Below the pieces are notes generated by a model. It had not been told where the DNA came from. It saw only the letters and a program-made list of their open reading frames with translations, and ran no database searches. A program made the position numbers and the translations under genes. DNA of 64,000 nucleotides from Janthinobacterium sp. J1-1 (lineage in GTDB: Bacteria > Pseudomonadota > Gammaproteobacteria > Burkholderiales > Burkholderiaceae_D), in NCBI RefSeq assembly GCF_030944405.1, contig NZ_CP132339.1, positions 1,178,001 to 1,242,000 on the forward strand, written 5' to 3'. Positions 1-64,000 of the stretch are shown piece after piece. Positions within the stretch are counted from its first letter, which is position 1. Every line of letters begins with the position of its first letter.

Positions 1-2190
1 CGCCAGGTACTTGCCCTTGTAATACACGTAGCCGTCCAGGCCGTTGTCGATATTGCGCACGGTGGTGTCGTAATCGGCGTGCGAGCTGTTGGTGTGCGTC
101 TTGTCGACGCCGAACTGCACCCGGGTCGAAGTGCCGGCCCACTGCAGCGGCCGCAAGGTTTCCGCCGATACGGTCCACAGCTTGCTGTTGGTGTGGCCGA
201 CGTTATCCCAGTAAAAATTGGCGGCCGACACCACGTGATACACCATCTCGTCGCGCCCGGCGCGCAGCACGCGCTTGGCGCTCCACTTCATGTTGCCCCA
301 TTGCTGGCTGACACCGAGCATTTTTTCATCGGTGTACGGCGACTTCATGTCGCCCAGTTTCAGCCAGGTCCAGTTGGTGGCCATCTCTGGCGGGCCCCAG
401 GTGGTCAGCACGCCATTCGACAGCCGGCGCGTCTGCGGCGAGGCCTGCAGGGCGAGGCGCTTGGCGCGCGCATAGAAGTCGAAGAAATTGCGGCCGTAGT
501 AGCGGTTGGCGCCGAACTCGAGCTGCGTCGTGCCGTGGCCACCCACGTCCCAGGTGGCCGACAGGCGCGGCGCGAAGGTGGCTTTCGGTGACAGGTCGTC
601 GTCATCGTAGCGCGCACCCAGGCGCAGGCGCACGTCGCCGGCCTTGATGTCGTCCTGCAGGTGGACGGCGCGCGTCTTGTTGCTCAGTTCGTAAGAACCC
701 GCATAATAGATAATCTGTTGCGCCAGGTACTGGCCCCGCACGGTGGCGGCCGCATTCCAGGGCGTGGCCATGGAACAATACTCCGTGTCGACGCCGCCGC
801 CCACCAGGGCGCAGCTATTGATATTGATCGATCCCTGGTACTGCTCGTATTGCGTGTGGCGCACATAGCTGCTGTGCTGCTGGCCCAGTTCCAGTCCCGC
901 CTGGAAGGCGTGCGTGGCGCCCAGGAAGGTCACCGGGTCCCACTTCAGCTTGCCTTTGTAATCGATGTTTTCCTGTTCCTGGTCCACATTGCCGAAGCCG
1001 CCTTCATTGCTGGCCCAGCCGGTGGCATTGGTACCGGTCTTGACGCCCCAGTTTTTCTCGGAGGAGTAGCGCCAGGCTTTCCAGATGCTCGAGTCGGCGC
1101 TGCGCGAGCTGTCCATGCTCTTCCAGCTCAGTCTATGGTCCATGGTCGCGCCGCCGAGCCAGTCCATGGGATGGACCAGGCCCAGGTTGACGCCGCTGCC
1201 GCCGCTTTTCAGGTGAAAGCTGCTGTCCTTCGTATTGGCGATGAAGTGGTCGCCGCTCGATGGTGCATGCATCAGCGACAGGTCGGCCTTCACGCCGGGG
1301 CTGATGGTCCAGAAGGCCCGCACGAAGGCATTGTCGTTGCCGCGTTTTTGCACTTTGCGGTTGGCGTCGCTGCTGCTTTGCAAGCCGTTGCCATAGCCGT
1401 TCAAGGGGATCTCGGAGGTCTTGCGCACGAAGCTGCCGATCAGGCTGAAGTTGTCGCTCAGCTTGCCTTGCAGCGCGGCGCGGTAAGTCCATTTTTCAAA
1501 TTCGGGCTGCAGGTCGGCGGTGGTCGAATTGGCCGCGCTGGCGCGCTGGCTGTCGTTGAGCTTGTATTGCAGCCAGCTCGAGCGCGTGCTTTCCACCGAC
1601 ACCTGGCCACCCAGCTTGCGGGTCGGCGCGCAGGTATTGGCGTTCACCACGCCGCCCTTGAAGCGGCCATATTCGGCGCCGACGTTCGAATCGAGCACCG
1701 TCACTTCGCACAGCAGGCTGGTATCGATGGCAAAGCCCTGGCTGGCCGACGGCGGCGTGGTGGCGTTGTTGGTATTGGCGACACTCACGGTCGGGTTGTT
1801 GCCGGGGCCGATATCGTTGTTGAGCGACATGCCGTCCATCTGGTACAGATTGTCGTAGAACTTGGCGCCGTTGATGCTGATGTCGGCCGGCGCCAGCTCG
1901 CCTTGGGTGGCGGACGCCTGCTGTTTGTTGGCGAACTGCACGCTGGGATGGATGCGCAGCAGCGTGGTGACATTGCCGTCGATGCCATTCATGGCCTCGA
2001 TCTGGCGCCGGTCCAGCTTTTGTTCGCCCAGCGAATCCTGTTCGGCTTGCAGGCGTATTTCGCGCATTACCTGGTGTACCGGTTCGTCGGGGGCGGGCTC
2101 GGCGGCAAAGGACAGGGGAGTGGTGCTGCTGGCGCCAAATGCCAGGCTGATGGCCAGCACGGACTGGCGCAGGGTAAAGGTGGAAGACAT
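1..2190 (-). CDS. TonB-dependent outer-membrane receptor, 3' end cut by window edge
   Basis: 730 codons are present and the C-terminal part lies outside the window. The reading frame starts at the ATG at 2188-2190 with a signal peptide (MSSTFTLRQS..., cleavage probably after SFA-A near residue 35). A plug-like domain follows, with typical plug wording (LDRRQIEAMNGIDG, ISINGAKFYDN, MDGMSLNNDIG), then a long beta-strand-rich barrel region. The family imports iron-siderophore or other ligands across the outer membrane using TonB-ExbBD energy. A Fur-like box over the promoter (2280-2298) supports an iron-related ligand, but the substrate cannot be told from sequence. The long open frames on the opposite strand here are coding-bias shadows. 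Confidence 0.88.
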   Translation of the reverse strand, partial: MSSTFTLRQSVLAISLAFGASSTTPLSFAAEPAPDEPVHQVMREIRLQAEQDSLGEQKLDRRQIEAMNGIDGNVTTLLRIHPSVQFANKQQASATQGELAPADISINGAKFYDNLYQMDGMSLNNDIGPGNNPTVSVANTNNATTPPSASQGFAIDTSLLCEVTVLDSNVGAEYGRFKGGVVNANTCAPTRKLGGQVSVESTRSSWLQYKLNDSQRASAANSTTADLQPEFEKWTYRAALQGKLSDNFSLIGSFVRKTSEIPLNGYGNGLQSSSDANRKVQKRGNDNAFVRAFWTISPGVKADLSLMHAPSSGDHFIANTKDSSFHLKSGGSGVNLGLVHPMDWLGGATMDHRLSWKSMDSSRSADSSIWKAWRYSSEKNWGVKTGTNATGWASNEGGFGNVDQEQENIDYKGKLKWDPVTFLGATHAFQAGLELGQQHSSYVRHTQYEQYQGSININSCALVGGGVDTEYCSMATPWNAAATVRGQYLAQQIIYYAGSYELSNKTRAVHLQDDIKAGDVRLRLGARYDDDDLSPKATFAPRLSATWDVGGHGTTQLEFGANRYYGRNFFDFYARAKRLALQASPQTRRLSNGVLTTWGPPEMATNWTWLKLGDMKSPYTDEKMLGVSQQWGNMKWSAKRVLRAGRDEMVYHVVSAANFYWDNVGHTNSKLWTVSAETLRPLQWAGTSTRVQFGVDKTHTNSSHADYDTTVRNIDNGLDGYVYYKGKYLA

Positions 2191-2279
2191 GACAACCTTG
2201 AAACGGAGGAGAAGAAGAGACAGTCCCATGAAACTGTCCTCACCTGCGTAGCTGGGGTCGATTGCTCATGCTGTCAATT

Positions 2280-2298
2280 GTAAATGATAACCATTTCT
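2280..2298 (-). promoter_or_regulatory. Fur box over the TonB-receptor promoter
   Basis: The 19 bases match the classical Fur consensus (GATAATGATAATCATTATC) at 13 positions, including 12 of 13 in the core (AATGATAACCATT), and form an AAATG-N5-CATTT palindrome. On the minus strand a sigma-70-like promoter fits here: -35 TTGCCA (2307-2312), 17-bp spacer, -10 TATCAT (2284-2289). The box therefore covers the -10, as expected for iron-dependent repression of the receptor that starts about 90 bases downstream. Confidence 0.72.
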
Positions 2299-2439
2299 AT
2301 TTGGATTGGCAATATTGATTTTGCCGTATGTAAAAAACAGGCGCAGGGTGATCTGGCGGCCACAGGCTTTCCCCGGCAAGACAGGGTTTGCCCAATTCGG
2401 CGATAATCGCCGCACCTCCCACCGTTACAGGAATGCCTC

Positions 2440-3300
2440 GTGACCATGAAAACCATCAAGGGCCTGCACCAGGCTTACCGCGACGATATCGCCGACCTCA
2501 CCACGCGCCGCCCGGTGCCAGGGCCGCAGCTGGAGCAGGTCGATCCTTTCCTGTTTTTGAATCACCACGGCCCGCAGACCTATGCGCCGGGCAACCGCGG
2601 CTTGCCGTTCGGCCCGCATCCGCACCGCGGCTTTGAAACCGTGACCTTCATTCTTGAAGGCGAGCTGATGCATAGCGACAGCGCCGGTCACGACAGCATC
2701 ATCCGCGCCGGCGGCGTGCAGTGGATGACGGCCGGCAGCGGCCTGGTGCATGCCGAACTGTCGCCGCCCGCCTTCAAGCGCGACGGCGGGCCGCTGGAAA
2801 TCCTGCAGCTGTGGCTGAACCTGCCGTCGCGCCTGAAAATGACGGCGCCGCGCTATCAGGGCGTGCAGGACGAGGCCATCGTCAAGCTCGCCACGCCGGA
2901 CGGCTTGGGCACCCTGCACTTGGTGTCGGGCCAGTACGGCGGGCAGAAGGGGCCGGTCGAGTCGCTGACGGGGGTCTTCATGTCGTGGCTGGTACTGCGC
3001 CCCGGCGCGCGCTTTGCACTCGATGGCTTGCGTGGCCGCAATGTGTTTTTGTATGTGGTGACAGGGGCGCTGGCGCTGGACGACAAGCCGGTGCCGGCAT
3101 TTACCCTGGTCGAACTCGATGTGGACGGTGATGGCGTGGCGTTTGCGGCGCCCGAAGGCGCGGTGGTGCTGTTCGGCCATGCCGAACCGATCGGTGAACC
3201 GGTGGTGGCGCACGGCCCCTTCGTGATGAACACGCGCGAGGAAATCAACCAGGCGATCCGCGATTATCAGGCCGGCAAGTTCGAACCGAGCCGAAGCTAG
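2440..3300 (+). CDS. Pirin family protein (bicupin)
   Basis: 286 residues, the usual pirin length (about 230-300). The N-terminal cupin carries the metal ligands expected for pirin: H60 and H62 in GPHPHRGFET, H104 and E106 in GSGLVHAELS. The pirin C-terminal cupin follows. Bacterial pirins are Fe-binding proteins, some with quercetinase activity, others acting as redox-sensitive partners of metabolic enzymes; the role here is not determined. GTG at 2440 is preferred because AGGA lies about 8 bases upstream. ATG at 2446 is the alternative and would remove two residues. It stands alone between a divergent receptor and a convergent gene. Confidence 0.9.
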   Translation: MTMKTIKGLHQAYRDDIADLTTRRPVPGPQLEQVDPFLFLNHHGPQTYAPGNRGLPFGPHPHRGFETVTFILEGELMHSDSAGHDSIIRAGGVQWMTAGSGLVHAELSPPAFKRDGGPLEILQLWLNLPSRLKMTAPRYQGVQDEAIVKLATPDGLGTLHLVSGQYGGQKGPVESLTGVFMSWLVLRPGARFALDGLRGRNVFLYVVTGALALDDKPVPAFTLVELDVDGDGVAFAAPEGAVVLFGHAEPIGEPVVAHGPFVMNTREEINQAIRDYQAGKFEPSRS

Positions 3301-3302
3301 TT

Positions 3303-3734
3303 TCAGCTGACCGGCTCTTCGGCCGATGTCACCTTGCGCGGACGGCCGCCCAGCTTGCCGTTTTCGCGCGCCGCTGCCGACTTGGCGCTGCTGCGCGCCT
3401 GGCCGCCTTTCTTGCCGTTGTTGCTTGCCACCCAGCGTTGTGATCCGAGAAAACCTTCGAGCAGGGCCGGCAGGTACAGGTCGGCGTCGAGCAGGGGAAA
3501 ATGGATGCCCAGGCCCGAAGGGCTGATACGGGCGTCGGCCAGGCTGGCCGGCGTGGCGTGTGCCAGGGCCGGCACGTCGCCGGGCGCAAAGGCGATTTCC
3601 AGTTTCGAGGCCAGGGTAATGACGACGCGTTCGATGCGCTGGTCGTAGTGCACGGCCACGGCGGCGGGAAACGCGGCTTTTGTTGCCGCGCCGCGCGCGT
3701 TGGCCTGTGCAAAATCGTTGTCAGTGAATTCCAT
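3303..3734 (-). CDS. DUF2442-type protein with basic, AT-hook-like tail
   Basis: 143 residues. Residues about 20-95 resemble the DUF2442 fold (VVITLASKLEIAFAPGDV, then ISPSGLGIHFPLLDADLYLPALLEG). The C-terminal 45 residues are rich in Lys, Arg, Ser and Gly and end with GGRPRK, which resembles an AT-hook core (GRP flanked by basic residues), so DNA binding is possible but inferred. The start overlaps the end of the upstream DUF4160 gene by 14 bases, so the two are translationally coupled. Function is unknown; DUF2442/DUF4160 pairs recur in bacteria and have a toxin-antitoxin-like layout. Confidence 0.8.
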   Translation of the reverse strand: MEFTDNDFAQANARGAATKAAFPAAVAVHYDQRIERVVITLASKLEIAFAPGDVPALAHATPASLADARISPSGLGIHFPLLDADLYLPALLEGFLGSQRWVASNNGKKGGQARSSAKSAAARENGKLGGRPRKVTSAEEPVS

Positions 3735-3969
3735 GGATTTCCTCCCATCGCCAGCATAGCTGGCCCAGTTCCGTCTTCAACGCCCCGGCAAGCCGGCCCA
3801 GGTGCTTTTGCGTATAACCATAATTTTCGCGCAAGCAGGGCGGCCCCCAGGGGCAGGCTAGCTCGAACACGGCCTCGCAGCCACTACCGAGCACATGCAC
3901 ATGCGCCGGCCGATGGTCATTCGAGTAAATCACGACCCGATGGCCAGCATAACTGAATATGGTAGGCAT
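3721..3969 (-). CDS. DUF4160 domain protein
   Basis: 82 residues with the DUF4160 hallmark H19-R-P-A-H23-V-H25-V preceded by a short beta strand (RVVIYSND), and an aromatic C-terminus (LCWRWEEIHGIH). The three closely spaced histidines suggest a metal or catalytic site, but no activity is established for the family. It is the first gene of a two-gene unit with the DUF2442 protein (14-base overlap). A promoter should lie in 3970-4111, shared with nothing else on this strand. Confidence 0.82.
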   Translation of the reverse strand: MPTIFSYAGHRVVIYSNDHRPAHVHVLGSGCEAVFELACPWGPPCLRENYGYTQKHLGRLAGALKTELGQLCWRWEEIHGIH

Positions 3970-4111
3970 GGTAGCATAAACCTAAGTTGATTGGGTTATT
4001 GGTAGCGACTTTTTTGCCATATTTTTTGGCAGTGGTGCCCATGCTACGCCTGTCGCGCCCGAGCTTGCATGCCGGGCGCAGGTTTGTTGAGGCTGCGCAG
4101 GTGCGAAATGC

Positions 4112-4666
4112 TCAGCTGCGCGCGCGGTCATGCCGCCACAACACATCGCCGCCGCCGGCAAAGCGGTTCAGCACGCGCGACAGCACGAACAGCAGGTCGG
4201 ACAGCCGGTTCACATACTGGCGCGGGTGTTCATGGATGGTCTCGCTACTGGCCAGCGCCACGATGCTGCGCTCGGCGCGCCGGCATACGGTGCGGCACAC
4301 ATGGGCCAGCGAGGCGCCGCGCGAGCCGGCCGGCAAAATGAACTCGGCCAGCGCCGGCAGCTCCGCATTGTATTTGGCCAGCAAGTCGTCGAGGCGCAGC
4401 ACGTGTTCTTCCTTGATCAGCTGGTAGCCGGGAATGCACAGTTCGCCCCCGAGGTCGAACAGGTCGTGCTGGATGGCGACCAGTTCCTCGCGCAAGGCGT
4501 CGGGCATGGCTTCGCACAGCAACAGGCCCAGATGGGAATTGAGTTCATCGACGTCGCCCATGGCGTGCACGCGCGCGCTGTCCTTGCTGGTGCGGCTGCC
4601 GTCGCCCAGGCCCGTGCTGCCATTGTCGCCCGTACGCGTGGCGATTTTCGAAAGTCGCTTGCCCAT
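4112..4666 (-). CDS. Cob(I)alamin adenosyltransferase, PduO type
   Basis: 184 residues. It transfers the adenosyl group of ATP to cob(I)alamin to make coenzyme B12. The PduO/MMAB ATP-binding loop is at the N-terminus (TRTGDNGSTGLGDGSR, about residues 10-25), and the conserved C-terminal helices carry RRAERS and YVNRLSDLLFVLSR. The start at 4666 is chosen because AGGATGG lies just upstream and the protein then begins MGKRLSKI, as in homologues; an upstream ATG at 4711 would add 15 unrelated residues. No cobalamin riboswitch is recognisable upstream. It is divergent from glcD. Confidence 0.93.
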   Translation of the reverse strand: MGKRLSKIATRTGDNGSTGLGDGSRTSKDSARVHAMGDVDELNSHLGLLLCEAMPDALREELVAIQHDLFDLGGELCIPGYQLIKEEHVLRLDDLLAKYNAELPALAEFILPAGSRGASLAHVCRTVCRRAERSIVALASSETIHEHPRQYVNRLSDLLFVLSRVLNRFAGGGDVLWRHDRARS

Positions 4667-4819
4667 GTTGCCATCCTGTCGTGTCAATAAAGAAGGGGCA
4701 GCATACGACACTGTGTGCCGCCTTGGCTGAAACAGGGGCTTGAATCGGACGAAAAACGCGCGGCCCGCGGTTTTTTGTGCTTACAATCGTGGCAACGCCA
4801 TGCCTGCCCGGATCATCAT

Positions 4820-6310
4820 ATGCACCTTGCCGCAGCCACACCCGGATTTACCCTGACGCGCCAGCAGACGGTAGCCGCCGCCCTGCGCGCCGTGCTGCCC
4901 GCGCGCAGCGTGCTGTCCGACAGCGAAGACACGCGCCCCTACGAATGCGACGGCCTGGCCGCCTACCGCCAGTTGCCGATGATCGTCACCCTGCCCGACA
5001 CGGAAGAACAAGTGCTGGCCATCCTGCGCGTGTGCCGCGAACTGCAGGTGCCGATCGTGCCGCGCGGCGCCGGCACCGGCTTGTCGGGCGGCGCCTTGCC
5101 GATCGCCGATGGCGTGGTGCTGTCGACGGCGCGATTGAACCGCATCGTGCGCGTCGATGCCTATGCGCGCATTGCCGTGGTGCAGCCGGGCGTGCGCAAC
5201 CTGGCCATTTCCGAAGCGGCGGCGCCCTACGCGCTGTACTACGCGCCCGATCCGTCCTCGCAGATCGCCTGCAGCATCGGCGGCAACGTGGCGGAAAACT
5301 CGGGCGGCGTGCATTGCCTGAAATACGGCCTGACGGTGCACAACGTGCTGCGCGTGCGCGTGGCCACCATCGACGGCGACATCATCGAACTGGGCGGCGA
5401 AGCGCTCGATTCCCCGGGCCTGGACCTGCTGGCCGTATTCATCGGCTCCGAAGGCATGCTGGGCATCGTCACCGAAGTGACCGTCAAGCTGGTGCCGAAA
5501 CCGGCCACCGCGCGTGTCATCATGGCCTCGTTTGGCGACGTGGTTACGGGCGGCAATGCGGTGGCCAATGTGATCGCCGCCGGCATCATTCCGGCCGGCC
5601 TGGAAATGATGGACCAGACCTCGTCGCGCATGGTCGAACCGTTCGTGAAAGCCGGCTACGACATCGACGCGGCCGCCATCCTGCTGTGCGAGGCCGATGG
5701 CACGCACGAAGAAGTGGAAGAGGAAATCGCGCGCATGACGGCGGTGCTGGAAGGGGCGGGCGCCAGCGCGATTGCCGTGTCAACGACGGAAGCCGAGCGC
5801 ATGAAATTCTGGTCGGGGCGCAAGAACGCGTTCCCGGCCGCCGGGCGCATCTCGCCCGATTACTACTGCATGGATGGCACCATCCCGCGCAAGAAACTGG
5901 CCGAGGTGCTGACCGGCATCGCCGCCATGGAAACGACCCACGGCCTGCGCTGCGCCAATGTGTTCCATGCCGGCGACGGCAACCTGCATCCGCTGATCCT
6001 GTTCGACGCGAATCAACCCGGCGAATTCGAACGCGCCGAAGCGTTCGGCGCCGATATCCTGGCGTTGTGCGTGGCCGTCGGCGGCACCATCACGGGCGAA
6101 CATGGCGTGGGCATGGAAAAGATCAACTCCATGTGCGTGCAATTTACACGTGCCGAGCTCGACGCCTTTTTTGCCGTCAAGCGGGCCTTCGACCAGCATG
6201 GTCTGCTCAACCCCGACAAGGCGATTCCCACCCTGAACCGCTGCGCCGAATTTGGCAAGATGCATGTGACGGCCGGCCGGCTGCCATTTGCCAACCTGCC
6301 GCGTTTTTAG
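4820..6310 (+). CDS. glcD: Glycolate oxidase FAD-binding subunit GlcD
   Basis: 496 residues, matching the family's usual ~499. The N-terminal PCMH FAD-binding half is visible in VPRGAGTGLSGGALP and in IGGNVAENSGGVHCLKYG. The C-terminal FAD-linked oxidase half carries HAGDGNLHPL and GGTITGEHGVGMEK. Together with GlcE and GlcF it forms the membrane-associated glycolate dehydrogenase that oxidises glycolate (and D-lactate) to the 2-oxoacid. The in-frame extension upstream to 4715 lacks conservation features, so the ATG at 4820 is used. It heads a glcD-glcE-glcF operon with gaps of 17 and 27 bases. Confidence 0.94.
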   Translation: MHLAAATPGFTLTRQQTVAAALRAVLPARSVLSDSEDTRPYECDGLAAYRQLPMIVTLPDTEEQVLAILRVCRELQVPIVPRGAGTGLSGGALPIADGVVLSTARLNRIVRVDAYARIAVVQPGVRNLAISEAAAPYALYYAPDPSSQIACSIGGNVAENSGGVHCLKYGLTVHNVLRVRVATIDGDIIELGGEALDSPGLDLLAVFIGSEGMLGIVTEVTVKLVPKPATARVIMASFGDVVTGGNAVANVIAAGIIPAGLEMMDQTSSRMVEPFVKAGYDIDAAAILLCEADGTHEEVEEEIARMTAVLEGAGASAIAVSTTEAERMKFWSGRKNAFPAAGRISPDYYCMDGTIPRKKLAEVLTGIAAMETTHGLRCANVFHAGDGNLHPLILFDANQPGEFERAEAFGADILALCVAVGGTITGEHGVGMEKINSMCVQFTRAELDAFFAVKRAFDQHGLLNPDKAIPTLNRCAEFGKMHVTAGRLPFANLPRF

Positions 6311-6327
6311 TCAAACCGGAGACCGCT

Positions 6328-7398
6328 TTGCAAGCAATAGCCGAACAATTCAGGCAACGCATCATCGACGCTGGCGCGGCGGGCACACCGGTGCGCCTGC
6401 GTGGCGGCGGCAGCAAGGACTGGTATGGCCAGCAGCTGGCCGGCGAGGTGCTCGATACGCGGCAATACGCCGGCATCATCGACTACGAGCCGACGGAACT
6501 GGTGATCACCGCGCGCTGCGGCACGCCCCTGCTTGAGATCGAAGCGGCGCTGGCCGCGCGCAACCAGATGCTGGCGTTCGAGCCGCCGCACTTCGGCCCA
6601 GGCGCCACGGTCGGCGGCACGCTGGCCTGCGCGCTGTCGGGGCCGCGCCGCGCCAGTGCGGGCGCCGTGCGCGACTTCGTGCTGGGCGCCGTGCTGATGG
6701 ATGGCAAGGGGGAGCGCCTGGCTTTCGGCGGCCAGGTCATGAAGAACGTGGCGGGCTACGACGTGTCGCGCCTGCTGGCCGGCTCGCTCGGCACCCTTGG
6801 GCTGATCCTGGAGGTGTCGCTGAAAGTATTGCCCTTGCCGCTGCGCGAAGCGAGTGTGCGTTTTGAGTGCGCGGAAATCGCCGCGCTGCGCATGATGAAC
6901 GAATGGGGCGGCCAGCCCTTGCCGATTTCCGCCAGCTGCTGGCATGACGGCGTGCTGACGGTGCGTTTGTCGGGCGCCGAGGCGGCCGTGACGGCGGCGC
7001 GGCGCCGCTTGCAAGGCGACGCCGTCGCGCCGCAAGACGCGGCGGCTTTCTGGAGCGCGCTGCGCGAGCAGAGCCACGACTTTTTCGCCGGGCCCGGCAG
7101 CCTGTGGCGCTTGTCCCTGCCGGCGCACGCCAGCGCCGTGATCCTGAAAGGCCGGCAATTGATCGAATGGGGCGGCGCCCAGCGCTGGCTGAAACAGGAT
7201 GGCGATGCGGATGCCGCCGGCGCGCAGCGCATCCGGCAAAGCGTGGCGGCGGCCGGTGGCCATGCGACCCTGTTTCGCGGCGGCGACAAGGCGGTCGGCG
7301 TGTTCCATCCGCTGGCGCCGGCCGTGGCGGCCATCCACCAGCGGCTTGCCCGGAGTTTTGATCCGGCCGGCATCTTCAATCCGCACCGCATGTATTGA
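6328..7398 (+). CDS. glcE: Glycolate oxidase subunit GlcE (TTG start)
   Basis: 356 residues, the usual size. It contains one PCMH-type FAD-binding domain (LRGGGSKDWYG, FGPGATVGGTLACALSGPRR, GGQVMKNVAGYDVSRLLAGSLGTLG) and ends with the family C-terminus (FDPAGIFNPHRMY). The start is a TTG at 6328: GGAG lies 5 bases upstream, it directly follows the glcD stop, and the first ATG in frame is about 240 bases further in, inside the FAD domain. The open frame extends far upstream through glcD only because of codon bias. It is a subunit of the GlcDEF complex. Confidence 0.92.
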   Translation: MQAIAEQFRQRIIDAGAAGTPVRLRGGGSKDWYGQQLAGEVLDTRQYAGIIDYEPTELVITARCGTPLLEIEAALAARNQMLAFEPPHFGPGATVGGTLACALSGPRRASAGAVRDFVLGAVLMDGKGERLAFGGQVMKNVAGYDVSRLLAGSLGTLGLILEVSLKVLPLPLREASVRFECAEIAALRMMNEWGGQPLPISASCWHDGVLTVRLSGAEAAVTAARRRLQGDAVAPQDAAAFWSALREQSHDFFAGPGSLWRLSLPAHASAVILKGRQLIEWGGAQRWLKQDGDADAAGAQRIRQSVAAAGGHATLFRGGDKAVGVFHPLAPAVAAIHQRLARSFDPAGIFNPHRMY

Positions 7399-7425
7399 CA
7401 CTATTGAAGAACAGACTGAGACGCC

Positions 7426-8655
7426 ATGCAAACCAATCTTGCCGACTTTATCAAGAATACACCGGCCGGCGACGAAGCCGAAGCCATCCTGCGTGCCTGC
7501 GTGCATTGCGGCTTTTGCACCGCCACCTGTCCCACTTATCAACTGCTGGGCGACGAGCTCGATGGCCCGCGCGGCCGCATCTACCTGATCAAGCAGGTAC
7601 TCGAAGGCGCAGCCGTCACGCAGAAAACCCAGACCCATCTGGACCGCTGCCTGACCTGCCGCAATTGCGAATCGACCTGTCCCTCGGGCGTGCAGTACGG
7701 CCGCCTGGTCGATATCGGCCGCAACGTGGTTGAGCAGCGCGTGCGGCGCCCCTTGCGCGAGCGCGCGCTGCGCTTTGCCCTGAAGGAAGCCTTGCCGCGC
7801 CGCTGGTTGTTTACGCCCGTCTACAAGGCGGGCCAGGCGCTGCGTCCGCTGCTGTCAAAAGGCCTGCAGGACAAATTGCGGCCCGGCGCGGCACCGGGCC
7901 GCTGGCCGGCGCGCAGCCACGCGCGCACCATGCTGGTGCTGGACGGCTGCGTGCAGCCGGCCATGTCACCGAATATCAATGCGGCCACGGCGCGCGTGCT
8001 CGATGCCTTGGGCGTGCAGTTGATCAATGTGGCGAAAGCCGGCTGCTGCGGCGCGCTGCGCCATCACTTGAATGAGCAGGAGGCGGCGCTGGACGACATG
8101 CGCCGCAATATCGACGCCTGGTGGCCGCATGTGGAAACGGCCGAGGCGATCGTCATGACGGCCTCGGGCTGCGGCGCCACCGTCAAGGAATATGGCCACC
8201 TGCTGGCGCACGATGCGCGCTACGCCGCCAAGGCGCAGCGCATTGCGCAGCTGGCGCGTGACCTGTGCGAAATCCTGCCGGCTTTCGAGGCGGAACTGGC
8301 GGCGCTGGTAAAAGGCCGCATCACCGGGCGCGTGGTGTACCACCCGCCCTGCACCTTGCAGCATGGCCAGCAGATCCGCGGCAGGGTCGAGCAGGTGCTG
8401 CGCGCGGTCGGCGTCGATGTGCGCCTGTGCGCCGACAGCCATTTGTGCTGTGGCTCGGCCGGCACCTATTCCATCTTGCAGCCGGCGCTGTCGCAGCAGC
8501 TGCGCGACAACAAGGTGGCCGCACTGGAAGCGTGCGCGCCGGACGTGATCGTGTCGGCCAATATCGGCTGCCTCAGCCATTTGCAGTCGGGTACCGAGGT
8601 GCCGGTGCGGCACTGGATCGAACTGATCGATGCTGCGGTGAACAAATCCTCCTAG
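7426..8655 (+). CDS. glcF: Glycolate oxidase iron-sulfur subunit GlcF
   Basis: 409 residues. Two ferredoxin-like 4Fe-4S motifs are complete: C25-C28-C31-C35 (CVHCGFCTATCP) and C75-C78-C81-C85 (CLTCRNCESTCP). Two CCG domains follow (GCCGALRHH and CCGSAGTYS), typical of the heterodisulfide-reductase-like electron carriers. It passes electrons from the GlcD/GlcE flavins towards quinone. It is the last gene of the glc operon. Its final four bases overlap the 3' end of the convergent GGDEF/EAL gene, so there is no room for a separate terminator. Confidence 0.95.
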   Translation: MQTNLADFIKNTPAGDEAEAILRACVHCGFCTATCPTYQLLGDELDGPRGRIYLIKQVLEGAAVTQKTQTHLDRCLTCRNCESTCPSGVQYGRLVDIGRNVVEQRVRRPLRERALRFALKEALPRRWLFTPVYKAGQALRPLLSKGLQDKLRPGAAPGRWPARSHARTMLVLDGCVQPAMSPNINAATARVLDALGVQLINVAKAGCCGALRHHLNEQEAALDDMRRNIDAWWPHVETAEAIVMTASGCGATVKEYGHLLAHDARYAAKAQRIAQLARDLCEILPAFEAELAALVKGRITGRVVYHPPCTLQHGQQIRGRVEQVLRAVGVDVRLCADSHLCCGSAGTYSILQPALSQQLRDNKVAALEACAPDVIVSANIGCLSHLQSGTEVPVRHWIELIDAAVNKSS

Positions 8656-10790
8656 ATCTGGTCTTCCGTGTATTTTGCGGCGCGCCATTGCGGCGGCGCG
8701 ACATAGTTGTTGGCCCAGTCCGGCACGGCGTCGGCCGGCATCGGGCGGGCGATGCCGTAGCCTTGCGCCAGGTCGCAGCCCAGCTCGATCAGGCGCTCGC
8801 CGTGGGCGATGCTTTCCACCCCTTCGGCGATCACCGTCAGCTGGAACGAGCGGGCCAGGCCGATCACGGCGCGCACCAGGTGCAGGTCGTCGCGGTCGTT
8901 GAGCATATTGTGCACGAAGCTCTGGTCGATCTTGATGATGTTGGCCGGCAGGCGCTTCAGGTAGGACATCGAGGAATAGCCGGTGCCGAAATCATCGAGC
9001 GCAAACGTGATGCCCAGCGCCTGGCAGGCGCGGATGATGCGGCGCACGTGTTCGACATCGTGCAGGGCCGATGATTCGAGGATTTCGATTTCCAGCATGC
9101 TGGCGCGCACGCCGGGAAATTCGCCGAGGATGGTTTTCAGGCGCAGCACGAAATCGGGCTGCTGGAAGTGGCGCGCCGCGATATTCACGCTGACCACCCA
9201 CTGCCGGCCGACGGCGCCCCAGCGCTGCATCTGCCACAGCGCCTGGCGCAGCACCCATTCGCCGATATCGATGATCAGGTCGGTTTGCTCGACCAGCGGC
9301 AGGAACTGCGCCGGCGCCAGCAGGCCGCGCTGCGCATGCTGCCAGCGCAGCAGCGCCTCCATGCCCACCACGGCGCCGGTGCGCATGTTGACCTTGGGCT
9401 GGTAGTGCAGGCGCAGTTCGCCGTTGATCAGCGCGTGGCGCACCTCGGTGCGCTGGTTATGGTGGGTGCGCACTTCCTCGTCGAGGTGGCTGTCGAAGAA
9501 GTGATACTGGTTGCGCCCCGTCAGCTTGGCCTGGTAGACGGCATGGTCGGCGTGGCGCAGCAGGCTTTCCGCATTCATGTCCTTGCCCGCGTAGACGGCG
9601 ATGCCGGCGCTGGCCGTCAGCTGCACGGCTTGCTGGTCGCACTGGTAGGGCAGGCTCAGTTCGCGCATCAGCACTTGCAGCTGCTGCTCGATGCTGTCCA
9701 CGCTGGCCTGGCCGCACAGCAGCAGCACGAATTCGTCGCCGCCCAGGCGCGCCGCATAATGCGACTTGCCGGTGAACTCGTGCAGGCGGCCGGCCACCTG
9801 CTTGAGCAGGTCGTCGCCCGCTTCGGCGCCGTAGCGGTCATTGATGGCCTGGAAGTGGTCGAGATCGAACAGGCACACGGCCATCAGGCGCTGGCGTTCG
9901 CGCGCCAGGAACAGTTCCTGTTCAAAGCGGGCCGCCAGCGCGGCGCGGTTGGGCAGGCCGGTCAGCACGTCATGGTAGTTTTGCCAGGACATTTTTTGCA
10001 GCACCTGCTGCATGTGCACGGTTTCCGTCAGCTGCGCGCCCAGCTGCTGCCGGCTGGCCTGCAGCGAGGTGAGCATCTCGCCCACGTCGCCCACCATGCC
10101 ATTGAAGGCGCGCGACAGGTGTTGCGCTTCCGGCGTGGCGCCGGCCGCCATGCGCACCGTGAAGTCGCCGCCGCGCAGGCGCTCGATGGCTTGCGCCAGC
10201 CGCGCCAGCAGCTTGCGGTGGGATGCCAGCAGCAAGCCCAGCAGTACGAGGATCAGGGCGATATTGAAGGCGCTCAGCATCGCTTGCTGGCGCACGGCCT
10301 GCCACACCTGCAGCAGCGGCAGGTCGGGCGTGTACTGCAATTCCAGCACGCCATCGCTGCCGCCGGGCAGCGATACTTGCAGGCGGTTGTGAATCGGCCG
10401 CATGCCGGCCAGCCGGGCAAACCACGCCGGCACCTGCTCGCCTGGCGCTGGGCCAGGCTGGCTGTCGGCCAGCACTTCGATGCGCGCGCCGCCGCCATGC
10501 CAGGCGATGGCCGCCAGGTTGCGGTTCAGGGGCAGGGCGGTGCGCAGCACCTGCTGCACGCTGGCGCCATCGGTGCGCACCGACAGCGGCAGCACGGTGT
10601 TGGCCAGGTACAGATTGAGCTGGCGCGCCTCGCCGCGGTAGCGCGCGTCCGCTTGCGCCGTTTCCGTCGTCAGCAGGGTATGGTAACGCACGGCGGAGAC
10701 GGCCAGTATCAGCAAGAAAATGGGCAGGAACCAGCGGGAATACGTCCCCATCCGCGACCATGACGATAAAATGTTCCCGAAGACTGGCAT
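8652..10790 (-). CDS. Membrane GGDEF-EAL cyclic-di-GMP protein
   Basis: 712 residues. The order is TM1 (about 20-36), a periplasmic domain (about 37-170), TM2 (about 172-190), HAMP-like linker, GGDEF domain with intact G350-G-D-E-F354, then an EAL domain with intact E478-A-L. The phosphodiesterase residues DDFGTGYSS and AEGVES are present. No RxxD inhibitory site precedes GGDEF (the residues there are KSHY), so product feedback on the cyclase would be absent. It could make, degrade or sense c-di-GMP. Next door are pilU and pilT, whose twitching output is a plausible target. Start at 10790; the Met at residue 14 is an alternative. Confidence 0.93.
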   Translation of the reverse strand: MPVFGNILSSWSRMGTYSRWFLPIFLLILAVSAVRYHTLLTTETAQADARYRGEARQLNLYLANTVLPLSVRTDGASVQQVLRTALPLNRNLAAIAWHGGGARIEVLADSQPGPAPGEQVPAWFARLAGMRPIHNRLQVSLPGGSDGVLELQYTPDLPLLQVWQAVRQQAMLSAFNIALILVLLGLLLASHRKLLARLAQAIERLRGGDFTVRMAAGATPEAQHLSRAFNGMVGDVGEMLTSLQASRQQLGAQLTETVHMQQVLQKMSWQNYHDVLTGLPNRAALAARFEQELFLARERQRLMAVCLFDLDHFQAINDRYGAEAGDDLLKQVAGRLHEFTGKSHYAARLGGDEFVLLLCGQASVDSIEQQLQVLMRELSLPYQCDQQAVQLTASAGIAVYAGKDMNAESLLRHADHAVYQAKLTGRNQYHFFDSHLDEEVRTHHNQRTEVRHALINGELRLHYQPKVNMRTGAVVGMEALLRWQHAQRGLLAPAQFLPLVEQTDLIIDIGEWVLRQALWQMQRWGAVGRQWVVSVNIAARHFQQPDFVLRLKTILGEFPGVRASMLEIEILESSALHDVEHVRRIIRACQALGITFALDDFGTGYSSMSYLKRLPANIIKIDQSFVHNMLNDRDDLHLVRAVIGLARSFQLTVIAEGVESIAHGERLIELGCDLAQGYGIARPMPADAVPDWANNYVAPPQWRAAKYTEDQI

Positions 10791-10890
10791 CGTTCCGTAT
10801 CGATATCCGTGAATAATTTAGCAAACATTATCACCGAATAGTGCCGTCAGGAACAGATATCGGACGCCAAGCTAAAAAAAAATTAACTGT

Positions 10891-10934
10891 AAGAAATTTG
10901 CATGTTTGTTGTTTAAAGTCAATGTAAATTTCTT
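10891..10934 (-). terminator. AT-rich inverted repeat downstream of pilU
   Basis: AAGAAATTTGCAT (10891-10903) and ATGTAAATTTCTT (10922-10934) pair at 12 of 13 positions across an 18-base loop. On the minus strand, downstream of pilU, the hairpin is followed within about ten bases by a run of T (complement of the A run at 10874-10882). That suits an intrinsic terminator, although the stem is AT-rich and weak. The T-run spacing is longer than usual, so a regulatory palindrome is the alternative. Confidence 0.45.
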
Positions 10935-10946
10935 GGCTTATTTCTT

Positions 10947-12092
10947 CTAGAGCAGTCCCAGGGAACTGCCGCCCGTGCTGGTGTCGCCCGCTCCGCGCGC
11001 ATGCGCCGCCTTGCCGTTGAGCTTGATGGACAGCCGCAAGTCATTGACGGAATCGGCATTGCGCAAGGCGTCTTCATAGCTGATCTGGTCTGCTTCGTGC
11101 AGGTCGAACAGGGCCTGGTCGAAGGTCTGCATGCCCAGCTCGCGCGATTTTTTCATCAGCTCCTTGATCTCGTGCACCTGGCCCTTGAAGATCAGGTCGC
11201 TCATCAACGGCGAGTTGAGCAGGATCTCCATCGCCACCTTGCGCCCGCCGCCATCCTTGTTCGGCACCAGCCGCTGCGAGATCAGGCCCTTCAGGTTCAG
11301 CGACAAATCCATCAGCAGTTGCTGGCGCCGCTCTTCGGGAAAGAAATTGATGATGCGGTCCAGCGCCTGGTTGGCGTTGTTGGCGTGCAGGGTGGCCAGG
11401 CACAGATGGCCTGTTTCGGCAAACGCGATCGCGTGATCCATGGTTTCGCGGTCGCGGATTTCGCCGATCTGGATCACGTCGGGCGCCTGGCGCAAGGTGT
11501 TTTTCAGGGCCGTGCCCCAGTCCTCCGTATCGACCCCCACTTCGCGCTGGGTGACGATGCAGTTGCCGTGCGGATGGATGAATTCCACCGGATCTTCGAT
11601 GGTGATGATATGGCCGTGGCTGTTGGCGTTGCGGTGTCCCACCATGGCCGCCAGGGTGGTCGACTTGCCGCAGCCGGTGGCGCCCACCATGATCACCAGG
11701 CCGCGCTTGCTCATCACCACGTCCTGCAAAATGGCGGGCAGGCCCAGCTTGCCCAGCTCGGGTATCGCGGTATTGATCGTGCGCAGCACCATGCCCGCCT
11801 GGCCCAGCTGTACGAAGGCCGAGACGCGAAAGCGCCCCAGGCCCTCGGGGCTGATGGCGAAGTTCGCTTCGTTGCTCGCTTCAAAGCTTTGCACCTGCTT
11901 GTCGTTCATCAGCGCGCGCACATGGCCGGCCGCTTGCGCCGCGTCGAGCGGCGTCGATGACAGCGGCGTCAGCTTGCCGTCGAGCTTGATGGCCGGCGGA
12001 AAACCGGCCGTAATGAACAGGTCCGAGCCGCCGCGTGCGCGCATCTGCGCCAGCAGCGCGTGGATGGTGCCGGTATTGTCGCTGAGTGTCAT
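10947..12092 (-). CDS. pilU: Type IV pilus twitching ATPase PilU
   Basis: 381 residues. PilT-family hexameric ATPase with Walker A GATGCGKS (137-144), a Walker B/Asp-box region (VIQIGEIRDRETM) and HANNANQALDRI. The C-terminal tail is longer than PilT's, as in PilU. PilU assists PilT in retracting type IV pili under load. It lies 3 bases after pilT in a pilT-pilU operon. Assignment as PilU rests on length, the Cys in the P-loop and its position behind pilT. Confidence 0.92.
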   Translation of the reverse strand: MTLSDNTGTIHALLAQMRARGGSDLFITAGFPPAIKLDGKLTPLSSTPLDAAQAAGHVRALMNDKQVQSFEASNEANFAISPEGLGRFRVSAFVQLGQAGMVLRTINTAIPELGKLGLPAILQDVVMSKRGLVIMVGATGCGKSTTLAAMVGHRNANSHGHIITIEDPVEFIHPHGNCIVTQREVGVDTEDWGTALKNTLRQAPDVIQIGEIRDRETMDHAIAFAETGHLCLATLHANNANQALDRIINFFPEERRQQLLMDLSLNLKGLISQRLVPNKDGGGRKVAMEILLNSPLMSDLIFKGQVHEIKELMKKSRELGMQTFDQALFDLHEADQISYEDALRNADSVNDLRLSIKLNGKAAHARGAGDTSTGGSSLGLL

Positions 12093-12095
12093 GGC

Positions 12096-13139
12096 TTATC
12101 CCGGGAAGTTTTCAGGCGACTTGGCGGCCGAACGCGCCGTCTCGGCCGAAATCGCGCCACGCCGCACCAGGTCCGTCAGGCACTGGTCCAGCGTCTGCAT
12201 GCCGACGTTGCTGCCGGTCTGGATCGCCGAATACATCTGCGCCACTTTCGCTTCGCGGATCAGGTTGCGGATCGCCGGCGTGGTCAGCATGATTTCATGG
12301 GCCGCCACGCGGCTCGTGCCATCCTTGGTTTTCAGCAGGTTTTGCGCGATCACGGCCTGCAGCGATTCGGACAGCATGGTGCGTACCATTTCCTTTTCCT
12401 CGGCCGGGAACACGTCGATGATGCGGTCGATGGTCTTGGCCGCCGACGAGGTGTGCAGGGTGCCGAACACCAGGTGGCCCGTCTCGGCGGCCGTCAGTGC
12501 CAGGCGGATGGTTTCCAGGTCGCGCAATTCACCGACCAGTATCACGTCCGGATCTTCGCGCAGCGCCGAGCGCAGCGCATTGCTGAACGAATGCGTGTGC
12601 TGGCCCACTTCGCGCTGGTTGATCAGGCATTTCTTTGGTTCATGCACGAATTCGATCGGATCTTCGATGGTGAGGATGTGATGGTTCAGCCGTTCATTGA
12701 CGTGATTGACCATCGCTGCCAGGGTGGTCGACTTGCCCGAACCGGTCGGTCCCGTCACCAGCACCAGACCGCGCGGGCGCATCGCCAGCTCGCCGAAGAT
12801 GCGCGGCGCGTTCAGCTCTTCCAGGCTCAGCACTTTCGACGGAATCGTGCGCAGCACGGCCGAGGCGCCCCGTTCCTGGTTGTAGGCGTTGACCCGGAAA
12901 CGCGCCAGGCCAGGAATCTCGAACGAAAAATCGCATTCGAGCGCTTCTTCATAGGCCTTGCGCTGGCCGTCGTTCATGATGTCATAGATCATGCCGTGCA
13001 CTTCCTTGTGCTCGAGCGCCGCCACGTTCAGGCGGCGCACGTCGCCATTGACCCGTATCATCGGCGGCAGGCCGGCGGACAGGTGCAAGTCGGAAGCCTT
13101 GTTCTTGACGGAGAATGCGAGTAGTTCGGAAATGTCCAT
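12096..13139 (-). CDS. pilT: Type IV pilus retraction ATPase PilT
   Basis: 347 residues, the canonical PilT length. Walker A is GPTGSGKS (130-137), the Asp box is VILVGELRDLETI, the His box is HTSSAAKTIDRIIDVFP, and the conserved AIRNLIREAK motif is present. It powers pilus retraction for twitching motility and DNA uptake at the inner-membrane cytosolic face. The start (MDISELLAFS) is conserved. The promoter must lie in the 67-base divergent gap to yggS. Confidence 0.96.
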   Translation of the reverse strand: MDISELLAFSVKNKASDLHLSAGLPPMIRVNGDVRRLNVAALEHKEVHGMIYDIMNDGQRKAYEEALECDFSFEIPGLARFRVNAYNQERGASAVLRTIPSKVLSLEELNAPRIFGELAMRPRGLVLVTGPTGSGKSTTLAAMVNHVNERLNHHILTIEDPIEFVHEPKKCLINQREVGQHTHSFSNALRSALREDPDVILVGELRDLETIRLALTAAETGHLVFGTLHTSSAAKTIDRIIDVFPAEEKEMVRTMLSESLQAVIAQNLLKTKDGTSRVAAHEIMLTTPAIRNLIREAKVAQMYSAIQTGSNVGMQTLDQCLTDLVRRGAISAETARSAAKSPENFPG

Positions 13140-13206
13140 TTATAATCCCTGTGCCTGCAATAAAGGGCGCCGCGCGCATGCCGCGTCAACGCCCGCCCAC
13201 TAGAAA

Positions 13207-13914
13207 ATGATTATGTCCACAATCGAACAGAACTTGCAAGCCGTGCGGCGCAGTATTGCGCAAGCGGCCGCAGAAGCGCAGCGCCCGGCCGATGCGGTCA
13301 CCCTGCTGGCCGTCTCCAAGACCTTTGGCGTTGACGCCGTGCTGGCGGCGGCGGCCGCCGGCCAGACGGCGTTTGGCGAAAACTATCTGCAGGAAGCGCT
13401 CGACAAGATCGCCGCCGCCAGGCTGGCCCTGCCGCAAGCGGCCATCGAATGGCACTTTATCGGCCCGATCCAGAGCAACAAGACGCGGCCCATCGCCGAG
13501 CATTTCGACTGGGTGCATACGGTCGAGCGCGAAAAGATCGCCGCCCGCCTGTCGGAACAGCGCTTGGCAGGCATGGCCGACTTGAATATCTGCCTGCAGG
13601 TCAATATCAGCGGCGAAGCGAGCAAGAGCGGCGTGTCGCCGGAAGAGCTGCCAGCGCTGGCGCGCGCCGTGGCGCAACTGCCGAAGCTGCGCCTGCGTGG
13701 CCTGATGGCGATTCCCGAACCGCAGACCGATCCGGTCTTGCAGCGCGCCGCGTTTGCGCAGCTGCGTTCCCTGTATGCGCAGCTGCGCGCCGACGGCCTG
13801 GCGCTCGATACCCTGTCGATGGGCATGTCGTCCGACTTGCAGGCGGCCGTGCTGGAAGGCGCCACCATCGTGCGCGTCGGCAGCGCCATCTTCGGTTCAC
13901 GTAATTATTCCTGA
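13207..13914 (+). CDS. YggS/PROSC family PLP-binding protein
   Basis: 235 residues. Alanine-racemase-like single barrel that binds pyridoxal phosphate through K38 (LLAVSKTF) and regulates PLP and amino-acid/keto-acid homeostasis rather than catalysing a known reaction. Family motifs FGENYLQEA, EWHFIGPIQSNKTR and LRGLMAIPEP are present. The C-terminal PLP phosphate-binding region is LSMGMSSDLQAAV. Starts at 13207 and 13213 (MSTIEQ) are both possible. It is followed 14 bases later by proC, a common pairing. Confidence 0.95.
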   Translation: MIMSTIEQNLQAVRRSIAQAAAEAQRPADAVTLLAVSKTFGVDAVLAAAAAGQTAFGENYLQEALDKIAAARLALPQAAIEWHFIGPIQSNKTRPIAEHFDWVHTVEREKIAARLSEQRLAGMADLNICLQVNISGEASKSGVSPEELPALARAVAQLPKLRLRGLMAIPEPQTDPVLQRAAFAQLRSLYAQLRADGLALDTLSMGMSSDLQAAVLEGATIVRVGSAIFGSRNYS

Positions 13915-13928
13915 CCTTCATTGAAAGT

Positions 13929-14768
13929 ATGACCATGACGCAAGCGTTGAAGATAGCATTTGTAGGCGGCGGCAATATGGCGGCGGCCCTGATCGCCGGC
14001 CTGGCGGGGAAACTCACGGCGGGCAGCAACATCCACGTGATCGATCCGCATGCGCCGGCGCTGGAAAAGTTAAACACGCAGTTTGGCGTCACCACCGCGG
14101 CTGCGGCCGATGATGCGCTGCGCGCGGCCGACGTGATCGTGCTGGCCGTGAAACCGCAAAGCATGCGCGAAGTGGCGGCGCAGCTGCTGTCGTTCCTGGA
14201 TGTGGCCAAGGCGCCGCTGGTGCTGACGATCGCCGCCGGCATCCGCAGTGTCGACCTGGCGCGCTGGCTCGGTGATTACCCTGCCATCGTGCGCTGCATG
14301 CCGAACACGCCGGCGCTGATCGGCATGGGCATTACCGGCATGGTGGCCAGCGGCGGCGTCAGTGCCGCGCAGAGAGCGCAGGCCGACGCCATCCTGGCGG
14401 CGGTCGGCACCACTGTCTGGCTCGACAATGAAGAAAAGATCGATCCGGTGACGGCGATTTCGGGCAGCGGCCCGGCCTATGTGTTCTACTTTATCGAAGC
14501 GATGCAGGAGGCGGCGCGCGAACTGGGTTTGAGCGACGAGCAGGGTACGCAGCTGGCGATCGCCACCTTTACGGGCGCGGCGCAACTGGCCGCCAACTCC
14601 AGCGAGCCGGCCTCGGTGCTGCGCGAGCGCGTCACCTCGAAAGGCGGCACCACCTACGCGGCCTTGACCAGCATGGAAGAGAGCGGCGTCAAGGCGGCCA
14701 TCGTCAAGGGCATCAAGGCGGCCGCCGCGCGCGGACGTGAACTGGGTGAAGAGCTGGGGAACACCTGA
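13929..14768 (+). CDS. proC: Pyrroline-5-carboxylate reductase
   Basis: 279 residues. It catalyses the last step of proline synthesis, the NAD(P)H reduction of 1-pyrroline-5-carboxylate. The N-terminal Rossmann motif is IAFVGGGNMAAALIAGL. The C-terminal dimerisation/active-site signature includes AISGSGPAYVFYFIEAM and RERVTSKGGTT. ATG at 13929 or 13935 are both in frame and differ by two residues. It is cotranscribed with yggS. Confidence 0.96.
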   Translation: MTMTQALKIAFVGGGNMAAALIAGLAGKLTAGSNIHVIDPHAPALEKLNTQFGVTTAAAADDALRAADVIVLAVKPQSMREVAAQLLSFLDVAKAPLVLTIAAGIRSVDLARWLGDYPAIVRCMPNTPALIGMGITGMVASGGVSAAQRAQADAILAAVGTTVWLDNEEKIDPVTAISGSGPAYVFYFIEAMQEAARELGLSDEQGTQLAIATFTGAAQLAANSSEPASVLRERVTSKGGTTYAALTSMEESGVKAAIVKGIKAAAARGRELGEELGNT

Positions 14769-14842
14769 CAAAACCATAGCCAGTGCCGTGATGCGGGAAA
14801 AATCTGGAGAGCGATAGTATCGGCTTGCCCGGGCAGGGCGGC

Positions 14843-14879
14843 CTGTATCGTCGCTGTAGCAGTCGTTCGAGTGATACAG
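14843..14879. promoter_or_regulatory. Inverted repeat upstream of the LysE/MocR pair, candidate operator
   Basis: CTGTATC (14843-14849) and GATACAG (14873-14879) are exact inverted repeats 30 bp apart centre to centre, about three helical turns. They lie about 90 bases upstream of the LysE-type exporter start. This arrangement suits a dimeric regulator such as the MocR protein encoded two genes downstream. The proposal is inference; no clear -35/-10 pair was identified between the repeats. Confidence 0.35.
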
Positions 14880-14966
14880 CATGTGCTTGTACGCGGCGCC
14901 TTGTGCCTTGTCCCTGCCGTGCCGCGCTTCTAGACTGGGGCCTTCTCCACGCTGCGACGGCATGCC

Positions 14967-15551
14967 ATGATCGAACTCCTGCCCCTGATGAGCTATTGCT
15001 TTGTGATGTCCGCCACGCCCGGGCCGAATAACGTCATGCTGGCCACCACCGGCGCCAATTTTGGCTATCGCGGTGCGCTGCCGGTTATCCTCGGTATCCA
15101 GGTGGGCATCTTTGTGCAGACCATGCTCATGTGCGTGGGGCTGGGCAGCGTGTTCGTCGCCTATCCGATGGCGCAGCAGGTACTGCGGATCGCGGGCGCG
15201 CTGTACCTGATGTTTTTGGCCTGGAAGCTTGCCGGCGCCTCGGTGGCGGGAACCCGCGCACCGAAGGCCGTGTCGTTTGCGCAGGCGGCGCTGTTTCAGG
15301 CGCTGAACCCCAAGAGCTGGCTCAAGGCGATCACCATGGCGTCGGTCTTCATGCCTTCGCAGAGCAACATGCTCGCCAGCGCGCTGCTGGTGTCCGTGAT
15401 CGGCACCGTGGTGGGCATGCCGTGCAACGCCATGTGGGCGCTGTTCGGCGTGTCGATCCGCAGCGTGCTGAAAGCGCCCCGCAACCAGCGCATATTCAAT
15501 CTGGCGATGGGGGCCATCCTGCTGGTCCTCGCCGTGATGTTTTTACGCTAG
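14967..15551 (+). CDS. LysE/RhtB family amino-acid exporter
   Basis: 194 residues with about six hydrophobic segments. The family N-terminal signature SATPGPNNVMLATTGANFG is followed by LNPKSWLKAI in the middle. Such proteins export amino acids or related small amines from the cytosol. The substrate is unknown, but the MocR regulator 10 bases downstream on the same strand suggests the export of an amino compound whose sensing involves PLP chemistry. Confidence 0.93.
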   Translation: MIELLPLMSYCFVMSATPGPNNVMLATTGANFGYRGALPVILGIQVGIFVQTMLMCVGLGSVFVAYPMAQQVLRIAGALYLMFLAWKLAGASVAGTRAPKAVSFAQAALFQALNPKSWLKAITMASVFMPSQSNMLASALLVSVIGTVVGMPCNAMWALFGVSIRSVLKAPRNQRIFNLAMGAILLVLAVMFLR

Positions 15552-15561
15552 ACTTCCACCC

Positions 15562-17028
15562 ATGTTCGCCATCGACCGTTCCTCACCCGTCGCCCTGTTC
15601 AAGCAGATCGAGGCCGCATTGCGCCAGCAGATCGCGCAACGCGTCCTGCCTGGCGGGACCCGGCTGCCGTCGATCCGCCAGCTTGCCACGCAGCTCGCGG
15701 TGAGCACCAATACCGTGGTGGTGGCGTATGACCGGCTGGTGGCCGCAGGCGTCATTGATACGCACGGCACGGCGGGCTTCTTCGTCTGCGCACCACTTGA
15801 CACAGGTCGCGCCATTCCCGACGAGGTGGCGCTGGAAGCGGGGCAGGAGCAGGAGCCGGTTTGGCTGAGCCAGCAAGTGAACGATCAGCGGCCGGGCGTG
15901 CTGCTGGCCAGCAGCGGCGCCTTGCCGCCCACCTGGCTGCAGGACGCGCTGCCGGCGGCCGCCGTGCAACGTGGCCTGGCGCGCAGCGCGGCCGGCATGG
16001 CCTCGCGCTGTCCGCCGCAAGGGCTGGCCGAACTGCGCGAACAGATCGCGCTGCTGTTGCGCGGCATCGGCATCGCTGCGGACGCCAGCCACATCCTCAC
16101 CACGTTCGGCGGCACCCATGCCATCGATCTGATCTGCCGCACGTTTCTGCAGCCCGGAGATACGGTGCTGGTGGAAGACCCCGGATACTTCCTGATGTTC
16201 GGCAGGCTGCGCCAGGACGGCGTGCGCCTGGTGCCCATCAAGCGCCGCCCCGATGGCCTCGACCTGGACGAACTGGAAGCCGCCTGCCGCGCGCACCGTC
16301 CGCGCCTGCTGTTCGTGCAGACGGCCTTGCACAATCCCACCGGTTGGAGCAGCAGCGCCGCCAACCTGCACAAGGTGCTGATCATGGCGCAGCAGCATGG
16401 CTTCCTGATCGCCGAAGACGACGTGCACGGCCATTTCCAGCAGGGCCACTGCACGCGGCTGGCATCGCTGTCCGGACTGGATGGCGTGATCTACTACTCC
16501 AGCCTGTGCAAGGCGCTCAGCCCGGCCCTGCGCATGGGCTACCTGGCCGCGGCACCCGCCCTGCTCAAGCTGCTGATGCGCACCAAGATCCACGCCATCA
16601 TGACTTTGCCTGCGCTGAACGAATACGTTTTGCTGGAAGTGCTCAAGGCCGGCAACCTGCGCAAGCACCTGGAGCGGCTGCAACGCAAGATCATGGTGGC
16701 GCGCAACGCCAGCACGCGGCAACTGAGCGCGGCCGGCGTGTTGTTCGAGCAGCCCGGCGACGCAGGAATTTTCCTGTGGGGCACCATGCCCGAAGGGCTG
16801 GACGTGGACTTGCTGGTGCAGGACGCCTACCGCAACAAGATCCTGCTGATGCGCGGCGCCGCGTTCTCGGCCAACGACACGCCCGACCAGCACATCCGCT
16901 TCAATGTCGCCTTCAGCCAGCATCCCCGCGTGAGCGCCTACCTTGAAGAACGCCTGCGCGCGGTGGCTGGCGCGCGCTCAAGCCTGGCTCGCGCCAGCGG
17001 CGCCGCCAGCATCGAGGGCAAGTCCTGA
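15562..17028 (+). CDS. MocR/PdxR-type regulator (GntR HTH + aminotransferase domain)
   Basis: 488 residues. The N-terminal winged HTH of the GntR type is at about 8-75 (LPSIRQLATQLAVSTNTVVVAYDRL). A class-I aminotransferase-like domain follows, with the PLP lysine K317 in SSLCKALSPALRMGY and NPTGW at about 258-262. MocR proteins bind PLP and usually control transport or metabolism of amino compounds. Unlike most such pairs, the exporter lies upstream on the same strand rather than divergent, so autoregulation of a two-gene unit is likely. Confidence 0.94.
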   Translation: MFAIDRSSPVALFKQIEAALRQQIAQRVLPGGTRLPSIRQLATQLAVSTNTVVVAYDRLVAAGVIDTHGTAGFFVCAPLDTGRAIPDEVALEAGQEQEPVWLSQQVNDQRPGVLLASSGALPPTWLQDALPAAAVQRGLARSAAGMASRCPPQGLAELREQIALLLRGIGIAADASHILTTFGGTHAIDLICRTFLQPGDTVLVEDPGYFLMFGRLRQDGVRLVPIKRRPDGLDLDELEAACRAHRPRLLFVQTALHNPTGWSSSAANLHKVLIMAQQHGFLIAEDDVHGHFQQGHCTRLASLSGLDGVIYYSSLCKALSPALRMGYLAAAPALLKLLMRTKIHAIMTLPALNEYVLLEVLKAGNLRKHLERLQRKIMVARNASTRQLSAAGVLFEQPGDAGIFLWGTMPEGLDVDLLVQDAYRNKILLMRGAAFSANDTPDQHIRFNVAFSQHPRVSAYLEERLRAVAGARSSLARASGAASIEGKS

Positions 17029-17032
17029 GGTT

Positions 17033-17758
17033 CTACATTACCTTCACGGCGCGGCCGATATACAGGATCGGGCCGGTCGGCCGGCCCGTCGGCGAGCCTG
17101 TTTCCGGCTCCAGGGTGATTTCAAACAGCTGTTCGGCCTGCATCGGCGGCAGCTTGTCGAGATTCAGCTTGAGTGTCTGGCCCGGCTGCACCAGGCCCAG
17201 CGAGACGGGTGCGCCCCAGTCCTTGCCCTTGGTCCAGAACTGCAGGGATTTTTGCTGCGGCACGGCGGTCGGCCCCAGCGGAATCAGGCTCAGGTCGCGG
17301 CCGTTTTTATTACCCGCCTGCACGATCCATCCGGGGGCCTTGTCCTGCGGCGCGACCAGCACCACCAGGTAGCCGGGGCCGCTGGGTGCCTGCAACTGCA
17401 TGGTCACCATCACGGCCAGCGCGGCGGCGGTAGCCAGGCCGCCGCCGGCCAGTATTCTCCAGAACGCCAGGCTGTTCCACCAGGCTTGCCAGCCCCCGGC
17501 CTGCCGCACGGCGTTCGGCGTGAACAGGGTCGAAGCGATGCGTGGCCACAGCTGGGGCGACGGTTCCGCCGGCGGCGCCAGCGCGGTCAGGGGCAGCAGC
17601 CGCCGTTCCCAGCTGTCGACGGCGTCGCGCAGCAGGGCGTCGCGCGGCAAGCGCTGTTCGACCTTGCTGCGTTCATGCGTTTCAAGGGTGCCCAGCACAT
17701 ATTCGCTGGCCAGGCGTTGCAGTTCTTCGTCGCTCATCGGCAAATCCGGCGTATTCAT
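17033..17758 (-). CDS. Anti-sigma factor, RskA-like
   Basis: 241 residues. An N-terminal cytosolic sigma-binding region (LPMSDEELQRLASEYVLGTLE) leads into one TM helix (about 90-110, ILAGGGLATAAALAVMVTM) and a C-terminal extracytoplasmic RskA domain (APSGPGYLVVLVAPQ, PGWIVQAG, GPTAVPQQKSLQFWT). The start at 17758 gives a 4-base ATGA overlap with the sigma gene and good spacing from GGGAG; an in-frame ATG at 17767 would overlap more. It presumably holds the cognate ECF sigma factor inactive until a periplasmic signal. Its 3' end converges on the MocR gene with a 4-base gap. Confidence 0.9.
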   Translation of the reverse strand: MNTPDLPMSDEELQRLASEYVLGTLETHERSKVEQRLPRDALLRDAVDSWERRLLPLTALAPPAEPSPQLWPRIASTLFTPNAVRQAGGWQAWWNSLAFWRILAGGGLATAAALAVMVTMQLQAPSGPGYLVVLVAPQDKAPGWIVQAGNKNGRDLSLIPLGPTAVPQQKSLQFWTKGKDWGAPVSLGLVQPGQTLKLNLDKLPPMQAEQLFEITLEPETGSPTGRPTGPILYIGRAVKVM

Positions 17759-18312
17759 CCCATGCACTCCCGCAAGCTTGCCAGGCCGCGCTTGACCCAG
17801 GCTTTCACGGTACCCAAGGGCGACGCCACCCGCTGGGCGATTTCGCTGTGCGAGCAGCCGTCGACATAGGCGTACAGGATGCAGTTGCGCTTGGACTCGT
17901 CAAGGTGGCCCAGGCAATCGTGCAGCTTGCCCATGTTCGCTTGCAGGGCGTAGGCATCGGCTGGTTCATCGTCCTGGCGTGCATGCAGCAGGTTTTCCAC
18001 GGTATCCTCGTCAGCCGATATTTCATGGGCGCGCGCACGCGCCACGTTCAGCGCCTGATGCCGCACCACCACATAGATCCAGCCCTTGCCGCTGCCGCGC
18101 GTGGCGTCGAAACTGCCGGCGCGGCGCCAGATGCTGAGAAAGGCGTCGTGCAGCACGTCTTCGGCCAGCGCCCGCTGGCGCACGATGCGCAGCGCCACGC
18201 CCAGCAGGTAACGGCTTTCCTGCTGGTACAAGGCCTGCAGGGCCTGCTGTTCGCCGCGCGCGCAGGCGCGCAGGGCGGCGTCGTAGTCGTAGGTGGCGGC
18301 TGGTGTAGGCAA
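17755..18312 (-). CDS. ECF-type sigma-70 factor
   Basis: 185 residues. Region 2 is visible as ALAEDVLHDAFLSIWRRAGSFD plus GWIYVVVRHQALNVARAR, and region 4 as GCSHSEIAQRVASPLGTVKAWVKRGLASLREC. This is a SigK/RpoE-like architecture. It is directly coupled to the RskA-like anti-sigma gene, so the two form one regulatory unit. Target genes are unknown. The DUF3455 lipoprotein upstream on the same strand (82-base gap) is a candidate member of the regulon. Confidence 0.93.
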   Translation of the reverse strand: MPTPAATYDYDAALRACARGEQQALQALYQQESRYLLGVALRIVRQRALAEDVLHDAFLSIWRRAGSFDATRGSGKGWIYVVVRHQALNVARARAHEISADEDTVENLLHARQDDEPADAYALQANMGKLHDCLGHLDESKRNCILYAYVDGCSHSEIAQRVASPLGTVKAWVKRGLASLRECMG

Positions 18313-18394
18313 GGTGGCGGCGATCGGTGGGTTGGCAAGTTTTCAATGGATTATAGGCCAGAAAATAGCTTGCCAACCGTCATGTTTCAACCGT

Positions 18395-18928
18395 TCAGGC
18401 AGCTTTCCAGAAAATATAATCGGCCTGGTAGGGCACCCATTGCTTGGCGCCCAGATTGCTGGCGCTGCAAGCGGACATCGGCGCCACGCCGCCCTGGGTG
18501 GCCACCCGCTGGATATAGCTGACGCCCTGCATGGCGCCGCTGCCGGTGGCCGGATTGGCTTTGACCAGCTGATACGGAATATTGCCGGCGCCGGCGGGCG
18601 CCACCGCCACCTGGGTGGCCGTCACGGCCGAACCATCGCGGCTGGCCCAGGTGGCCGGTGGGCCGACATAGGTGCCGACCTGCATGCCGCCGCGGTCATT
18701 GAGCACCGCGTCCGGGCCGCCGAATACCCATTCGTGGCCGCTCATGTCTTTCTTGGCCTTGCATTCATAGGCGATCTTGCCGACGCCGACGGTCTGCATG
18801 GCCACCTGGTGGCCGGCCGGTACTTGCACGGTGGCGGGCAGGGCGTCTTGCGAGTAGCGCGCGGCCATCGGCGCGCAGGCCGTCAGCAGCAGGGCGGACA
18901 AGGGAATGGCGATGGTAGTGATGTGCAT
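18395..18928 (-). CDS. DUF3455 lipoprotein
   Basis: 177 residues. A lipoprotein signal is clear: MHITTIAIPLSALLL then lipobox LTAC with the lipidated Cys at 18. The rest matches the DUF3455 pattern (LPATVQVPAGHQVAMQTVGVG, YECKAK, GHEWVFGGPDAVL, IPYQLVKA, SYIQRVATQGG). Function is unknown. The start at 18928 is supported by AGGAG six bases upstream; the frame stays open to 19291 only by chance. It lies upstream of and on the same strand as the ECF sigma/anti-sigma pair. Confidence 0.9.
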   Translation of the reverse strand: MHITTIAIPLSALLLTACAPMAARYSQDALPATVQVPAGHQVAMQTVGVGKIAYECKAKKDMSGHEWVFGGPDAVLNDRGGMQVGTYVGPPATWASRDGSAVTATQVAVAPAGAGNIPYQLVKANPATGSGAMQGVSYIQRVATQGGVAPMSACSASNLGAKQWVPYQADYIFWKAA

Positions 18929-19014
18929 GGCAGGCTCCTGAAAGTATGGTTCAACCGGTTGGCTGATACCAGTACTACCCACGGGCGCGCCGTTTGGATG
19001 CAGGCGGGGAAAAT

Positions 19015-19365
19015 TTATTTTGCAAGGTGTTGGGCGCGTTGCCTGTCCATCCGCTGCAGCACGCTGCGGATCACGGGCAGGGCCACTTTCGCGTGCCGCA
19101 GCAGCCTGGATGCCTTGAGCAGCAGCGGCAAGGTGCGGCGCGGGCGCAGCAACATCAGGCCCAGCACGGCGGCGCCCACCAGCAGCGGTTTTTTCACGCG
19201 CGCCATGATGGTGTGGCGCAGATTGCCGCCGCTCAAAGGTTCCAGCAGCAACTGCGTCTGCACGCCCAGCGCCGTGCGCTGCAGCGCGCATTCGGCCAGC
19301 AGCGCGTCGCGCCGCTGCCTGGCGCTCGGCTTTATCTTGAGAGGGGGATGGGACTCGTGACTCAT
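19015..19365 (-). CDS. YqjK-like small protein
   Basis: 116 residues. The basic N-terminus is followed by a weak hydrophobic stretch (about 63-85, LLVGAAVLGLMLLRP...) and a Leu/Arg-rich tail. It overlaps the upstream YqjE-like gene by 4 bases and is the third gene of a yqjD-yqjE-yqjK-like set. Identification as YqjK-like rests mostly on position and composition; similarity is weak by eye. Role unknown, presumably membrane or stress related. Confidence 0.65.
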   Translation of the reverse strand: MSHESHPPLKIKPSARQRRDALLAECALQRTALGVQTQLLLEPLSGGNLRHTIMARVKKPLLVGAAVLGLMLLRPRRTLPLLLKASRLLRHAKVALPVIRSVLQRMDRQRAQHLAK

Positions 19366-19748
19366 GGCTGCTCCGATTCGCGCTTGGCCAGATGGTGCAG
19401 GGCGTCGAGGTCCTTGCTCAGCTCATCCATGGTGAACGACAGCAGCTTGGGCTTGTTGCGAAAGCTGGCGCGTACGCCGACCAGGGTGGCGATGGCGGCA
19501 ACGATAAAGAAGGTCGAAGAAATGGCGATGGCGCCGATGCGGTGTGTGTCCCAGAAGATGACGATGACGAGAAACACCAGCAACACCAGGCCGACAAACA
19601 ACAGCAGCAGGGCCAGCATCGCCAGGCCCAGGTAGGTCAGGTAGCGCAGCGACTCTTCTTCCATCTCCACCGCCGCCAGTTTCAAGCGGGTCTGGATGAT
19701 GGCGGCCAGGGTCGCCGCGACGCGGGCAGCATGTTGAACGATAGCCAT
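19362..19748 (-). CDS. YqjE-like phage-holin family membrane protein
   Basis: 128 residues with two adjacent long TM helices (about 43-68, LGLAMLALLLLFVGLVLLVFLVIVIF, and about 74-93), the Holin_X/YqjE arrangement. It starts MAIVQHAARVAATLAAI at the ATG at 19748; an upstream in-frame ATG at 19877 would add a low-complexity Arg-rich stretch and is rejected. It is coupled to the yqjK-like gene (4-base overlap) and follows the yqjD-like gene by 56 bases. The name holin does not imply lysis; the family is a stationary-phase membrane protein group. Confidence 0.82.
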   Translation of the reverse strand: MAIVQHAARVAATLAAIIQTRLKLAAVEMEEESLRYLTYLGLAMLALLLLFVGLVLLVFLVIVIFWDTHRIGAIAISSTFFIVAAIATLVGVRASFRNKPKLLSFTMDELSKDLDALHHLAKRESEQP

Positions 19749-19804
19749 GAACTGCCTTTCGTGTCGAAATGCAGGCGGCCAGGCCGCCCGGATGGTACGG
19801 GGAA

Positions 19805-20161
19805 CTAGCGGCGCGACGAGGCCAGCAGCAGGCCGAACAGCACGCCGACGACGGCGCCGGCGCCGACCGCTTTCCACGGATTGTCCTGCACGTATTCGTC
19901 GGTGGCCTTGGCGGCCTTCTTGGTGCGGTCGACCACGTCTTCTTCCAGTTTGATCAGATCTTTCTTTGCCGTCTCGAGAGTGGCAATGAATTTTTCTTTC
20001 ACGGCGCGGATGTTTTCGCCGGTCTGGCCGCCTGCATTGTCGAGCCAGCCTTCGGCTTCGTTGATGACACCCTTGATGTCGCCGATCACTTTATCGCGTG
20101 CCTGGCCGGCGTCGGCGATGATGTTGTCGCTGCTGGATTTGCCTGTTTGTATCGAGCTCAT
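19805..20161 (-). CDS. YqjD/ElaB-like DUF883 protein
   Basis: 118 residues. A long amphipathic helical region, then the conserved DEYVQDNPWKAVGAGA segment and a single C-terminal TM anchor ending ASSRR. That is the hallmark of YqjD/ElaB. E. coli members are tail-anchored and bind ribosomes at the membrane in stationary phase. It is the first gene of the yqjD-yqjE-yqjK-like operon. Confidence 0.9.
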   Translation of the reverse strand: MSSIQTGKSSSDNIIADAGQARDKVIGDIKGVINEAEGWLDNAGGQTGENIRAVKEKFIATLETAKKDLIKLEEDVVDRTKKAAKATDEYVQDNPWKAVGAGAVVGVLFGLLLASSRR

Positions 20162-20232
20162 GTATTACCTCATCGGTGGGTGAAAGCACAGTGAAATACC
20201 AGTGTAGACAGCAGCGGCAAGGTGGTCTTGCG

Positions 20233-20256
20233 GCGCCTCAACAAGGTCCGAGGCGC
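20233..20256 (-). terminator. Hairpin after ubiA
   Basis: GCGCCTC (20233-20239) and GAGGCGC (20250-20256) pair perfectly across a 10-base loop. They sit just beyond the ubiA stop and before the yqjD-like promoter region. There is no T tract, so this is a weak or Rho-assisted terminator at best. Confidence 0.35.
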
Positions 20257-20268
20257 AAGACTGATTGC

Positions 20269-21123
20269 CTAGCGGAACGCAAAGTCGAGCACGACCCCCG
20301 CAAAAACCGCTGCTCCTAGCCAGTTATTATGCCGGAATGCGGCAAAACACGGCATACGCTCGCGTGCGCGTATCAGGGTGTAGTGATAAACGGCGCAGCC
20401 GGCGGCCACCAGCAGGCCCGCCACGTACCAGTAGCGCAGGCCCAGATACCAGCCGCAAGCGAGCCACAGCAGCAGGAATACGGCATAGCACAGCATGATG
20501 ATGGCCACGTCGTAACGCCCGAAGGTGATGGCCGAGGTCTTGATGCCGATCTTCAGGTCGTCGTCGCGGTCGACCATGGCGTATTCCGTATCGTAGGCCA
20601 CGGCCCAGAATACATTGCCCACCAGCAGCAGCCAGGCGACGGGGGGCACCGAATCCGTGATGGCGGCAAAGCCCATCGGAATGCCGAAGCCGAACGCGAT
20701 GCCCAGGTAGGCTTGCGGAATCGCGAAGAAACGCTTGAAATACGGGTAGGTGGCGGCGATGATCACGGCCGCCACCGACAGTTGTTTGGTCAGCGCATTG
20801 AGGGGCAGGATCAGGCAGAAGGCGGCCACCGTCAGCACGCCGGCCACGGCCAGCGCCTCCTTGCCGCTGATGCGCCCGCTGGTAATCGGCCGCTCGGCCG
20901 TGCGCTTGACGAATTTGTCGATATCCTGGTCGGCGTAGTCGTTGATGGCGCAGCCCGCCGAGCGCATCAGGAAGGTGCCGAGCACGAAGATCAGCAGCAG
21001 CCGCCAGTCCGGCACGCCTTGCTGCGCCAGCCACAAGGCGCACAGGGTAGGCCACAGCAGCAATACGGTACCGATCGGCTTGTCGAGCCGGATCAGGCGG
21101 AAATACAGCGCCAGCTTGTTCAT
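20269..21123 (-). CDS. ubiA: 4-hydroxybenzoate octaprenyltransferase UbiA
   Basis: 284 residues with about nine hydrophobic segments. Both Asp-rich prenyl-diphosphate motifs are present: NDYADQDID (61-69) and [13 protein letters not shown]. It attaches the polyprenyl tail to 4-hydroxybenzoate in ubiquinone synthesis at the inner membrane. Monocistronic between oxyR and the yqjD-like operon, all on the minus strand. CtaB in this window is a different family member that uses haem. Confidence 0.96.
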
Positions 21124-21192
21124 GGAAATCTCGATCTTGTTGAAGAGAAACGCTGATTATCGCAAATAGTATGCTTATGTACTATTGTTGCG

Positions 21193-22131
21193 CTACGCTT
21201 CTTCCGTCAGCAGCATCTCGACGCCGGGCAGCTGGCAGCCGGCAATCGCCGCGCACAGGGCGTCGATGGCGGCCTTGCGCGTAAAACTTTTGCGCCACAG
21301 CATCACCACCCGGCGCGAGGGCGCCGGCTCGTCGAATTCGCGGTATTCCAGCATGCCGTCGGCGGCGTGCATGTCCGGCACCGAGGCGCGCGGCAGCACG
21401 GTCAGGCCGATGCCGCTGGCCACCATATGGCGGATGGTTTCCAGCGATGACCCCTCAAAGGTGCGCTGCATGCCGTTGCCGGGCGAGGAAAAGCGCGCCA
21501 TTTCCGGGCACACTTCCAGCACCTGGTCGCGGAAGCAATGGCCGTTGCCCAGCAACAGCATGGTTTCCGATTTCAGATCCTGCGCGGTAATGCGCTTGCG
21601 CGCCGTCCAGGCATGGTGGCGCGGCATGGCGACCACGAACGGCTCATCGTACAGATTGTGCATGGCCATGCCGTGTTCGGGCAGGGGCAGGGCCATGATG
21701 GCCACGTCCAGTTCGCCCTGGCGCAGCAGTTCGAGCAGGCGCACGGTGAAATTTTCCTGCAGAATCAAGGGCATCTGCGGCACCTGGTCTATCATCGCTT
21801 TTACCAGCGGCGGCAGCAGGTAGGGGCCGATGGTGTAGATCACGCCCAGGCGCAAGGGCCCGGCCAGCGGGTCCTTGTTCTGCTTGGCCAGCTCCTTGAT
21901 GGCGGCCGTCTGTTCCAGCACGCGCTCGGCCTGGGCGATGATTTGCGCACCCAGCGGCGTGACGGAAATTTCGGCGCCGCCCCGTTCGAACAGCACCACG
22001 CCGAGCTCGTCTTCGAGCTTCTTGATGGCCACTGACAGGGTCGGCTGGGCAACGAAGCAGGCTTCGGCGGCATGGCCGAAGTGCTTGGCGCGCGCGACCG
22101 CCACGATATATTTCAGTTCAGTCAGTGTCAT
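21193..22131 (-). CDS. oxyR: Hydrogen-peroxide sensor regulator OxyR
   Basis: 312 residues, LysR type. HTH at about 1-60 (AAEACFVAQPTLSVAIKKLE). The peroxide-sensing cysteines fall exactly at C199 and C208 (GNGHCFRDQVLEVC), the E. coli OxyR positions. It activates catalase and peroxidase genes when the disulfide forms. The start at 22131 (MTLTELKYIV) is the LysR-conserved one; a 39-residue upstream extension is rejected. Divergent from rfaE2 with a 145-base gap that must hold both promoters. Confidence 0.95.
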   Translation of the reverse strand: MTLTELKYIVAVARAKHFGHAAEACFVAQPTLSVAIKKLEDELGVVLFERGGAEISVTPLGAQIIAQAERVLEQTAAIKELAKQNKDPLAGPLRLGVIYTIGPYLLPPLVKAMIDQVPQMPLILQENFTVRLLELLRQGELDVAIMALPLPEHGMAMHNLYDEPFVVAMPRHHAWTARKRITAQDLKSETMLLLGNGHCFRDQVLEVCPEMARFSSPGNGMQRTFEGSSLETIRHMVASGIGLTVLPRASVPDMHAADGMLEYREFDEPAPSRRVVMLWRKSFTRKAAIDALCAAIAGCQLPGVEMLLTEEA

Positions 22132-22276
22132 AAGATGATTGAAACACAGGAAGTGTTCGCTTGCAATGAATGAAAGCGACGCGCGCGGCAAACTGTCGCG
22201 GCGATCGCGTATTGTAGCGGATCGCCCCCTATAATAGAGGAAGCACACCTCTTACTCTACTGCACAACGGAAGCCC

Positions 22277-22753
22277 ATGCCTGACTTTGAAACCAAATTA
22301 TGCAGCCGCGAGGACCTGCAGGCGCGCGCCGCGGCCTTGCCGACACCGGTGGTCGTGACCAATGGCGTGTTCGATATCCTGCACCGCGGTCACGTGACCT
22401 ATCTGGCGCAGGCGCGCGCCCTGGGCGCCTCGCTGGTGGTGGCGATCAATACCGACGCCTCCGTCAAGCGCCTGGGCAAGGGCGACGACCGCCCGCTCAA
22501 CAGCTGCGAAGACCGCATGGCCGTGCTGGCCGCGCTCGAATCGGTGAGCCTGGTGGTGCCGTTCTCGGAAGACAGCGCGCTCGAAGTGGTGCAGGAAATC
22601 GAGCCCGGCATCTATGTCAAGGGCGGCGACTACGACATGACGGCGATTCCCGAAGGCAAAGCCGTGCTGGCCTATGGCGGCCAGGCCGTGGCGATCGACT
22701 TCGAACACGACCGCTCGACCACCAAACTGCTCAGCAAGGTGCGCCAGCAATAA
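22277..22753 (+). CDS. rfaE2: D-glycero-beta-D-manno-heptose 1-phosphate adenylyltransferase
   Basis: 158 residues, a single-domain RfaE2 (the C-terminal half of fused HldE). The nucleotidyltransferase signature NGVFDILHRGHV (HRGH at 36-39) and YVKGGDYD are present, plus the C-terminal DRSTTKLL. It makes ADP-heptose for the LPS inner core. The kinase half (RfaE1) is not in this window. It stands alone on the plus strand. Confidence 0.95.
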   Translation: MPDFETKLCSREDLQARAAALPTPVVVTNGVFDILHRGHVTYLAQARALGASLVVAINTDASVKRLGKGDDRPLNSCEDRMAVLAALESVSLVVPFSEDSALEVVQEIEPGIYVKGGDYDMTAIPEGKAVLAYGGQAVAIDFEHDRSTTKLLSKVRQQ

Positions 22754-22801
22754 GTATCAAGCAATCAGTATCATGCCGCGCCACATTGCGCACACAGCCG
22801 C

Positions 22802-22829
22802 TTGTGCGGGTGCCTGTTGCGTTTATACT
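22802..22829 (+). promoter_or_regulatory. Possible sigma-70 promoter for the tubulin-like cluster
   Basis: TTGTGC (22802-22807) and TATACT (22824-22829) are separated by 16 bases, a plausible -35/-10 pair in the 263-base gap before the cluster. A TTGGC-N4-GCCAA palindrome follows at 22868-22881. Nothing else on the plus strand between rfaE2 and 23017 looks more promoter-like. Inference only. Confidence 0.3.
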
Positions 22830-22910
22830 ATCGTGTTGGCGCGTGGCGTAGCGCCGCGCGCATGAACTTGGCTATTGCCAATGTTTCCTCATGGATAAAA
22901 AGGCGGTAAT

Positions 22911-23027
22911 ATGATCAACATGCCAAGGCTGCCCATCAATCAGCCGCAGCGCGTAGTGCCGCCTTTCCTGTTACGCCACATCCCATGGCGGTCATCGTTT
23001 GCGACAGAAGAAATCAATGGATCATAA
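22911..23027 (+). CDS. Possible 38-residue leader peptide gene
   Basis: ATG at 22911 preceded by AAGGCGG at a four-base spacing. It runs 38 codons (MINMPRLPIN...ATEEINGS) to TAA at 23025-23027, 11 bases into the next gene in another frame. The overlap and ribosome site suggest a translated leader coupling to the first large gene of the tubulin-like cluster. The peptide is Pro/Arg-rich, has no recognised domain, and could be a chance frame. Confidence 0.33.
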   Translation: MINMPRLPINQPQRVVPPFLLRHIPWRSSFATEEINGS

Positions 23028-24507
23028 AACCACGGGAGAATGGCTGCTGCAGTCCGGCGTCTGGATTGCCGATGAAGCCCGGTCAGGAATGCAATTTGAA
23101 CGTAGTGCCGCAGGCAAGGCGGTGTCGCCGCGGTTGACCAGCGACGATATCGGCCAGCTGATGCGCACGCCGCGCCTGCCCGGCGACGCCACGGTGCAGT
23201 TTCCGCCCGAATTTCATTTCAGTCCGTTTACGGGCGCTACCCTGCAGGCGCCGACTACCGCCGGCCAGGCCAGCGCCTGGCTGCCGCCGTTTGGTGCGCG
23301 TCCGCTCAACAGCAGCGCCATGCCCGGCGCCACCGGCCTGCGCCAGACGGCCGTGCCGATCAAGCTGGCGCGCAGCCCGGCGCGCGACGAGCCTGCCGAT
23401 TCCCTGGCCAATGCCGATCCCGACGCCACGATGCCCACGCCGCCGCCCGGCGAGCACGCGTTTTTCTCGGCCCGCTTCGGCACCACCGGCGCGGCCTTGC
23501 TGGCGCTGGACGCGCGCAAGGGTTCCTTGTACGGCTGGCTGCCCGGTTCGCAGCACTGGCTGGCGCTGGAGTCCTCGCAAGGCGGCCTGCTGTCCGAATG
23601 CCTGCTGGGCGAGACGGCCTGGCGGGCAGAACTGGCCACCGGCTGGAACAGCCGCCTGTACCTGCCCAGCGGCCATGGCCTGGCCTGCATCACGCCCGAT
23701 CTTCCTTCGCTGAGCTACCAGGTCGAACATTTCGGCGATGCGCCGTCGGCCGCCGCGCCGGTCTGGTTCCAGGGCCGGCTGTGGGCGCCGCTGCAAGGGC
23801 CCGACGGCGTGATCCGCTTCCTGAACCTCGATGCCCAGCATGCCTTGGGCGCGGAAGTAGTGCTCGACGGCGCGGTGTCGTTGGGCCGTGTCAGCGCGCC
23901 GGTGGCGTATGGCCGCAGCGTGATCTGGCCGTGCGAACATGGCCAACTGCGCCTGCAGCAGCGCCAGGACGGCGGCATGGCGGCCAGCTGGATGCCGTGG
24001 CCGGCCGGCCTGCAGCCGCAATTCGATTTTGGCTGCCCCTATCTGTCGCGCGATGGCGACCTGTGGCAGCTGTGCTTTGACGTCGTCGCCGACCGCTATC
24101 TGTACCTGAAGCTGGGCACGCAAGGCGAAACGGTGGAGGCGATGGAGCCGCGCCTGTGCTCGGGCAGTTTCAATTACCGCTTTTCCACCAAGCTGAAAAC
24201 CGCGCCGTGGCTGGAGCTCGAGCGCGGCAATGACGGCGGCAGCAGCAAGTCGGTGATGCCGCTGCTGGAAGCGGGCGAGACCGTATTGGGCGTGCGCTTT
24301 GAAACCCGCAGCAGCCTCGACAGCGTGCTGCGCTCGGAAGAGCGCATGTATGCGCAACTGCTGCAGGACGACGGCGTGCGCGAACTGCCGTTCCACGCGT
24401 TTTCGGTGGCCGAACCGTGGCGCATGCGCCTGTTTGCGCACCAGGGCACGCTGTGGGCGTATCACCCCTTGCTCAATCGTATGGACGGCTGGAAGCTGCA
24501 AGCATGA
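23017..24507 (+). CDS. Beta-rich cytosolic protein of the tubulin-like cluster, unknown family
   Basis: 496 residues; I do not recognise a family. No signal peptide or TM segment. Residues about 1-130 are low in structure and rich in Pro, Ala and Thr. From about 145 onward there is a run of repeated strand-like units with W/Y-rich motifs (KGSLYGWLPGSQHWLALES, APVWFQGRLWAPLQG, YLSRDGDLWQLCFD, RMRLFAHQGTLWAYHPL) suggestive of a beta-propeller. ATG at 23017 is used; a TTG six codons upstream is also open. It overlaps the vWA-like gene by ATGA, so the two products are probably made in concert. Confidence 0.82.
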   Translation: MDHKTTGEWLLQSGVWIADEARSGMQFERSAAGKAVSPRLTSDDIGQLMRTPRLPGDATVQFPPEFHFSPFTGATLQAPTTAGQASAWLPPFGARPLNSSAMPGATGLRQTAVPIKLARSPARDEPADSLANADPDATMPTPPPGEHAFFSARFGTTGAALLALDARKGSLYGWLPGSQHWLALESSQGGLLSECLLGETAWRAELATGWNSRLYLPSGHGLACITPDLPSLSYQVEHFGDAPSAAAPVWFQGRLWAPLQGPDGVIRFLNLDAQHALGAEVVLDGAVSLGRVSAPVAYGRSVIWPCEHGQLRLQQRQDGGMAASWMPWPAGLQPQFDFGCPYLSRDGDLWQLCFDVVADRYLYLKLGTQGETVEAMEPRLCSGSFNYRFSTKLKTAPWLELERGNDGGSSKSVMPLLEAGETVLGVRFETRSSLDSVLRSEERMYAQLLQDDGVRELPFHAFSVAEPWRMRLFAHQGTLWAYHPLLNRMDGWKLQA

Positions 24508-25988
24508 ACCCGATGAAACGCGTGATTTTGCGCATGCTGGGCGCCGTCGCGGCGCTGGCGCTGGCCGCTCCCTTGCAGGCGGCAGGCATCCAGCAGGCTT
24601 TCCTGGTGCAGAACTCGGGCTGGATGGAGCCGTTTTATACCGACCAGCAATCGCAGCTGAAAGCCCTGGTCGGCGCCGTGGCGCAGGCCGCCAGCACGCC
24701 CGACGACCAGCTGTTTTTGCTGGCCTTCAGCCAGAGCAGCGGCGGCAATGTCTCGCCCGCGCTGCTGGGGCAAGGGCGCGGCGCGGCCGCCATCAACGCC
24801 CAGCTGGCGCCGCTGGGCCTGGCGCGCAAGGGCAAGGGCGGCGCGCTGGCCGACACGGACTTCCAGGAAGCCGTGACGAAAACCATTACGGGACCGTTCC
24901 GTTCGGCGTCCGGCATCGTGTGGATTTTTACCAATAACAAGAACAGCCCCAATAACGACAGCCAGACGGCCGAGCGCAACCGCGATTTCTACCGTCTGCT
25001 GCACCTGGAGCCATCGATCACCAAGACCTTGGTGTTTCCTTTGCGTATGCCGGTACAGGGCAAGCTCTACAGCGCCAAGGGCCTGATGGTGTATGCGCTG
25101 GCGTATGGCCAGCCGGCCGCCGACGCCTTGACCCGCATCCAGGCCGAAGGGCGGCTGTCGAAGGTGCTGACGCGCGCGCCGGCGCGCTTGAAACCGGTCG
25201 ACCAGGACGCCGTGCGCATCGTGCCGCAGTCGGTCAAGAACAGCCCGAACGTGCACGCCAGCCTGGGCCGCGATGGCCGCACCATCGTGCTCGACGTGGA
25301 GGCGGCCAGCCTGGTGCCCCAGGTGGTGCTGCAGGCTTCGCTGCAAAACATGTTTTTCCCGTATGTGATCGACAACGCCACGGTGCGGGCGGCGCTGGCC
25401 GGCCAGTCGGCGCCGCTGCAGGTGACGCCCGATACCATCAAGGGTTTGCAGCCGGGCGCCAGCCAGTCTGTCGAAGTGCGCTTCGACTTGCCGATGGCGC
25501 AGATACCGTCGCCGTGGTCGGCCCAGGCCCTGTCGGCCATGGGCAAGCAGGTGCTGCTGCCGATGACGGCGACGGTCGGTTTGGCGGACCAGCGCCTGGC
25601 GCTGTCAACCGGCTTTGCCACTGAATTGCAGGAACTGTTCCCCGGCGACCCGATCTCGGAAGTATTCACGCCACCCGACAGCGTGCGCGCCTCGCAGGCC
25701 ACGGTGCCGCTGCTGGTGCGCATCCAGTACCCGCTGCTGCCGGTGCTGCTGATCATCGGCACCATCCTGCTGCTGGTGCTGGCATTTATTCTGTTCGGCC
25801 TGCTCGGCACGCGCAGCAAGCGCTACCGCGTGGTGGTTGACGGCGTGGCGCGCCAGGTCGTGCTCAAGCCGTTCAAAAGCGTGGTCATCAGGGACGACGG
25901 CGGGCGCGATATCGGCGAACTCAAGCGTGGCTTGGGCAAGCCGTCCATCGTGCGCGTGGCCGACGGCCATACGCTGATACTGGCTTGA
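24504..25988 (+). CDS. Membrane-anchored vWA-like protein with degenerate metal site
   Basis: 494 residues. A Sec signal peptide (cut near LQA-AG, residues 25-28) precedes a vWA-like fold: strand plus QNSGWM (36-41) sits where a MIDAS DxSxS is expected, then DDQLFLLAFSQSSGG (67-81), and a later strand GIVWIFTNNKNSP (137-149). Residues about 180-400 are beta-rich. One strong TM helix (410-434) and a ~60-residue cytosolic beta-rich tail complete it, so the body faces the periplasm. The missing Asp and Ser suggest metal-independent binding. It is coupled by ATGA to the upstream gene and followed by the small membrane protein 41 bases on. The vWA assignment is by pattern only. Confidence 0.72.
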   Translation: MNPMKRVILRMLGAVAALALAAPLQAAGIQQAFLVQNSGWMEPFYTDQQSQLKALVGAVAQAASTPDDQLFLLAFSQSSGGNVSPALLGQGRGAAAINAQLAPLGLARKGKGGALADTDFQEAVTKTITGPFRSASGIVWIFTNNKNSPNNDSQTAERNRDFYRLLHLEPSITKTLVFPLRMPVQGKLYSAKGLMVYALAYGQPAADALTRIQAEGRLSKVLTRAPARLKPVDQDAVRIVPQSVKNSPNVHASLGRDGRTIVLDVEAASLVPQVVLQASLQNMFFPYVIDNATVRAALAGQSAPLQVTPDTIKGLQPGASQSVEVRFDLPMAQIPSPWSAQALSAMGKQVLLPMTATVGLADQRLALSTGFATELQELFPGDPISEVFTPPDSVRASQATVPLLVRIQYPLLPVLLIIGTILLLVLAFILFGLLGTRSKRYRVVVDGVARQVVLKPFKSVVIRDDGGRDIGELKRGLGKPSIVRVADGHTLILA

Positions 25989-26029
25989 TACGCCCCTTTT
26001 ATATTCCCCTTACTTTTTCGAGGCAGACG

Positions 26030-26470
26030 ATGGCACAAGATACTCCCAAAGACAACGCAGGCTTTACCTTGCCACCACCGGCGGCCGAGCCGGCAACACC
26101 GGCCACGCCAGCCACCGCCGCACCCGCCACCAGCGCCAGCGTCGAGACCGCGCCAGCGCTGGACCAGGTCGGCGCCACCGACACCTCGTCGCGCGACACC
26201 CTGATCGGCGGCGCCGTGCTGCTGGTACTGTTCGTCGCCTTTTTCTTTGCCAAGAACGCGTATGCCAACGGCCTGGTGGGCAAGCGCGTGTCGCCGAACA
26301 AGGCCAATGCCTCGGGCTGGTGGCTGTTCATCTTCCTCGCCAGCCTGGCCACCGCCGTGGTGCTGGCGGCCGTGAACTCGCATAAATTCCTGGCGCCCCT
26401 GTTCATGGGGCCGCTGGTGCTGGTCGGCCTGGTGGCGCTGGTGCTCACATTTACTTCCAGCAAAAACTGA
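26030..26470 (+). CDS. Small two-TM protein of the tubulin-like cluster
   Basis: 146 residues. An Ala/Pro/Thr-rich N-terminal 50 residues, then two TM segments (about 58-73, LIGGAVLLVLFVAFFF, and about 97-115) and a third hydrophobic stretch near the C-terminus (120-140). The N-terminus has no signal peptide and is probably cytosolic. No recognised domain. Start at 26030 after a GAGGCAGACG ribosome site. It sits between the vWA-like gene and the tubulin-like gene with short gaps (41 and 39 bases), so it is likely a membrane partner of both. Confidence 0.78.
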   Translation: MAQDTPKDNAGFTLPPPAAEPATPATPATAAPATSASVETAPALDQVGATDTSSRDTLIGGAVLLVLFVAFFFAKNAYANGLVGKRVSPNKANASGWWLFIFLASLATAVVLAAVNSHKFLAPLFMGPLVLVGLVALVLTFTSSKN

Positions 26471-26509
26471 TTGCCCGCGCCGGCACCGAACTCCCGTTAA
26501 GGAAACACC

Positions 26510-29500
26510 ATGTCAGACACACTGAACCAGACCACCGCCGCGCCTGGCGAGCGCAAGCAGGACAAGATCATCGATTTGCGCCCCACCTTGTTCATCGGCG
26601 TGGGCGGCACCGGCATGCAGGTGCTGATGCGCGTGCGCCGGCGCATCCTCAATACCTTGTGGGGCAACCCGGGCCAGCGCCAGCGGGTCGACAAGCTCGA
26701 TGAATTTCCGGTGGCGCAGTTCATACACTTCGACCTGGACAGTGGTGCGGTGGTGGAAAGCGGCGAATCGCAGGCGCAGGACCTGCAATTCGACCTGCTG
26801 AAATTTACCGACGATGAAAAGATCGTCGGTTCGTTTGACGCCGACAAGTACGGCCGCGACGACGATTCGCTCGAGCGCTATCCGCACATCAAGGAATGGC
26901 TGCCGCTGACGCCGCAAAAAATCCGCGACCTGAACTTCGACATGCAGGCCGGCGCCGGCCAGGTGCGCGCCGTGTCGCGCCTGTATTTCTTCGACAAATA
27001 CAGCAAGGTACGCGACAAGATCCGCCTGAAGCTGAAGAACCTGAAGGCCGGCCTGTCGCACGAGCGCCAGTTGAGCGAGCTGGGCCTGCGCATGGAGCCG
27101 GGCCGCTTCCGTATCGTGGTGGTCGGCTCGGTGGCCGGCGGCACCGGTTCCGGCTCCTTCCTCGACATGGGCTACCTGGCGCGCTGGATCGCCGAGACCG
27201 AGGTCGAGCATGCGGACGTGGAACTGATGCTGTTCCTGCCGAGCGGCTTTACCCGCAACAACAAGGACCGCACCGAAGGCAACGGCTATGCGGCGCTGAT
27301 GGAGCTGGAATCGGCGATGATGGGCAACCAGAACTACCTGAGCCGCTGGGACAGCTATGACCGGCCCAAGCTGGCTCGCGTGCCGTACAGCGAAGTGTTC
27401 CTGGTCGACTCGGGCAACCTGGCCCAGCAGCATACCGACAGCGTCAACGACATCTATCATATGGTGGCCGACTCGCTGTTCGAGGATTTTGCCTCGGCCG
27501 ACTTCGCGCGCGCCAAGCGCTCGATCGCCGTCAACCAGGCGCAGCACAAGAATTCGATGTACAAGGCACCGGTGCCGCAGAACCGCTTCGGCGACATGCG
27601 TTTGTATTTCTCGCAGCGCTACTCCTCGTTCGGCATGGCCGTGCTCGATACACGCCAGGAAGCGGCGCGCGATGAACGCGCCCACCGCTGGGCCGGCGCC
27701 ATGCTGAAAGCGTTTTTTGGCGTGGGCGGCAGCGACGCCGGTGCGAATCGCGCCAATGACGACCAGCGCAATGATTTCATGGGCGCGCACATGGGCTTGC
27801 GCGCCGTGCCGTTCGACGACTTCCCCGTGTTTTCCGACAAGAGCATCGAGCTGAAACGTTCGAATGGCGCCTTCGAGGATTTCCAGGTGGTCGACGACCT
27901 GCTGGCCGAGCGCCAGGGCAATTTGCTCAGCGGCGTGGAAGAGCGCGTCAACCGCCGTGTCGACGAGATCCGCACCGGCTACGACCGCAAGGAATGGCCG
28001 GCCCAGTTGCGTGACGCCGTGCGCCAGCTCGAACGCGACGCCGTGCGCGACCAGGATTCCACCGCCGACACCACCGAAGACCGCATCGCCAAGCGCCGCG
28101 CGGAACTGTTCGGCCATATCAAGCAGGTGGTGCGCGACCAGTTGTACGGCTACCTGGACAACAAGGAATTTGGCGGCCTGGAATATGTGCTGTCGCTGGT
28201 CGAACAGATGAAGGACCGCATCGAAGCACCGGGCAGCGGCCTGATCGCACAGATCGACACGAATGCCGAACGCTATCGCGAAATCAAGGAAGCCGTGCGC
28301 ACGCGCGAATACGAGCGCCTGCTGAACAACCTGGAACAGACCCGCGGCGGTTTCTTCGGCAGCGGCGAGAAACAGGCCGGCGTGGTGATGGACCATTTGC
28401 GCACCGAAATCGCCAATGCGCTCAAGTTCCACCTGCGCGCGCGCGCCGCCGACGAGGCGGTATTGCTGCTGCGCGACATTTCGCGCTGGCTGGGCAACCG
28501 CACCGGCGTCGATGCCGAAGGCCGGGCCGTGTGGAATGGCCTGGTCGGCGAGTTGCAGCTGGGCCGCGCCGCCGTGCTCGACATGCTGAACCAGCTGCAG
28601 ACCGCCAATGTTATCGTCCAGAAAGACCTGCAGAAAGACCATGCGACCGCCATCGTCGTGCCCGTCACGCTGGCCGATATCGCCATGCCGAGCGCGGCCA
28701 CCTTGCGCGACTGGGCCGATGAAGCGTTCAAGGACATCGGCGGCTCCAAGACCCTGTTTCCGATGCTGGGCGATGTGGCCCAGCGCGGCGAGATCTTGAA
28801 CAAGGTCAAGCGCATGGCGGAAAACCGCCTGGCCAGCATGGGTGTCAACGACCAGGAGGCGGCCAGGGCCGACCCGCTATTCCTGGCGCTCGACCAGATG
28901 GACCCGGCGCGGCGCCAGGATTATTTCCGCAAGCTGCTGGCCTGCGCCATGCCGTGGATCGACGCCAATATGGTGGGCGAGTTCACGGTCAAGGCCGACC
29001 AGTACAAATGCGTGATCGGCGTGGCGGGCGCGGTGGCCTTCAAGGCCAAGTTTGGCGCGGAAATCAATGCCTGCGTGCAGACCCAGGCCGGTATTACCAG
29101 CAGCCAGGTCGAGATCGTGGAAACCGGCATCGCCGGGCGCGCCGTCTGCTATTGCGAACTGGCCGGCGTGCCGCTGACGGTGCTGCGCGGCCTGGAAGGC
29201 TGGCGCACCAGCTACCGCAAGGAGAGCGACGAGGAAAAAGCACCGATCCATACGCATATCGATACCACCCAGTTCAACCATCCGGTCTCGCCGAGCACCG
29301 ATGAGATCCGCATGATGGCCGAACACTTCGGCCTGTTCCTGAAGGCCGTCATGCTGGGCATCCTGACGCGCCACAGCGGAAGAGTGGTGCCGCTGGGCCA
29401 GTATCTGTTTGCCATGGGGCGTGGCGACTTGCGCCGTATCGGCAACGAGCGCCTGATCCGCCAGAATGGCTTGCACAATGTCTTCCAGGGCCTGATCGAA

Positions 29501-30202
29501 TCGCGCGTGGCCGAGCGCCTGGCCGAGTTCGATGCGGCACAAACGGTGGCCCTGGCCGCGCTGGCCAGCTATTACGCCGACGAGGTGTACACGCCGCGCC
29601 TGGTATCGATCAATGGTGGTGTGCAACTGGACAACAAAGGCTTCGGCAATGCCATCGCCCGTGAAATCGCCGCCGATCTGCGCGAGAGCGCGCGCCGCAA
29701 GGGCCTGACCGATGCCGAGGTCACCAAGCTGGAGCAAAAGCTGTATGAAAACCTGAAGCTCTGGGCCAATGTGATACCGGAGTCGGACGCCGATGCGCAT
29801 GAGTGGGAAGTGCAGCCACCGGGAGAAAGTGGCTTGCCGCGGCTCAAATTCGCCATCAAGCCGGAAATGCTGGAAGCGGGCGCGCTGCAGGCGCTGTTTG
29901 CGCCACCAGCAGCTGCGGCTGCACCGGCGCCGACGGCGTTTGCCGCGGCAACGCTGGCACCGTCTTCGATGCCGTCCCTGGCGCCGGTCGAGCACCAATA
30001 TATGCTGGGCATCGACAGCAAGCCGCAAGGACCGTATACGGCGCAGCAGATTGCGCAATTCGTGCGCGCCGGCCAGATCGTGCCGGCCGCCACCAAAGTC
30101 TGGCGCGAAGGCATGCCGGCCTGGGTCGAACTGACGCAATTCCCCGAGCTGGCCTCGGCGCTGTTCAGCTCGATGCCATCGCTGTCGCCACCGCAGCTTT
30201 AA
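26510..30202 (+). CDS. Tubulin/FtsZ-like protein with C-terminal GYF_2-type domain
   Basis: 1230 residues. The N-terminal ~400 residues look like the Tubulin_2 (tubulin-like) family: a glycine-rich first loop after a strand (LFIGVGGTGMQ, 27-37), the tubulin/FtsZ signature loop V-A-G-G-T-G-S-G (208-215) after strand IVVVGSV, and NGYAALMELE where a T7-like region could fall. A long, mostly alpha-helical middle follows (about 430-1120), then an Ala/Pro linker and a GYF_2-like domain (about 1163-1218: YMLGID..PQGPYTAQQI...W.EGMPAW). No TM segment: cytosolic. It is about 2.5 times the size of tubulin or FtsZ. Probably a nucleotide-dependent polymer or scaffold; polymerisation is inferred. A GGAAACACC site precedes the ATG. 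Confidence 0.82.
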   Translation: MSDTLNQTTAAPGERKQDKIIDLRPTLFIGVGGTGMQVLMRVRRRILNTLWGNPGQRQRVDKLDEFPVAQFIHFDLDSGAVVESGESQAQDLQFDLLKFTDDEKIVGSFDADKYGRDDDSLERYPHIKEWLPLTPQKIRDLNFDMQAGAGQVRAVSRLYFFDKYSKVRDKIRLKLKNLKAGLSHERQLSELGLRMEPGRFRIVVVGSVAGGTGSGSFLDMGYLARWIAETEVEHADVELMLFLPSGFTRNNKDRTEGNGYAALMELESAMMGNQNYLSRWDSYDRPKLARVPYSEVFLVDSGNLAQQHTDSVNDIYHMVADSLFEDFASADFARAKRSIAVNQAQHKNSMYKAPVPQNRFGDMRLYFSQRYSSFGMAVLDTRQEAARDERAHRWAGAMLKAFFGVGGSDAGANRANDDQRNDFMGAHMGLRAVPFDDFPVFSDKSIELKRSNGAFEDFQVVDDLLAERQGNLLSGVEERVNRRVDEIRTGYDRKEWPAQLRDAVRQLERDAVRDQDSTADTTEDRIAKRRAELFGHIKQVVRDQLYGYLDNKEFGGLEYVLSLVEQMKDRIEAPGSGLIAQIDTNAERYREIKEAVRTREYERLLNNLEQTRGGFFGSGEKQAGVVMDHLRTEIANALKFHLRARAADEAVLLLRDISRWLGNRTGVDAEGRAVWNGLVGELQLGRAAVLDMLNQLQTANVIVQKDLQKDHATAIVVPVTLADIAMPSAATLRDWADEAFKDIGGSKTLFPMLGDVAQRGEILNKVKRMAENRLASMGVNDQEAARADPLFLALDQMDPARRQDYFRKLLACAMPWIDANMVGEFTVKADQYKCVIGVAGAVAFKAKFGAEINACVQTQAGITSSQVEIVETGIAGRAVCYCELAGVPLTVLRGLEGWRTSYRKESDEEKAPIHTHIDTTQFNHPVSPSTDEIRMMAEHFGLFLKAVMLGILTRHSGRVVPLGQYLFAMGRGDLRRIGNERLIRQNGLHNVFQGLIESRVAERLAEFDAAQTVALAALASYYADEVYTPRLVSINGGVQLDNKGFGNAIAREIAADLRESARRKGLTDAEVTKLEQKLYENLKLWANVIPESDADAHEWEVQPPGESGLPRLKFAIKPEMLEAGALQALFAPPAAAAAPAPTAFAAATLAPSSMPSLAPVEHQYMLGIDSKPQGPYTAQQIAQFVRAGQIVPAATKVWREGMPAWVELTQFPELASALFSSMPSLSPPQL

Positions 30203-30215
30203 TGAAGGACGTGTT

Positions 30216-31460
30216 GTGAACAAGTGTGTCAAGTGTCAATCGGTGCTGGTCGGCGGCGTAGCGTTCTGCCCGTTTTGCGGCCAGGGCGTGGCGGGTGCCG
30301 TCGCGCCGCCGCCATTGCCGAAACCGGTGGCGGCCGTGGTGCCACCGGTGCCGGCACCGGTTCCGGTCAAGGCTGAACCGAAGCCGGAAGCCAAGCCGGA
30401 ACCCAGGGTCGAGCCCAAGGTCGAGCCCAAGGTGGAACCCAAGCCGGCGCCGCAGCCGGTGCAGAAGCCTGTCCCACAGCCTGCACCGGTGCCCGTGCCC
30501 AAGCCTGTTCCCAAAGTGGAGCCCCCGGCCCAGCCGCCCGCACCGCCGAAAAAATGGCCGCGCTGGCTGGCCGGCATCGCCGTGCTGGCGCTGGTGATCG
30601 TGTATATGAACGGCAAGCCGGGCGGCAAAAGCGAATCGGCCTGCAATGACGCCATCGACAGCGGCCTGAAGCTGGTGGCCGACGGCAGCCTGGACGGTGC
30701 GCGCCAGAAGCTGGCGACGGCGAAAAACGTCTGCACCGGCAAGTCCAGCGCCAAGGCCGAAGACTTGCAGGCGGCTATCGGCAAGGCCGGCGCCGCAACG
30801 GCCGGCTGCCAGCGCAGCGTCAAGGCGATTGAAAATGCGCTCGACGGCAAGCGCTTGCAAAGCGCCGGCGAGGCCATCGCCAAGCTCGACGCCGATTGCG
30901 CCGGCGCCGCCACGGTGGAGTCCTTGCGCAAGCAGCTGGCGCGCCAGCAGGCGGCGGCCGCCTCGGTACAGGTGGGCGTGCGCCAGGCGCTCGACAACAG
31001 CGATGCCTCGGCGGCGCAAAACGGCATCGCCAAGCTCGAAGCGATCGATCGCGAATATCCGGAACTCAAACAGCTGAAAGCCGACTTGCAGGCCTTGAAT
31101 ACGCCCGCACCGGCACCGGTACCCACACCGACCCCGGCGCCAGCGCCAGCGCCGGCGCCGGTTGATCCGGCACCAACGCGCCCGATCCAGACCGAACCTG
31201 CCGCGCCGCGCGTGGTCGAACGTGCTGCGGCTGCTCCCGCACCGGCCGTCGACAATGGCGCGGCCATGCGCAACGAGATGGCGCAATCCTTCCTGCGCGA
31301 TGCCGAACGGGCCATGGCCGATGGCCGTTTCGACGCCGCCAAGACCTATCTGGACAGCGCGCGCCGCGTCGACCCGAACAACCCGCGCATCGACAGCCTG
31401 TCGCGCCGCATCCGCGACCGCGAGCGCCAGGTGCTGCAGACGGAAACCACGATCAAGTAA
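30216..31460 (+). CDS. Zinc-ribbon, proline-linker membrane protein
   Basis: 414 residues from a GTG start (GGA 8 bases upstream). The N-terminal zinc ribbon is C4-x2-C7 and C18-x2-C21 (KCVKCQ, FCPFCGQ). A ~80-residue tract of Pro/Lys/Glu/Val repeats (about 28-107, KPEP, VEPK, QPVP) leads to one TM helix (about 112-127, LAGIAVLALVIVYM). A periplasmic helical region (130-290), a second Pro-rich linker (295-325) and a TPR-like C-terminal helix set (about 350-414, SFLRDAERAMADGRFDAAKTYLDSARR) follow. The domain order puts the ribbon in the cytosol. It follows the tubulin-like gene by 13 bases. The Pro-rich tract could be a ligand for the GYF_2-like domain of its neighbour (inference). Confidence 0.8.
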   Translation: MNKCVKCQSVLVGGVAFCPFCGQGVAGAVAPPPLPKPVAAVVPPVPAPVPVKAEPKPEAKPEPRVEPKVEPKVEPKPAPQPVQKPVPQPAPVPVPKPVPKVEPPAQPPAPPKKWPRWLAGIAVLALVIVYMNGKPGGKSESACNDAIDSGLKLVADGSLDGARQKLATAKNVCTGKSSAKAEDLQAAIGKAGAATAGCQRSVKAIENALDGKRLQSAGEAIAKLDADCAGAATVESLRKQLARQQAAAASVQVGVRQALDNSDASAAQNGIAKLEAIDREYPELKQLKADLQALNTPAPAPVPTPTPAPAPAPAPVDPAPTRPIQTEPAAPRVVERAAAAPAPAVDNGAAMRNEMAQSFLRDAERAMADGRFDAAKTYLDSARRVDPNNPRIDSLSRRIRDRERQVLQTETTIK

Positions 31461-31478
31461 GTTACTTTGGAGCCTCTC

Positions 31479-32231
31479 ATGAACAAGACCACGTTGCGCG
31501 CCGCCGCCGCCCTGACCCTGACCGCCATGCTGGCCGGCTGCGCCACGGCACCCGGCAACCCGAACGGCGTACGGCAAGACACGCCATATCCGCAAGGCGG
31601 CCAGAATCCGCAAGCGGCCACCGACGATGACCCGTGCAGCGTGGGCGCGACCGCCGCCGCCGGCGCGGCCGTCGGTGCCTTGCTCGGTGCCTTTGTCAAC
31701 GGCAAGAAGGGCGCGCTGCAAGGCGCGGCCCTCGGTGGCGGCCTGGCCGCGGCCGGTTGCCTGGCGATCAATGTGAACTCGCGCCAGACCAAGACGGCGG
31801 CCCAGGCCGACCGCGACTATATCCGCGCGCGCGGCGCGCTGCCACGCGAACCGCAAGTGGTGTCGTACACGCCGCAGGTGAGCGCGGCCACCGTCAAGCG
31901 CGGCCAGCCGTTCAAGGTCAACTCGGTGGTGGAGCTGGTCAATGGCAGCGCGCAGAACGTCAACGACGTGCGCGAGGAACTGGTGGTGCTGGACCCGCAG
32001 GGCCAGCCCTTCAAGTCCGGCTCGAAGTCCTTGGCCAGCAATAACAAGACGGGCGGGCGCTTTGAAAACTCGTTCGAGCTGACCTTGCCGGCTGGCGTGT
32101 CGCAGGGCGTGTATGGCGTCAAGACCAATCTGTACGTCAACGGCAAGCTGGCCGCCACGCGCGATCTGCGCACGCAGCTGGTGATACTGGATGTGGAGAC
32201 GGGTGCCAACGCGCAGCTGGCGCTGCGCTGA
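31479..32231 (+). CDS. Glycine-zipper lipoprotein of the tubulin-like cluster
   Basis: 250 residues. Lipoprotein signal with lipobox LAGC (Cys21). Residues about 55-90 form a glycine-zipper segment (ATAAAGAAVGALLGAFVNGKKGALQGAALGGG, read as short motifs AAVGALLGA and GAALGGGLAA), a motif found in envelope-inserting proteins. The C-terminal half is a beta-sandwich-like domain (VKRGQPFKVNSVVELVNGS...VREELVVLDPQG). ATG at 31479 follows TGGAG by six bases. The residues after Cys21 (ATAPG) lack an inner-membrane-retention Asp, so an outer-membrane site is inferred. Last gene of the cluster, ending at a REP-type palindrome. Confidence 0.82.
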   Translation: MNKTTLRAAAALTLTAMLAGCATAPGNPNGVRQDTPYPQGGQNPQAATDDDPCSVGATAAAGAAVGALLGAFVNGKKGALQGAALGGGLAAAGCLAINVNSRQTKTAAQADRDYIRARGALPREPQVVSYTPQVSAATVKRGQPFKVNSVVELVNGSAQNVNDVREELVVLDPQGQPFKSGSKSLASNNKTGGRFENSFELTLPAGVSQGVYGVKTNLYVNGKLAATRDLRTQLVILDVETGANAQLALR

Positions 32232-32234
32232 TTG

Positions 32235-32322
32235 CGTAATCCGACAACACCACTGACGCCAACAATGTTGTCGGATTACGGCCCCTCTGGGGCCTGCGCG
32301 GCCCGACCTAATCCGACCTACG
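32235..32322. repeat. REP-type palindromic repeat
   Basis: A perfect 15-base inverted repeat, CGTAATCCGACAACA (32235-32249) and its complement (32266-32280), with a 16-base loop. GCCCC-TCT-GGGGC (32281-32293) follows, then another partial arm TAATCCGACCTACG (32309-32322). The TAATCCGAC/GTCGGATTA core is the kind of sequence repeated between genes in many proteobacteria. Placed between the convergent lipoprotein and trmL genes, it could also stop transcription from both sides. Confidence 0.7.
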
Positions 32323-32788
32323 CGCCGCCGGCGTAGCCATGCTGGCGCCACGCTTCATACACGACTACCGCCACCGTGTTCGACAGATTCAGGCTGCGGT
32401 TGTCGGGGCGCATCGGCAGCCGGATGCGCTGTTCGCCGGGGAAACTGTTGCGCAGTTCCGGGTCCAGTCCTTTCGTTTCCGAGCCGAACACGAACACGTC
32501 GCCGGGCAGGAAGGCCAGCTCGGCAAACGGGCGCGAGCCGTGCGTGGTCATGGCGAACATGCGCGCCGGGTCCGGTTGCGTGTCGGCGATAAAGGCGTCC
32601 CAATGCCTGTGCACCTTCATGCTGGCGTAGTCGTGGTAATCGAGGCCGGCGCGTTTCATTTTTGAATCGTCGAGCGGAAAGCCCAGCGGTTCGATCAGGT
32701 GCAGCTGCACGCCCGTATTGGCGCACAGGCGTATGATATTGCCCGTATTGGGCGGTATTTCCGGGTTGACCAGAACAACATGAAACAA
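32318..32788 (-). CDS. trmL: tRNA (cytidine(34)-2'-O)-methyltransferase TrmL (TTG start)
   Basis: 156 residues, E. coli TrmL being 157. SPOUT-fold methyltransferase with PPNTGNIIRLCANTG at the N-terminus, GSETKGL in the middle and RSLNLSNTVAVVVYEA near the end (the knotted SAM site). It methylates the wobble base of tRNA-Leu. The start is TTG at 32788, because GGGAGAG lies six bases upstream and the protein then begins MFHVVLVNPEIPPN as in homologues. The long upstream extension of the frame is a shadow of comF. The last bases lie in the REP repeat. Confidence 0.93.
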   Translation of the reverse strand: MFHVVLVNPEIPPNTGNIIRLCANTGVQLHLIEPLGFPLDDSKMKRAGLDYHDYASMKVHRHWDAFIADTQPDPARMFAMTTHGSRPFAELAFLPGDVFVFGSETKGLDPELRNSFPGEQRIRLPMRPDNRSLNLSNTVAVVVYEAWRQHGYAGGA

Positions 32789-32814
32789 AATACTCTCCCT
32801 ATTTAAATAATCAA

Positions 32815-33537
32815 TCAGCGCGGCGGCGTGCGCGCGGCCACCAGCACGGTGACCTTGCGCGCGCCGGCGCGTTTCAATGCGGCCGCCAGCGCGTGGACGG
32901 TATGGCCGCTGCTCATCACGTCGTCGACGATGCCGACATGGCGCCTGGCCACTTGTTCGGCATATTGCGGCGCCACCATGAAGGCCTGCGCCAGGTTGGC
33001 CCGCCGTTCGCGCGGCGCCACGCCGCTTTGCGCCCTGGTTTCGCGCACGCGGGTCGCCAGCCGCGCTTGCAGCGGGATGGCGAGGCGGCGCGCCAGCGGG
33101 CGCGCAATTTCCAGCGCCTGGTTGTAGCCACGTTCCACCAGCCTGGCCGGGCCCAGCGGTACCGGGCACAGCAATTGTGGCGCATCCCAGCCACTGTCGC
33201 GCCGCACGGCCGCCACCAGCAGCTGCGCAAACAGCGGCGCCAGCGCCAGGCGCGCGCCAAATTTCAGTTGCAGCAACAACTGGTCGACCGGCGCCGCATA
33301 GTCCGCCGCCGTCCAGGTGGCGTCATAGGCGGGCGGCCGGCGCAGACAGCGTCCGCACACAAGGGCCACGTCGGCCAGCGGATTGGCGCACTGGCGGCAA
33401 CGGCGCCGCGTGTGTTCCAGGTATTGTCGCCGGCAAGGCGAGCACACGACGCCACGGCAACTGCCGGCGCACAGCGCGCACTGGGCCGGCAGCAGGCTGC
33501 CGAGCACATCGAGGCAAAAGAGGCTGTTGATCGCCAT
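32815..33537 (-). CDS. comF: ComF family phosphoribosyltransferase-like protein
   Basis: 240 residues. An N-terminal double zinc-ribbon (CALC, CSPC, CRQC, CGRC in residues about 20-65) and a type-I phosphoribosyltransferase domain with PRPP loop VGIVDDVMSSGHTV near 205-218. ComF homologues act in competence-linked DNA uptake; the exact reaction is unknown. Pilus ATPases are elsewhere in this window, but comF is not linked to them. It precedes trmL by 26 bases on the same strand and is divergent from the bioC-like gene. Confidence 0.93.
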   Translation of the reverse strand: MAINSLFCLDVLGSLLPAQCALCAGSCRGVVCSPCRRQYLEHTRRRCRQCANPLADVALVCGRCLRRPPAYDATWTAADYAAPVDQLLLQLKFGARLALAPLFAQLLVAAVRRDSGWDAPQLLCPVPLGPARLVERGYNQALEIARPLARRLAIPLQARLATRVRETRAQSGVAPRERRANLAQAFMVAPQYAEQVARRHVGIVDDVMSSGHTVHALAAALKRAGARKVTVLVAARTPPR

Positions 33538-33588
33538 GGCCGGGTTCCATGTACACTGCCGACATTATCTCATCTCACCCGATTCGAC

Positions 33589-34506
33589 ATGTCAGTTCCC
33601 ACTACTCCGCCCAAAATGAGTGCGCCCATCGATGCGGTGCACGTCCGTGATTTCTTTTCCCGCCCGGCGCGCGTGGCGCCGTCCGATTTCCTGCGCCGCG
33701 AAGTATCAAGCCGCATGCACGAGCGCCTGGAGCTGGTGAAGATCGCCCCCCTGCGCGTGCTCGACGCGGGCTGCGGCCCGGGCGCCGACCTGGCGCAGCT
33801 GCACAAGGATTATCCGGCCGCGCAGATTCTCGGCCTGGACGCCGCGCAAGCGATGGTGCAGGCGGCGCGTGCGCCGGCCAGCAAGTTGTCGAGCCTGAAC
33901 CAGTTTCTCAGCAAGCTGCTGCCGGCCAAGACGGGCGTGGACTTGCTGTGCGGCGACCTGGGCGACCTGCCGCTGGCGCCGAACAGTGTCGACCTGGTCT
34001 GGTCCAACCTGGCGCTGCACTGGCATGCCCAGCCCGACCGCGTGTTTGCCGAATGGCGCCGCGTGCTGCGCCTGGACGGCTTGCTGATGTTTTCCTGTTT
34101 CGGCCCCGATACGTTCCGCGAACTGCGTGACGCCTTTGCCGAAGCCGATCTGTATCCGCACGCTTTGCCGTTTGTCGACATGCACGACTTTGGCGACATG
34201 CTGGTCGAGGCGGGTTTTTCCACGCCGGTACTCGATATGGAAATCATTACGGTCACCTATGACACCCCGGAGAAACTGCTGGCCGATGTGCGGGCGTTTG
34301 GCGGCAATCCGCTGACCACGCGCCGGCGCGGCCTGATGGGCAAGGCGGCCTGGCAGCGGATGCTGGCTGCTTTGGAAGCGATGCGTCGTCCTGACGGCAA
34401 GCTGGGCCTCACTTTTGAAGTGTTGTATGGGCATGCGTTTCGCCCGGCGCCGCGTGTCACACGCAATGGCGAAGCGATCATCCGCTTTGATTTGCCGCGT
34501 AAATAA
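33589..34506 (+). CDS. BioC-like SAM methyltransferase
   Basis: 305 residues. Class-I SAM methyltransferase with motif I VLDAGCGPGADL, a DLGDLPLAPNSVDLVWSNLALHW segment and DTFRELRDAF, the pattern of malonyl-ACP O-methyltransferase BioC and of the related NDUFAF5-like family. BioC primes pimelate synthesis for biotin. No other bio gene is adjacent, so the function is likely but not certain. Start ATG at 33589 (MSVPTTPPKM) with the start MSAPID nine codons later as an alternative. Divergent from comF over 51 bases. Confidence 0.85.
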   Translation: MSVPTTPPKMSAPIDAVHVRDFFSRPARVAPSDFLRREVSSRMHERLELVKIAPLRVLDAGCGPGADLAQLHKDYPAAQILGLDAAQAMVQAARAPASKLSSLNQFLSKLLPAKTGVDLLCGDLGDLPLAPNSVDLVWSNLALHWHAQPDRVFAEWRRVLRLDGLLMFSCFGPDTFRELRDAFAEADLYPHALPFVDMHDFGDMLVEAGFSTPVLDMEIITVTYDTPEKLLADVRAFGGNPLTTRRRGLMGKAAWQRMLAALEAMRRPDGKLGLTFEVLYGHAFRPAPRVTRNGEAIIRFDLPRK

Positions 34507-34561
34507 GCAGGTTTCAAAAACGGAATAATTGGCGCGCAACCCCAAGAGTCCCTGATAAAAC

Positions 34562-34624
34562 GGCCATGGCGTTGTTGCCTTGCCTCGCCGTACATGCGTA
34601 CTGTCTTCGGCGCGGCGCCTGGCC
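34562..34624. repeat. Imperfect long palindrome centred on GTACATGCGTAC
   Basis: Arms of about 30 bases run from GGCCATGGCG at the left to GCGCCTGGCC at the right and pair imperfectly around GTAC-ATGC-GTAC. The right half contains GTACTGTCTTCGGCGCGGCG. It resembles in layout the palindrome at 52031-52126. A dispersed non-autonomous repeat is the likeliest explanation, but copies elsewhere cannot be checked here. Confidence 0.4.
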
Positions 34625-34755
34625 CTGACCATTTTCTCAGGAACTCTTTGCGCGGGATAAAACCGAGACTTTGTCAGCATCGCGGCTGATATGGCCGCAA
34701 CCGTTGCAATCCGCGCCACCATCGGTGATGTAGCTCCGCATGCACCGCATATTTC

Positions 34756-34785
34756 TTGATGGATTCAACTTTTCTTGCTTATAAT
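34756..34785 (+). promoter_or_regulatory. Probable cox operon promoter
   Basis: TTGATG (34756-34761), an 18-base spacer, and a consensus TATAAT (34780-34785). It is the only strong sigma-70 match in the gap upstream of coxB. It would start transcription near 34792, leaving a leader of about 320 bases. Confidence 0.55.
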
Positions 34786-35111
34786 CGTTGACTGTTTTGT
34801 CAGCTTGTTAAGCTAAAAAACAAGGGCCGTGCAAAAAATAAAAATGCAAAGCAAGCCACGCTCGAAGTTAGTGCATTAGTATAGTAACCATCTTGCATGC
34901 AGGGTGATGCAAGGATGGATGGGAAAACAGGGTTGCAGCATGGTGTTCCGGCAGCGTTTTGCATGGATCGCCAGCATGGAATCTGCTGGTGCTACAGGCC
35001 TGCGGCGGCGGTCGGGCCGTTGTGCTTTTCATGGAGGAGCGGCAGCGGGGGAGTACGGAGGTTTCCGCAGCCGTTTAAAATATCGTTATTTTTTAGGTGG
35101 TTGGGGAAAAC

Positions 35112-36320
35112 ATGACTTATGCAAAGCGACTGCTATCGTCGATGCCGGGACTATTGCTGCTAGCGGCTGGCAGCGGACAGTGGGCCATGGCGGCGCCTGC
35201 CGCCTCCACCTATCCTGGTACGGGCGGTCCGGTACCGTTCGAGATGAATCTGCAACCGCCGGCGACCCAGATCGCCCATGAAATCTACGATTTGCACACC
35301 TGGATGATGGTCATCTGCCTGGTGATCTTCGTGGCCGTGTTCGGCGTCATGTTCTATTCCATCTTCAAGCACCGCAAGTCGCTGGGCCACAAACCGGCCA
35401 CCTTCCACGAAAGCACCACCGTCGAGATCGCCTGGACCGTCGTGCCTTTCCTGATCGTCATCGGCATGGCGCTGCCCGCCACGCGCACCGTGGTCGGCAT
35501 GAAAGACACCTCGAATGCCGACATCACCATCAAGGCCACCGGCATGCAGTGGAAATGGGGCTATGACTACCTGAAAGGCGAGGGGCAGGGCATTTCCTTC
35601 CTGTCCAACCTGTCCACGCCGCGCTCGCAGGTGGGTGCGCCCGGCGCGCCACCGACGGAAAAGCGCGGCGAAAATTACCTGATCGAAGTCGACAATGAAG
35701 TGGTGGTGCCGGTCAATAAGAAGATCCGCGTGGTGCTGACCGCGAATGACGTGATCCACGCCTGGTCGGTGCCCGCCTTTGGCGTGAAACAGGATGCGAT
35801 TCCCGGTTTCGTGCGCGACACCTGGTTCAAGGCCGACCATATCGGTACCTTCCGCGGCAATTGCGCCGAGCTGTGCGGCAAGGAACACGCCTTCATGCCG
35901 ATCGTCGTGAAAGTGGTCTCCGCTGACGACTACAAGGCCTGGGTCGACGTGAAACAGAAGGAAATGGCGGCGCTGGCCGACGATCCGAACAAGACCTGGA
36001 CCATCGACGAGCTGAAGGTCAAGGGCGAAAAAGTGTATGCCGCCAACTGCGTGGTCTGTCACCAGGCCACCGGCAAGGGCGTGCCGGGCGCGTTCGCACC
36101 GCTCGATGGCTCGGCCATCGTCAACGGTCCCAAGGCCGAACAGATCCACGTCTTGCTGAACGGGCAAAAGAGCGGCAAGTATCCGGCGGAAATGCCAGCC
36201 TGGAAACAGTTGTCCGACACGGATATCGCGGCAGTGATCACTTACACGCGCAATAGCTGGTCCAACAAGGCCGAAGAAAATATCGTTCAACCAGCCGAAG
36301 TCGTGGCTGCACGCAAGTAA
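35112..36320 (+). CDS. coxB: Cytochrome c oxidase subunit II with C-terminal cytochrome c domain
   Basis: 402 residues. Signal peptide, two TM hairpin helices (about 60-85 and 105-125), and a cupredoxin domain with the Cu-A ligands in [14 protein letters not shown]-terminal cytochrome c domain carries CVVCH and a candidate distal Met (AEMPAW), giving the caa3-like COG1622+c architecture. It accepts electrons from cytochrome c at the periplasmic face of the aa3-type oxidase. Start MTYAKRL at 35112 rather than five codons upstream. First gene of the cox operon, 13 bases before coxA. Confidence 0.95.
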
Positions 36321-36333
36321 TCAGGAGCAGACC

Positions 36334-37941
36334 ATGAGCACTAGCACTTTGGACCGCGCCGGTCAGGATCTTCACGACCACGCCCACGATCACGCCCACG
36401 ACCATCCCACGGGTTACCGCCGCTGGCTGTTTGCCACCAACCACAAGGATATCGGTACCCTCTACTTGTGGTTCTCGTTCGCCATGCTGCTGTCGGGCGG
36501 CGTGCTGGCCCTGATGATACGCACCGAGCTGTTCCATCCTGGCCTGCAGTTTTTCCACCCTGAATTCTTCAACCAGCTCACCACCATGCACGGCCTGGTG
36601 ATGGTGTTCGGCGCCATCATGCCGGCCTTTGTCGGCTACGCCAACTGGATGATCCCGCTGCAGGTGGGCGCCTCCGACATGGCGTTTGCGCGCATGAACA
36701 ACTTCTCGTTCTGGCTGCTGCCGCCGGCCGCGATCCTGCTGGCCACGTCCTTCCTGGTACCGGGCGGCGCCACGGCCGCCGGCTGGACCCTGTACGCGCC
36801 GCTGTCGACGCAAATGGGACCCGGCATGGACATGGCGATTTTCGCCATGCACCTGATGGGCGCCTCGTCCATCATGGGCTCGATCAATATCATCGTCACC
36901 ATCCTCAACATGCGCGCCCCCGGCATGACGCTGATGAAAATGCCGATGTTCTGCTGGACCTGGCTGATCACGGCCTACCTCCTGATCGCCGTGATGCCGG
37001 TGCTGGCCGGGGCGATCACCATGACCCTGACCGACCGCCATTTCGGCACCTCGTTCTTCAACGCGGCCGGCGGCGGCGACCCCGTCATGTACCAGCATAT
37101 CTTCTGGTTCTTTGGCCACCCCGAGGTCTACATCATGATTCTGCCTGCCTTCGGCATCGTCTCGCAGATCCTGCCGGCGTTTGCCCGCAAGCCGCTGTTC
37201 GGCTACGCCTCGATGGTGTACGCCACGGCCTCGATCGCGATTTTGTCGTTCATCGTCTGGGCCCACCACATGTTTACCACCGGCATGCCGGTGACCAGCC
37301 AGCTGTTCTTCATGTACGCCACCATGCTGATCGCCGTGCCGACCGGCGTGAAAGTGTTCAACTGGATCGCCACCATGTGGAAGGGGTCGATGACGTTCGA
37401 GACGCCGATGCTGTTCTCGGTCGGCTTCATCTTCGTGTTCACCATGGGCGGCTTTACCGGCCTGATCCTGGCTGTCACGCCGATCGACATCCAGCTGCAG
37501 GATACGTATTATGTGGTGGCCCACTTCCACTACGTGCTGGTGGCGGGCTCGCTGTTCGCCCTGTTCGCCGGCTTCTATTACTGGTCGCCGAAATGGACCG
37601 GCCATATGTACAACGAGACGCGCGGCAAGATCCACTTCTGGCTGTCGTTGATCACCTTCAACGTCACCTTCTTCCCGATGCACTTCCTGGGCTTGGCCGG
37701 CATGCCGCGCCGCTACGCCGATTATCCGGCGCAGTTCACCGACTTCAACATGATCGCCTCGATCGGCGGTTTCGGTTTCGGCCTGATGCAGGTGTATTTC
37801 CTGGTGTTTGTCGTGATCCCGACGATTCGTGGCGGCAAGGCAGCGGCGGCGAAACCATGGGAAGGCGCCGAAGGGCTGGAGTGGACCGTGCCGAGCCCGG
37901 CGCCGTTCCATACCTTTGAAACACCGCCAACCGTGAAGTAA
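36334..37941 (+). CDS. coxA: Cytochrome c oxidase subunit I
   Basis: 535 residues with twelve TM helices. Haem and Cu-B ligands are visible: [10 protein letters not shown] (haem a His), WFFGHPEVY with the His-Tyr crosslink pair, VWAHHMF (Cu-B His pair) and HFHYVL (haem a and a3 His). A His/Asp-rich N-terminal tail ([14 protein letters not shown]) is unusual and could bind metal. It is the catalytic, proton-pumping subunit in the inner membrane. Seven bases separate its stop from the small gene at 37948. Confidence 0.96.
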
Positions 37942-37947
37942 GCCGTC

Positions 37948-38064
37948 ATGAGCGAGCGTAATAGTGGACGCAAGAAGCCGAACAACCTGCGCACCGGGCT
38001 GATCCTGGCGGCGCTGGCGGCGTTCTTTTTCATCTCCGTGTTTGCCAAGCGGCTGTGGCTGTGA
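37948..38064 (+). CDS. Small cytochrome oxidase assembly-associated membrane protein
   Basis: 38 residues: a basic N-terminus (MSERNSGRKKPNN) and one TM helix (LILAALAAFFFISVF) ending RLWL. It sits between coxA and ctaG with a 6-base gap before and 1 base after, the place where betaproteobacteria carry a tiny oxidase assembly protein. No ribosome site stands out, so it may be translated by coupling to coxA. Function is inferred from position only. Confidence 0.75.
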   Translation: MSERNSGRKKPNNLRTGLILAALAAFFFISVFAKRLWL

Positions 38065-38065
38065 C

Positions 38066-38638
38066 ATGACGACGCCAGTGCCTCGGGAGACACGCGGCCT
38101 GAACCGCCAGATGCTGGGCAAGCTGCTCGTCATTGCCTGCGTGATGTTCGGTTTTGGCTACGCCCTGATTCCCGTCTACAAGCAGATTTGCGAAGTAATG
38201 GGCATCAATGTGCTGACGCAAAAGGATGGCACGGTCGCCTGGGACAAGAACACGCAAGTCGATACCACCCGCAGCATCACGGTGGAGTTCGACGGCAATG
38301 CCCAGGGACCATGGCGGTTTCGCCCGGTGGTATCCAGCATGCAGGTGCATCCGGGCGAGCTGGTGACGGTGCTGTATGAAGTGGTCAACACCCAGGGGCG
38401 CACCGTCAATGCGCAGGCGATTCCCAGCTACGCGCCGCAAAGCGCCACGCCGCATTTCAAGAAGGTCGAGTGCTTCTGCTTCCAGCAGCAGACCTTGAAA
38501 CCGCATGAGGCGCGGCAGATGCCGGTGGTGTTTTTCCTCGATCCGGCGCTGCCGAAAGAAGTGAAAACCATCACCCTGTCATACACGTTTTTCGAGATTG
38601 CCGGACTGAGCCAGGCTCAGACACCGGTGGTGCAATAG
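38066..38638 (+). CDS. ctaG: Cytochrome c oxidase assembly protein CtaG/Cox11
   Basis: 190 residues. One N-terminal TM (about 19-37) and a periplasmic immunoglobulin-like domain with the copper-binding C136-x-C138 (VECFCFQQQ) and YTFFEI near the C-terminus. It delivers copper to the Cu-B site of subunit I. Start ATG at 38066, directly after the small gene's stop; the frame extends a few codons upstream without a better start. Followed 2 bases later by the DUF2970 gene. Confidence 0.95.
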   Translation: MTTPVPRETRGLNRQMLGKLLVIACVMFGFGYALIPVYKQICEVMGINVLTQKDGTVAWDKNTQVDTTRSITVEFDGNAQGPWRFRPVVSSMQVHPGELVTVLYEVVNTQGRTVNAQAIPSYAPQSATPHFKKVECFCFQQQTLKPHEARQMPVVFFLDPALPKEVKTITLSYTFFEIAGLSQAQTPVVQ

Positions 38639-38640
38639 CC

Positions 38641-38844
38641 ATGAACGAACCGCGCAAGCCGCAAGCGTCGTTCCTGTATTCATTGAAGGCCGTGATCTGG
38701 TCGTTTACCGGTTTACGGCGCAAGAGCGATTTCGATACCGATTCGGCCAGGCTGAACCCGGTGCATATCGTGATTGCCGGCTTGCTGGCGGTGGCCTGCC
38801 TGGTCGGCATCCTGATTGCCATCGTCAGCCTGGTCGTACCATAA
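38641..38844 (+). CDS. DUF2970 membrane protein
   Basis: 67 residues. An N-terminal SFLYSLKAVIWSFTGLRRKSDF segment typical of DUF2970, then one TM helix (about 43-65, IVIAGLLAVACLVGILIAIVSL). It is found within betaproteobacterial cox operons and is presumed to be an accessory of the oxidase. Between ctaG (2-base gap) and coxC (22-base gap). Confidence 0.88.
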   Translation: MNEPRKPQASFLYSLKAVIWSFTGLRRKSDFDTDSARLNPVHIVIAGLLAVACLVGILIAIVSLVVP

Positions 38845-38866
38845 ATATATCAACGAGGAGATGAGA

Positions 38867-39736
38867 ATGAGTTCCAACCACGCTACAGCGTCCTCTGCAC
38901 CCTATTATTTCGTACCCGGGCCATCGAAGTGGCCGATGCTGGGCGGCGCCAGCCTGCTGCTGACCATGATAGGCGCCTCGGCCTGGGTCAATGACGTGGC
39001 GTGGGGACCTTACCTGAACTATATCGGCCTGGCCGGCATTTTGCTGGTGCTGTATTTCTGGTTCGGCGACGCCATCGGCGAGTCGGAAAAAGGCTTGTAC
39101 AGCGAGCGCATCGATTACTCCTTCCGCTGGAGCATGAGCTGGTTCATCTTCTCCGAGGTGATGTTCTTTGCCGCCTTCTTTGGCGCCCTGTTCTATGCGC
39201 GCAGCATTTCCATGCCGTGGCTGGGCGACCTCGACCACAAGCTGATCTGGCCCGATTTCGCCGCCCACTGGGGCACAGTGGGGCCGGCCGGCACGGTGCA
39301 GGAATTCACCACCATGACGCCGTTCTGGATTCCGACGATTAACACGGCCTTGCTGCTGACCTCGGGCGTCACGCTGACGATTTCGCACCACGCGCTGCGC
39401 GCCGGCCACCGCGGCATGACGGCCCTGTTCCTGGCCGCCACGATTTTGCTGGGCGCCGTCTTCATGGGCTTCCAGGTGTATGAATACATGCACGCGTACA
39501 GCGAACTGAACCTGAAAATGACGTCCGGCATCTACGGCGCCACCTTCTTCATGCTGACCGGTTTCCACGGCTTCCACGTGACCCTGGGCGCCATCATGCT
39601 GTCGGTGATCTTGTACCGGGTATTGAAAGGCCACTTCACGCCCGAGCATCACTTCGGCTTCGAAGGCGCCGCCTGGTACTGGCACTTTGTCGACGTCGTC
39701 TGGCTGGGCCTGTACGTGGTCGTGTATTGGTTATAA
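38867..39736 (+). CDS. coxC: Cytochrome c oxidase subunit III
   Basis: 289 residues with seven TM helices. Signatures include RWSMSWFIFSEVMFFAAFFGALFYAR, the family glutamate in SEVMFF, and TGFHGFHVTLG near the end, ending WHFVDVVWLGLYVVVYWL. A structural subunit stabilising subunit I. ATG at 38867 is used because GAGGAG (38855-38860) would abut the earlier in-frame ATG at 38861. A strong terminator follows at 39779. Confidence 0.95.
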   Translation: MSSNHATASSAPYYFVPGPSKWPMLGGASLLLTMIGASAWVNDVAWGPYLNYIGLAGILLVLYFWFGDAIGESEKGLYSERIDYSFRWSMSWFIFSEVMFFAAFFGALFYARSISMPWLGDLDHKLIWPDFAAHWGTVGPAGTVQEFTTMTPFWIPTINTALLLTSGVTLTISHHALRAGHRGMTALFLAATILLGAVFMGFQVYEYMHAYSELNLKMTSGIYGATFFMLTGFHGFHVTLGAIMLSVILYRVLKGHFTPEHHFGFEGAAWYWHFVDVVWLGLYVVVYWL

Positions 39737-39778
39737 TGCGGGGCAGGGTGCATGGCGCAAGCCGTGTGCCCCGGCAGG

Positions 39779-39816
39779 AAAAAAGCCGTACCGGACGATC
39801 CGTGTACGGCTTTTTT
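39779..39816. terminator. Bidirectional intrinsic terminator after coxC
   Basis: AAAAAAGCCGTAC (39779-39791) and GTACGGCTTTTTT (39804-39816) form a 13-base perfect stem; the 12-base loop itself can pair CGGA with TCCG. T runs on both strands serve coxC from the left and the DUF2909 gene from the right. Confidence 0.9.
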
Positions 39817-39854
39817 CTTGGCGTTGAAATTTGCCAATCAGGCAATGGCGGCGT

Positions 39855-40055
39855 CTAATGGATGCCGGTAGGCTGTATGTAGCCCAGCTTGTGCGCCAGC
39901 AGTATCAACAGGAACAGGGCAATCGAAAACCCTACGCGCATGGCCAGCGCCTGCACGGTGCGGTTGCTCTTGCCCTTGTCGCGCATCAGGAAGAACAAGG
40001 CCGAGCCCAGGCTGCCCAGGATCAGGATAAAAGCGATGGCGACGACGATTTTCAT
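39855..40055 (-). CDS. DUF2909 twin-TM membrane protein
   Basis: 66 residues with two TM helices (about 2-24 and 43-60) separated by a basic loop (MRDKGKSNRT), the DUF2909 layout. ATG at 40055 is preferred to the upstream TTG. It is the only minus-strand gene inside the cox region, between the terminator of coxC and the divergent surf1 gene. Its conserved place suggests an oxidase-related job, but none is established. Confidence 0.85.
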   Translation of the reverse strand: MKIVVAIAFILILGSLGSALFFLMRDKGKSNRTVQALAMRVGFSIALFLLILLAHKLGYIQPTGIH

Positions 40056-40091
40056 GGATGACAAGGCCGGCTCTGAGGAGGTTTCATTGTA

Positions 40092-40829
40092 ATGCCAGTA
40101 CGCTTCCCATTCCGCTTTCGATGGATACCGTTTGTTGTAATGCTGCTACTGGTGGCGCTGGGCCTGTCGCTGGCGCAATGGCAGCAGCGCCGGGCGGAAG
40201 AAAAAATCGCCCGCGCCGCCAGGCTGGAAGCGGGCAACCTGGCCGCGCCGCTGGCGTTGACGGCCGCGCCTTTGCTGCCCGTGGACGCCGAAGCGATCGA
40301 ATACCGCCGCGTGACGGTGACGGGCCACTTCGTGCCCGCCTGGACCGTGTACCTGGACAACCGCCCGTACCGCGGCCAGGCCGGTTTTCATGTGCTGACG
40401 CCGTTTCAAATCGACGGCTCGACCATGCATGTGCTGGTGGCGCAGGGCTGGTTGCCGCGCAACAATGCCGACCGTACCCGTATCGCCGATTACAGCACGC
40501 CCACCGGTACTGTCACGTTGCAGGGCGTGGCGCGCCTGAATGCCGGCCATGTGATGCAGCTGGGCACGGCTGCTCCTTTGCTTCCGCAAGCCATTGTGCA
40601 AAATGCCGATATCGCGCAACTGGCGCAGGCCAGCGGCCTGGCCTTCCAGCCGCTGCTGATCGAACAGACCTCGCCGGAGAGCGCCAAGCTGCCGGTGCGC
40701 GACTGGCCGGCGCCGGATCTCGGTGCGGACAAGCACCGCGGCTACGCCTTCCAGTGGTACGCGCTGGCACTGATGGCCTTTTTATTTTTTGTCTTTACAG
40801 GATGTCGACGTGCAAACAAATCTCCCTGA
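40092..40829 (+). CDS. SURF1 family cytochrome oxidase assembly protein
   Basis: 245 residues. TM helix at the N-terminus (about 12-28) and at the C-terminus (about 220-238) flanking a periplasmic domain with the family motifs YRRVTVTGHF, LDNRPYRGQAGFHVLTPF and GYAFQWYALA. SURF1 helps place haem a into subunit I. GAGGAGG lies 10 bases upstream of the ATG. It overlaps the next gene by 20 bases. Confidence 0.93.
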   Translation: MPVRFPFRFRWIPFVVMLLLVALGLSLAQWQQRRAEEKIARAARLEAGNLAAPLALTAAPLLPVDAEAIEYRRVTVTGHFVPAWTVYLDNRPYRGQAGFHVLTPFQIDGSTMHVLVAQGWLPRNNADRTRIADYSTPTGTVTLQGVARLNAGHVMQLGTAAPLLPQAIVQNADIAQLAQASGLAFQPLLIEQTSPESAKLPVRDWPAPDLGADKHRGYAFQWYALALMAFLFFVFTGCRRANKSP

Positions 40830-41427
40830 CGCGCTTGAGAAAAAAGCGCAAACCACCGGCCGCTGGAAGCTGCTGGCCGTGGTGGCCGTGTGCGCCTTTC
40901 CCATCATCGCCTCGTATGTGACGTATTACATCATCAAGCCCAGCGGGCGCAACAACTATGGCGCCCTGATCGACCCGCGCCAGTATCCGATCCCGGAAGC
41001 CACATTGCAGGTGAAGGAGCTGGACGGCAAGCCATCGCCGCTGGCGCAGTTCAAGGGCAAGTGGGTGATGCTGCAGGCCGGTCCGTCCGACTGCCAGCAG
41101 GCGTGCAAGCAGCAGCTGTTTGCCATGCAGCAGTTGCGCCTGACCCAGGGCAAGGAAAGGGAGCGCATCGAACGCGTCTGGCTGATCACCGACCCGGAGC
41201 CGATCGACACCATCGTGATGCGCGAATACGACGGCACCAACATGCTGCGCGTGAATGGCGACGCCTTGAAAGCCTGGCTGCCGGTGGAAGCCGGCGGCAA
41301 GCCGGACGATCATCTGTATCTGATCGATCCACTGGGCAATCTGATGATGCGTTTCCCGAAAGATGCGGACCCGACCAAAGTAAAAAAAGATATCGCCAAG
41401 CTGCTCAAAGCTTCGGCGATCGGTTGA
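40810..41427 (+). CDS. Sco-like thioredoxin-fold membrane protein
   Basis: 205 residues. One N-terminal TM (about 21-42) and a periplasmic thioredoxin-like domain with a Cys pair (GPSDCQQACKQQ, CxxxC as in Sco proteins) and DHLYLIDPLGNLMMRFP. It lacks an obvious Sco-type copper His. Possibly a disulfide or copper handling factor for the oxidase. GTG at 40810 has AGGA seven bases upstream; a TTG at 40789 is an alternative. It overlaps surf1 and precedes ctaA by 9 bases. Confidence 0.85.
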   Translation: MQTNLPDALEKKAQTTGRWKLLAVVAVCAFPIIASYVTYYIIKPSGRNNYGALIDPRQYPIPEATLQVKELDGKPSPLAQFKGKWVMLQAGPSDCQQACKQQLFAMQQLRLTQGKERERIERVWLITDPEPIDTIVMREYDGTNMLRVNGDALKAWLPVEAGGKPDDHLYLIDPLGNLMMRFPKDADPTKVKKDIAKLLKASAIG

Positions 41428-41436
41428 GGAGTCCGC

Positions 41437-42639
41437 ATGCCTGAAATGCATCTTTCCGCGCTGGCCCAGCTGGGCCTGACAGGCCTGCTGGTAGCCCTGT
41501 TGCCGCTGACCATGGTGTGGGTCTCCGCCGACGCCAATAAATACCGAAAACTCGTGTGGATCGCCGTGTTCCTGACGGTCGACCTGATCATGTTTGGCGG
41601 CTTTACGCGCTTGTCCGATTCCGGCCTCGGCTGCCCGGACTGGCCCGGCTGCTATGGCTCGGCCAATCCTTTCCTGGCGCACGAGCATATCGTGGCCGCT
41701 GAAACGCTGATGCCGACCGGCCCCGTGACGGTGGTCAAAGCCTGGATCGAAATGACGCACCGCTACCTGGCGATGGCGATCGGCGTGCTGATCGTGGCGA
41801 TGATGGTACAGGCCTGGCGTCAATGGCGGAAAAAGGATAAACAAGGAAACCGCCGCGAGGAATTCGCGCCCGCCTTGCCGACGGCGCTGTTCTTCTTTGT
41901 CTGCCTGCAAGGCGCGTTTGGCGCTTGGACCGTCACCTTGAAACTGCAGCCGGTGATCGTCACCATCCATTTGCTGCTGGGCATGGGATTATTGTCCCTG
42001 CTGGTGTGGCTCGGTGGACGCCAGGATCATGCGGTGTCGCCGGTGCTGTGCGCCGATGCCGATGCCGTGGTACTGCGCCCGGTGCGCGCGCTGGCGATTT
42101 TTTCGGCTGTATTGTTGACCTTGCAGATCGCCTTGGGCGGCTGGGTCAGCACCAATTATGCGGCGCTGGCCTGTACCGATTTTCCTTTGTGCGGCGGCAA
42201 GGTGATCCCCGAGATGGATTTCGAGCACGCCTTTTATTTGTGGCGCGAGCTGGGCAAGACGGCCGCCGGCCATTATCTGCCGTTCTCGGCGCTGACGGCG
42301 ATCCACTGGGTGCACCGCAATTTCGCCTTGATCGTGTTGGCCGGCATCGGCTATACCGTGTTTCGCGCATGGAAGCTGCCGTCCCTGCGCGGCACGGCGC
42401 GGATGATTGCCCTGGTGCTGGCACTGCAGGCGGCCACCGGCATGGCGACGATCTACCTGAACTGGCCGCTGGCGATTGCCGTCCTGCATAACGGCGGGGC
42501 GGCGCTGCTCGTGTTGTTGCTGACCATGTTAAACTACAAGGCTAAATTCCAGCTCGATGCCGCACAGAATCGGAATATTCAACACGGCATCCACCGCGAC
42601 ACCTACGCGGCGGCACCTTCCGCACGCTCCCAGAAATGA
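41437..42639 (+). CDS. ctaA: Haem A synthase CtaA (COX15)
   Basis: 400 residues with eight TM helices. Haem-ligand histidines lie in [14 protein letters not shown] and [12 protein letters not shown]; the [22 protein letters not shown] segment is the conserved first-loop motif. It oxidises the C8 methyl of haem O to make haem A for subunit I. Part of the surf1-sco-like-ctaA-ctaB-sco run. Its stop overlaps the ctaB start by 4 bases. Confidence 0.95.
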
Positions 42640-43535
42640 CTACTCAGACCATCAGCCGTAAACCCTCCCCCCGCATCGCCCAGTACTGGGCGCTGACCAA
42701 GCCGCGCGTGACGCAACTGGCCGTATTTTGCGCCGTGATCGGCATGTTCTTGGCCAGCGAAACCTTGCCGGACTGGCAGCCGGTGGTGTTCGGCACCATC
42801 GGCATCTGGTTGCTGGCGGGCGCGGCATTCGCCGTCAACTGCCTGGCCGAGCGCGAGATCGACGCGCGCATGGCCCGCACGGCGCGCCGTCCGATGGCGA
42901 TGGGCGATATCACGGTGAAACAGACGGTGGTGTTCGCGCTGGTGATCGGCGGCCTGGGCATGGGCATCCTGTATTACCTGGTCAATCCGCTGACCATGTG
43001 GCTGACCTTTGTGACGTTTGTCGGCTATGCGCTGATCTACACCATGGTCCTGAAACCGGCCACACCGCAGAACATCGTCATCGGTGGTCTGTCCGGCGCC
43101 ATGCCGCCGGCGCTGGGCTGGGCCGCTGTCGCCAACGACGTGCCGATGCAGGCCTGGCTGCTGGTGCTGATCATTTTTGTCTGGACGCCGCCGCACTTCT
43201 GGGCGCTGGCCATGTACCGCCGCGACGACTACGCCCGCTCCGGCCTGCCGATGCTGCCCGTCACCCACGGCCTGGCATTCACGCAGTTTCACGTGTGGCT
43301 GTATTCGATCGCGCTGGCCGCCACCACCCTGATGCCGTACGCCGTGCGCATGAGCGGGCTGATCTACCTGGCCTCGGCCGTGGTACTGAACGCCGGCTTC
43401 CTGTATTACTCGTGGCAGATGTACCGCAAGTACACGGACCTGATCGCGAGGAAAGCCTTTACCTATTCCATCATCTACCTGTCGCTGCTGTTCGTGGCGC
43501 TGCTGGTCGACCATTACATCCCTCTCGGCTCATGA
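42636..43535 (+). CDS. ctaB: Protohaem IX farnesyltransferase CtaB/CyoE
   Basis: 299 residues, UbiA superfamily with about nine TM helices. Asp-rich motifs [19 protein letters not shown] and [15 protein letters not shown] bind the farnesyl diphosphate. It turns haem B into haem O, the substrate of CtaA next door. ATGA overlaps join it to ctaA upstream and to the sco gene downstream. Confidence 0.96.
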
Positions 43536-44116
43536 AAAAACTCTTCTGCCTGTTGTTGACCACCTTGCTGCTGGCCGCTTGCGGCAAACCGGAAGCGCCG
43601 AAACCGGCTTTCCAGAACACCGATGTGACGGGACTGGGCTATGCGCGTGAGTTTGCGCTGACCGACCATACGGGCAAGCCACGCACCCTGGCCGATTACC
43701 AGGGCAAGGTCGTGCTGATGTTCTTCGGCTATACGCAATGCCCGGACGTCTGCCCCACCACCATGGCCGACATGGCGCAGGTGATGAAAGAGATGGGGCC
43801 GCAGGCCGACCAGGTGCAAGTGCTGTTCGTCACGGTCGACCCCGAGCGCGACACGCAGGCCCTGCTGGCCGAATACGTGCCGGCCTTTGACAAGCGCTTT
43901 GTCGGCCTGTACGGCGACCTTGCCGCCACGGCGAAAGTGGCCAAGGAATTCAAGGTGTATTACGCCAAGGTCGAAGGCGAAACCGACAGCAGCTACACGG
44001 TCGACCATACGGCCGGCACCTATGTGTTTGACCGCCACGGCAAGATCCGCCTGTTCGTGCGCCACGGCGAGAAGCCGGCCGCCATCGCGCACGATCTTAA
44101 ACTTCTGCTATCCTGA
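43532..44116 (+). CDS. Sco1/SenC copper chaperone lipoprotein
   Basis: 194 residues. Lipobox LAAC with Cys17, then the Sco thioredoxin fold with [12 protein letters not shown] (CxxxCP copper cysteines) and the conserved His in [10 protein letters not shown]. It delivers copper to the Cu-A site of CoxB. Start ATG at 43532 overlaps the ctaB stop. It is the last gene of the oxidase assembly set; a hairpin overlaps its stop. Confidence 0.95.
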
Positions 44117-44150
44117 GCCAGCGGCGCCGCTGGGGCGCCATCTCAGGATA
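44109..44150. terminator. Nested hairpin over the sco stop codon
   Basis: TATCCTGAG (44109-44117) and CTCAGGATA (44142-44150) flank a perfect 16-base palindrome CCAGCGGCGCCGCTGG (44118-44133). There is no T run, so it is a poor intrinsic terminator. It could protect the mRNA end or reduce read-through into the next gene. Confidence 0.4.
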
Positions 44151-44158
44151 CGCGGTAC

Positions 44159-45238
44159 ATGGACAAACGTTTCGAGCCTCACGCCCGCCTGGCAGCCGTC
44201 ATCTTTTTGTTGATCGGCTGCTTTTTCGTCCTGCGCCCCTTTTTGCCGGCGATGCTGTTCGCCGTCTGCGTCAGCATTTCCAGCTGGCCGCTGTATCTGC
44301 TGCTGCTGGCGCGCGTCAAGGGCCGGCGCAACCTGGCGGCGGCCATCATGACCGTCTCGCTGGTGCTGGTGATCGTGCTGCCGCTGGTGCTGGTCACCTA
44401 CAATCTGGCCGACAATGTGGCGCGCATCTATGAGCAGCTGCGGCTGGCGCTGGACGAAGGCGGGCTGCATCCGCCGGCCTGGCTGGCCAGCATACCGCTG
44501 ATCGGCGACACCATCGACGGCTATATCCGGCGCATTATCGACGACCGCGAAGAGCTGCTGAACCTGGGCAAGAACATGCTGGAGCCGGCCCGCCATTTCC
44601 TCACGTCCGGCGGCATCGTGCTGGGCAGCGGCGTGGCACAGACCAGCCTGGCCGTGTTCGTCAGTTTTTTCCTGTACCGCGATGGGCAATTGCTGCGCAC
44701 CGCGCTGCTCAACGGCAGCGCGCGCATTATCGGCGACAGCGCGCCCGGCGTGGCGCTGACCATCAGCCGCACCATCCGCGGCGTGATGTATGGCCTGCTG
44801 GGCACGGCGCTGGCGCAGGCGCTGGTGGCGGTGGTGGGGTTTCTGATCGCCGGCGTGCCGGCCGTGGCCCTGCTGGGCATCGCCACCTTCGTGCTGTCGC
44901 TGGTGCCGGTGGGGCCGCCGCTGGTGTGGGGCGGCGCCGCCATCTGGCTGTTCAACAGCGGCCAGACGGGCTGGGGCATCTTCATGCTGGTGTGGGGTGG
45001 CTTGTTGATCAGCGGCGTCGACAATGTGGTCAAGCCGCTGCTGATCAGCCGCGGCAGCAGCCTGCCGTTTTTGCTGGTGCTGCTGGGCGTGCTCGGCGGC
45101 GTGCTGGCCTTCGGCTTTGTCGGCATCTTTATCGGCCCGACCCTGCTGGCGGTGCTGTACAGCTTGCTGCAAACTTGGACCCTGGGCATGACAACCGTGC
45201 CGCAGGGCAAGGATAGCCTTGGCGAAAAGAAATCTTAG
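44159..45238 (+). CDS. AI-2E family transporter (YdiK-like)
   Basis: 359 residues with about eight TM helices and the family C-terminal pattern (GLLISGVDNVVKPLLISRGSSLPFLLVLLGVLGGV, read as VDNVVKP and LGVLGG). AI-2E proteins are transporters of unknown or variable substrates (named for AI-2 export; others act as Na+/H+ antiporters). It converges with the CNNM/CBS gene, overlapping by 4 bases. Confidence 0.92.
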   Translation: MDKRFEPHARLAAVIFLLIGCFFVLRPFLPAMLFAVCVSISSWPLYLLLLARVKGRRNLAAAIMTVSLVLVIVLPLVLVTYNLADNVARIYEQLRLALDEGGLHPPAWLASIPLIGDTIDGYIRRIIDDREELLNLGKNMLEPARHFLTSGGIVLGSGVAQTSLAVFVSFFLYRDGQLLRTALLNGSARIIGDSAPGVALTISRTIRGVMYGLLGTALAQALVAVVGFLIAGVPAVALLGIATFVLSLVPVGPPLVWGGAAIWLFNSGQTGWGIFMLVWGGLLISGVDNVVKPLLISRGSSLPFLLVLLGVLGGVLAFGFVGIFIGPTLLAVLYSLLQTWTLGMTTVPQGKDSLGEKKS

Positions 45239-46575
45239 TCGCGCAGGTCGGCGTCCAGGTCGCGCTCGACTTTCGGTATCACCTTGATCAGGACGATACG
45301 GGGGCCGTTCATTTTCTTGACGACGATATCGAAGTCGACAAAGGTGATGCGCTGGCCCTGTTTCGGAATATCGCCCAGCTTGACCATGATCAGGCCGCCG
45401 ACGGACTCCACGTCATCGAGGCCCAGTTCCTCGTTCTCGATATCGATGCCGAGGATGCGTTCGAGCGAGAAGATCGGCAGGCTGGCCTTGCCGATCAGGG
45501 TGCCGTCGCTCTGCTTGAGCCAGTCGTTTTCATTGCGGCGAAATTCATCGCGGATCTCGCCGACCATGGCGCCCAGCAAATTGTCCAGAGTAATGAACCC
45601 CACCGGGCGCTTGCCCTTTTCGCCGATCAGCGCGAAGTGCGGCGCGCCGTCGCGAAAGCGGCGGAACAGTTCCAGCGCCGGCGTGCGCGCCGAAATGATG
45701 TCCACCGGCCGCAGGAAAGGGATCAGCGAGCTGATGGTCTTGCCGGCCTGCTGGGCGAAAAACAGGTCTTTCAGGTGAATCACGCCCAGCACATCGTCTT
45801 CATTGGTATCGAAGTAGGGGTAGCGGCTGAAGCGGTTGCGCAGCACGGTTTCCAGGTTCTGCTCCAGGTTTTCCGAGGCATACAGGGCCACCACTTCATT
45901 GAGCGGGCGCATCAGGTCCGACACCGTCATCTGCTCGAAGTCGAGCGACTGGGCCAGGATATTGCGTTCGTCGCGCGTGAATTTTTCGCCGGGCTGGCTG
46001 GTGCGCAGGATCAGTTTCAGCTCTTCGGAGGAGTAGTGGGCATCGTGGCCGCCTTTTCCCGACAGGCCCGCCATGCGCAACACCCAGTTGGCGCTGGCGT
46101 TGAGCAGGAAGATGGCCGGGTACATGGCCCAGTAAAAGCCGTACAGGGGAATCGCGCTCCACAGGCCGACCGCTTCCGGGTTGCGGATCGCCATCGATTT
46201 GGGCGCCAGTTCGCCGACCACGATATGCAAAAAGGAAATCACGCTGAAGGCCACCACGAAGGACACGCCGTGGATCAGTTCCTGCGAAGTGACGCCGATG
46301 GCGCCGAACAGCGGTTCGAGCAGGCCCGCAAAGGCCGGCTCGCCGACCCAGCCCAGGCCCAGCGACGCCAGCGTGATGCCCAGCTGGCAGGCCGACAGGT
46401 AGGCGTCCAGCTGGCCGTGCACCTTGGCCAGGATGCGGCCCCGCAGCCCCTGCGTCTTGGCGATGGCGCGGATGCGCGTGCGCCGCAAGGTAACGATGCC
46501 AAATTCGGCGGCAACAAAAAAACCATTGAGCGCGACCAGGAAAAAGGCGAGCAGGACAAGCAAAACATTGTGCAT
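45235..46575 (-). CDS. CNNM/CBS-CorC membrane protein (hemolysin C family)
   Basis: 446 residues: DUF21 membrane domain with four helices (about 1-190, AYLSACQLGITLASLGLGW, ELAPKSMAI), a CBS pair (about 210-340, DLMRPLNEVVALYASE and PVGFITLDNLLG) and a C-terminal CorC_HlyC domain (about 355-440). The family is linked to Mg2+/Co2+ efflux and not true hemolysis. Monocistronic, downstream of a ~95-base gap from the MFS gene. Confidence 0.93.
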   Translation of the reverse strand: MHNVLLVLLAFFLVALNGFFVAAEFGIVTLRRTRIRAIAKTQGLRGRILAKVHGQLDAYLSACQLGITLASLGLGWVGEPAFAGLLEPLFGAIGVTSQELIHGVSFVVAFSVISFLHIVVGELAPKSMAIRNPEAVGLWSAIPLYGFYWAMYPAIFLLNASANWVLRMAGLSGKGGHDAHYSSEELKLILRTSQPGEKFTRDERNILAQSLDFEQMTVSDLMRPLNEVVALYASENLEQNLETVLRNRFSRYPYFDTNEDDVLGVIHLKDLFFAQQAGKTISSLIPFLRPVDIISARTPALELFRRFRDGAPHFALIGEKGKRPVGFITLDNLLGAMVGEIRDEFRRNENDWLKQSDGTLIGKASLPIFSLERILGIDIENEELGLDDVESVGGLIMVKLGDIPKQGQRITFVDFDIVVKKMNGPRIVLIKVIPKVERDLDADLRD

Positions 46576-46671
46576 GGGGACGCAAAAAGATGGGCTGTTA
46601 AAACGTCATCTTAAACGACGAAGGCCACCATGGCCTAATATCGGCCGCGCGCGCCGCAATTTCAGTCCTTT

Positions 46672-48006
46672 TCAGGCCTTGACCGTGCTGGTGCCGCCAC
46701 CACGCATGGAAAACACCATCACGGCCGAGACGATGGCCGGAATCGCCACCACCAGGAAAATCGTGCTGTTGGGCCAGTTCAACCGGATCAGCTCGCCGCC
46801 AAGCACCGGGCCGATAATCGAGCCGATGCGGCCCACGCCCAGGCTCCAGCCGATGCCGGTCGAGCGCAGGGTGGTGGGGTAGTAGCTGGCCGCCAGCGCA
46901 TTGACGGCCGGCTGGCCACCGACGATGCAGAAACCGGCAATGAAAATCGTGATGAACAGGAAGGCCAGCGACACGTCCGGACGGCCGATCAGGGCAATCG
47001 CCACCGCCGCCACCAGGAAGCAGGGCAGCAGGATGCGGCGGAAGCTGGAGCGGTCGATCAATTGCCCCATGATCAGGGTGCCGATGGTGCCGCCCACTTG
47101 CAGGGCAGTGCCGGCCAGCACCGCATTGGCGGTCGACAGGCCCGCTTCCCTGGCGATCGTCGGCAGCCAGTTCGACAGGAAATACAGGTTCAGCAAGTTC
47201 ATGAAGTTGATGATCCATAACAGGATCGTCATTTTGGCGCGGCCTTCGCGAAACAGCGCCAGCACGGGTGCGCCACGGGTTTCCTTCTCATGCACCACGT
47301 ATTGGGTGTCGGCGGTGATCGTCACGCTCGGGTCGATGCGCTTGAGCCACTGTGCCACCTTGTGCAAATTCTTTTTCTTCAGCACCAAAAACTGCATCGA
47401 CTCGGGCAGCAGGAAGAACATCAGCACGCCGATCGCCAACGGCACCACGCCGCCCACGTAAAACACCGATTGCCAGCCAAACGCGGGAATCAGGGCCGCC
47501 GACAACAGGCCACCGAGCACGGCGCCCAGCGTAAAACCGCAGGACACCAGCATCATCAGGGTGACTTTCTTGCGCAGCGGGCTGTATTCGCCTGCCAGCG
47601 CCATGGCGTTCGGCATCACGGCGCCCAGGCCCAGGCCGGTGATAAAGCGGATCAGCTGCAGTTGCTCGATGGTGGTGGCCAGCGGCGTGACCAGCATGCA
47701 GAGGGAAAAGAAAATGGTCGAACCGATCAGCACGGGGCGGCGGCCGAACTTGTCGGCCGTGATGCTGAACACCAGCGAGCCGACCAGCATGCCCAGCAGG
47801 CCGGCGCCGAAGACCGGGCCCAGGTTGGCTTTGCTCACATGCCAGTCGGCAATAATGGCGGGCGCCACATAGCCCATCGCCTGCACGTCGAAGCCATCCA
47901 TGATGACGCACAGCCCGCACAGGATCAGCATGCCGATCTGGAAGGAACCTATCTTGTTGTGATTGATGAGATCGGGAATATCGATCGTCGTGCCTGCCGT
48001 GGACAT
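46672..48006 (-). CDS. MFS transporter, aromatic acid:H+ symporter (AAHS) type
   Basis: 444 residues with twelve TM helices. MFS signatures FSITADKFGRRPVLIGS and GAVMPNAMALAGEYSP, with VIMDGFDVQAMGY in helix 1 typical of the AAHS group (PcaK, BenK-like). It probably imports a benzoate-like or other small carboxylate, but no catabolic gene is adjacent, so the substrate is open. Divergent from the serine hydrolase gene with an AT-rich 171-base gap. Confidence 0.9.
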   Translation of the reverse strand: MSTAGTTIDIPDLINHNKIGSFQIGMLILCGLCVIMDGFDVQAMGYVAPAIIADWHVSKANLGPVFGAGLLGMLVGSLVFSITADKFGRRPVLIGSTIFFSLCMLVTPLATTIEQLQLIRFITGLGLGAVMPNAMALAGEYSPLRKKVTLMMLVSCGFTLGAVLGGLLSAALIPAFGWQSVFYVGGVVPLAIGVLMFFLLPESMQFLVLKKKNLHKVAQWLKRIDPSVTITADTQYVVHEKETRGAPVLALFREGRAKMTILLWIINFMNLLNLYFLSNWLPTIAREAGLSTANAVLAGTALQVGGTIGTLIMGQLIDRSSFRRILLPCFLVAAVAIALIGRPDVSLAFLFITIFIAGFCIVGGQPAVNALAASYYPTTLRSTGIGWSLGVGRIGSIIGPVLGGELIRLNWPNSTIFLVVAIPAIVSAVMVFSMRGGGTSTVKA

Positions 48007-48177
48007 GCTTGCGCTCCTGGGATTTTGTTATCGGTGGCGCCTGTACGTGTGATTGCGGCAGGCACCTTTCTGAGCCTTGATTACAATCGTTTTTGATTGA
48101 TTATTCAAACGTTATTTTCGAATGGATTTATCAGTTTTTCCACTGAATACAAGAATCAGTATGTTAATCTTATCGCC

Positions 48178-49197
48178 ATGAAAAATCTTGCTCTTCACTT
48201 CGAGGCCCTGCAGGCGCGCCTGCCTGCCGACGGCCCCGGCTTCAGCGCGCTGGTGCTGCGCCACGGCCAGCCTGTGTTCGAACTGCATCACGGCCTGGCC
48301 TGCCTGGAACTGGGCGTGCCGCTGACAGGCCGCTCACGCTATTACCTGGCGTCCGAGTCGAAACAGTTTACGGCCGCCTGTGTGCTGGATCTGGTGCGCC
48401 AGGGACGGATCGGCCTCGATGACGATGTGGCGCCCCACCTGCCGGAAGTGCGGCAGTTCGAACAGGCGATCAGCGTGCACCAGCTGCTCAACCACACCAG
48501 CGGCATCCCCGATTATTTTGCTTTCCTGCAGTGCCAGCTGGGCCGGCACGAGAGCGACTATTTCAATAATGTGCATTTGCTGCGCATCATCGAGAAAATG
48601 GATGAGCTGGCGTTTGCGCCCGGCAGCGCCCATGCCTACAGCAACTGCAATTACATTTTGCTGGCCAAACTGGTGGAAGTGTTGAGTGGAAACTCGTTGG
48701 CGGAGCATGCGCGCAACACCCTGTTTGCGCCGCTGGAGATGCACGCCACTGCGTTCGACGTCGAGCGGCAGGCGGTGATGCCGCAGCGCGTGCGCAGCTA
48801 TACGCCAGACGCGGCAATGCCGGGCGGCTACCGCCAGCATCTGGGCAACGCGAATACCGTCGGCGATGGCGGCGTGTATGCCTCGCTGCATGACTTGGCC
48901 TTGTGGGAGCGGGCATGGCACCGCCAGTACGCTGACCCCGCCAGCCTGGTGCGTTCCTTGCTGCAACCGTCGAGCGCGCCAGACGGCCACCACTGGTCCT
49001 ACCGCTTCGGCCTGGAAGTGTTCGAGCACGCGGGACGCGAGGTGGTGTTCCACGGCGGCGGCCTGTGGGGCTTTCATACCTTGCTGCTGCGCCTGCCGCA
49101 GGCCGGCTTGTCGGTGGTGCATCTGGCCAACGTCGATACGGCCGAGCCGGACCAGGCGGCCCTGCTGGCGGCGATTGCGGCTGACCTGGACGGCTGA
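48178..49197 (+). CDS. Serine hydrolase, class C beta-lactamase-like
   Basis: 339 residues. Catalytic S59-E-S-K62, Y154-S-N156 and HGGG near 312 (the KTG-equivalent) are all present. No clear signal peptide: from the chosen start MKNLALHFEALQ it may be cytosolic. The activity could be an esterase, peptidase or beta-lactamase type; these cannot be told apart by sequence. The start at 48178 is used rather than 48097 since the upstream codons lack conservation. It ends directly at the convergent nhaR-like gene. Confidence 0.88.
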   Translation: MKNLALHFEALQARLPADGPGFSALVLRHGQPVFELHHGLACLELGVPLTGRSRYYLASESKQFTAACVLDLVRQGRIGLDDDVAPHLPEVRQFEQAISVHQLLNHTSGIPDYFAFLQCQLGRHESDYFNNVHLLRIIEKMDELAFAPGSAHAYSNCNYILLAKLVEVLSGNSLAEHARNTLFAPLEMHATAFDVERQAVMPQRVRSYTPDAAMPGGYRQHLGNANTVGDGGVYASLHDLALWERAWHRQYADPASLVRSLLQPSSAPDGHHWSYRFGLEVFEHAGREVVFHGGGLWGFHTLLLRLPQAGLSVVHLANVDTAEPDQAALLAAIAADLDG

Positions 49198-50103
49198 TCA
49201 GGGCGCGGTGGGCGGCTTTTGCACGGCCGCCAGAATCACCCCCAGCGCCGGGTGCATGATCTTGCGTTCGTTCGAGATCACATAGAACTGTTCGCGCAGG
49301 GACGAGGCTTCGCCCACCAGCACGGCGCCGAACTGTTCCTCGATCTCGGCCGCCAGGCTGGCCGAGGCGAAGAACAGGCCCAGGCCCTTGCGGCCAAAGG
49401 CGTTCAGCATGGCGTTGTCTTCGAACTCGCCGGCCACGTCGGGCCGCACGCCCTGGTGCACCATCCATTCGTCGATGCGTCCGCGCAAGGCGTTGTTGCG
49501 CGTCGGTAGCAAAAACGGCGCGCCATGCAGACTGTGCGGAAAGTTGTCGCGGTAGCGTTCGGCCAGGGCCGGCACGCCGAACAGTTTCATGGCGCTCTCG
49601 CCCCACAGATGACTCGATACGCGCAGGCTGGCGCCGGCCGGCACGGCGCGGTCGGTCAGCACCAGGTCCAGCTTGTGCAGCGCCAGGTCGGCCAGCAGCG
49701 ACTCGAACTCGTTTTCCAGGCACACCAGCTTGACGGGCTGGTCCAGGCTGCGCGTGGCGTCGAGCATGCGGTAGGCCATCAGTTTCGGCAGGGAATCGGA
49801 AATGCCCACGGTCAGCCGCATCTTTTCCGCATCGGTGTCGGCCAGCGCCTCTTGCATCTGCTCGCCCAACAGAAAGATCCGGTCCGCATAGCCGAGCGCC
49901 AGCCGGCCCGCTTCGGTCGGCACCAAGCGCCGGCCCTGCGGCTGCAGCAGCGACTTGCCCAACTCCTTTTCCAGCAGCGCCAGCTGGGTGCTGATGGTCT
50001 GCACGGCCAGGCCCAGGCGCTCGGCCGCGCGCGTCACGCCGCCTTCCCTGGCGACGACCCAAAAAAAGTACAAATGGCGGTAATTGAAGCCCGTGGTTTT
50101 CAT
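49198..50103 (-). CDS. nhaR: LysR regulator NhaR-type
   Basis: 301 residues. It opens FNYRHLYFFWVVAREGGVTRAAERLG, the NhaR-specific N-terminus, with the HTH about 20-55. NhaR proteins activate Na+/H+ antiporter or stress genes in response to sodium or pH. There is no nhaA in this window; the divergent neighbour, the DUF475/TerC-like gene (113-base gap), is a candidate target. The gene ends one base after the serine hydrolase gene. Confidence 0.9.
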   Translation of the reverse strand: MKTTGFNYRHLYFFWVVAREGGVTRAAERLGLAVQTISTQLALLEKELGKSLLQPQGRRLVPTEAGRLALGYADRIFLLGEQMQEALADTDAEKMRLTVGISDSLPKLMAYRMLDATRSLDQPVKLVCLENEFESLLADLALHKLDLVLTDRAVPAGASLRVSSHLWGESAMKLFGVPALAERYRDNFPHSLHGAPFLLPTRNNALRGRIDEWMVHQGVRPDVAGEFEDNAMLNAFGRKGLGLFFASASLAAEIEEQFGAVLVGEASSLREQFYVISNERKIMHPALGVILAAVQKPPTAP

Positions 50104-50216
50104 CTGCTTGGCCTATCTTCTGTTTTTACGAAGTAATACTTCCATTATCTTCCATTTTTAAATCAATCGTGCGCACCTATACTCTGCCTCATGTTTGCAA
50201 ACTGATAGGAGAATTG

Positions 50217-51287
50217 ATGAAGCATTTTAGAGTGTCATTTTTAGTGACATTTATCTGCCTGGGCATCTCGGCCTGGTGGGGCTACACGCATGGCGGCGTG
50301 TCCACCATGCTGTCGGCCCTGGGTATTGCCGTGATCCTGGGCATCATGGAAGTGTCGCTGTCATTCGACAATGCGGTCGTCAATGCTTCTGTCCTGAAAA
50401 ACTGGGACAAATTCTGGCAAGGCCTGTTCCTGGGCGTAGGCATCATCATCGCCGTGTTCGGCATGCGCCTGCTGTTCCCGCTGGTGATCGTGGCGCAAGC
50501 GGCCGACCTCGGTTTGCTGGAAGTGTGGAACCTGGCGCTCAGCGACCCGGAACAGTATTCGATGCACCTGACGAATCACCATGCGGAAGTGGCGGCCTTC
50601 GGCGGTATTTTCCTGCTGCTGGTGTTCCTGAACTTCCTGCTGGACCATGAAAAAGAAACCCACTGGCTGGGCCGCTTCGAAGAAAAGCTGGGCGCGCTGG
50701 GCAAGGTTTCCTCGATTTCCGTGATGATCGCGCTGGGCACCCTGATGGCCAGCCTGAGCATGATAGACGAGGGCCAAAAACTGGTGGTGCTGACGGCGGG
50801 CCTGTGGGGTATTTTGACCTACGTCGGCGTCGACGTGATCAGCGGCTTGCTGGAAGGCGACAACGGTGACGGCAATATGGGCGACATCGTCAAGCGCGGC
50901 GGTATCGGCGGCTTTTTGTACCTGGAAGTGCTCGATGCCTCGTTCAGCTTTGACGGCGTGATCGGCGCGTTCGCCATCACCAAGGACGTGGTCATCATCA
51001 TGCTGGGCCTGGCCATCGGTGCGATGTTCGTGCGGTCGATGACGGTGTTCCTGGTCCGCAAGGGTACGTTGGATGAGTTCGTTTATCTGGAGCACGGCGC
51101 GCACTATGCGATCGGTATCCTGGCCGTGATCATGTTGGTCAGCATGAAGTTCCATGTGCCGGAGATTTTCACGGGCCTGATCGGCGTGGCCTTTATTCTC
51201 GCCTCGCTGTGGTCGTCGATCCGCTACAAGCGCCGGATGGCGCTGGAAGAAGACAAGCCTGACGTGCTGGAATCAGCCAAGGCATAG
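50217..51287 (+). CDS. DUF475/TerC-like integral membrane protein
   Basis: 356 residues, about nine TM helices, with the acidic TerC-type motifs in the membrane (MEVSLSFDNAVVNASVL and DASFSFDGVIGAFAITKDV). DUF475 belongs to the TerC/LysE-superfamily transporters and commonly sits beside terD genes, with metal-ion transport suspected. GATAGGAGAATTG puts AGGAG eight bases before the ATG at 50217. It opens the tellurite-resistance-type island. No manganese (yybP-ykoY) riboswitch is seen upstream. Confidence 0.9.
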   Translation: MKHFRVSFLVTFICLGISAWWGYTHGGVSTMLSALGIAVILGIMEVSLSFDNAVVNASVLKNWDKFWQGLFLGVGIIIAVFGMRLLFPLVIVAQAADLGLLEVWNLALSDPEQYSMHLTNHHAEVAAFGGIFLLLVFLNFLLDHEKETHWLGRFEEKLGALGKVSSISVMIALGTLMASLSMIDEGQKLVVLTAGLWGILTYVGVDVISGLLEGDNGDGNMGDIVKRGGIGGFLYLEVLDASFSFDGVIGAFAITKDVVIIMLGLAIGAMFVRSMTVFLVRKGTLDEFVYLEHGAHYAIGILAVIMLVSMKFHVPEIFTGLIGVAFILASLWSSIRYKRRMALEEDKPDVLESAKA

Positions 51288-51352
51288 CAGGTCTAAAAAG
51301 AATGCGCGGCAAACGACCACACCGGTTTGCCCGCCAGCAGCAGCAAGCGTCG

Positions 51353-51380
51353 CCGCCGGCCCGGGGAGTCGGGCCGGTGG
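51353..51380 (+). terminator. GC hairpin between DUF475 and terD
   Basis: CCGCCGGCCCG (51353-51363) and CGGGCCGGTGG (51370-51380) pair at 10 of 11 positions with a 6-base loop. There is no T tract, so it attenuates or marks the mRNA rather than terminating strongly. Confidence 0.4.
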
Positions 51381-51441
51381 AGGGCGCCAGGTGTTTGTAT
51401 TACGTATGCGGTACCTTCATTTCATATAGGAGAAATACATC

Positions 51442-52017
51442 ATGGCAATCAGTCTGCAAAAAGGCGGCAACGTCAACCTGAGCAAGGAAGCTCCCGGCAT
51501 CACCAAGATGACCATCGGCCTGGGCTGGGATGCGCGCGCCACCGATGGCGCCGCGTTCGACATCGACGGTTCGGTCTTCCTGCTGAAAGCGGACGGCAAG
51601 GTCCGTGCCGACGTCGACATGATTTTCTACAACAACCTGAAGTCGAGCGACGGCTCCGTTACCCACTCGGGCGACAACACCACCGGCGCCGGCGATGGCG
51701 ACGATGAAACCGTCACCGTCGACCTGTCGACCGTGCCGGCCGAGATCGACAAGATCGCCGTCTGCGTGACGATCCACGATGCCGAAGCGCGCAAGCAGAA
51801 CTTCGGCATGGTCTCGAAAGCCTATGTGCGTTGCATCAACGCCAATGGCAACACGGAAATCGCCCGCTTCGACCTGTCGGAAGACGGCTCGGCCGAAACG
51901 GCGATGGTGTTTGGTGAAATCTACCGCAACGGCGCGGATTGGAAATTCAAGGCCATCGGCCAGGGCTACAAAGGCGGTCTGGGTCCACTCGCAGCCTCGT
52001 TCGGCGTCGGCGTGTAA
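51442..52017 (+). CDS. terD: TerD family protein 1
   Basis: 191 residues. The TerD signature is clear: VNLSKEAPGITKMTIGLGWD at the start, DGAAFDIDGSVFLL, and the Ca2+-binding GDNTTGAGDGDDE (about 74-86), plus FGEIYRNGADWKFKAIGQGY near the end. TerD proteins bind calcium and form part of the ter stress system for tellurite, phage and oxidative damage. AGGAG at 51427 serves the ATG. It is followed after 190 bases by the AIM24-like gene. Confidence 0.95.
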   Translation: MAISLQKGGNVNLSKEAPGITKMTIGLGWDARATDGAAFDIDGSVFLLKADGKVRADVDMIFYNNLKSSDGSVTHSGDNTTGAGDGDDETVTVDLSTVPAEIDKIAVCVTIHDAEARKQNFGMVSKAYVRCINANGNTEIARFDLSEDGSAETAMVFGEIYRNGADWKFKAIGQGYKGGLGPLAASFGVGV

Positions 52018-52030
52018 GGTCACCACACCA

Positions 52031-52126
52031 AACCTACTGCGCGGTGCAATTTGCGGCCGGCGATGCTCGCTGTACTAGAGTACAGCTGCGCTTCTCAGCC
52101 ACAACTTGCATCCGCTCGCTACGGTT
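52031..52126. repeat. Long imperfect palindrome in the ter island
   Basis: Arms of about 46 bases (AACCTACTGC at the left, GCTACGGTT at the right) pair imperfectly about a perfect core GCTGTACT-AG-AGTACAGC (52069-52086). It fills the gap between terD and the AIM24-like gene. The core resembles the GTAC-centred palindrome at 34562-34624, suggesting a shared repeat family. As RNA it would form a large hairpin. Confidence 0.6.
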
Positions 52127-52207
52127 TTGTGCGGTGCCGATACTGTAGTAAAACATTCCGATGCTGATCACCCCATCATCATCAAAGCCAGGAAAGGAAC
52201 AGTTTGT

Positions 52208-52903
52208 ATGCCAGTTTTTAGTGTCACCGGGGATATCGACCCGTTTCTGCATGTATCGCTGGCCAAGGGCGAGAAGATCTATTGCGAATCCGACGCGATG
52301 GTGATGATGGAAACCAATCTTGAGCTGAAAGGCAAGATGACCGGCGGCCTGGGCGCTGCGCTGATGCGCACCTTTGCCAACGGCGAGTCCTTCTTTCAGC
52401 AGCATGTCGAGGCCTTGCGCGGCGATGGCGATTGCCTGCTGTCGCCGACCTTGCCGGGCGCCATGCGCGTGCTGGACGTGGGCGCCCAGCAATACATGAT
52501 CAGCGACGGCGCGTTTGTCGCGGCCAGTTCCGGCGTGGAACTGAAGGTGCGCACGCAGAGCCTCGGCAATGCGCTGTTTGCCCAGAGCGGTGGTTTCTTT
52601 ATCACCGAAACGGCCGGCAGCGGCCAACTGGCGGTGTCCGGTTTTGGCGCCATGTCCGAACTGGACGTGGTGCCCGGCAAGGACGTGGTGATCGATAACG
52701 CCCACGTCGTGTGCTGGGACAGTCGCCTGCAATACGAGATTTCCATTACGACCGGCAGCAGCGGGGGATTTTTGGGTAACCTGATCAACAGCCAGACCAG
52801 CGGTGAAGGCATGGTGCTCAAATTTACGGGCACCGGCAAGATATTGATCTGCTCACGCAACCGCGCGGCCTTTCTCGCCTGGACCCAGAGCAAGCCGGCG
52901 TAA
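52208..52903 (+). CDS. AIM24/TIGR00266 family protein
   Basis: 231 residues, a beta-rich TIGR00266/AIM24 fold: DPFLHVSLAKGEKIYCESDAMVMME, GGLGAALMRTFANGESFF, then VVPGKDVVIDNAHVVCWD and GEGMVLKFTGTGKILI. The biochemical role is unknown, but members often sit in ter or stress islands with TerD. ATG at 52208 with AGGAA upstream; an in-frame extension to 52106 lies in the palindrome and is rejected. It precedes the second terD by 38 bases. Confidence 0.9.
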   Translation: MPVFSVTGDIDPFLHVSLAKGEKIYCESDAMVMMETNLELKGKMTGGLGAALMRTFANGESFFQQHVEALRGDGDCLLSPTLPGAMRVLDVGAQQYMISDGAFVAASSGVELKVRTQSLGNALFAQSGGFFITETAGSGQLAVSGFGAMSELDVVPGKDVVIDNAHVVCWDSRLQYEISITTGSSGGFLGNLINSQTSGEGMVLKFTGTGKILICSRNRAAFLAWTQSKPA

Positions 52904-52941
52904 CCGTCAACTCAACAACTAACCAAACAGGAGCAATGCGT

Positions 52942-53523
52942 ATGTCTGTCAATTTGAGCAAGGGCCAGAAGATTTCTCTGGACAAGGAAGCTGGCACCAG
53001 CCTGTCCCGCATCACCATGGGCCTGGGCTGGGATTCGGTCAAGACCAAGGGTTTCCTGGGCTTCGGCTCGAAAACCGAAGCGGTCGACCTGGACGCCTCG
53101 TGCGTGCTGTTTGACGACAGCAACAAGGTGTCCGATATCGTCTGGTTCCGCCAGCTGAAAAGCAAGGACGGCAGCATCGTTCACACGGGCGACAACCGTA
53201 CCGGCGCAGGCGATGGCGACGACGAGCAGATCAATGTCGACCTGGCCCATGTGCCGGCCGGCGTGAAAAGCCTGGTGTTTACCGTCAACAGTTTTACGGG
53301 CCAGAACTTCTCGCAGGTGGAAAACGCCTATTGCCGCATTTTGAATGCCAGCAATAACCAGGAAATCGCGCGTTTCAACCTGTCGGTCCAGGGCGCCCAC
53401 ACGGCGCAGATCATGGCCAAGCTGTACCGCCATAACGGCGAATGGAAAATGCACGCGATCGGCGAAAACGGCAATGGCCGCACATTCGATGATTTGATGC
53501 CGCAGATCACCGTGCATTTATAA
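52942..53523 (+). CDS. terD: TerD family protein 2
   Basis: 193 residues. N-terminus SVNLSKGQKISLDKEAG, then ITMGLGWDSVKTKGFLGFG, DLDASCVLFDDSN, and the calcium loop GDNRTGAGDGDDEQI. It differs from TerD 1 in the FLGFGSK insertion, so it is a paralogue and not a recent duplicate. ATG at 52942 is preferred: it lies 8 bases after AGGAG, whereas 52936 is only 2 bases away. The small YqaE-like gene follows 77 bases later. Confidence 0.94.
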   Translation: MSVNLSKGQKISLDKEAGTSLSRITMGLGWDSVKTKGFLGFGSKTEAVDLDASCVLFDDSNKVSDIVWFRQLKSKDGSIVHTGDNRTGAGDGDDEQINVDLAHVPAGVKSLVFTVNSFTGQNFSQVENAYCRILNASNNQEIARFNLSVQGAHTAQIMAKLYRHNGEWKMHAIGENGNGRTFDDLMPQITVHL

Positions 53524-53600
53524 GGAGCAGTACGCAGCGGGCAGGGGACGGACCGGATACCGGCCCTTGTCCGCTGCTTTTGATTGAAGGAGAGTATGTC

Positions 53601-53822
53601 GTGATGCGATTGCTGATAGCCTTGCTACTTCCGTGTCTCACGTTTTTCATGTTGCGCCGCCCACTGGCCGGCGCCGCCACCCTGGTCATGCAGTGCACTG
53701 TGATCGGCTGGGTGCCGGCGGCCCTGTGGGCCCTGTACACGGTCAACCAGCATAAAACGGAGCGCGAACTGGAAGGCGCATTAAGCCGCAGCTACTTACG
53801 CAGGCGCAGCCGGGTGATCTGA
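53601..53822 (+). CDS. YqaE/Pmp3-like small membrane protein
   Basis: 73 residues with two TM helices (LIALLLPCLTFFM and GWVPAALWALYTV) and a charged tail, resembling the YqaE/Pmp3 family (usually ~52 residues) linked to membrane potential under salt or stress. GTG at 53601 lies 8 bases after AAGGAG; ATG at 53604 is the alternative. The last gene of the ter island, followed by a good terminator. Confidence 0.78.
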   Translation: MMRLLIALLLPCLTFFMLRRPLAGAATLVMQCTVIGWVPAALWALYTVNQHKTERELEGALSRSYLRRRSRVI

Positions 53823-53851
53823 TCCCGGGACGCTTGAATCATCCTGATGCG

Positions 53852-53888
53852 AATGGCCCCACGAGCAATCGTGCGGGCCATTTTCTTT
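53852..53888. terminator. Intrinsic terminator after the ter island
   Basis: AATGGCCC-CACGA (53852-53864), loop GCAA, TCGTG-C-GGGCCATT (53869-53882), then TTCTTT. A 13-base stem with one bulged C and a short T run. It ends the plus-strand ter island and lies at the 3' end of the convergent ABC permease gene. Confidence 0.85.
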
Positions 53889-56208
53889 CAGGGCATCGCG
53901 AACTGGCAGGCCAGCATGGCCACGTTATAGCCGGCATGCACCAGCATCGGCGCCAGCAGCGAGCCGCTCTTCTCATAGGTCCAGCCCGTGCACAGACCCA
54001 GCACGAATACCGGCAGCATCGAGGCCGGCGGATGCATGATGGCAAAGACCAGTGAGCTGGTCACGATGGCCTGCCAGGCTGGCAGCGAGCGGCGCAGTCC
54101 GCCTTGCAGCAGGCCACGGAAAATGAATTCCTCGCACAGCGGGGCGGCCAGCACCGCCAGCGCGCTCAGCCACAGCCAGCTCCACTTGCCATCGAGCAGG
54201 GGTGAGACGGGAGGGGCAAGGCCATAGGCGTGCAGCAACATGGTAGAGCCGACGCCGAATACGGCGGCCAGCGCCGCGCTGCCCAGCGCGAGGCGCCACG
54301 TTGAGTGCCCTTGGAATATGCGCGGCACGCCGGCCGCCTTGCTGCGCCAGTAGACCAGGCGTGCCGCTATATAGGTCAGCACGCCAGCGATGCCGAAGGC
54401 CAGGGTGGCCTGCGGCATCGTCGTGTGACCTTTTCCCGGAAGTATCAGCAAGACCAGCACTTGTGCCGCGAAAAACAGCATGGCGGCCATCAGGCCGTCG
54501 GCGCCCGAGACACGCGCCGGCGGCAAGGCAGCCGGGTCCAGCAGATATGGCACTGCGTCGCGTGCCTTTTGCCACAGGGCCACCGCCAGCGCGCCCGTGA
54601 GCACCACGAACACCAGCTGCTGCACCACGCTGCCGGCCGCCAGCGCGGCGATATACAAACCCGTCAGCAGCAGGTACAGATACATGTATGCGGGGCGCAT
54701 CTTTGCCGCCGCTTCCGTGGCCAGCGGGTCGCTGGCAAACACGCCCAGCGCCACGCCGATCACCGCATACAGGGGAATGCCGGCCAGCGCCAGCAGCATC
54801 AGGCCCGCCATGTCCCAGCGCCAGGCCGGCATCCATGCCAGCGCCACGCCGAACATGATGAGGGGATAGAGCATCGCCAGCACCGCCCACAGCTGGGCCT
54901 TTTCGCGCAAGGCCTGTTCCACGCCGGCGGGGAAGGTGTACAGCAGCCACAGCGCGCCGCCTTCCTTGTTCAGGTTCTGGAAGGCCGACATCATCAGGGT
55001 ATAGGTGCCGAGAAAAAAGCCGGTCGACGCCACCAGGGCCGGGCTGTCGAGCAGCTCGCGCACATCGTGCAGGCGGCCCGTGAAGACCACCTGGCCACCC
55101 AGTATCAGCAGGGGCAGCAACATGGTTTGCACCAAGAAATTGCGGTCGCGTCCGAGCAGGGTCAGTTCGCGCCGCTGGATCACGCTGCCGATCTGCCAGC
55201 GGCCAGGCGGGACCGGCACGGGCTTGTTGCCCGCCTTGCGCACGCCGGCGCGCTGGCCTGAGCCGACCACGCCGTGACGCAGCTGGCGGCGCAAGATCGC
55301 CATGCCCAGCGCCAGCAAGACGATCGACTGCGCCAGCAAGGCGCCAGCCGCCAGCAGGGCGGTACCGGTATCTTGCGCATTGAGCATGGTCACCACCAGG
55401 CCGGGCGGCATCCAGGCGCTCCAGGCCGGCATGGCGGCGGCCCAGGCAAACGCAAAGCCATCCTTGCCCATGCCGAACGACATGCCGGCATACATGGGGG
55501 CCAGCGACACGATGGAAATCATCGCCTGCAAATTGCCCAGCTTCGATGGCGCCAGCGACAGGCGCAGGCCCGTGTCGACCAGGGTGCGCAGCATGGCGGC
55601 CAGCAAGAGCAGCGCCAGGCTGACGGCCAGCGCCAGCAGCGGCGAGAGCCAGCCATGGCCCGAATACCAGGCAACCATGGTAGTGGTGGGCAGCACGGCC
55701 AGCAGGCCGGCCGGATTGACCACGCTGCGCTCGAACACGCGCGCCCACAGCAGGGTAGTTACCGGAGCGGGCAGGGTGACCAGCCATTCCAGGTCCCAGT
55801 CGGGGCGCGCCAGGTCGCCGGTACCCAGCGGCACCAGCACGCTGACCAGCCACAGCAAGGCCAACTGAAACGTCAGGCCGGCCAGCAGCACCGCGCTGAA
55901 CGGTGTGGTGCTCAAGTGTGCGATCACGGCCGGCATGGCGTGATGCAGGCCGCAAGCGGCCACGGCGTCGAGCTGGCAGTGCAGATTGAGCACGCTGTTG
56001 CGGGCCATGTGCCCAAACGAAAACAGCATGGGCGCCATCAGCAAGACGCCCACGAGCCAGCGGCCGCGCCGTTTGCCCGGCGTGGCCGCGCGGCTCTTGC
56101 CGCCTTGAGCGCGCTGGAACAGCAAGGCTGAACCGCTGAGGTTGAGCAGGCGCTGCAGGCGCAAACGGATCAGCAGCCAGATCGCCCGCAAGGTCGAGGG
56201 CGGGGCCA

Positions 56209-56212
<4 letters not shown>
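53888..56212 (-). CDS. ABC-2 exporter permease fused to CPBP intramembrane protease
   Basis: 774 residues. The N-terminal ~560 residues have about ten TM helices in an ABC-2-type exporter permease layout. The C-terminal ~220 residues form a CPBP (Abi/Rce1-like) protease domain with the glutamate pair and Arg E694-E695-x3-R699 (CEEFIFRG), H727 (AIMHPP) and H759-x3-N763 (LVHAGYN). All catalytic residues seem intact. Such fusions pair export with cleavage of a peptide or prenylated substrate; the target is unknown. ATPase gene overlaps by 4 bases at 56209. Confidence 0.88.
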
Positions 56213-56952
<740 letters not shown>

Positions 56953-56997
56953 GGTGCGCCTTGCCAATCAACTCAATGCACGATGATAACGCCCCGC

Positions 56998-57690
56998 TCA
57001 GCTGGCGCCAAATGCGGCCAGCAAACGCTGCTGGCCAGCGGCCGTGACCTTCAGCGCACGGCTGTCGAGTTCGCGTTCGGCCCAGCCCTGGCGCAGCGCC
57101 AGTTGCAGCACGGCCGCACCGAGCGCGCCACCGAGATGAAAACGCCGCTCGCTCCAGTCCAGGCAGGCGCAGGCGAAGCGCCGGCGCTGGCCGGCCAGCG
57201 CCGCCGTGTCGACGCCGAGCGCCGCCATGCCGATCTCGCCCGCTACGCTCAATCGGTAGTTGCCGTCGTCGCCGCGCAACCAGTCCTGCGCCAGCAGCTG
57301 GTCGTGCAGAATGACCGCCACCGTGCCGGCCATATGGTCGTAGCAGGTGCGGGCATGGCGCAGGCGGTCCGGCGTGGACGGCGTAAACACGGAACGCGGC
57401 AAACCGGCCACCACCAGCAGCGCCTCGAGCGCTTGCGCCACCTCGCCGCTGGCCAGGCGGTAATAGCGGTGCTTGCCCTGCGCCACCATCGACAGCAAGC
57501 CGTCCTTGCACAAGCGCGTCAGGTGGGCGCTGGCGGTCGAGGCGCCCACCTCGGCCAGCACGGATAGTTCCGTGGCCGTGCGCGCATGGCCGTCGAGCAG
57601 GCTGCACAGCATGCGCGCGCGGGCCGGTTCGGCAATCGCGCCGGCCAGTTGCGCCAGGCCGGCGTCGGCAGTGCTCAGATTGACATCCAT
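56998..57690 (-). CDS. ArsR-type winged-helix regulator
   Basis: 230 residues, a long ArsR member. HTH at about 18-85 (EPARARMLCSLLDG, LSVLAEVGASTASAHLTRLCKDGLL, GKHRYYRL). The C-terminal 110 residues are helical and unlike the metal-binding ArsR core, with a few Cys (ACACLDW). It may sense a small molecule or redox state and repress the divergent P450-ABM genes or the exporter downstream. Start at 57690 (MDVNLSTADA) rather than 57744. Confidence 0.88.
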   Translation of the reverse strand: MDVNLSTADAGLAQLAGAIAEPARARMLCSLLDGHARTATELSVLAEVGASTASAHLTRLCKDGLLSMVAQGKHRYYRLASGEVAQALEALLVVAGLPRSVFTPSTPDRLRHARTCYDHMAGTVAVILHDQLLAQDWLRGDDGNYRLSVAGEIGMAALGVDTAALAGQRRRFACACLDWSERRFHLGGALGAAVLQLALRQGWAERELDSRALKVTAAGQQRLLAAFGAS

Positions 57691-57766
57691 GATTCGTCCC
57701 CGGGCGAAGTGTTGAAGCGAAAGGACCAGCATACTCGCCTCCATTCATCAACGCAACGGAGTTGCC

Positions 57767-58738
57767 ATGTTCCCCCACGATCCCGACCATATGCTGGCCG
57801 CCGTCACGCACGCCGCGCCTTTTGATTACTACCGCCGTCTGGCCGAAGGGCCACCCTTGCGCTTCGACGCCGGGCTGGACTGCTGGCTGGCGGCCGGCAG
57901 CGGCGTACCCGCCGTGCTGGAGCACCCTGACCTGCGCGTGCGGCCAGCCGGGCAGCCGGTGCCCTTGCACCTGATCGGTACTGCTTGCGGCGCGATTTTT
58001 GCCGAGCTGGTGCGCATGAATGACGGCGCGCGCCATGCAGGTCCCAAGCGCTTGCTGATGCAGCGACTGGCAGCGGTGGACCTGGTGCGACTGCATGACG
58101 ATACGGCGCGTCTTGCCCGCGCCCATCAGCCTGGCAGCGCCGCGCAATTGAACCAGCTGATGTTTGATCTGCCGCTGTTTGCCGTGGCGCAGTTGCTGGG
58201 CTTTGCGCCGGCCGATTTCGCGCACATCGCGCGCTGGACCCAGGAGCTTGTCGCCGCGCTGCCCGTGGGCGCCGACCGCGCCACCATCGCGCGCGCCGAG
58301 CGGGCGGCCAGCGGTTTGCAGGCGGCGTTCGCCTGCTTGCTGCCTGACGCTGACGCCAGTCAAAGGGCCAACCTGATCGGCTTGCTGACGCAGACCTGCG
58401 AGGCGACGGCGGGTTTGCTGGGCAACAGCGTGCTGGCGCTGCGCACCGGGGCGCCCACGCTGGCGATCCACAATACGCGCCGCTTTGCCGCCTGTGACGT
58501 CGAGCTGGAAGGCGTGACGATACGCCAGGATCAACTGATCGTGGTGCTGCTGGCCGGCGAAGGGCTGGGCTTTGGCCACGGCGTGCACCTGTGTCCGGGG
58601 CAGGCGGTGGCGCAAACGATCGTCGCGGCGATATTGGCGGCCTGGTCCGGTGCGCTGGGGCGCTTGCCGCTGGACTGGCATTACCGCGCCTCGCCGAATG
58701 CGCGTATTCCTGTGTTTGCTGCAGCGGAGGCCGCGTGA
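57767..58738 (+). CDS. Shortened cytochrome P450-like protein
   Basis: 323 residues against the usual ~400. Heme loop F269-G-H-G-V-H-L-C276-P-G is intact, with a C-helix-like NDGARHAGPKRLL and an I-helix remnant CEATAGLLGNS. The Thr that follows the conserved acid in the I-helix is Ala213. The K-helix ExxR and the meander between it and the heme loop are missing; the chain goes from LIVVLLAGEGLG directly to the heme loop. It probably binds haem but ordinary monooxygenase chemistry is doubtful. Its stop overlaps the ABM gene start (GTGA). Divergent from the ArsR gene by 76 bases. Confidence 0.8.
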   Translation: MFPHDPDHMLAAVTHAAPFDYYRRLAEGPPLRFDAGLDCWLAAGSGVPAVLEHPDLRVRPAGQPVPLHLIGTACGAIFAELVRMNDGARHAGPKRLLMQRLAAVDLVRLHDDTARLARAHQPGSAAQLNQLMFDLPLFAVAQLLGFAPADFAHIARWTQELVAALPVGADRATIARAERAASGLQAAFACLLPDADASQRANLIGLLTQTCEATAGLLGNSVLALRTGAPTLAIHNTRRFAACDVELEGVTIRQDQLIVVLLAGEGLGFGHGVHLCPGQAVAQTIVAAILAAWSGALGRLPLDWHYRASPNARIPVFAAAEAA

Positions 58739-59088
58739 TCGCCGTGATCTTCGAGGTATGGCCCAGCGCGCAGGGGCGCGCGGATTACCTGGCGCTGGCG
58801 GCGGCGCTGCGGCCCTTGCTGGACGAGGTCGACGGCTTTATTTCCATCGAACGTTTCAGCAGCCTCAGCGATCCCGACAAATTGCTGTCACTCTCGTTTT
58901 TTCGCGATGAGGCGGCGCTGGCGCGGTGGCGGCAGCTCGAAGCGCACCGCGCGGCGCAGGCCGCAGGCAGGCACGGTGTATTCGACGATTACCGGCTGCG
59001 CATCGCCGGCGTGGTACGCGACTATGGCATGCGGGACCGGGTGCAGGCGCCGTCGGACAGCCGTTGCCGCCACGACCCTAGTGCTTGA
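58735..59088 (+). CDS. Antibiotic biosynthesis monooxygenase (ABM) family protein
   Basis: 117 residues. ABM ferredoxin-like fold: IAVIFEVWPSAQGRADYLALAAAL, DEVDGFISIERFSS, LLSLSFFRDEAALARWRQLEAH. Family members oxidise small aromatic or polyketide-like compounds without a cofactor, or dispose of them. GTG start at 58735 overlaps the P450-like stop by 4 bases (GTGA), so they are made together. The 3' end overlaps the convergent lipoprotein gene by 11 bases. Confidence 0.87.
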   Translation: MIAVIFEVWPSAQGRADYLALAAALRPLLDEVDGFISIERFSSLSDPDKLLSLSFFRDEAALARWRQLEAHRAAQAAGRHGVFDDYRLRIAGVVRDYGMRDRVQAPSDSRCRHDPSA

Positions 59089-59527
59089 GCGTGCCTTGCG
59101 TGATCTTGACCTTGACGCGGTAGGTGGGAATCGCCGCATCGACGGGCGGCGGCGTGGCCGGATCGACGTCGAGCAAAGTGAAGGTCAGGTGATTGATGGT
59201 GATGGAACTGGCGCCATTCGGCATCGAATCGGACAATACCAGGTCGGTGGCGCCGGCGCTATGGAGCAGGGTAAAGCTGTAACTGACATAACCTTTCCAC
59301 ACGCACACGGCGCCGGCGCGGCAGCGGCTGTCGTTGACACGGTCGAGTTTCAAGGTGTCGGTGGCGGTGATGGCGACCTGCTCGCCGGGCGACAGCACAT
59401 GGATCACGCTGCGTGGCGTATTGCGCGCGTCGCCGGTGCTGGTGGCGGCGCCGCAGCCGGCCAGCAGGGCCACGCTCAGCCACAGGGGCAGCAGGAAGGT
59501 GGGGAGGCGGTGATACGGATGATGCAT
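59078..59527 (-). CDS. Hypothetical lipoprotein
   Basis: 149 residues. Lipoprotein signal with lipobox LAGC (Cys25). The rest is a small beta-rich domain with one Cys pair (SRCRAGAVCVWKGYV, a likely disulfide) and FTLLHSAG, LTFTLLDVDP. No family recognised. It is periplasmic or outer-membrane by the signal. It converges on the P450-ABM pair and is preceded by a ~170-base gap. Confidence 0.82.
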   Translation of the reverse strand: MHHPYHRLPTFLLPLWLSVALLAGCGAATSTGDARNTPRSVIHVLSPGEQVAITATDTLKLDRVNDSRCRAGAVCVWKGYVSYSFTLLHSAGATDLVLSDSMPNGASSITINHLTFTLLDVDPATPPPVDAAIPTYRVKVKITQGTLKH

Positions 59528-59700
59528 ATGGTTCCTTTCAGATGGCGTCCTTGCTTGTAGCCTTCACGGATAAGATGGGTTGATCATAACAAGATGATAT
59601 TTTCGCGGCGCGCGACTGGCGCGGCCTTGATATGAGGCAATGCCGGCCGCTAACGGTGGCGATCGCGTAGAATGGCTGTTTTGAAAATCAGGAAACAACC

Positions 59701-59964
59701 ATGAAAAAAACCGCCCTGGCGAAAAGCGATGCCAAGAAGTTGATGGGAAAGATGAATGTTCCCGGCGCCGGCGCCTTCGGCAAGGAAGCGGTGGTCGTCG
59801 ACCGCCGCGAACAGCGCAAACGCGACCAGGCGCTGGGCCTGGTGCCGTTCGCCGTCAAGCTCAACAGCGAGCTGGTGTTGCAGCTGCAAACCCTGGCCAA
59901 GGAGCGTGGCGCGGACTTGAACGAACTCGTGGCCGAGGTACTTGCCAAAGGCCTGGCAGCCTGA
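59701..59964 (+). CDS. Small RHH-like basic protein
   Basis: 87 residues. A basic N-terminus (MKKTALAKSDAKKLMGKMN), a short Gly linker, and a C-terminal strand-helix-helix (PFAVKLNSELVLQLQTLAKERGADLNELVAEVLAKGL, read as PFAVKLNSE and LNELVAEVL) typical of a ribbon-helix-helix DNA-binding fold. AGGAAACAACC precedes the ATG. No toxin-like gene is next to it, so antitoxin function is unsupported. A strong terminator follows. Confidence 0.75.
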   Translation: MKKTALAKSDAKKLMGKMNVPGAGAFGKEAVVVDRREQRKRDQALGLVPFAVKLNSELVLQLQTLAKERGADLNELVAEVLAKGLAA

Positions 59965-59985
59965 TGGTGGCAAACCATTAAAATC

Positions 59986-60010
59986 AAAAGGCGCCATGAG
60001 GCGCCTTTTT
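59986..60010. terminator. Bidirectional intrinsic terminator between the RHH-like gene and rpoH
   Basis: AAAAGGCGCC (59986-59995), loop ATGA, GGCGCCTTTTT (60000-60010). A 10-base stem and T runs on both strands stop the gene at 59701 and the minus-strand rpoH. Confidence 0.92.
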
Positions 60011-60029
60011 ACTGCGTGCTGCCTATCAC

Positions 60030-60920
<891 letters not shown>

Positions 60921-61072
60921 GTTTACTCCTCGTAGTCTTGCTTGTTCCATACGGCCCTGCCACGCGGCAGGGACCAGTTTCATTCTTTTTACTGTATCCG
61001 GTCTTGCGGTTTGCAGCGCGCGGCGCCATCTTCATCTGGCGGCCCTGGCCTCGCTGCTCACTGGTTTGACAT

Positions 61073-61102
61073 ATATTAGCACTCTCTGGTGGAGAGTGCC
61101 AA
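61073..61102 (-). promoter_or_regulatory. rpoH promoter with CIRCE (HrcA) element
   Basis: CIRCE arms TTAGCACTC (61076-61084) and GAGTGCCAA (61094-61102) with the exact 9-base spacer; one mismatch to TTAGCACTC-N9-GAGTGCTAA. On the minus strand a sigma-70 promoter is formed by -35 TTGGCA (61097-61102) and -10 TAATAT (61073-61078) with an 18-base spacer, so the operator fills the promoter. The rpoH start lies about 150 bases downstream. Confidence 0.85.
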
Positions 61103-61397
61103 TCAGCTCATCCAATCACTCCGATAGCCAAAATACTATGACGTTCGAAAGGCTGATGGTGTCTGGGTAATGCGTTCTTGCATGGGGGATGGCGCCAGTG
61201 TGCGCCGATTGTGGCTGACTTGAAAGTGCTGCACAGTAGCCCATGGCAACTATGGCAGAACTGCATATCATTCCCTATGGCAATGTCAATATTCTACGCA
61301 GGCTAACTGAAGTGAGCCTTAAGAATACTTGTCAAAAATCAAGGGTATTGCAGGAGGAGGGCATGGGACGGCACCAGAGGCACCGTCCCGTGTGGCG
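61103..61397. other. Gap between the rpoH promoter and ftsX
   Basis: No gene. AT-richer than the surroundings. The open frames here are short and lack ribosome sites. At 61365-61389, GGGACGG and CCGTCCC can pair around an 11-base loop just beyond the ftsX stop, a weak terminator without a T run. Confidence 0.55.
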
Positions 61398-62318
61398 TCA
61401 GTTGACTCGCGCCAGGTGGCGCTGCACGCACAGGAAGGCGCCGATCAGGCCCAGGCCGGCGCTGACGGCCAAGAGGCCCGCCATCGGCAGCGGCGCCAGC
61501 GGCGTCATCTGGAATTCGGAGGCATACAGGCGCGCAAATTCGGCAATCGCGGTATTGAGCGGTTGCAGCGCCAGCGCCACGGCACCCAGGGCCAGCGCGC
61601 CGGCGCACAGGCCCAGCAGGGCGCCCGTGTAATAGAACGGGCGATGGATAAAGGTGTCGGTGGCGCCGATCAGTTTCGAGATGCTGATCTCGTCGCGCTG
61701 CGTCATCACCTGCAGGCGGATGGTATTGAACACCACCGCGATCACGGCCACGCCGAGGGTAATGGCCAGCAGCAGCAGCACCAGGCGCAGCACGCCCAGC
61801 AGCGCGGCCAGACGCTTGACCCAGGCCGAATCGACTTGTGCCGATTCCACACCGGGCAGCTGGCGCAGCAGTTCGGCCACCGCATCGACATCCTGCGCTT
61901 CGGTGGCGGTATTGAAGGCGTTCAGTTTCAGTACGTAACTGTCGGGCAGCGGATTGTCGCCCAGGGTGTTGAGCACGTCAGCCAGGCCGCTCTTGCTTTT
62001 TAGCGACTCGAGCGCGTCTTCGCGCGGAATAAAGACGATTTTCGCTTTCGGGTCGTGCACGATCTTGCGCATCTCGCCGGCCAGGCCGCTCGCCTGTTCG
62101 CGTGGCGTATCGATTTTCATGAACACGCTGATTTCCGGATCGACCGACATCTGCTCGGACATCGGGCGCACATTGTCGAGCATGGTCAGGCCGGCAAACG
62201 GCAGCGACAGGGCAATCGCCACCACCAGCACGTTGAGCAGGAAGCCGCCGGGCGACTTGCGCAAATGAATCAGCGCCGAACCGAGCGCAAAGCGGTGTTG
62301 GCGGAACCAGCCTCTCAT
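61398..62318 (-). CDS. ftsX: Cell-division permease-like protein FtsX
   Basis: 306 residues. One TM near the N-terminus (about 26-46), a periplasmic loop (about 50-170, MSVDPEISVFMKID), then three TM helices, the FtsX topology. With FtsE it forms an ABC-like complex that controls peptidoglycan hydrolases through periplasmic partners. It overlaps ftsE by 4 bases and is the last gene of the ftsY-ftsE-ftsX run on the minus strand. Confidence 0.95.
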   Translation of the reverse strand: MRGWFRQHRFALGSALIHLRKSPGGFLLNVLVVAIALSLPFAGLTMLDNVRPMSEQMSVDPEISVFMKIDTPREQASGLAGEMRKIVHDPKAKIVFIPREDALESLKSKSGLADVLNTLGDNPLPDSYVLKLNAFNTATEAQDVDAVAELLRQLPGVESAQVDSAWVKRLAALLGVLRLVLLLLAITLGVAVIAVVFNTIRLQVMTQRDEISISKLIGATDTFIHRPFYYTGALLGLCAGALALGAVALALQPLNTAIAEFARLYASEFQMTPLAPLPMAGLLAVSAGLGLIGAFLCVQRHLARVN

Positions 62319-63058
62319 GCGTCTTCTCCCTGTATATCGTCGGCATCGGGCTTGGGCGCGAAATCGGGGTCGGGCGTGGCGAACACGGGTGCCTCGGTGG
62401 CCTTGTCGATGGCCACCAGCTGGCCGTTTTTCAGGTGGATCACGCGGGCGGCCGCGTCGAGCATCTGTTCGTCGTGGCTGGAAATGAGGCAGGTCACGCC
62501 CACCGAGTGAAACGCTTTCAGGGCCTCGAGCACCTTGTTGGCGCTGGCGCGGTCCAGGTTGGCGGTCGGCTCGTCGGCCAGGATGATCTGCGGACGGTTG
62601 ACGATGGCGCGCGCGATCGACACGCGCTGCTGCTCGCCGCCGGACAGCGACAGCGGCCGCGCCAGCGCGCGGTCGAGCAGGCCGACCTTGTCGAGCGCGC
62701 GGCGGGCGCGCTGTTCGGCCGCCGCCTTGTGCGCACCGACCACCAGCAGCGGCAACATGACGTTGGCCAGGATGGAGCGGTCGTTCAGCAGTTTTTGCTG
62801 CTGGAAGATCAGGCCCATATTGCGGCGAAGAAAAGGCACGCCGGCCGGTTTCAGCTTGGCCATGTCCTGGCCATTGACGATCAGCTTGCCCGAGGTGGGG
62901 CGCTCCATGGCGGCGATCATTTTCAGCAGGGTGGACTTGCCGGCGCCGGACGGCCCCGCCAGGAACACCAGTTCGCCTTTGGCGATGCTCAGCGAAATGT
63001 CGCTCAGGGCCACCGCATCGGAAGTATATTGTTTGGAGACGTGCTGAAATTCAATCAT
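62315..63058 (-). CDS. ftsE: Cell-division ATP-binding protein FtsE
   Basis: 247 residues. Walker A GPSGAGKST (35-43), signature LSGGEQQRVSIARA, Walker B IILADEPTANLD. A C-terminal tail of about 30 acidic/Pro residues (APVFATPDPDFAPKPDADD, partly) is longer than in E. coli FtsE (222). Start at 63058 (MIEFQHVSKQ) rather than 63136. Thirteen bases after ftsY. Confidence 0.95.
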   Translation of the reverse strand: MIEFQHVSKQYTSDAVALSDISLSIAKGELVFLAGPSGAGKSTLLKMIAAMERPTSGKLIVNGQDMAKLKPAGVPFLRRNMGLIFQQQKLLNDRSILANVMLPLLVVGAHKAAAEQRARRALDKVGLLDRALARPLSLSGGEQQRVSIARAIVNRPQIILADEPTANLDRASANKVLEALKAFHSVGVTCLISSHDEQMLDAAARVIHLKNGQLVAIDKATEAPVFATPDPDFAPKPDADDIQGEDA

Positions 63059-63071
63059 GTGATGGGCAGGT

Positions 63072-64000
63072 TTATCCGAGCAAGGCTTCGACAAATTCGG
63101 CAGCCACGAAAGGCTGCAAGTCTTCAATTTTTTCACCGATGCCGATGAAATACACGGGCACCGGACGCACGCGGGCGATCGCCGCCAGCACGCCGCCCTT
63201 GGCGGTACCGTCGAGCTTGGTAATCACCAGGCCGCTCAGCTGCAGGGCGTCGTCGAACGCCTTGACTTGCGTCAGCGCATTCTGGCCCGTATTGCCGTCA
63301 ATCACCAGCAAGGTTTCATGCGGCGCGCCTTCCATGCCCTTGCCGATCACGCGCTTGATCTTTTTCAGTTCTTCCATCAGGTGCAGCTGGGTCGGCAGGC
63401 GGCCCGCCGTGTCGACCATCACCACGTCGATTGAGCGCGCCTTGGCCGACTGCACCGAGTCGTAGGCCACGGCGGCCGGGTCGCCCGATTCCTGCGAGAT
63501 CACGGTAATGTTGTTGCGCTCGCCCCAGACCATCAGCTGCTCGCGCGCGGCGGCGCGGAAGGTGTCGCCGGCGGCCAGCAGCACCGATTGCCGGTTCGAC
63601 TGCATGTGCTTGGCGAGCTTGCCAATGGTGGTGGTCTTGCCGGCGCCGTTGACGCCCGAGATCATCATCACCAGCGGCTTGTGGCGGCCCAGTTCGAAAC
63701 GTTTTTCCAGCGGACTCAAGAGATCGATCAGCAGCACTTTCAAGGCGGCCTTGACGGCGGCGGCGTCGAGCAGCTTGTCTTCCTTGACTTTCTTTTTCAG
63801 GGCCGTCAGCAGGTAATCGGTGGCGTCGATGCCGGCGTCGGACATCAGCAGCGCCGCTTCCAGCTCTTCATACAGGGCGTCGTCGATCTTGGCGCCGACA
63901 AACAGTACCGACAGGGTATTCGAGGTTTTCGACAGGCCGGCCTTCAGGCGCGTCATCCACGATTTCTTTTCCGGCTCGGCGGCCACGATCACGGGTACCA
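63072..64000 (-). CDS. ftsY: Signal recognition particle receptor FtsY, N-terminus cut by window edge
   Basis: The C-terminal NG domains are complete: N domain four-helix region, G1 GVNGAGKTTTIGKLA, DTAGRLPT, and TKLDGTAKGG. The frame stays open through the edge (63993-64000) with no stop, so the true start and the usual acidic A domain lie outside. The GTG at 63990-63992 is an internal codon. FtsY docks SRP-ribosome complexes at the membrane. It heads ftsY-ftsE-ftsX. Confidence 0.95.
   Translation of the reverse strand, partial: VPVIVAAEPEKKSWMTRLKAGLSKTSNTLSVLFVGAKIDDALYEELEAALLMSDAGIDATDYLLTALKKKVKEDKLLDAAAVKAALKVLLIDLLSPLEKRFELGRHKPLVMMISGVNGAGKTTTIGKLAKHMQSNRQSVLLAAGDTFRAAAREQLMVWGERNNITVISQESGDPAAVAYDSVQSAKARSIDVVMVDTAGRLPTQLHLMEELKKIKRVIGKGMEGAPHETLLVIDGNTGQNALTQVKAFDDALQLSGLVITKLDGTAKGGVLAAIARVRPVPVYFIGIGEKIEDLQPFVAAEFVEALLG

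Follow-up and report, generated by a model that had tools for sequence, protein, structure and literature searches.

A Soil-Type Bacterium with a Tightly Kept Gene Set for a Tubulin-like Protein and Its Membrane and Cell-Surface Partners

Introduction

Proteins of the FtsZl1 family, which are encoded in operons together with vWA proteins, have been predicted to act in membrane remodelling (Makarova and Koonin 2010, PMC2875224), and the family is equated with Tubulin_2 (PF13809) in the lines that PMC9871819 devotes to it. In the passages of PMC2875224 dealing with these operons, GTPase, kinase and OmpA-like partners are described as frequent, but not universal; a referee remarked there that the parts sit in different compartments, and transport or signalling was also suggested by a referee. 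Other tubulin-vWA neighbourhoods are classed as conflict systems in the relevant sections of PMC7159879 (2020). Among the matches listed from open-licence PMC papers, there are no experiments on Tubulin_2/FtsZl1 proteins.

Here, we are discussing a soil-type bacterium, Janthinobacterium sp. J1-1 (genome size, 6.95 Mb), which carries a tightly kept gene set composed of a tubulin-like protein and its membrane and cell-surface partners. The window, i.e., the whole stretch of 64,000 nucleotides that was analysed, corresponds to C1:1178001-1242000. The initial annotation had regarded the set as a system of an undescribed kind; the FtsZl1/vWA operon class as such had, however, already been published in 2010 (PMC2875224, in the passages cited above).

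Organization of the Gene Set

Six ORFs (g1–g6) lie on one strand between 23017 and 32231, as the initial annotation had proposed, and its description of mostly overlapping or closely spaced (<45 nt) junctions is borne out by a 4-nt overlap between g1 and g2, followed by gaps of 41, 39, 13 and 18 nt. The coordinates refer to likely starts; alternative starts exist, and g5 starts with GTG. The beginning of the run had been placed at 22911, ahead of 22999, where the g1 reading frame has its earliest possible start.

23017..24507, + strand: g1, cytosolic protein (signal peptide not seen by eye) with no Pfam match
24504..25988, + strand: g2, signal-like helix, predicted periplasmic vWA fold, Ig-like domain, TM helix and small cytosolic beta tail
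26030..26470, + strand: g3, small protein with low-complexity N-terminal tail and three TM segments
26510..30202, + strand: g4, 1230 aa, tubulin/FtsZ-like, Tubulin_2/FtsZl1 type
30216..31460, + strand: g5, zinc ribbon, Pro-rich linker, TM segment and helical/TPR-like periplasmic part
31479..32231, + strand: g6, lipoprotein with lipobox MLAGC, glycine zipper and a C-terminal part with weak MG2 match; accessory

One flank of the set holds genes for a LysR protein and for a cytidylyltransferase-like (rfaE2-type) protein, the other SpoU-methylase and phosphoribosyltransferase (comF-type) genes on the opposite strand. Scans yielded a clear signal neither for promoters (one promoter-like site versus 1.2 expected) nor for terminators (12 terminator-like sites versus 8.2 expected). 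Each of the six genes evolves under purifying selection, with dN/dS values of 0.10–0.25 in comparison with the related locus L061, of 0.18–0.29 with L131, and of 0.12–0.41 with L065, the highest of the latter being that of g1.

The Tubulin-like Protein g4

The assignment of the 1230-residue g4 product as tubulin/FtsZ-like, initially made on sight of the GGTGSG loop, is corroborated by an HMM search, in which Tubulin_2 (PF13809) matches residues 27–398 with E 3.6e-59 (Pfam), and by a structure search with the predicted model, which matches CetZ, tubulin and FtsZ. On this basis, g4 is predicted to adopt the nucleotide-binding fold of tubulins, with glycine loops of the T1 and T4 types. The SADFAR stretch may be the T7 loop, judged by its likeness to the FtsZ/tubulin T7 consensus. 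With narrow alignments, hhalign gave no link to FtsZ, neither for the N-terminal part of g4 against 15 FtsZ (E 0.03, probability 1.7) nor for its C-terminal part; hence, the fold claims for g4, and equally those for g2, rest on Pfam and predicted structures.

26597..26617, + strand: T1-type loop GVGGTGM, residues 30–36 (GxGGTGM in 76/79 relatives)
27134..27154, + strand: T4-type loop AGGTGSG, residues 209–215 (AGGTG[SA]G in 79/79 relatives)
27494..27511, + strand: T7-like SADFAR, residues 329–334 ([ST]xDFA in 77/79 relatives)
27542..28909, + strand: middle region, mostly helical in the secondary structure of the model, residues about 345–800
28997..29449, + strand: alpha/beta region, residues about 830–980, candidate C-terminal tubulin domain
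29999..30151, + strand: GYF_2 domain, residues 1164–1214 (PF14237, E 4.4e-11; PDB 7z3c, E 1.1e-6)

Long helices span residues 476–708 of the model, and the structure alignments with tubulin and CetZ, which give the extent of the match and no residue-by-residue pairing, reach residues 921–926. The GYF_2 domain at the C-terminus, overlooked by the initial annotation, scores 42.8 bits against a Pfam cut-off of 25.8, and PF14237 is present in 118 of 120 g4 relatives among the matches listed. The ends of g4 are Pro-rich.

Partner Proteins

24609..24626, + strand: QNSGWM of g2, at the position of the vWA metal motif DxSxS (75/78 relatives)
25737..25808, + strand: TM helix of g2, residues 412–435 (TM-like helix in the structure model)
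26060..26074, + strand: motif GFTLP of g3 (GFx[LIV]P in 79/79 relatives versus 0.4% of shuffled tails)
30225..30281, + strand: zinc-ribbon cysteines CVKC...CPFCG of g5, from the sequence
30564..30608, + strand: TM segment WLAGIAVLALVIVYM of g5, from the sequence, by eye

In the model of g2, an N-terminal helix (residues 3–20) is followed by a vWA-fold domain (residues 25–226) and an Ig-like domain (residues 234–409). By predicted fold, g2 is a vWA protein in which the metal-binding motif (MIDAS, DxSxS) is lost; of its earlier description as a vWA-like protein with signal peptide and TM segment, the N-terminal helix, the TM-like helix and the fold are recovered. PDB sequence-profile searches with the g1 and g2 alignments gave nothing below E 0.4, and hhalign found no link (probability 1) between g2 and three vWA domains of the ter cluster at L096, a Methylococcaceae locus treated below. 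Relatives of g2 were absent from the plasmid, phage and viral-contig collections searched. Three hydrophobic segments are found in 79/79 relatives of g3; a PPP stretch of this protein was considered as GYF ligand and dismissed, being located within the first 150 residues in 8/79 only.

For g1, 126 relatives were found, 120 of which are listed. Its Pfam scan returned 0 families, and repeated blade-like stretches were recognised by eye. As a GYF ligand, its PPPG..xF motif was rejected as not universal (34/75).

As previously read, the g5 frame opens with the zinc-ribbon pattern CxxC...CPFC; its Pfam matches to Zn_Ribbon_1 and TPR are weak and below their cut-offs. A zinc-ribbon ORF adjoins g4 in 70/70 loci with DNA at this place, a count that leaves out ten loci with <240 nt of DNA after g4. 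A TM-like score >1.5 downstream of the zinc ribbon was obtained in only 50/70 loci, and that of L098 stems from inside its TerD domain. The second half of g5 varies across lineages, since the relatives L105:13747-15003 and L162:13446-14609 carry PEGA there, not a TPR-like part. The g6 product was expected to be a glycine-zipper lipoprotein forming part of the core: the lipobox is present and the glycine zipper is weakly matched, along with DUF533 and MG2, all below the Pfam cut-offs, while core membership does not hold.

Conservation and Spread of the Unit

Aligned sequences of 18 g4 proteins were used to scan named genomes; of the 288 stretches found to code for a relative, the best 80 loci were kept. 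Among these best 80 of 288, and wherever there is enough flank, g3, g2 and g1 are found upstream of g4 in 78/78, 76/76 and 72/72 loci, respectively, and the order g1-g2-g3-g4-g5 is intact in 65/65 loci. Downstream of g4, a g5 relative occurs in 67/67 loci, including the TerD form at L096. In contrast to the idea of six obligatory parts, g6 is present in only 36 of the 65 complete loci. The order of g1–g5 is kept in beta- and gammaproteobacteria as well as in one Desulfovibrionaceae genome. Because the 80 loci were found via g4, the conserved order applies to the g4 subfamily and not to Tubulin_2 at large. Accordingly, the fixed gene company envisaged in the initial annotation stands for g1–g5 within the subfamily and does not extend to PF13809 as a whole, as the Tubulin_2 loci L032, L163 and L164 have no g1–g6 relatives by the profiles used. 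L032:7307-10291 is an additional Tubulin_2 gene (about 994 aa) in this Janthinobacterium genome, and its neighbours code for small proteins, a protein rich in Pro and a lipoprotein-like product of 448 aa.

Family-wide, 34 Tubulin_2 matches occur in 32/145 genomes; of the 20 regions viewed, 19 show g1–g4, and the remaining one, with other neighbours, is that of the additional Tubulin_2 gene in the Janthinobacterium genome. L162 is a distant member of the unit, in which g5 (with PEGA) begins about 660 nt past g4. A Tubulin_2 match is present in all seven further genomes listed for the genus, and Janthinobacterium also provides the closest named g4 relatives among the matches listed. Farther afield, PF13809 was found in 8/398 genomes of the phylum (own genome counted), the g2 alignment gave 2/385 in the class to which G499 belongs (G499 included), and a broad draw in the order of the L096 genome gave 1/301, its own. 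In Massilia sp. YIM B02769, the unit occurs twice on a single contig (L080 and L129), with g4 proteins 65% and 42% identical to that of the window.

In a g4 tree of 38 rows, the Desulfovibrionaceae member groups with a betaproteobacterial MAG (100/100), Azoarcus pairs with Rhodanobacter (100/99), and the Oxalobacteraceae are split into two distant clades. Given these groupings, taken from the g4 tree alone and including long branches, the whole unit appears to have been passed horizontally between lineages. In 35 related loci, 11 neighbour clusters reach four groups; these include the core genes and an antisense ORF, which leaves a TPR-GGDEF protein, an ABC ATPase, a histidine kinase at a distance of about 8 kb and one further cluster. 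The conserved neighbours beyond the six genes were provisionally taken to be generic.

Link to the Ter Stress System

TerD is contained in 3/99 related loci. In three loci, one from a Methylococcaceae MAG and two from Thiodictyon MAGs, the g5 slot right after g4 is occupied by a zinc ribbon followed by TerD (E 9e-71, 6e-61 and 1e-60); these loci represent one event, since they form one clade (100/100), which is gammaproteobacterial. In the Methylococcaceae MAG (L096:13700-23632), the unit continues directly into a ter cluster on the same strand, with the order TerD, vWA, TerD, vWA, TerY, PP2C, kinase-like, TerD, AIM24, TerD. Separate from these g5-TerD joins is the fusion protein P0351, in which TerD is joined to the C-terminal part of g1 (1/120 g1 relatives among the matches listed); its g1 part is closest to that of Rhodoferax (57%), with 33% to the Methylococcaceae one.

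TerD was not found in 10/14 tested genomes that carry the unit; thus, Ter is not required for the unit, and the idea of the unit as a general Ter component was rejected. Among the 145 family genomes, 27 have both Tubulin_2 and TerD, 5 Tubulin_2 alone, 11 TerD alone and 102 neither, corresponding to a Fisher p of 1e-15 by genome and of about 0.002 by genus (5 genera shared), both with kinship uncontrolled.

In the operon g1–g6 of the window, Pfam detects no TerD, and the nearest ter genes lie 19 kb downstream (51442-53523). They belong to a small ter cluster at 50169-53523, comprising a DUF475/TerC-type gene, TerD, AIM24 (52208-52903, E 1.9e-54) and a second TerD. At 53888-56967, a gene for a large CAAX-protease-family protein adjoins one for an ABC transporter ATPase. 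Five other same-genus genomes have a TerD match about 23-25 kb away from the Tubulin_2 match.

Possible Functions

We tentatively favour, with confidence somewhat below even, a reading in which the unit encodes a scaffold or GTP switch of the tubulin family that is tethered to the membrane and works with an envelope-spanning complex. Here, g4 would bind GTP and assemble at the inner membrane, tied to the periplasm via g5 (cytosolic zinc ribbon, TM segment and periplasmic part) and via g2–g3, and g6, where present, would tie the assembly to the outer membrane. The GYF domain of g4 may bind a Pro-rich stretch, either the linker of g5 or g4's own Pro-rich ends, and the g3 tail, placed in the periplasm by the positive-inside rule, could be the ligand for the vWA pocket of g2. 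An event in the periplasm would then alter how g4 is assembled, or the influence would run the other way. The g5 protein might act as an exchangeable output; the periplasmic parts examined are of the helical/TPR or PEGA kind, and in one clade its TerD form would hand the signal on to the Ter stress pathway.

A more far-reaching version is unlikely in its entirety. It would see in the unit a machine for signalling or anchoring that spans the envelope and is exchanged horizontally, built around a GTP switch of the tubulin family and equipped with a docking code of its own (GYF, GFx[LIV]P tail and metal-free vWA receptor). The zinc-ribbon protein would be the output socket (TPR, PEGA, TerD), so that a tubulin homologue would drive the Ter response in some lineages.

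Membrane remodelling, in which g4 filaments would bend or bud the inner membrane with the vWA and membrane parts as assembly factors, follows the 2010 proposal for FtsZl1 and seems about equally unlikely for this unit. The inference drawn in the passages of PMC2875224 that set FtsZl1 with vWA and membrane proteins would extend to g2 and g3, which resemble membrane proteins; however, it was partly based on the GTPase, kinase and OmpA partners, which are contained neither in g1–g6 nor in the conserved core, and the referee's remark on different compartments in the same paper speaks against it as well.

A role in conflict or defence, in which the periplasmic part would sense attack by phages or toxins and an effector would be triggered via the tubulin-like switch, would be suggested by analogy with the tubulin and membrane-vWA neighbourhoods classed as conflict systems in the sections cited from PMC7159879, by the TerD-linked variants (Ter clusters are said to inhibit phages), and by the patchy distribution and apparent horizontal spread. 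We nevertheless consider it rather improbable, and the envelope defence contemplated in the initial annotation is disfavoured: matches in PADLOC-DB 2.0.0 are weak only, i.e., 4.3e-5 (ZorA, 20.2 bits) and 0.54 for g5 and 0.013 (C3a168, 13 bits) and 0.042 (GajA) for g4; g2 is unmatched in the mobile-element and viral collections named above; purifying selection acts on every gene of the unit; the Tubulin_2 match recurs in each same-genus genome listed; and Pfam finds no effector domain.

Slightly less probable still is an adhesion, motility or transport anchor, i.e., a GTP-driven cytosolic scaffold gripping a trans-envelope complex in a focal-adhesion-like manner, as in Myxococcus gliding. The GYF match of g4 to GltJ/AglX, the zinc ribbon, TM and TPR-like parts of g5, and the transport or signalling role put forward by a referee in PMC2875224 are compatible with such an anchor, but the likeness to GltJ is confined to the GYF region, and inspection of the conserved neighbours (by eye, with three clusters domain-scanned) revealed nothing Glt-like. 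That the genes are merely co-transcribed without forming a single complex is very improbable, for although g6 is often missing, the other five stay together in every complete locus across lineages that apparently exchange the unit horizontally.

Comparison with Known Systems

With the FtsZl1/vWA operons, as far as these are characterised in the passages of PMC2875224 on the family, the unit shares an FtsZ/tubulin-like N-terminal domain followed by a long helical or coiled-coil middle region—seen in the model of g4 as an FtsZ-like domain and then a long helical region—together with a vWA partner gene, membrane partners and a sparse distribution. Measured against the same passages, it differs in the GYF_2 domain at the end of g4, in the loss of the vWA metal motif, which is reported there as intact in the majority, and in the fixed partners g1, g3 and zinc-ribbon g5; GTPase, kinase and OmpA-like partners are absent from g1–g6 by Pfam. 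Since the supplementary tables of 2010 list lineage-specific neighbour families, some of these partners may already be included there.

The GAP1-N2 tubulin/vWA conflict systems resemble the unit in combining tubulin with a membrane protein that bears its vWA part outside the cytosol, but, in the account given by the relevant sections of PMC7159879, they are centred on a GAP1 GTPase and FNIII components, whereas the unit comes without such a GTPase, and the tubulin-bearing ones are from Firmicutes and Actinobacteria.

The Ter system (TerD PF02342, TerY, PP2C, kinase; PF15616) is approached most closely at L096, where the unit adjoins the ter cluster and g5 is a zinc ribbon-TerD protein; the operon of the window, in contrast, is without TerD, and the ter genes of this genome are elsewhere.

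GltJ combines a TM segment with a zinc ribbon and, beside the latter, a GYF module. In our unit these modules are split, with GYF in g4 and zinc ribbon plus TM in g5, and the GTPase would be a tubulin homologue. The likeness between g4 and GltJ/AglX of Myxococcus gliding (PDB 7z3c) lies in the GYF_2 domain (E 1.1e-6), and the GltJ NCBIfam model reaches 25 bits against a cut-off of 450, with the match limited to the GYF region.

In summary, the class is known, while the architecture of GYF, zinc ribbon, metal-free vWA and GFxLP tail together with the TerD exchanges is, as far as our searches of open-licence PMC papers show and the 2010 supplements aside, undescribed. FtsZl1 has been described since 2010; the unit narrows the question of its function to a five-gene set that is constant in every complete locus examined, with the docking elements named here and the two TerD joins, separate from each other, as leads.
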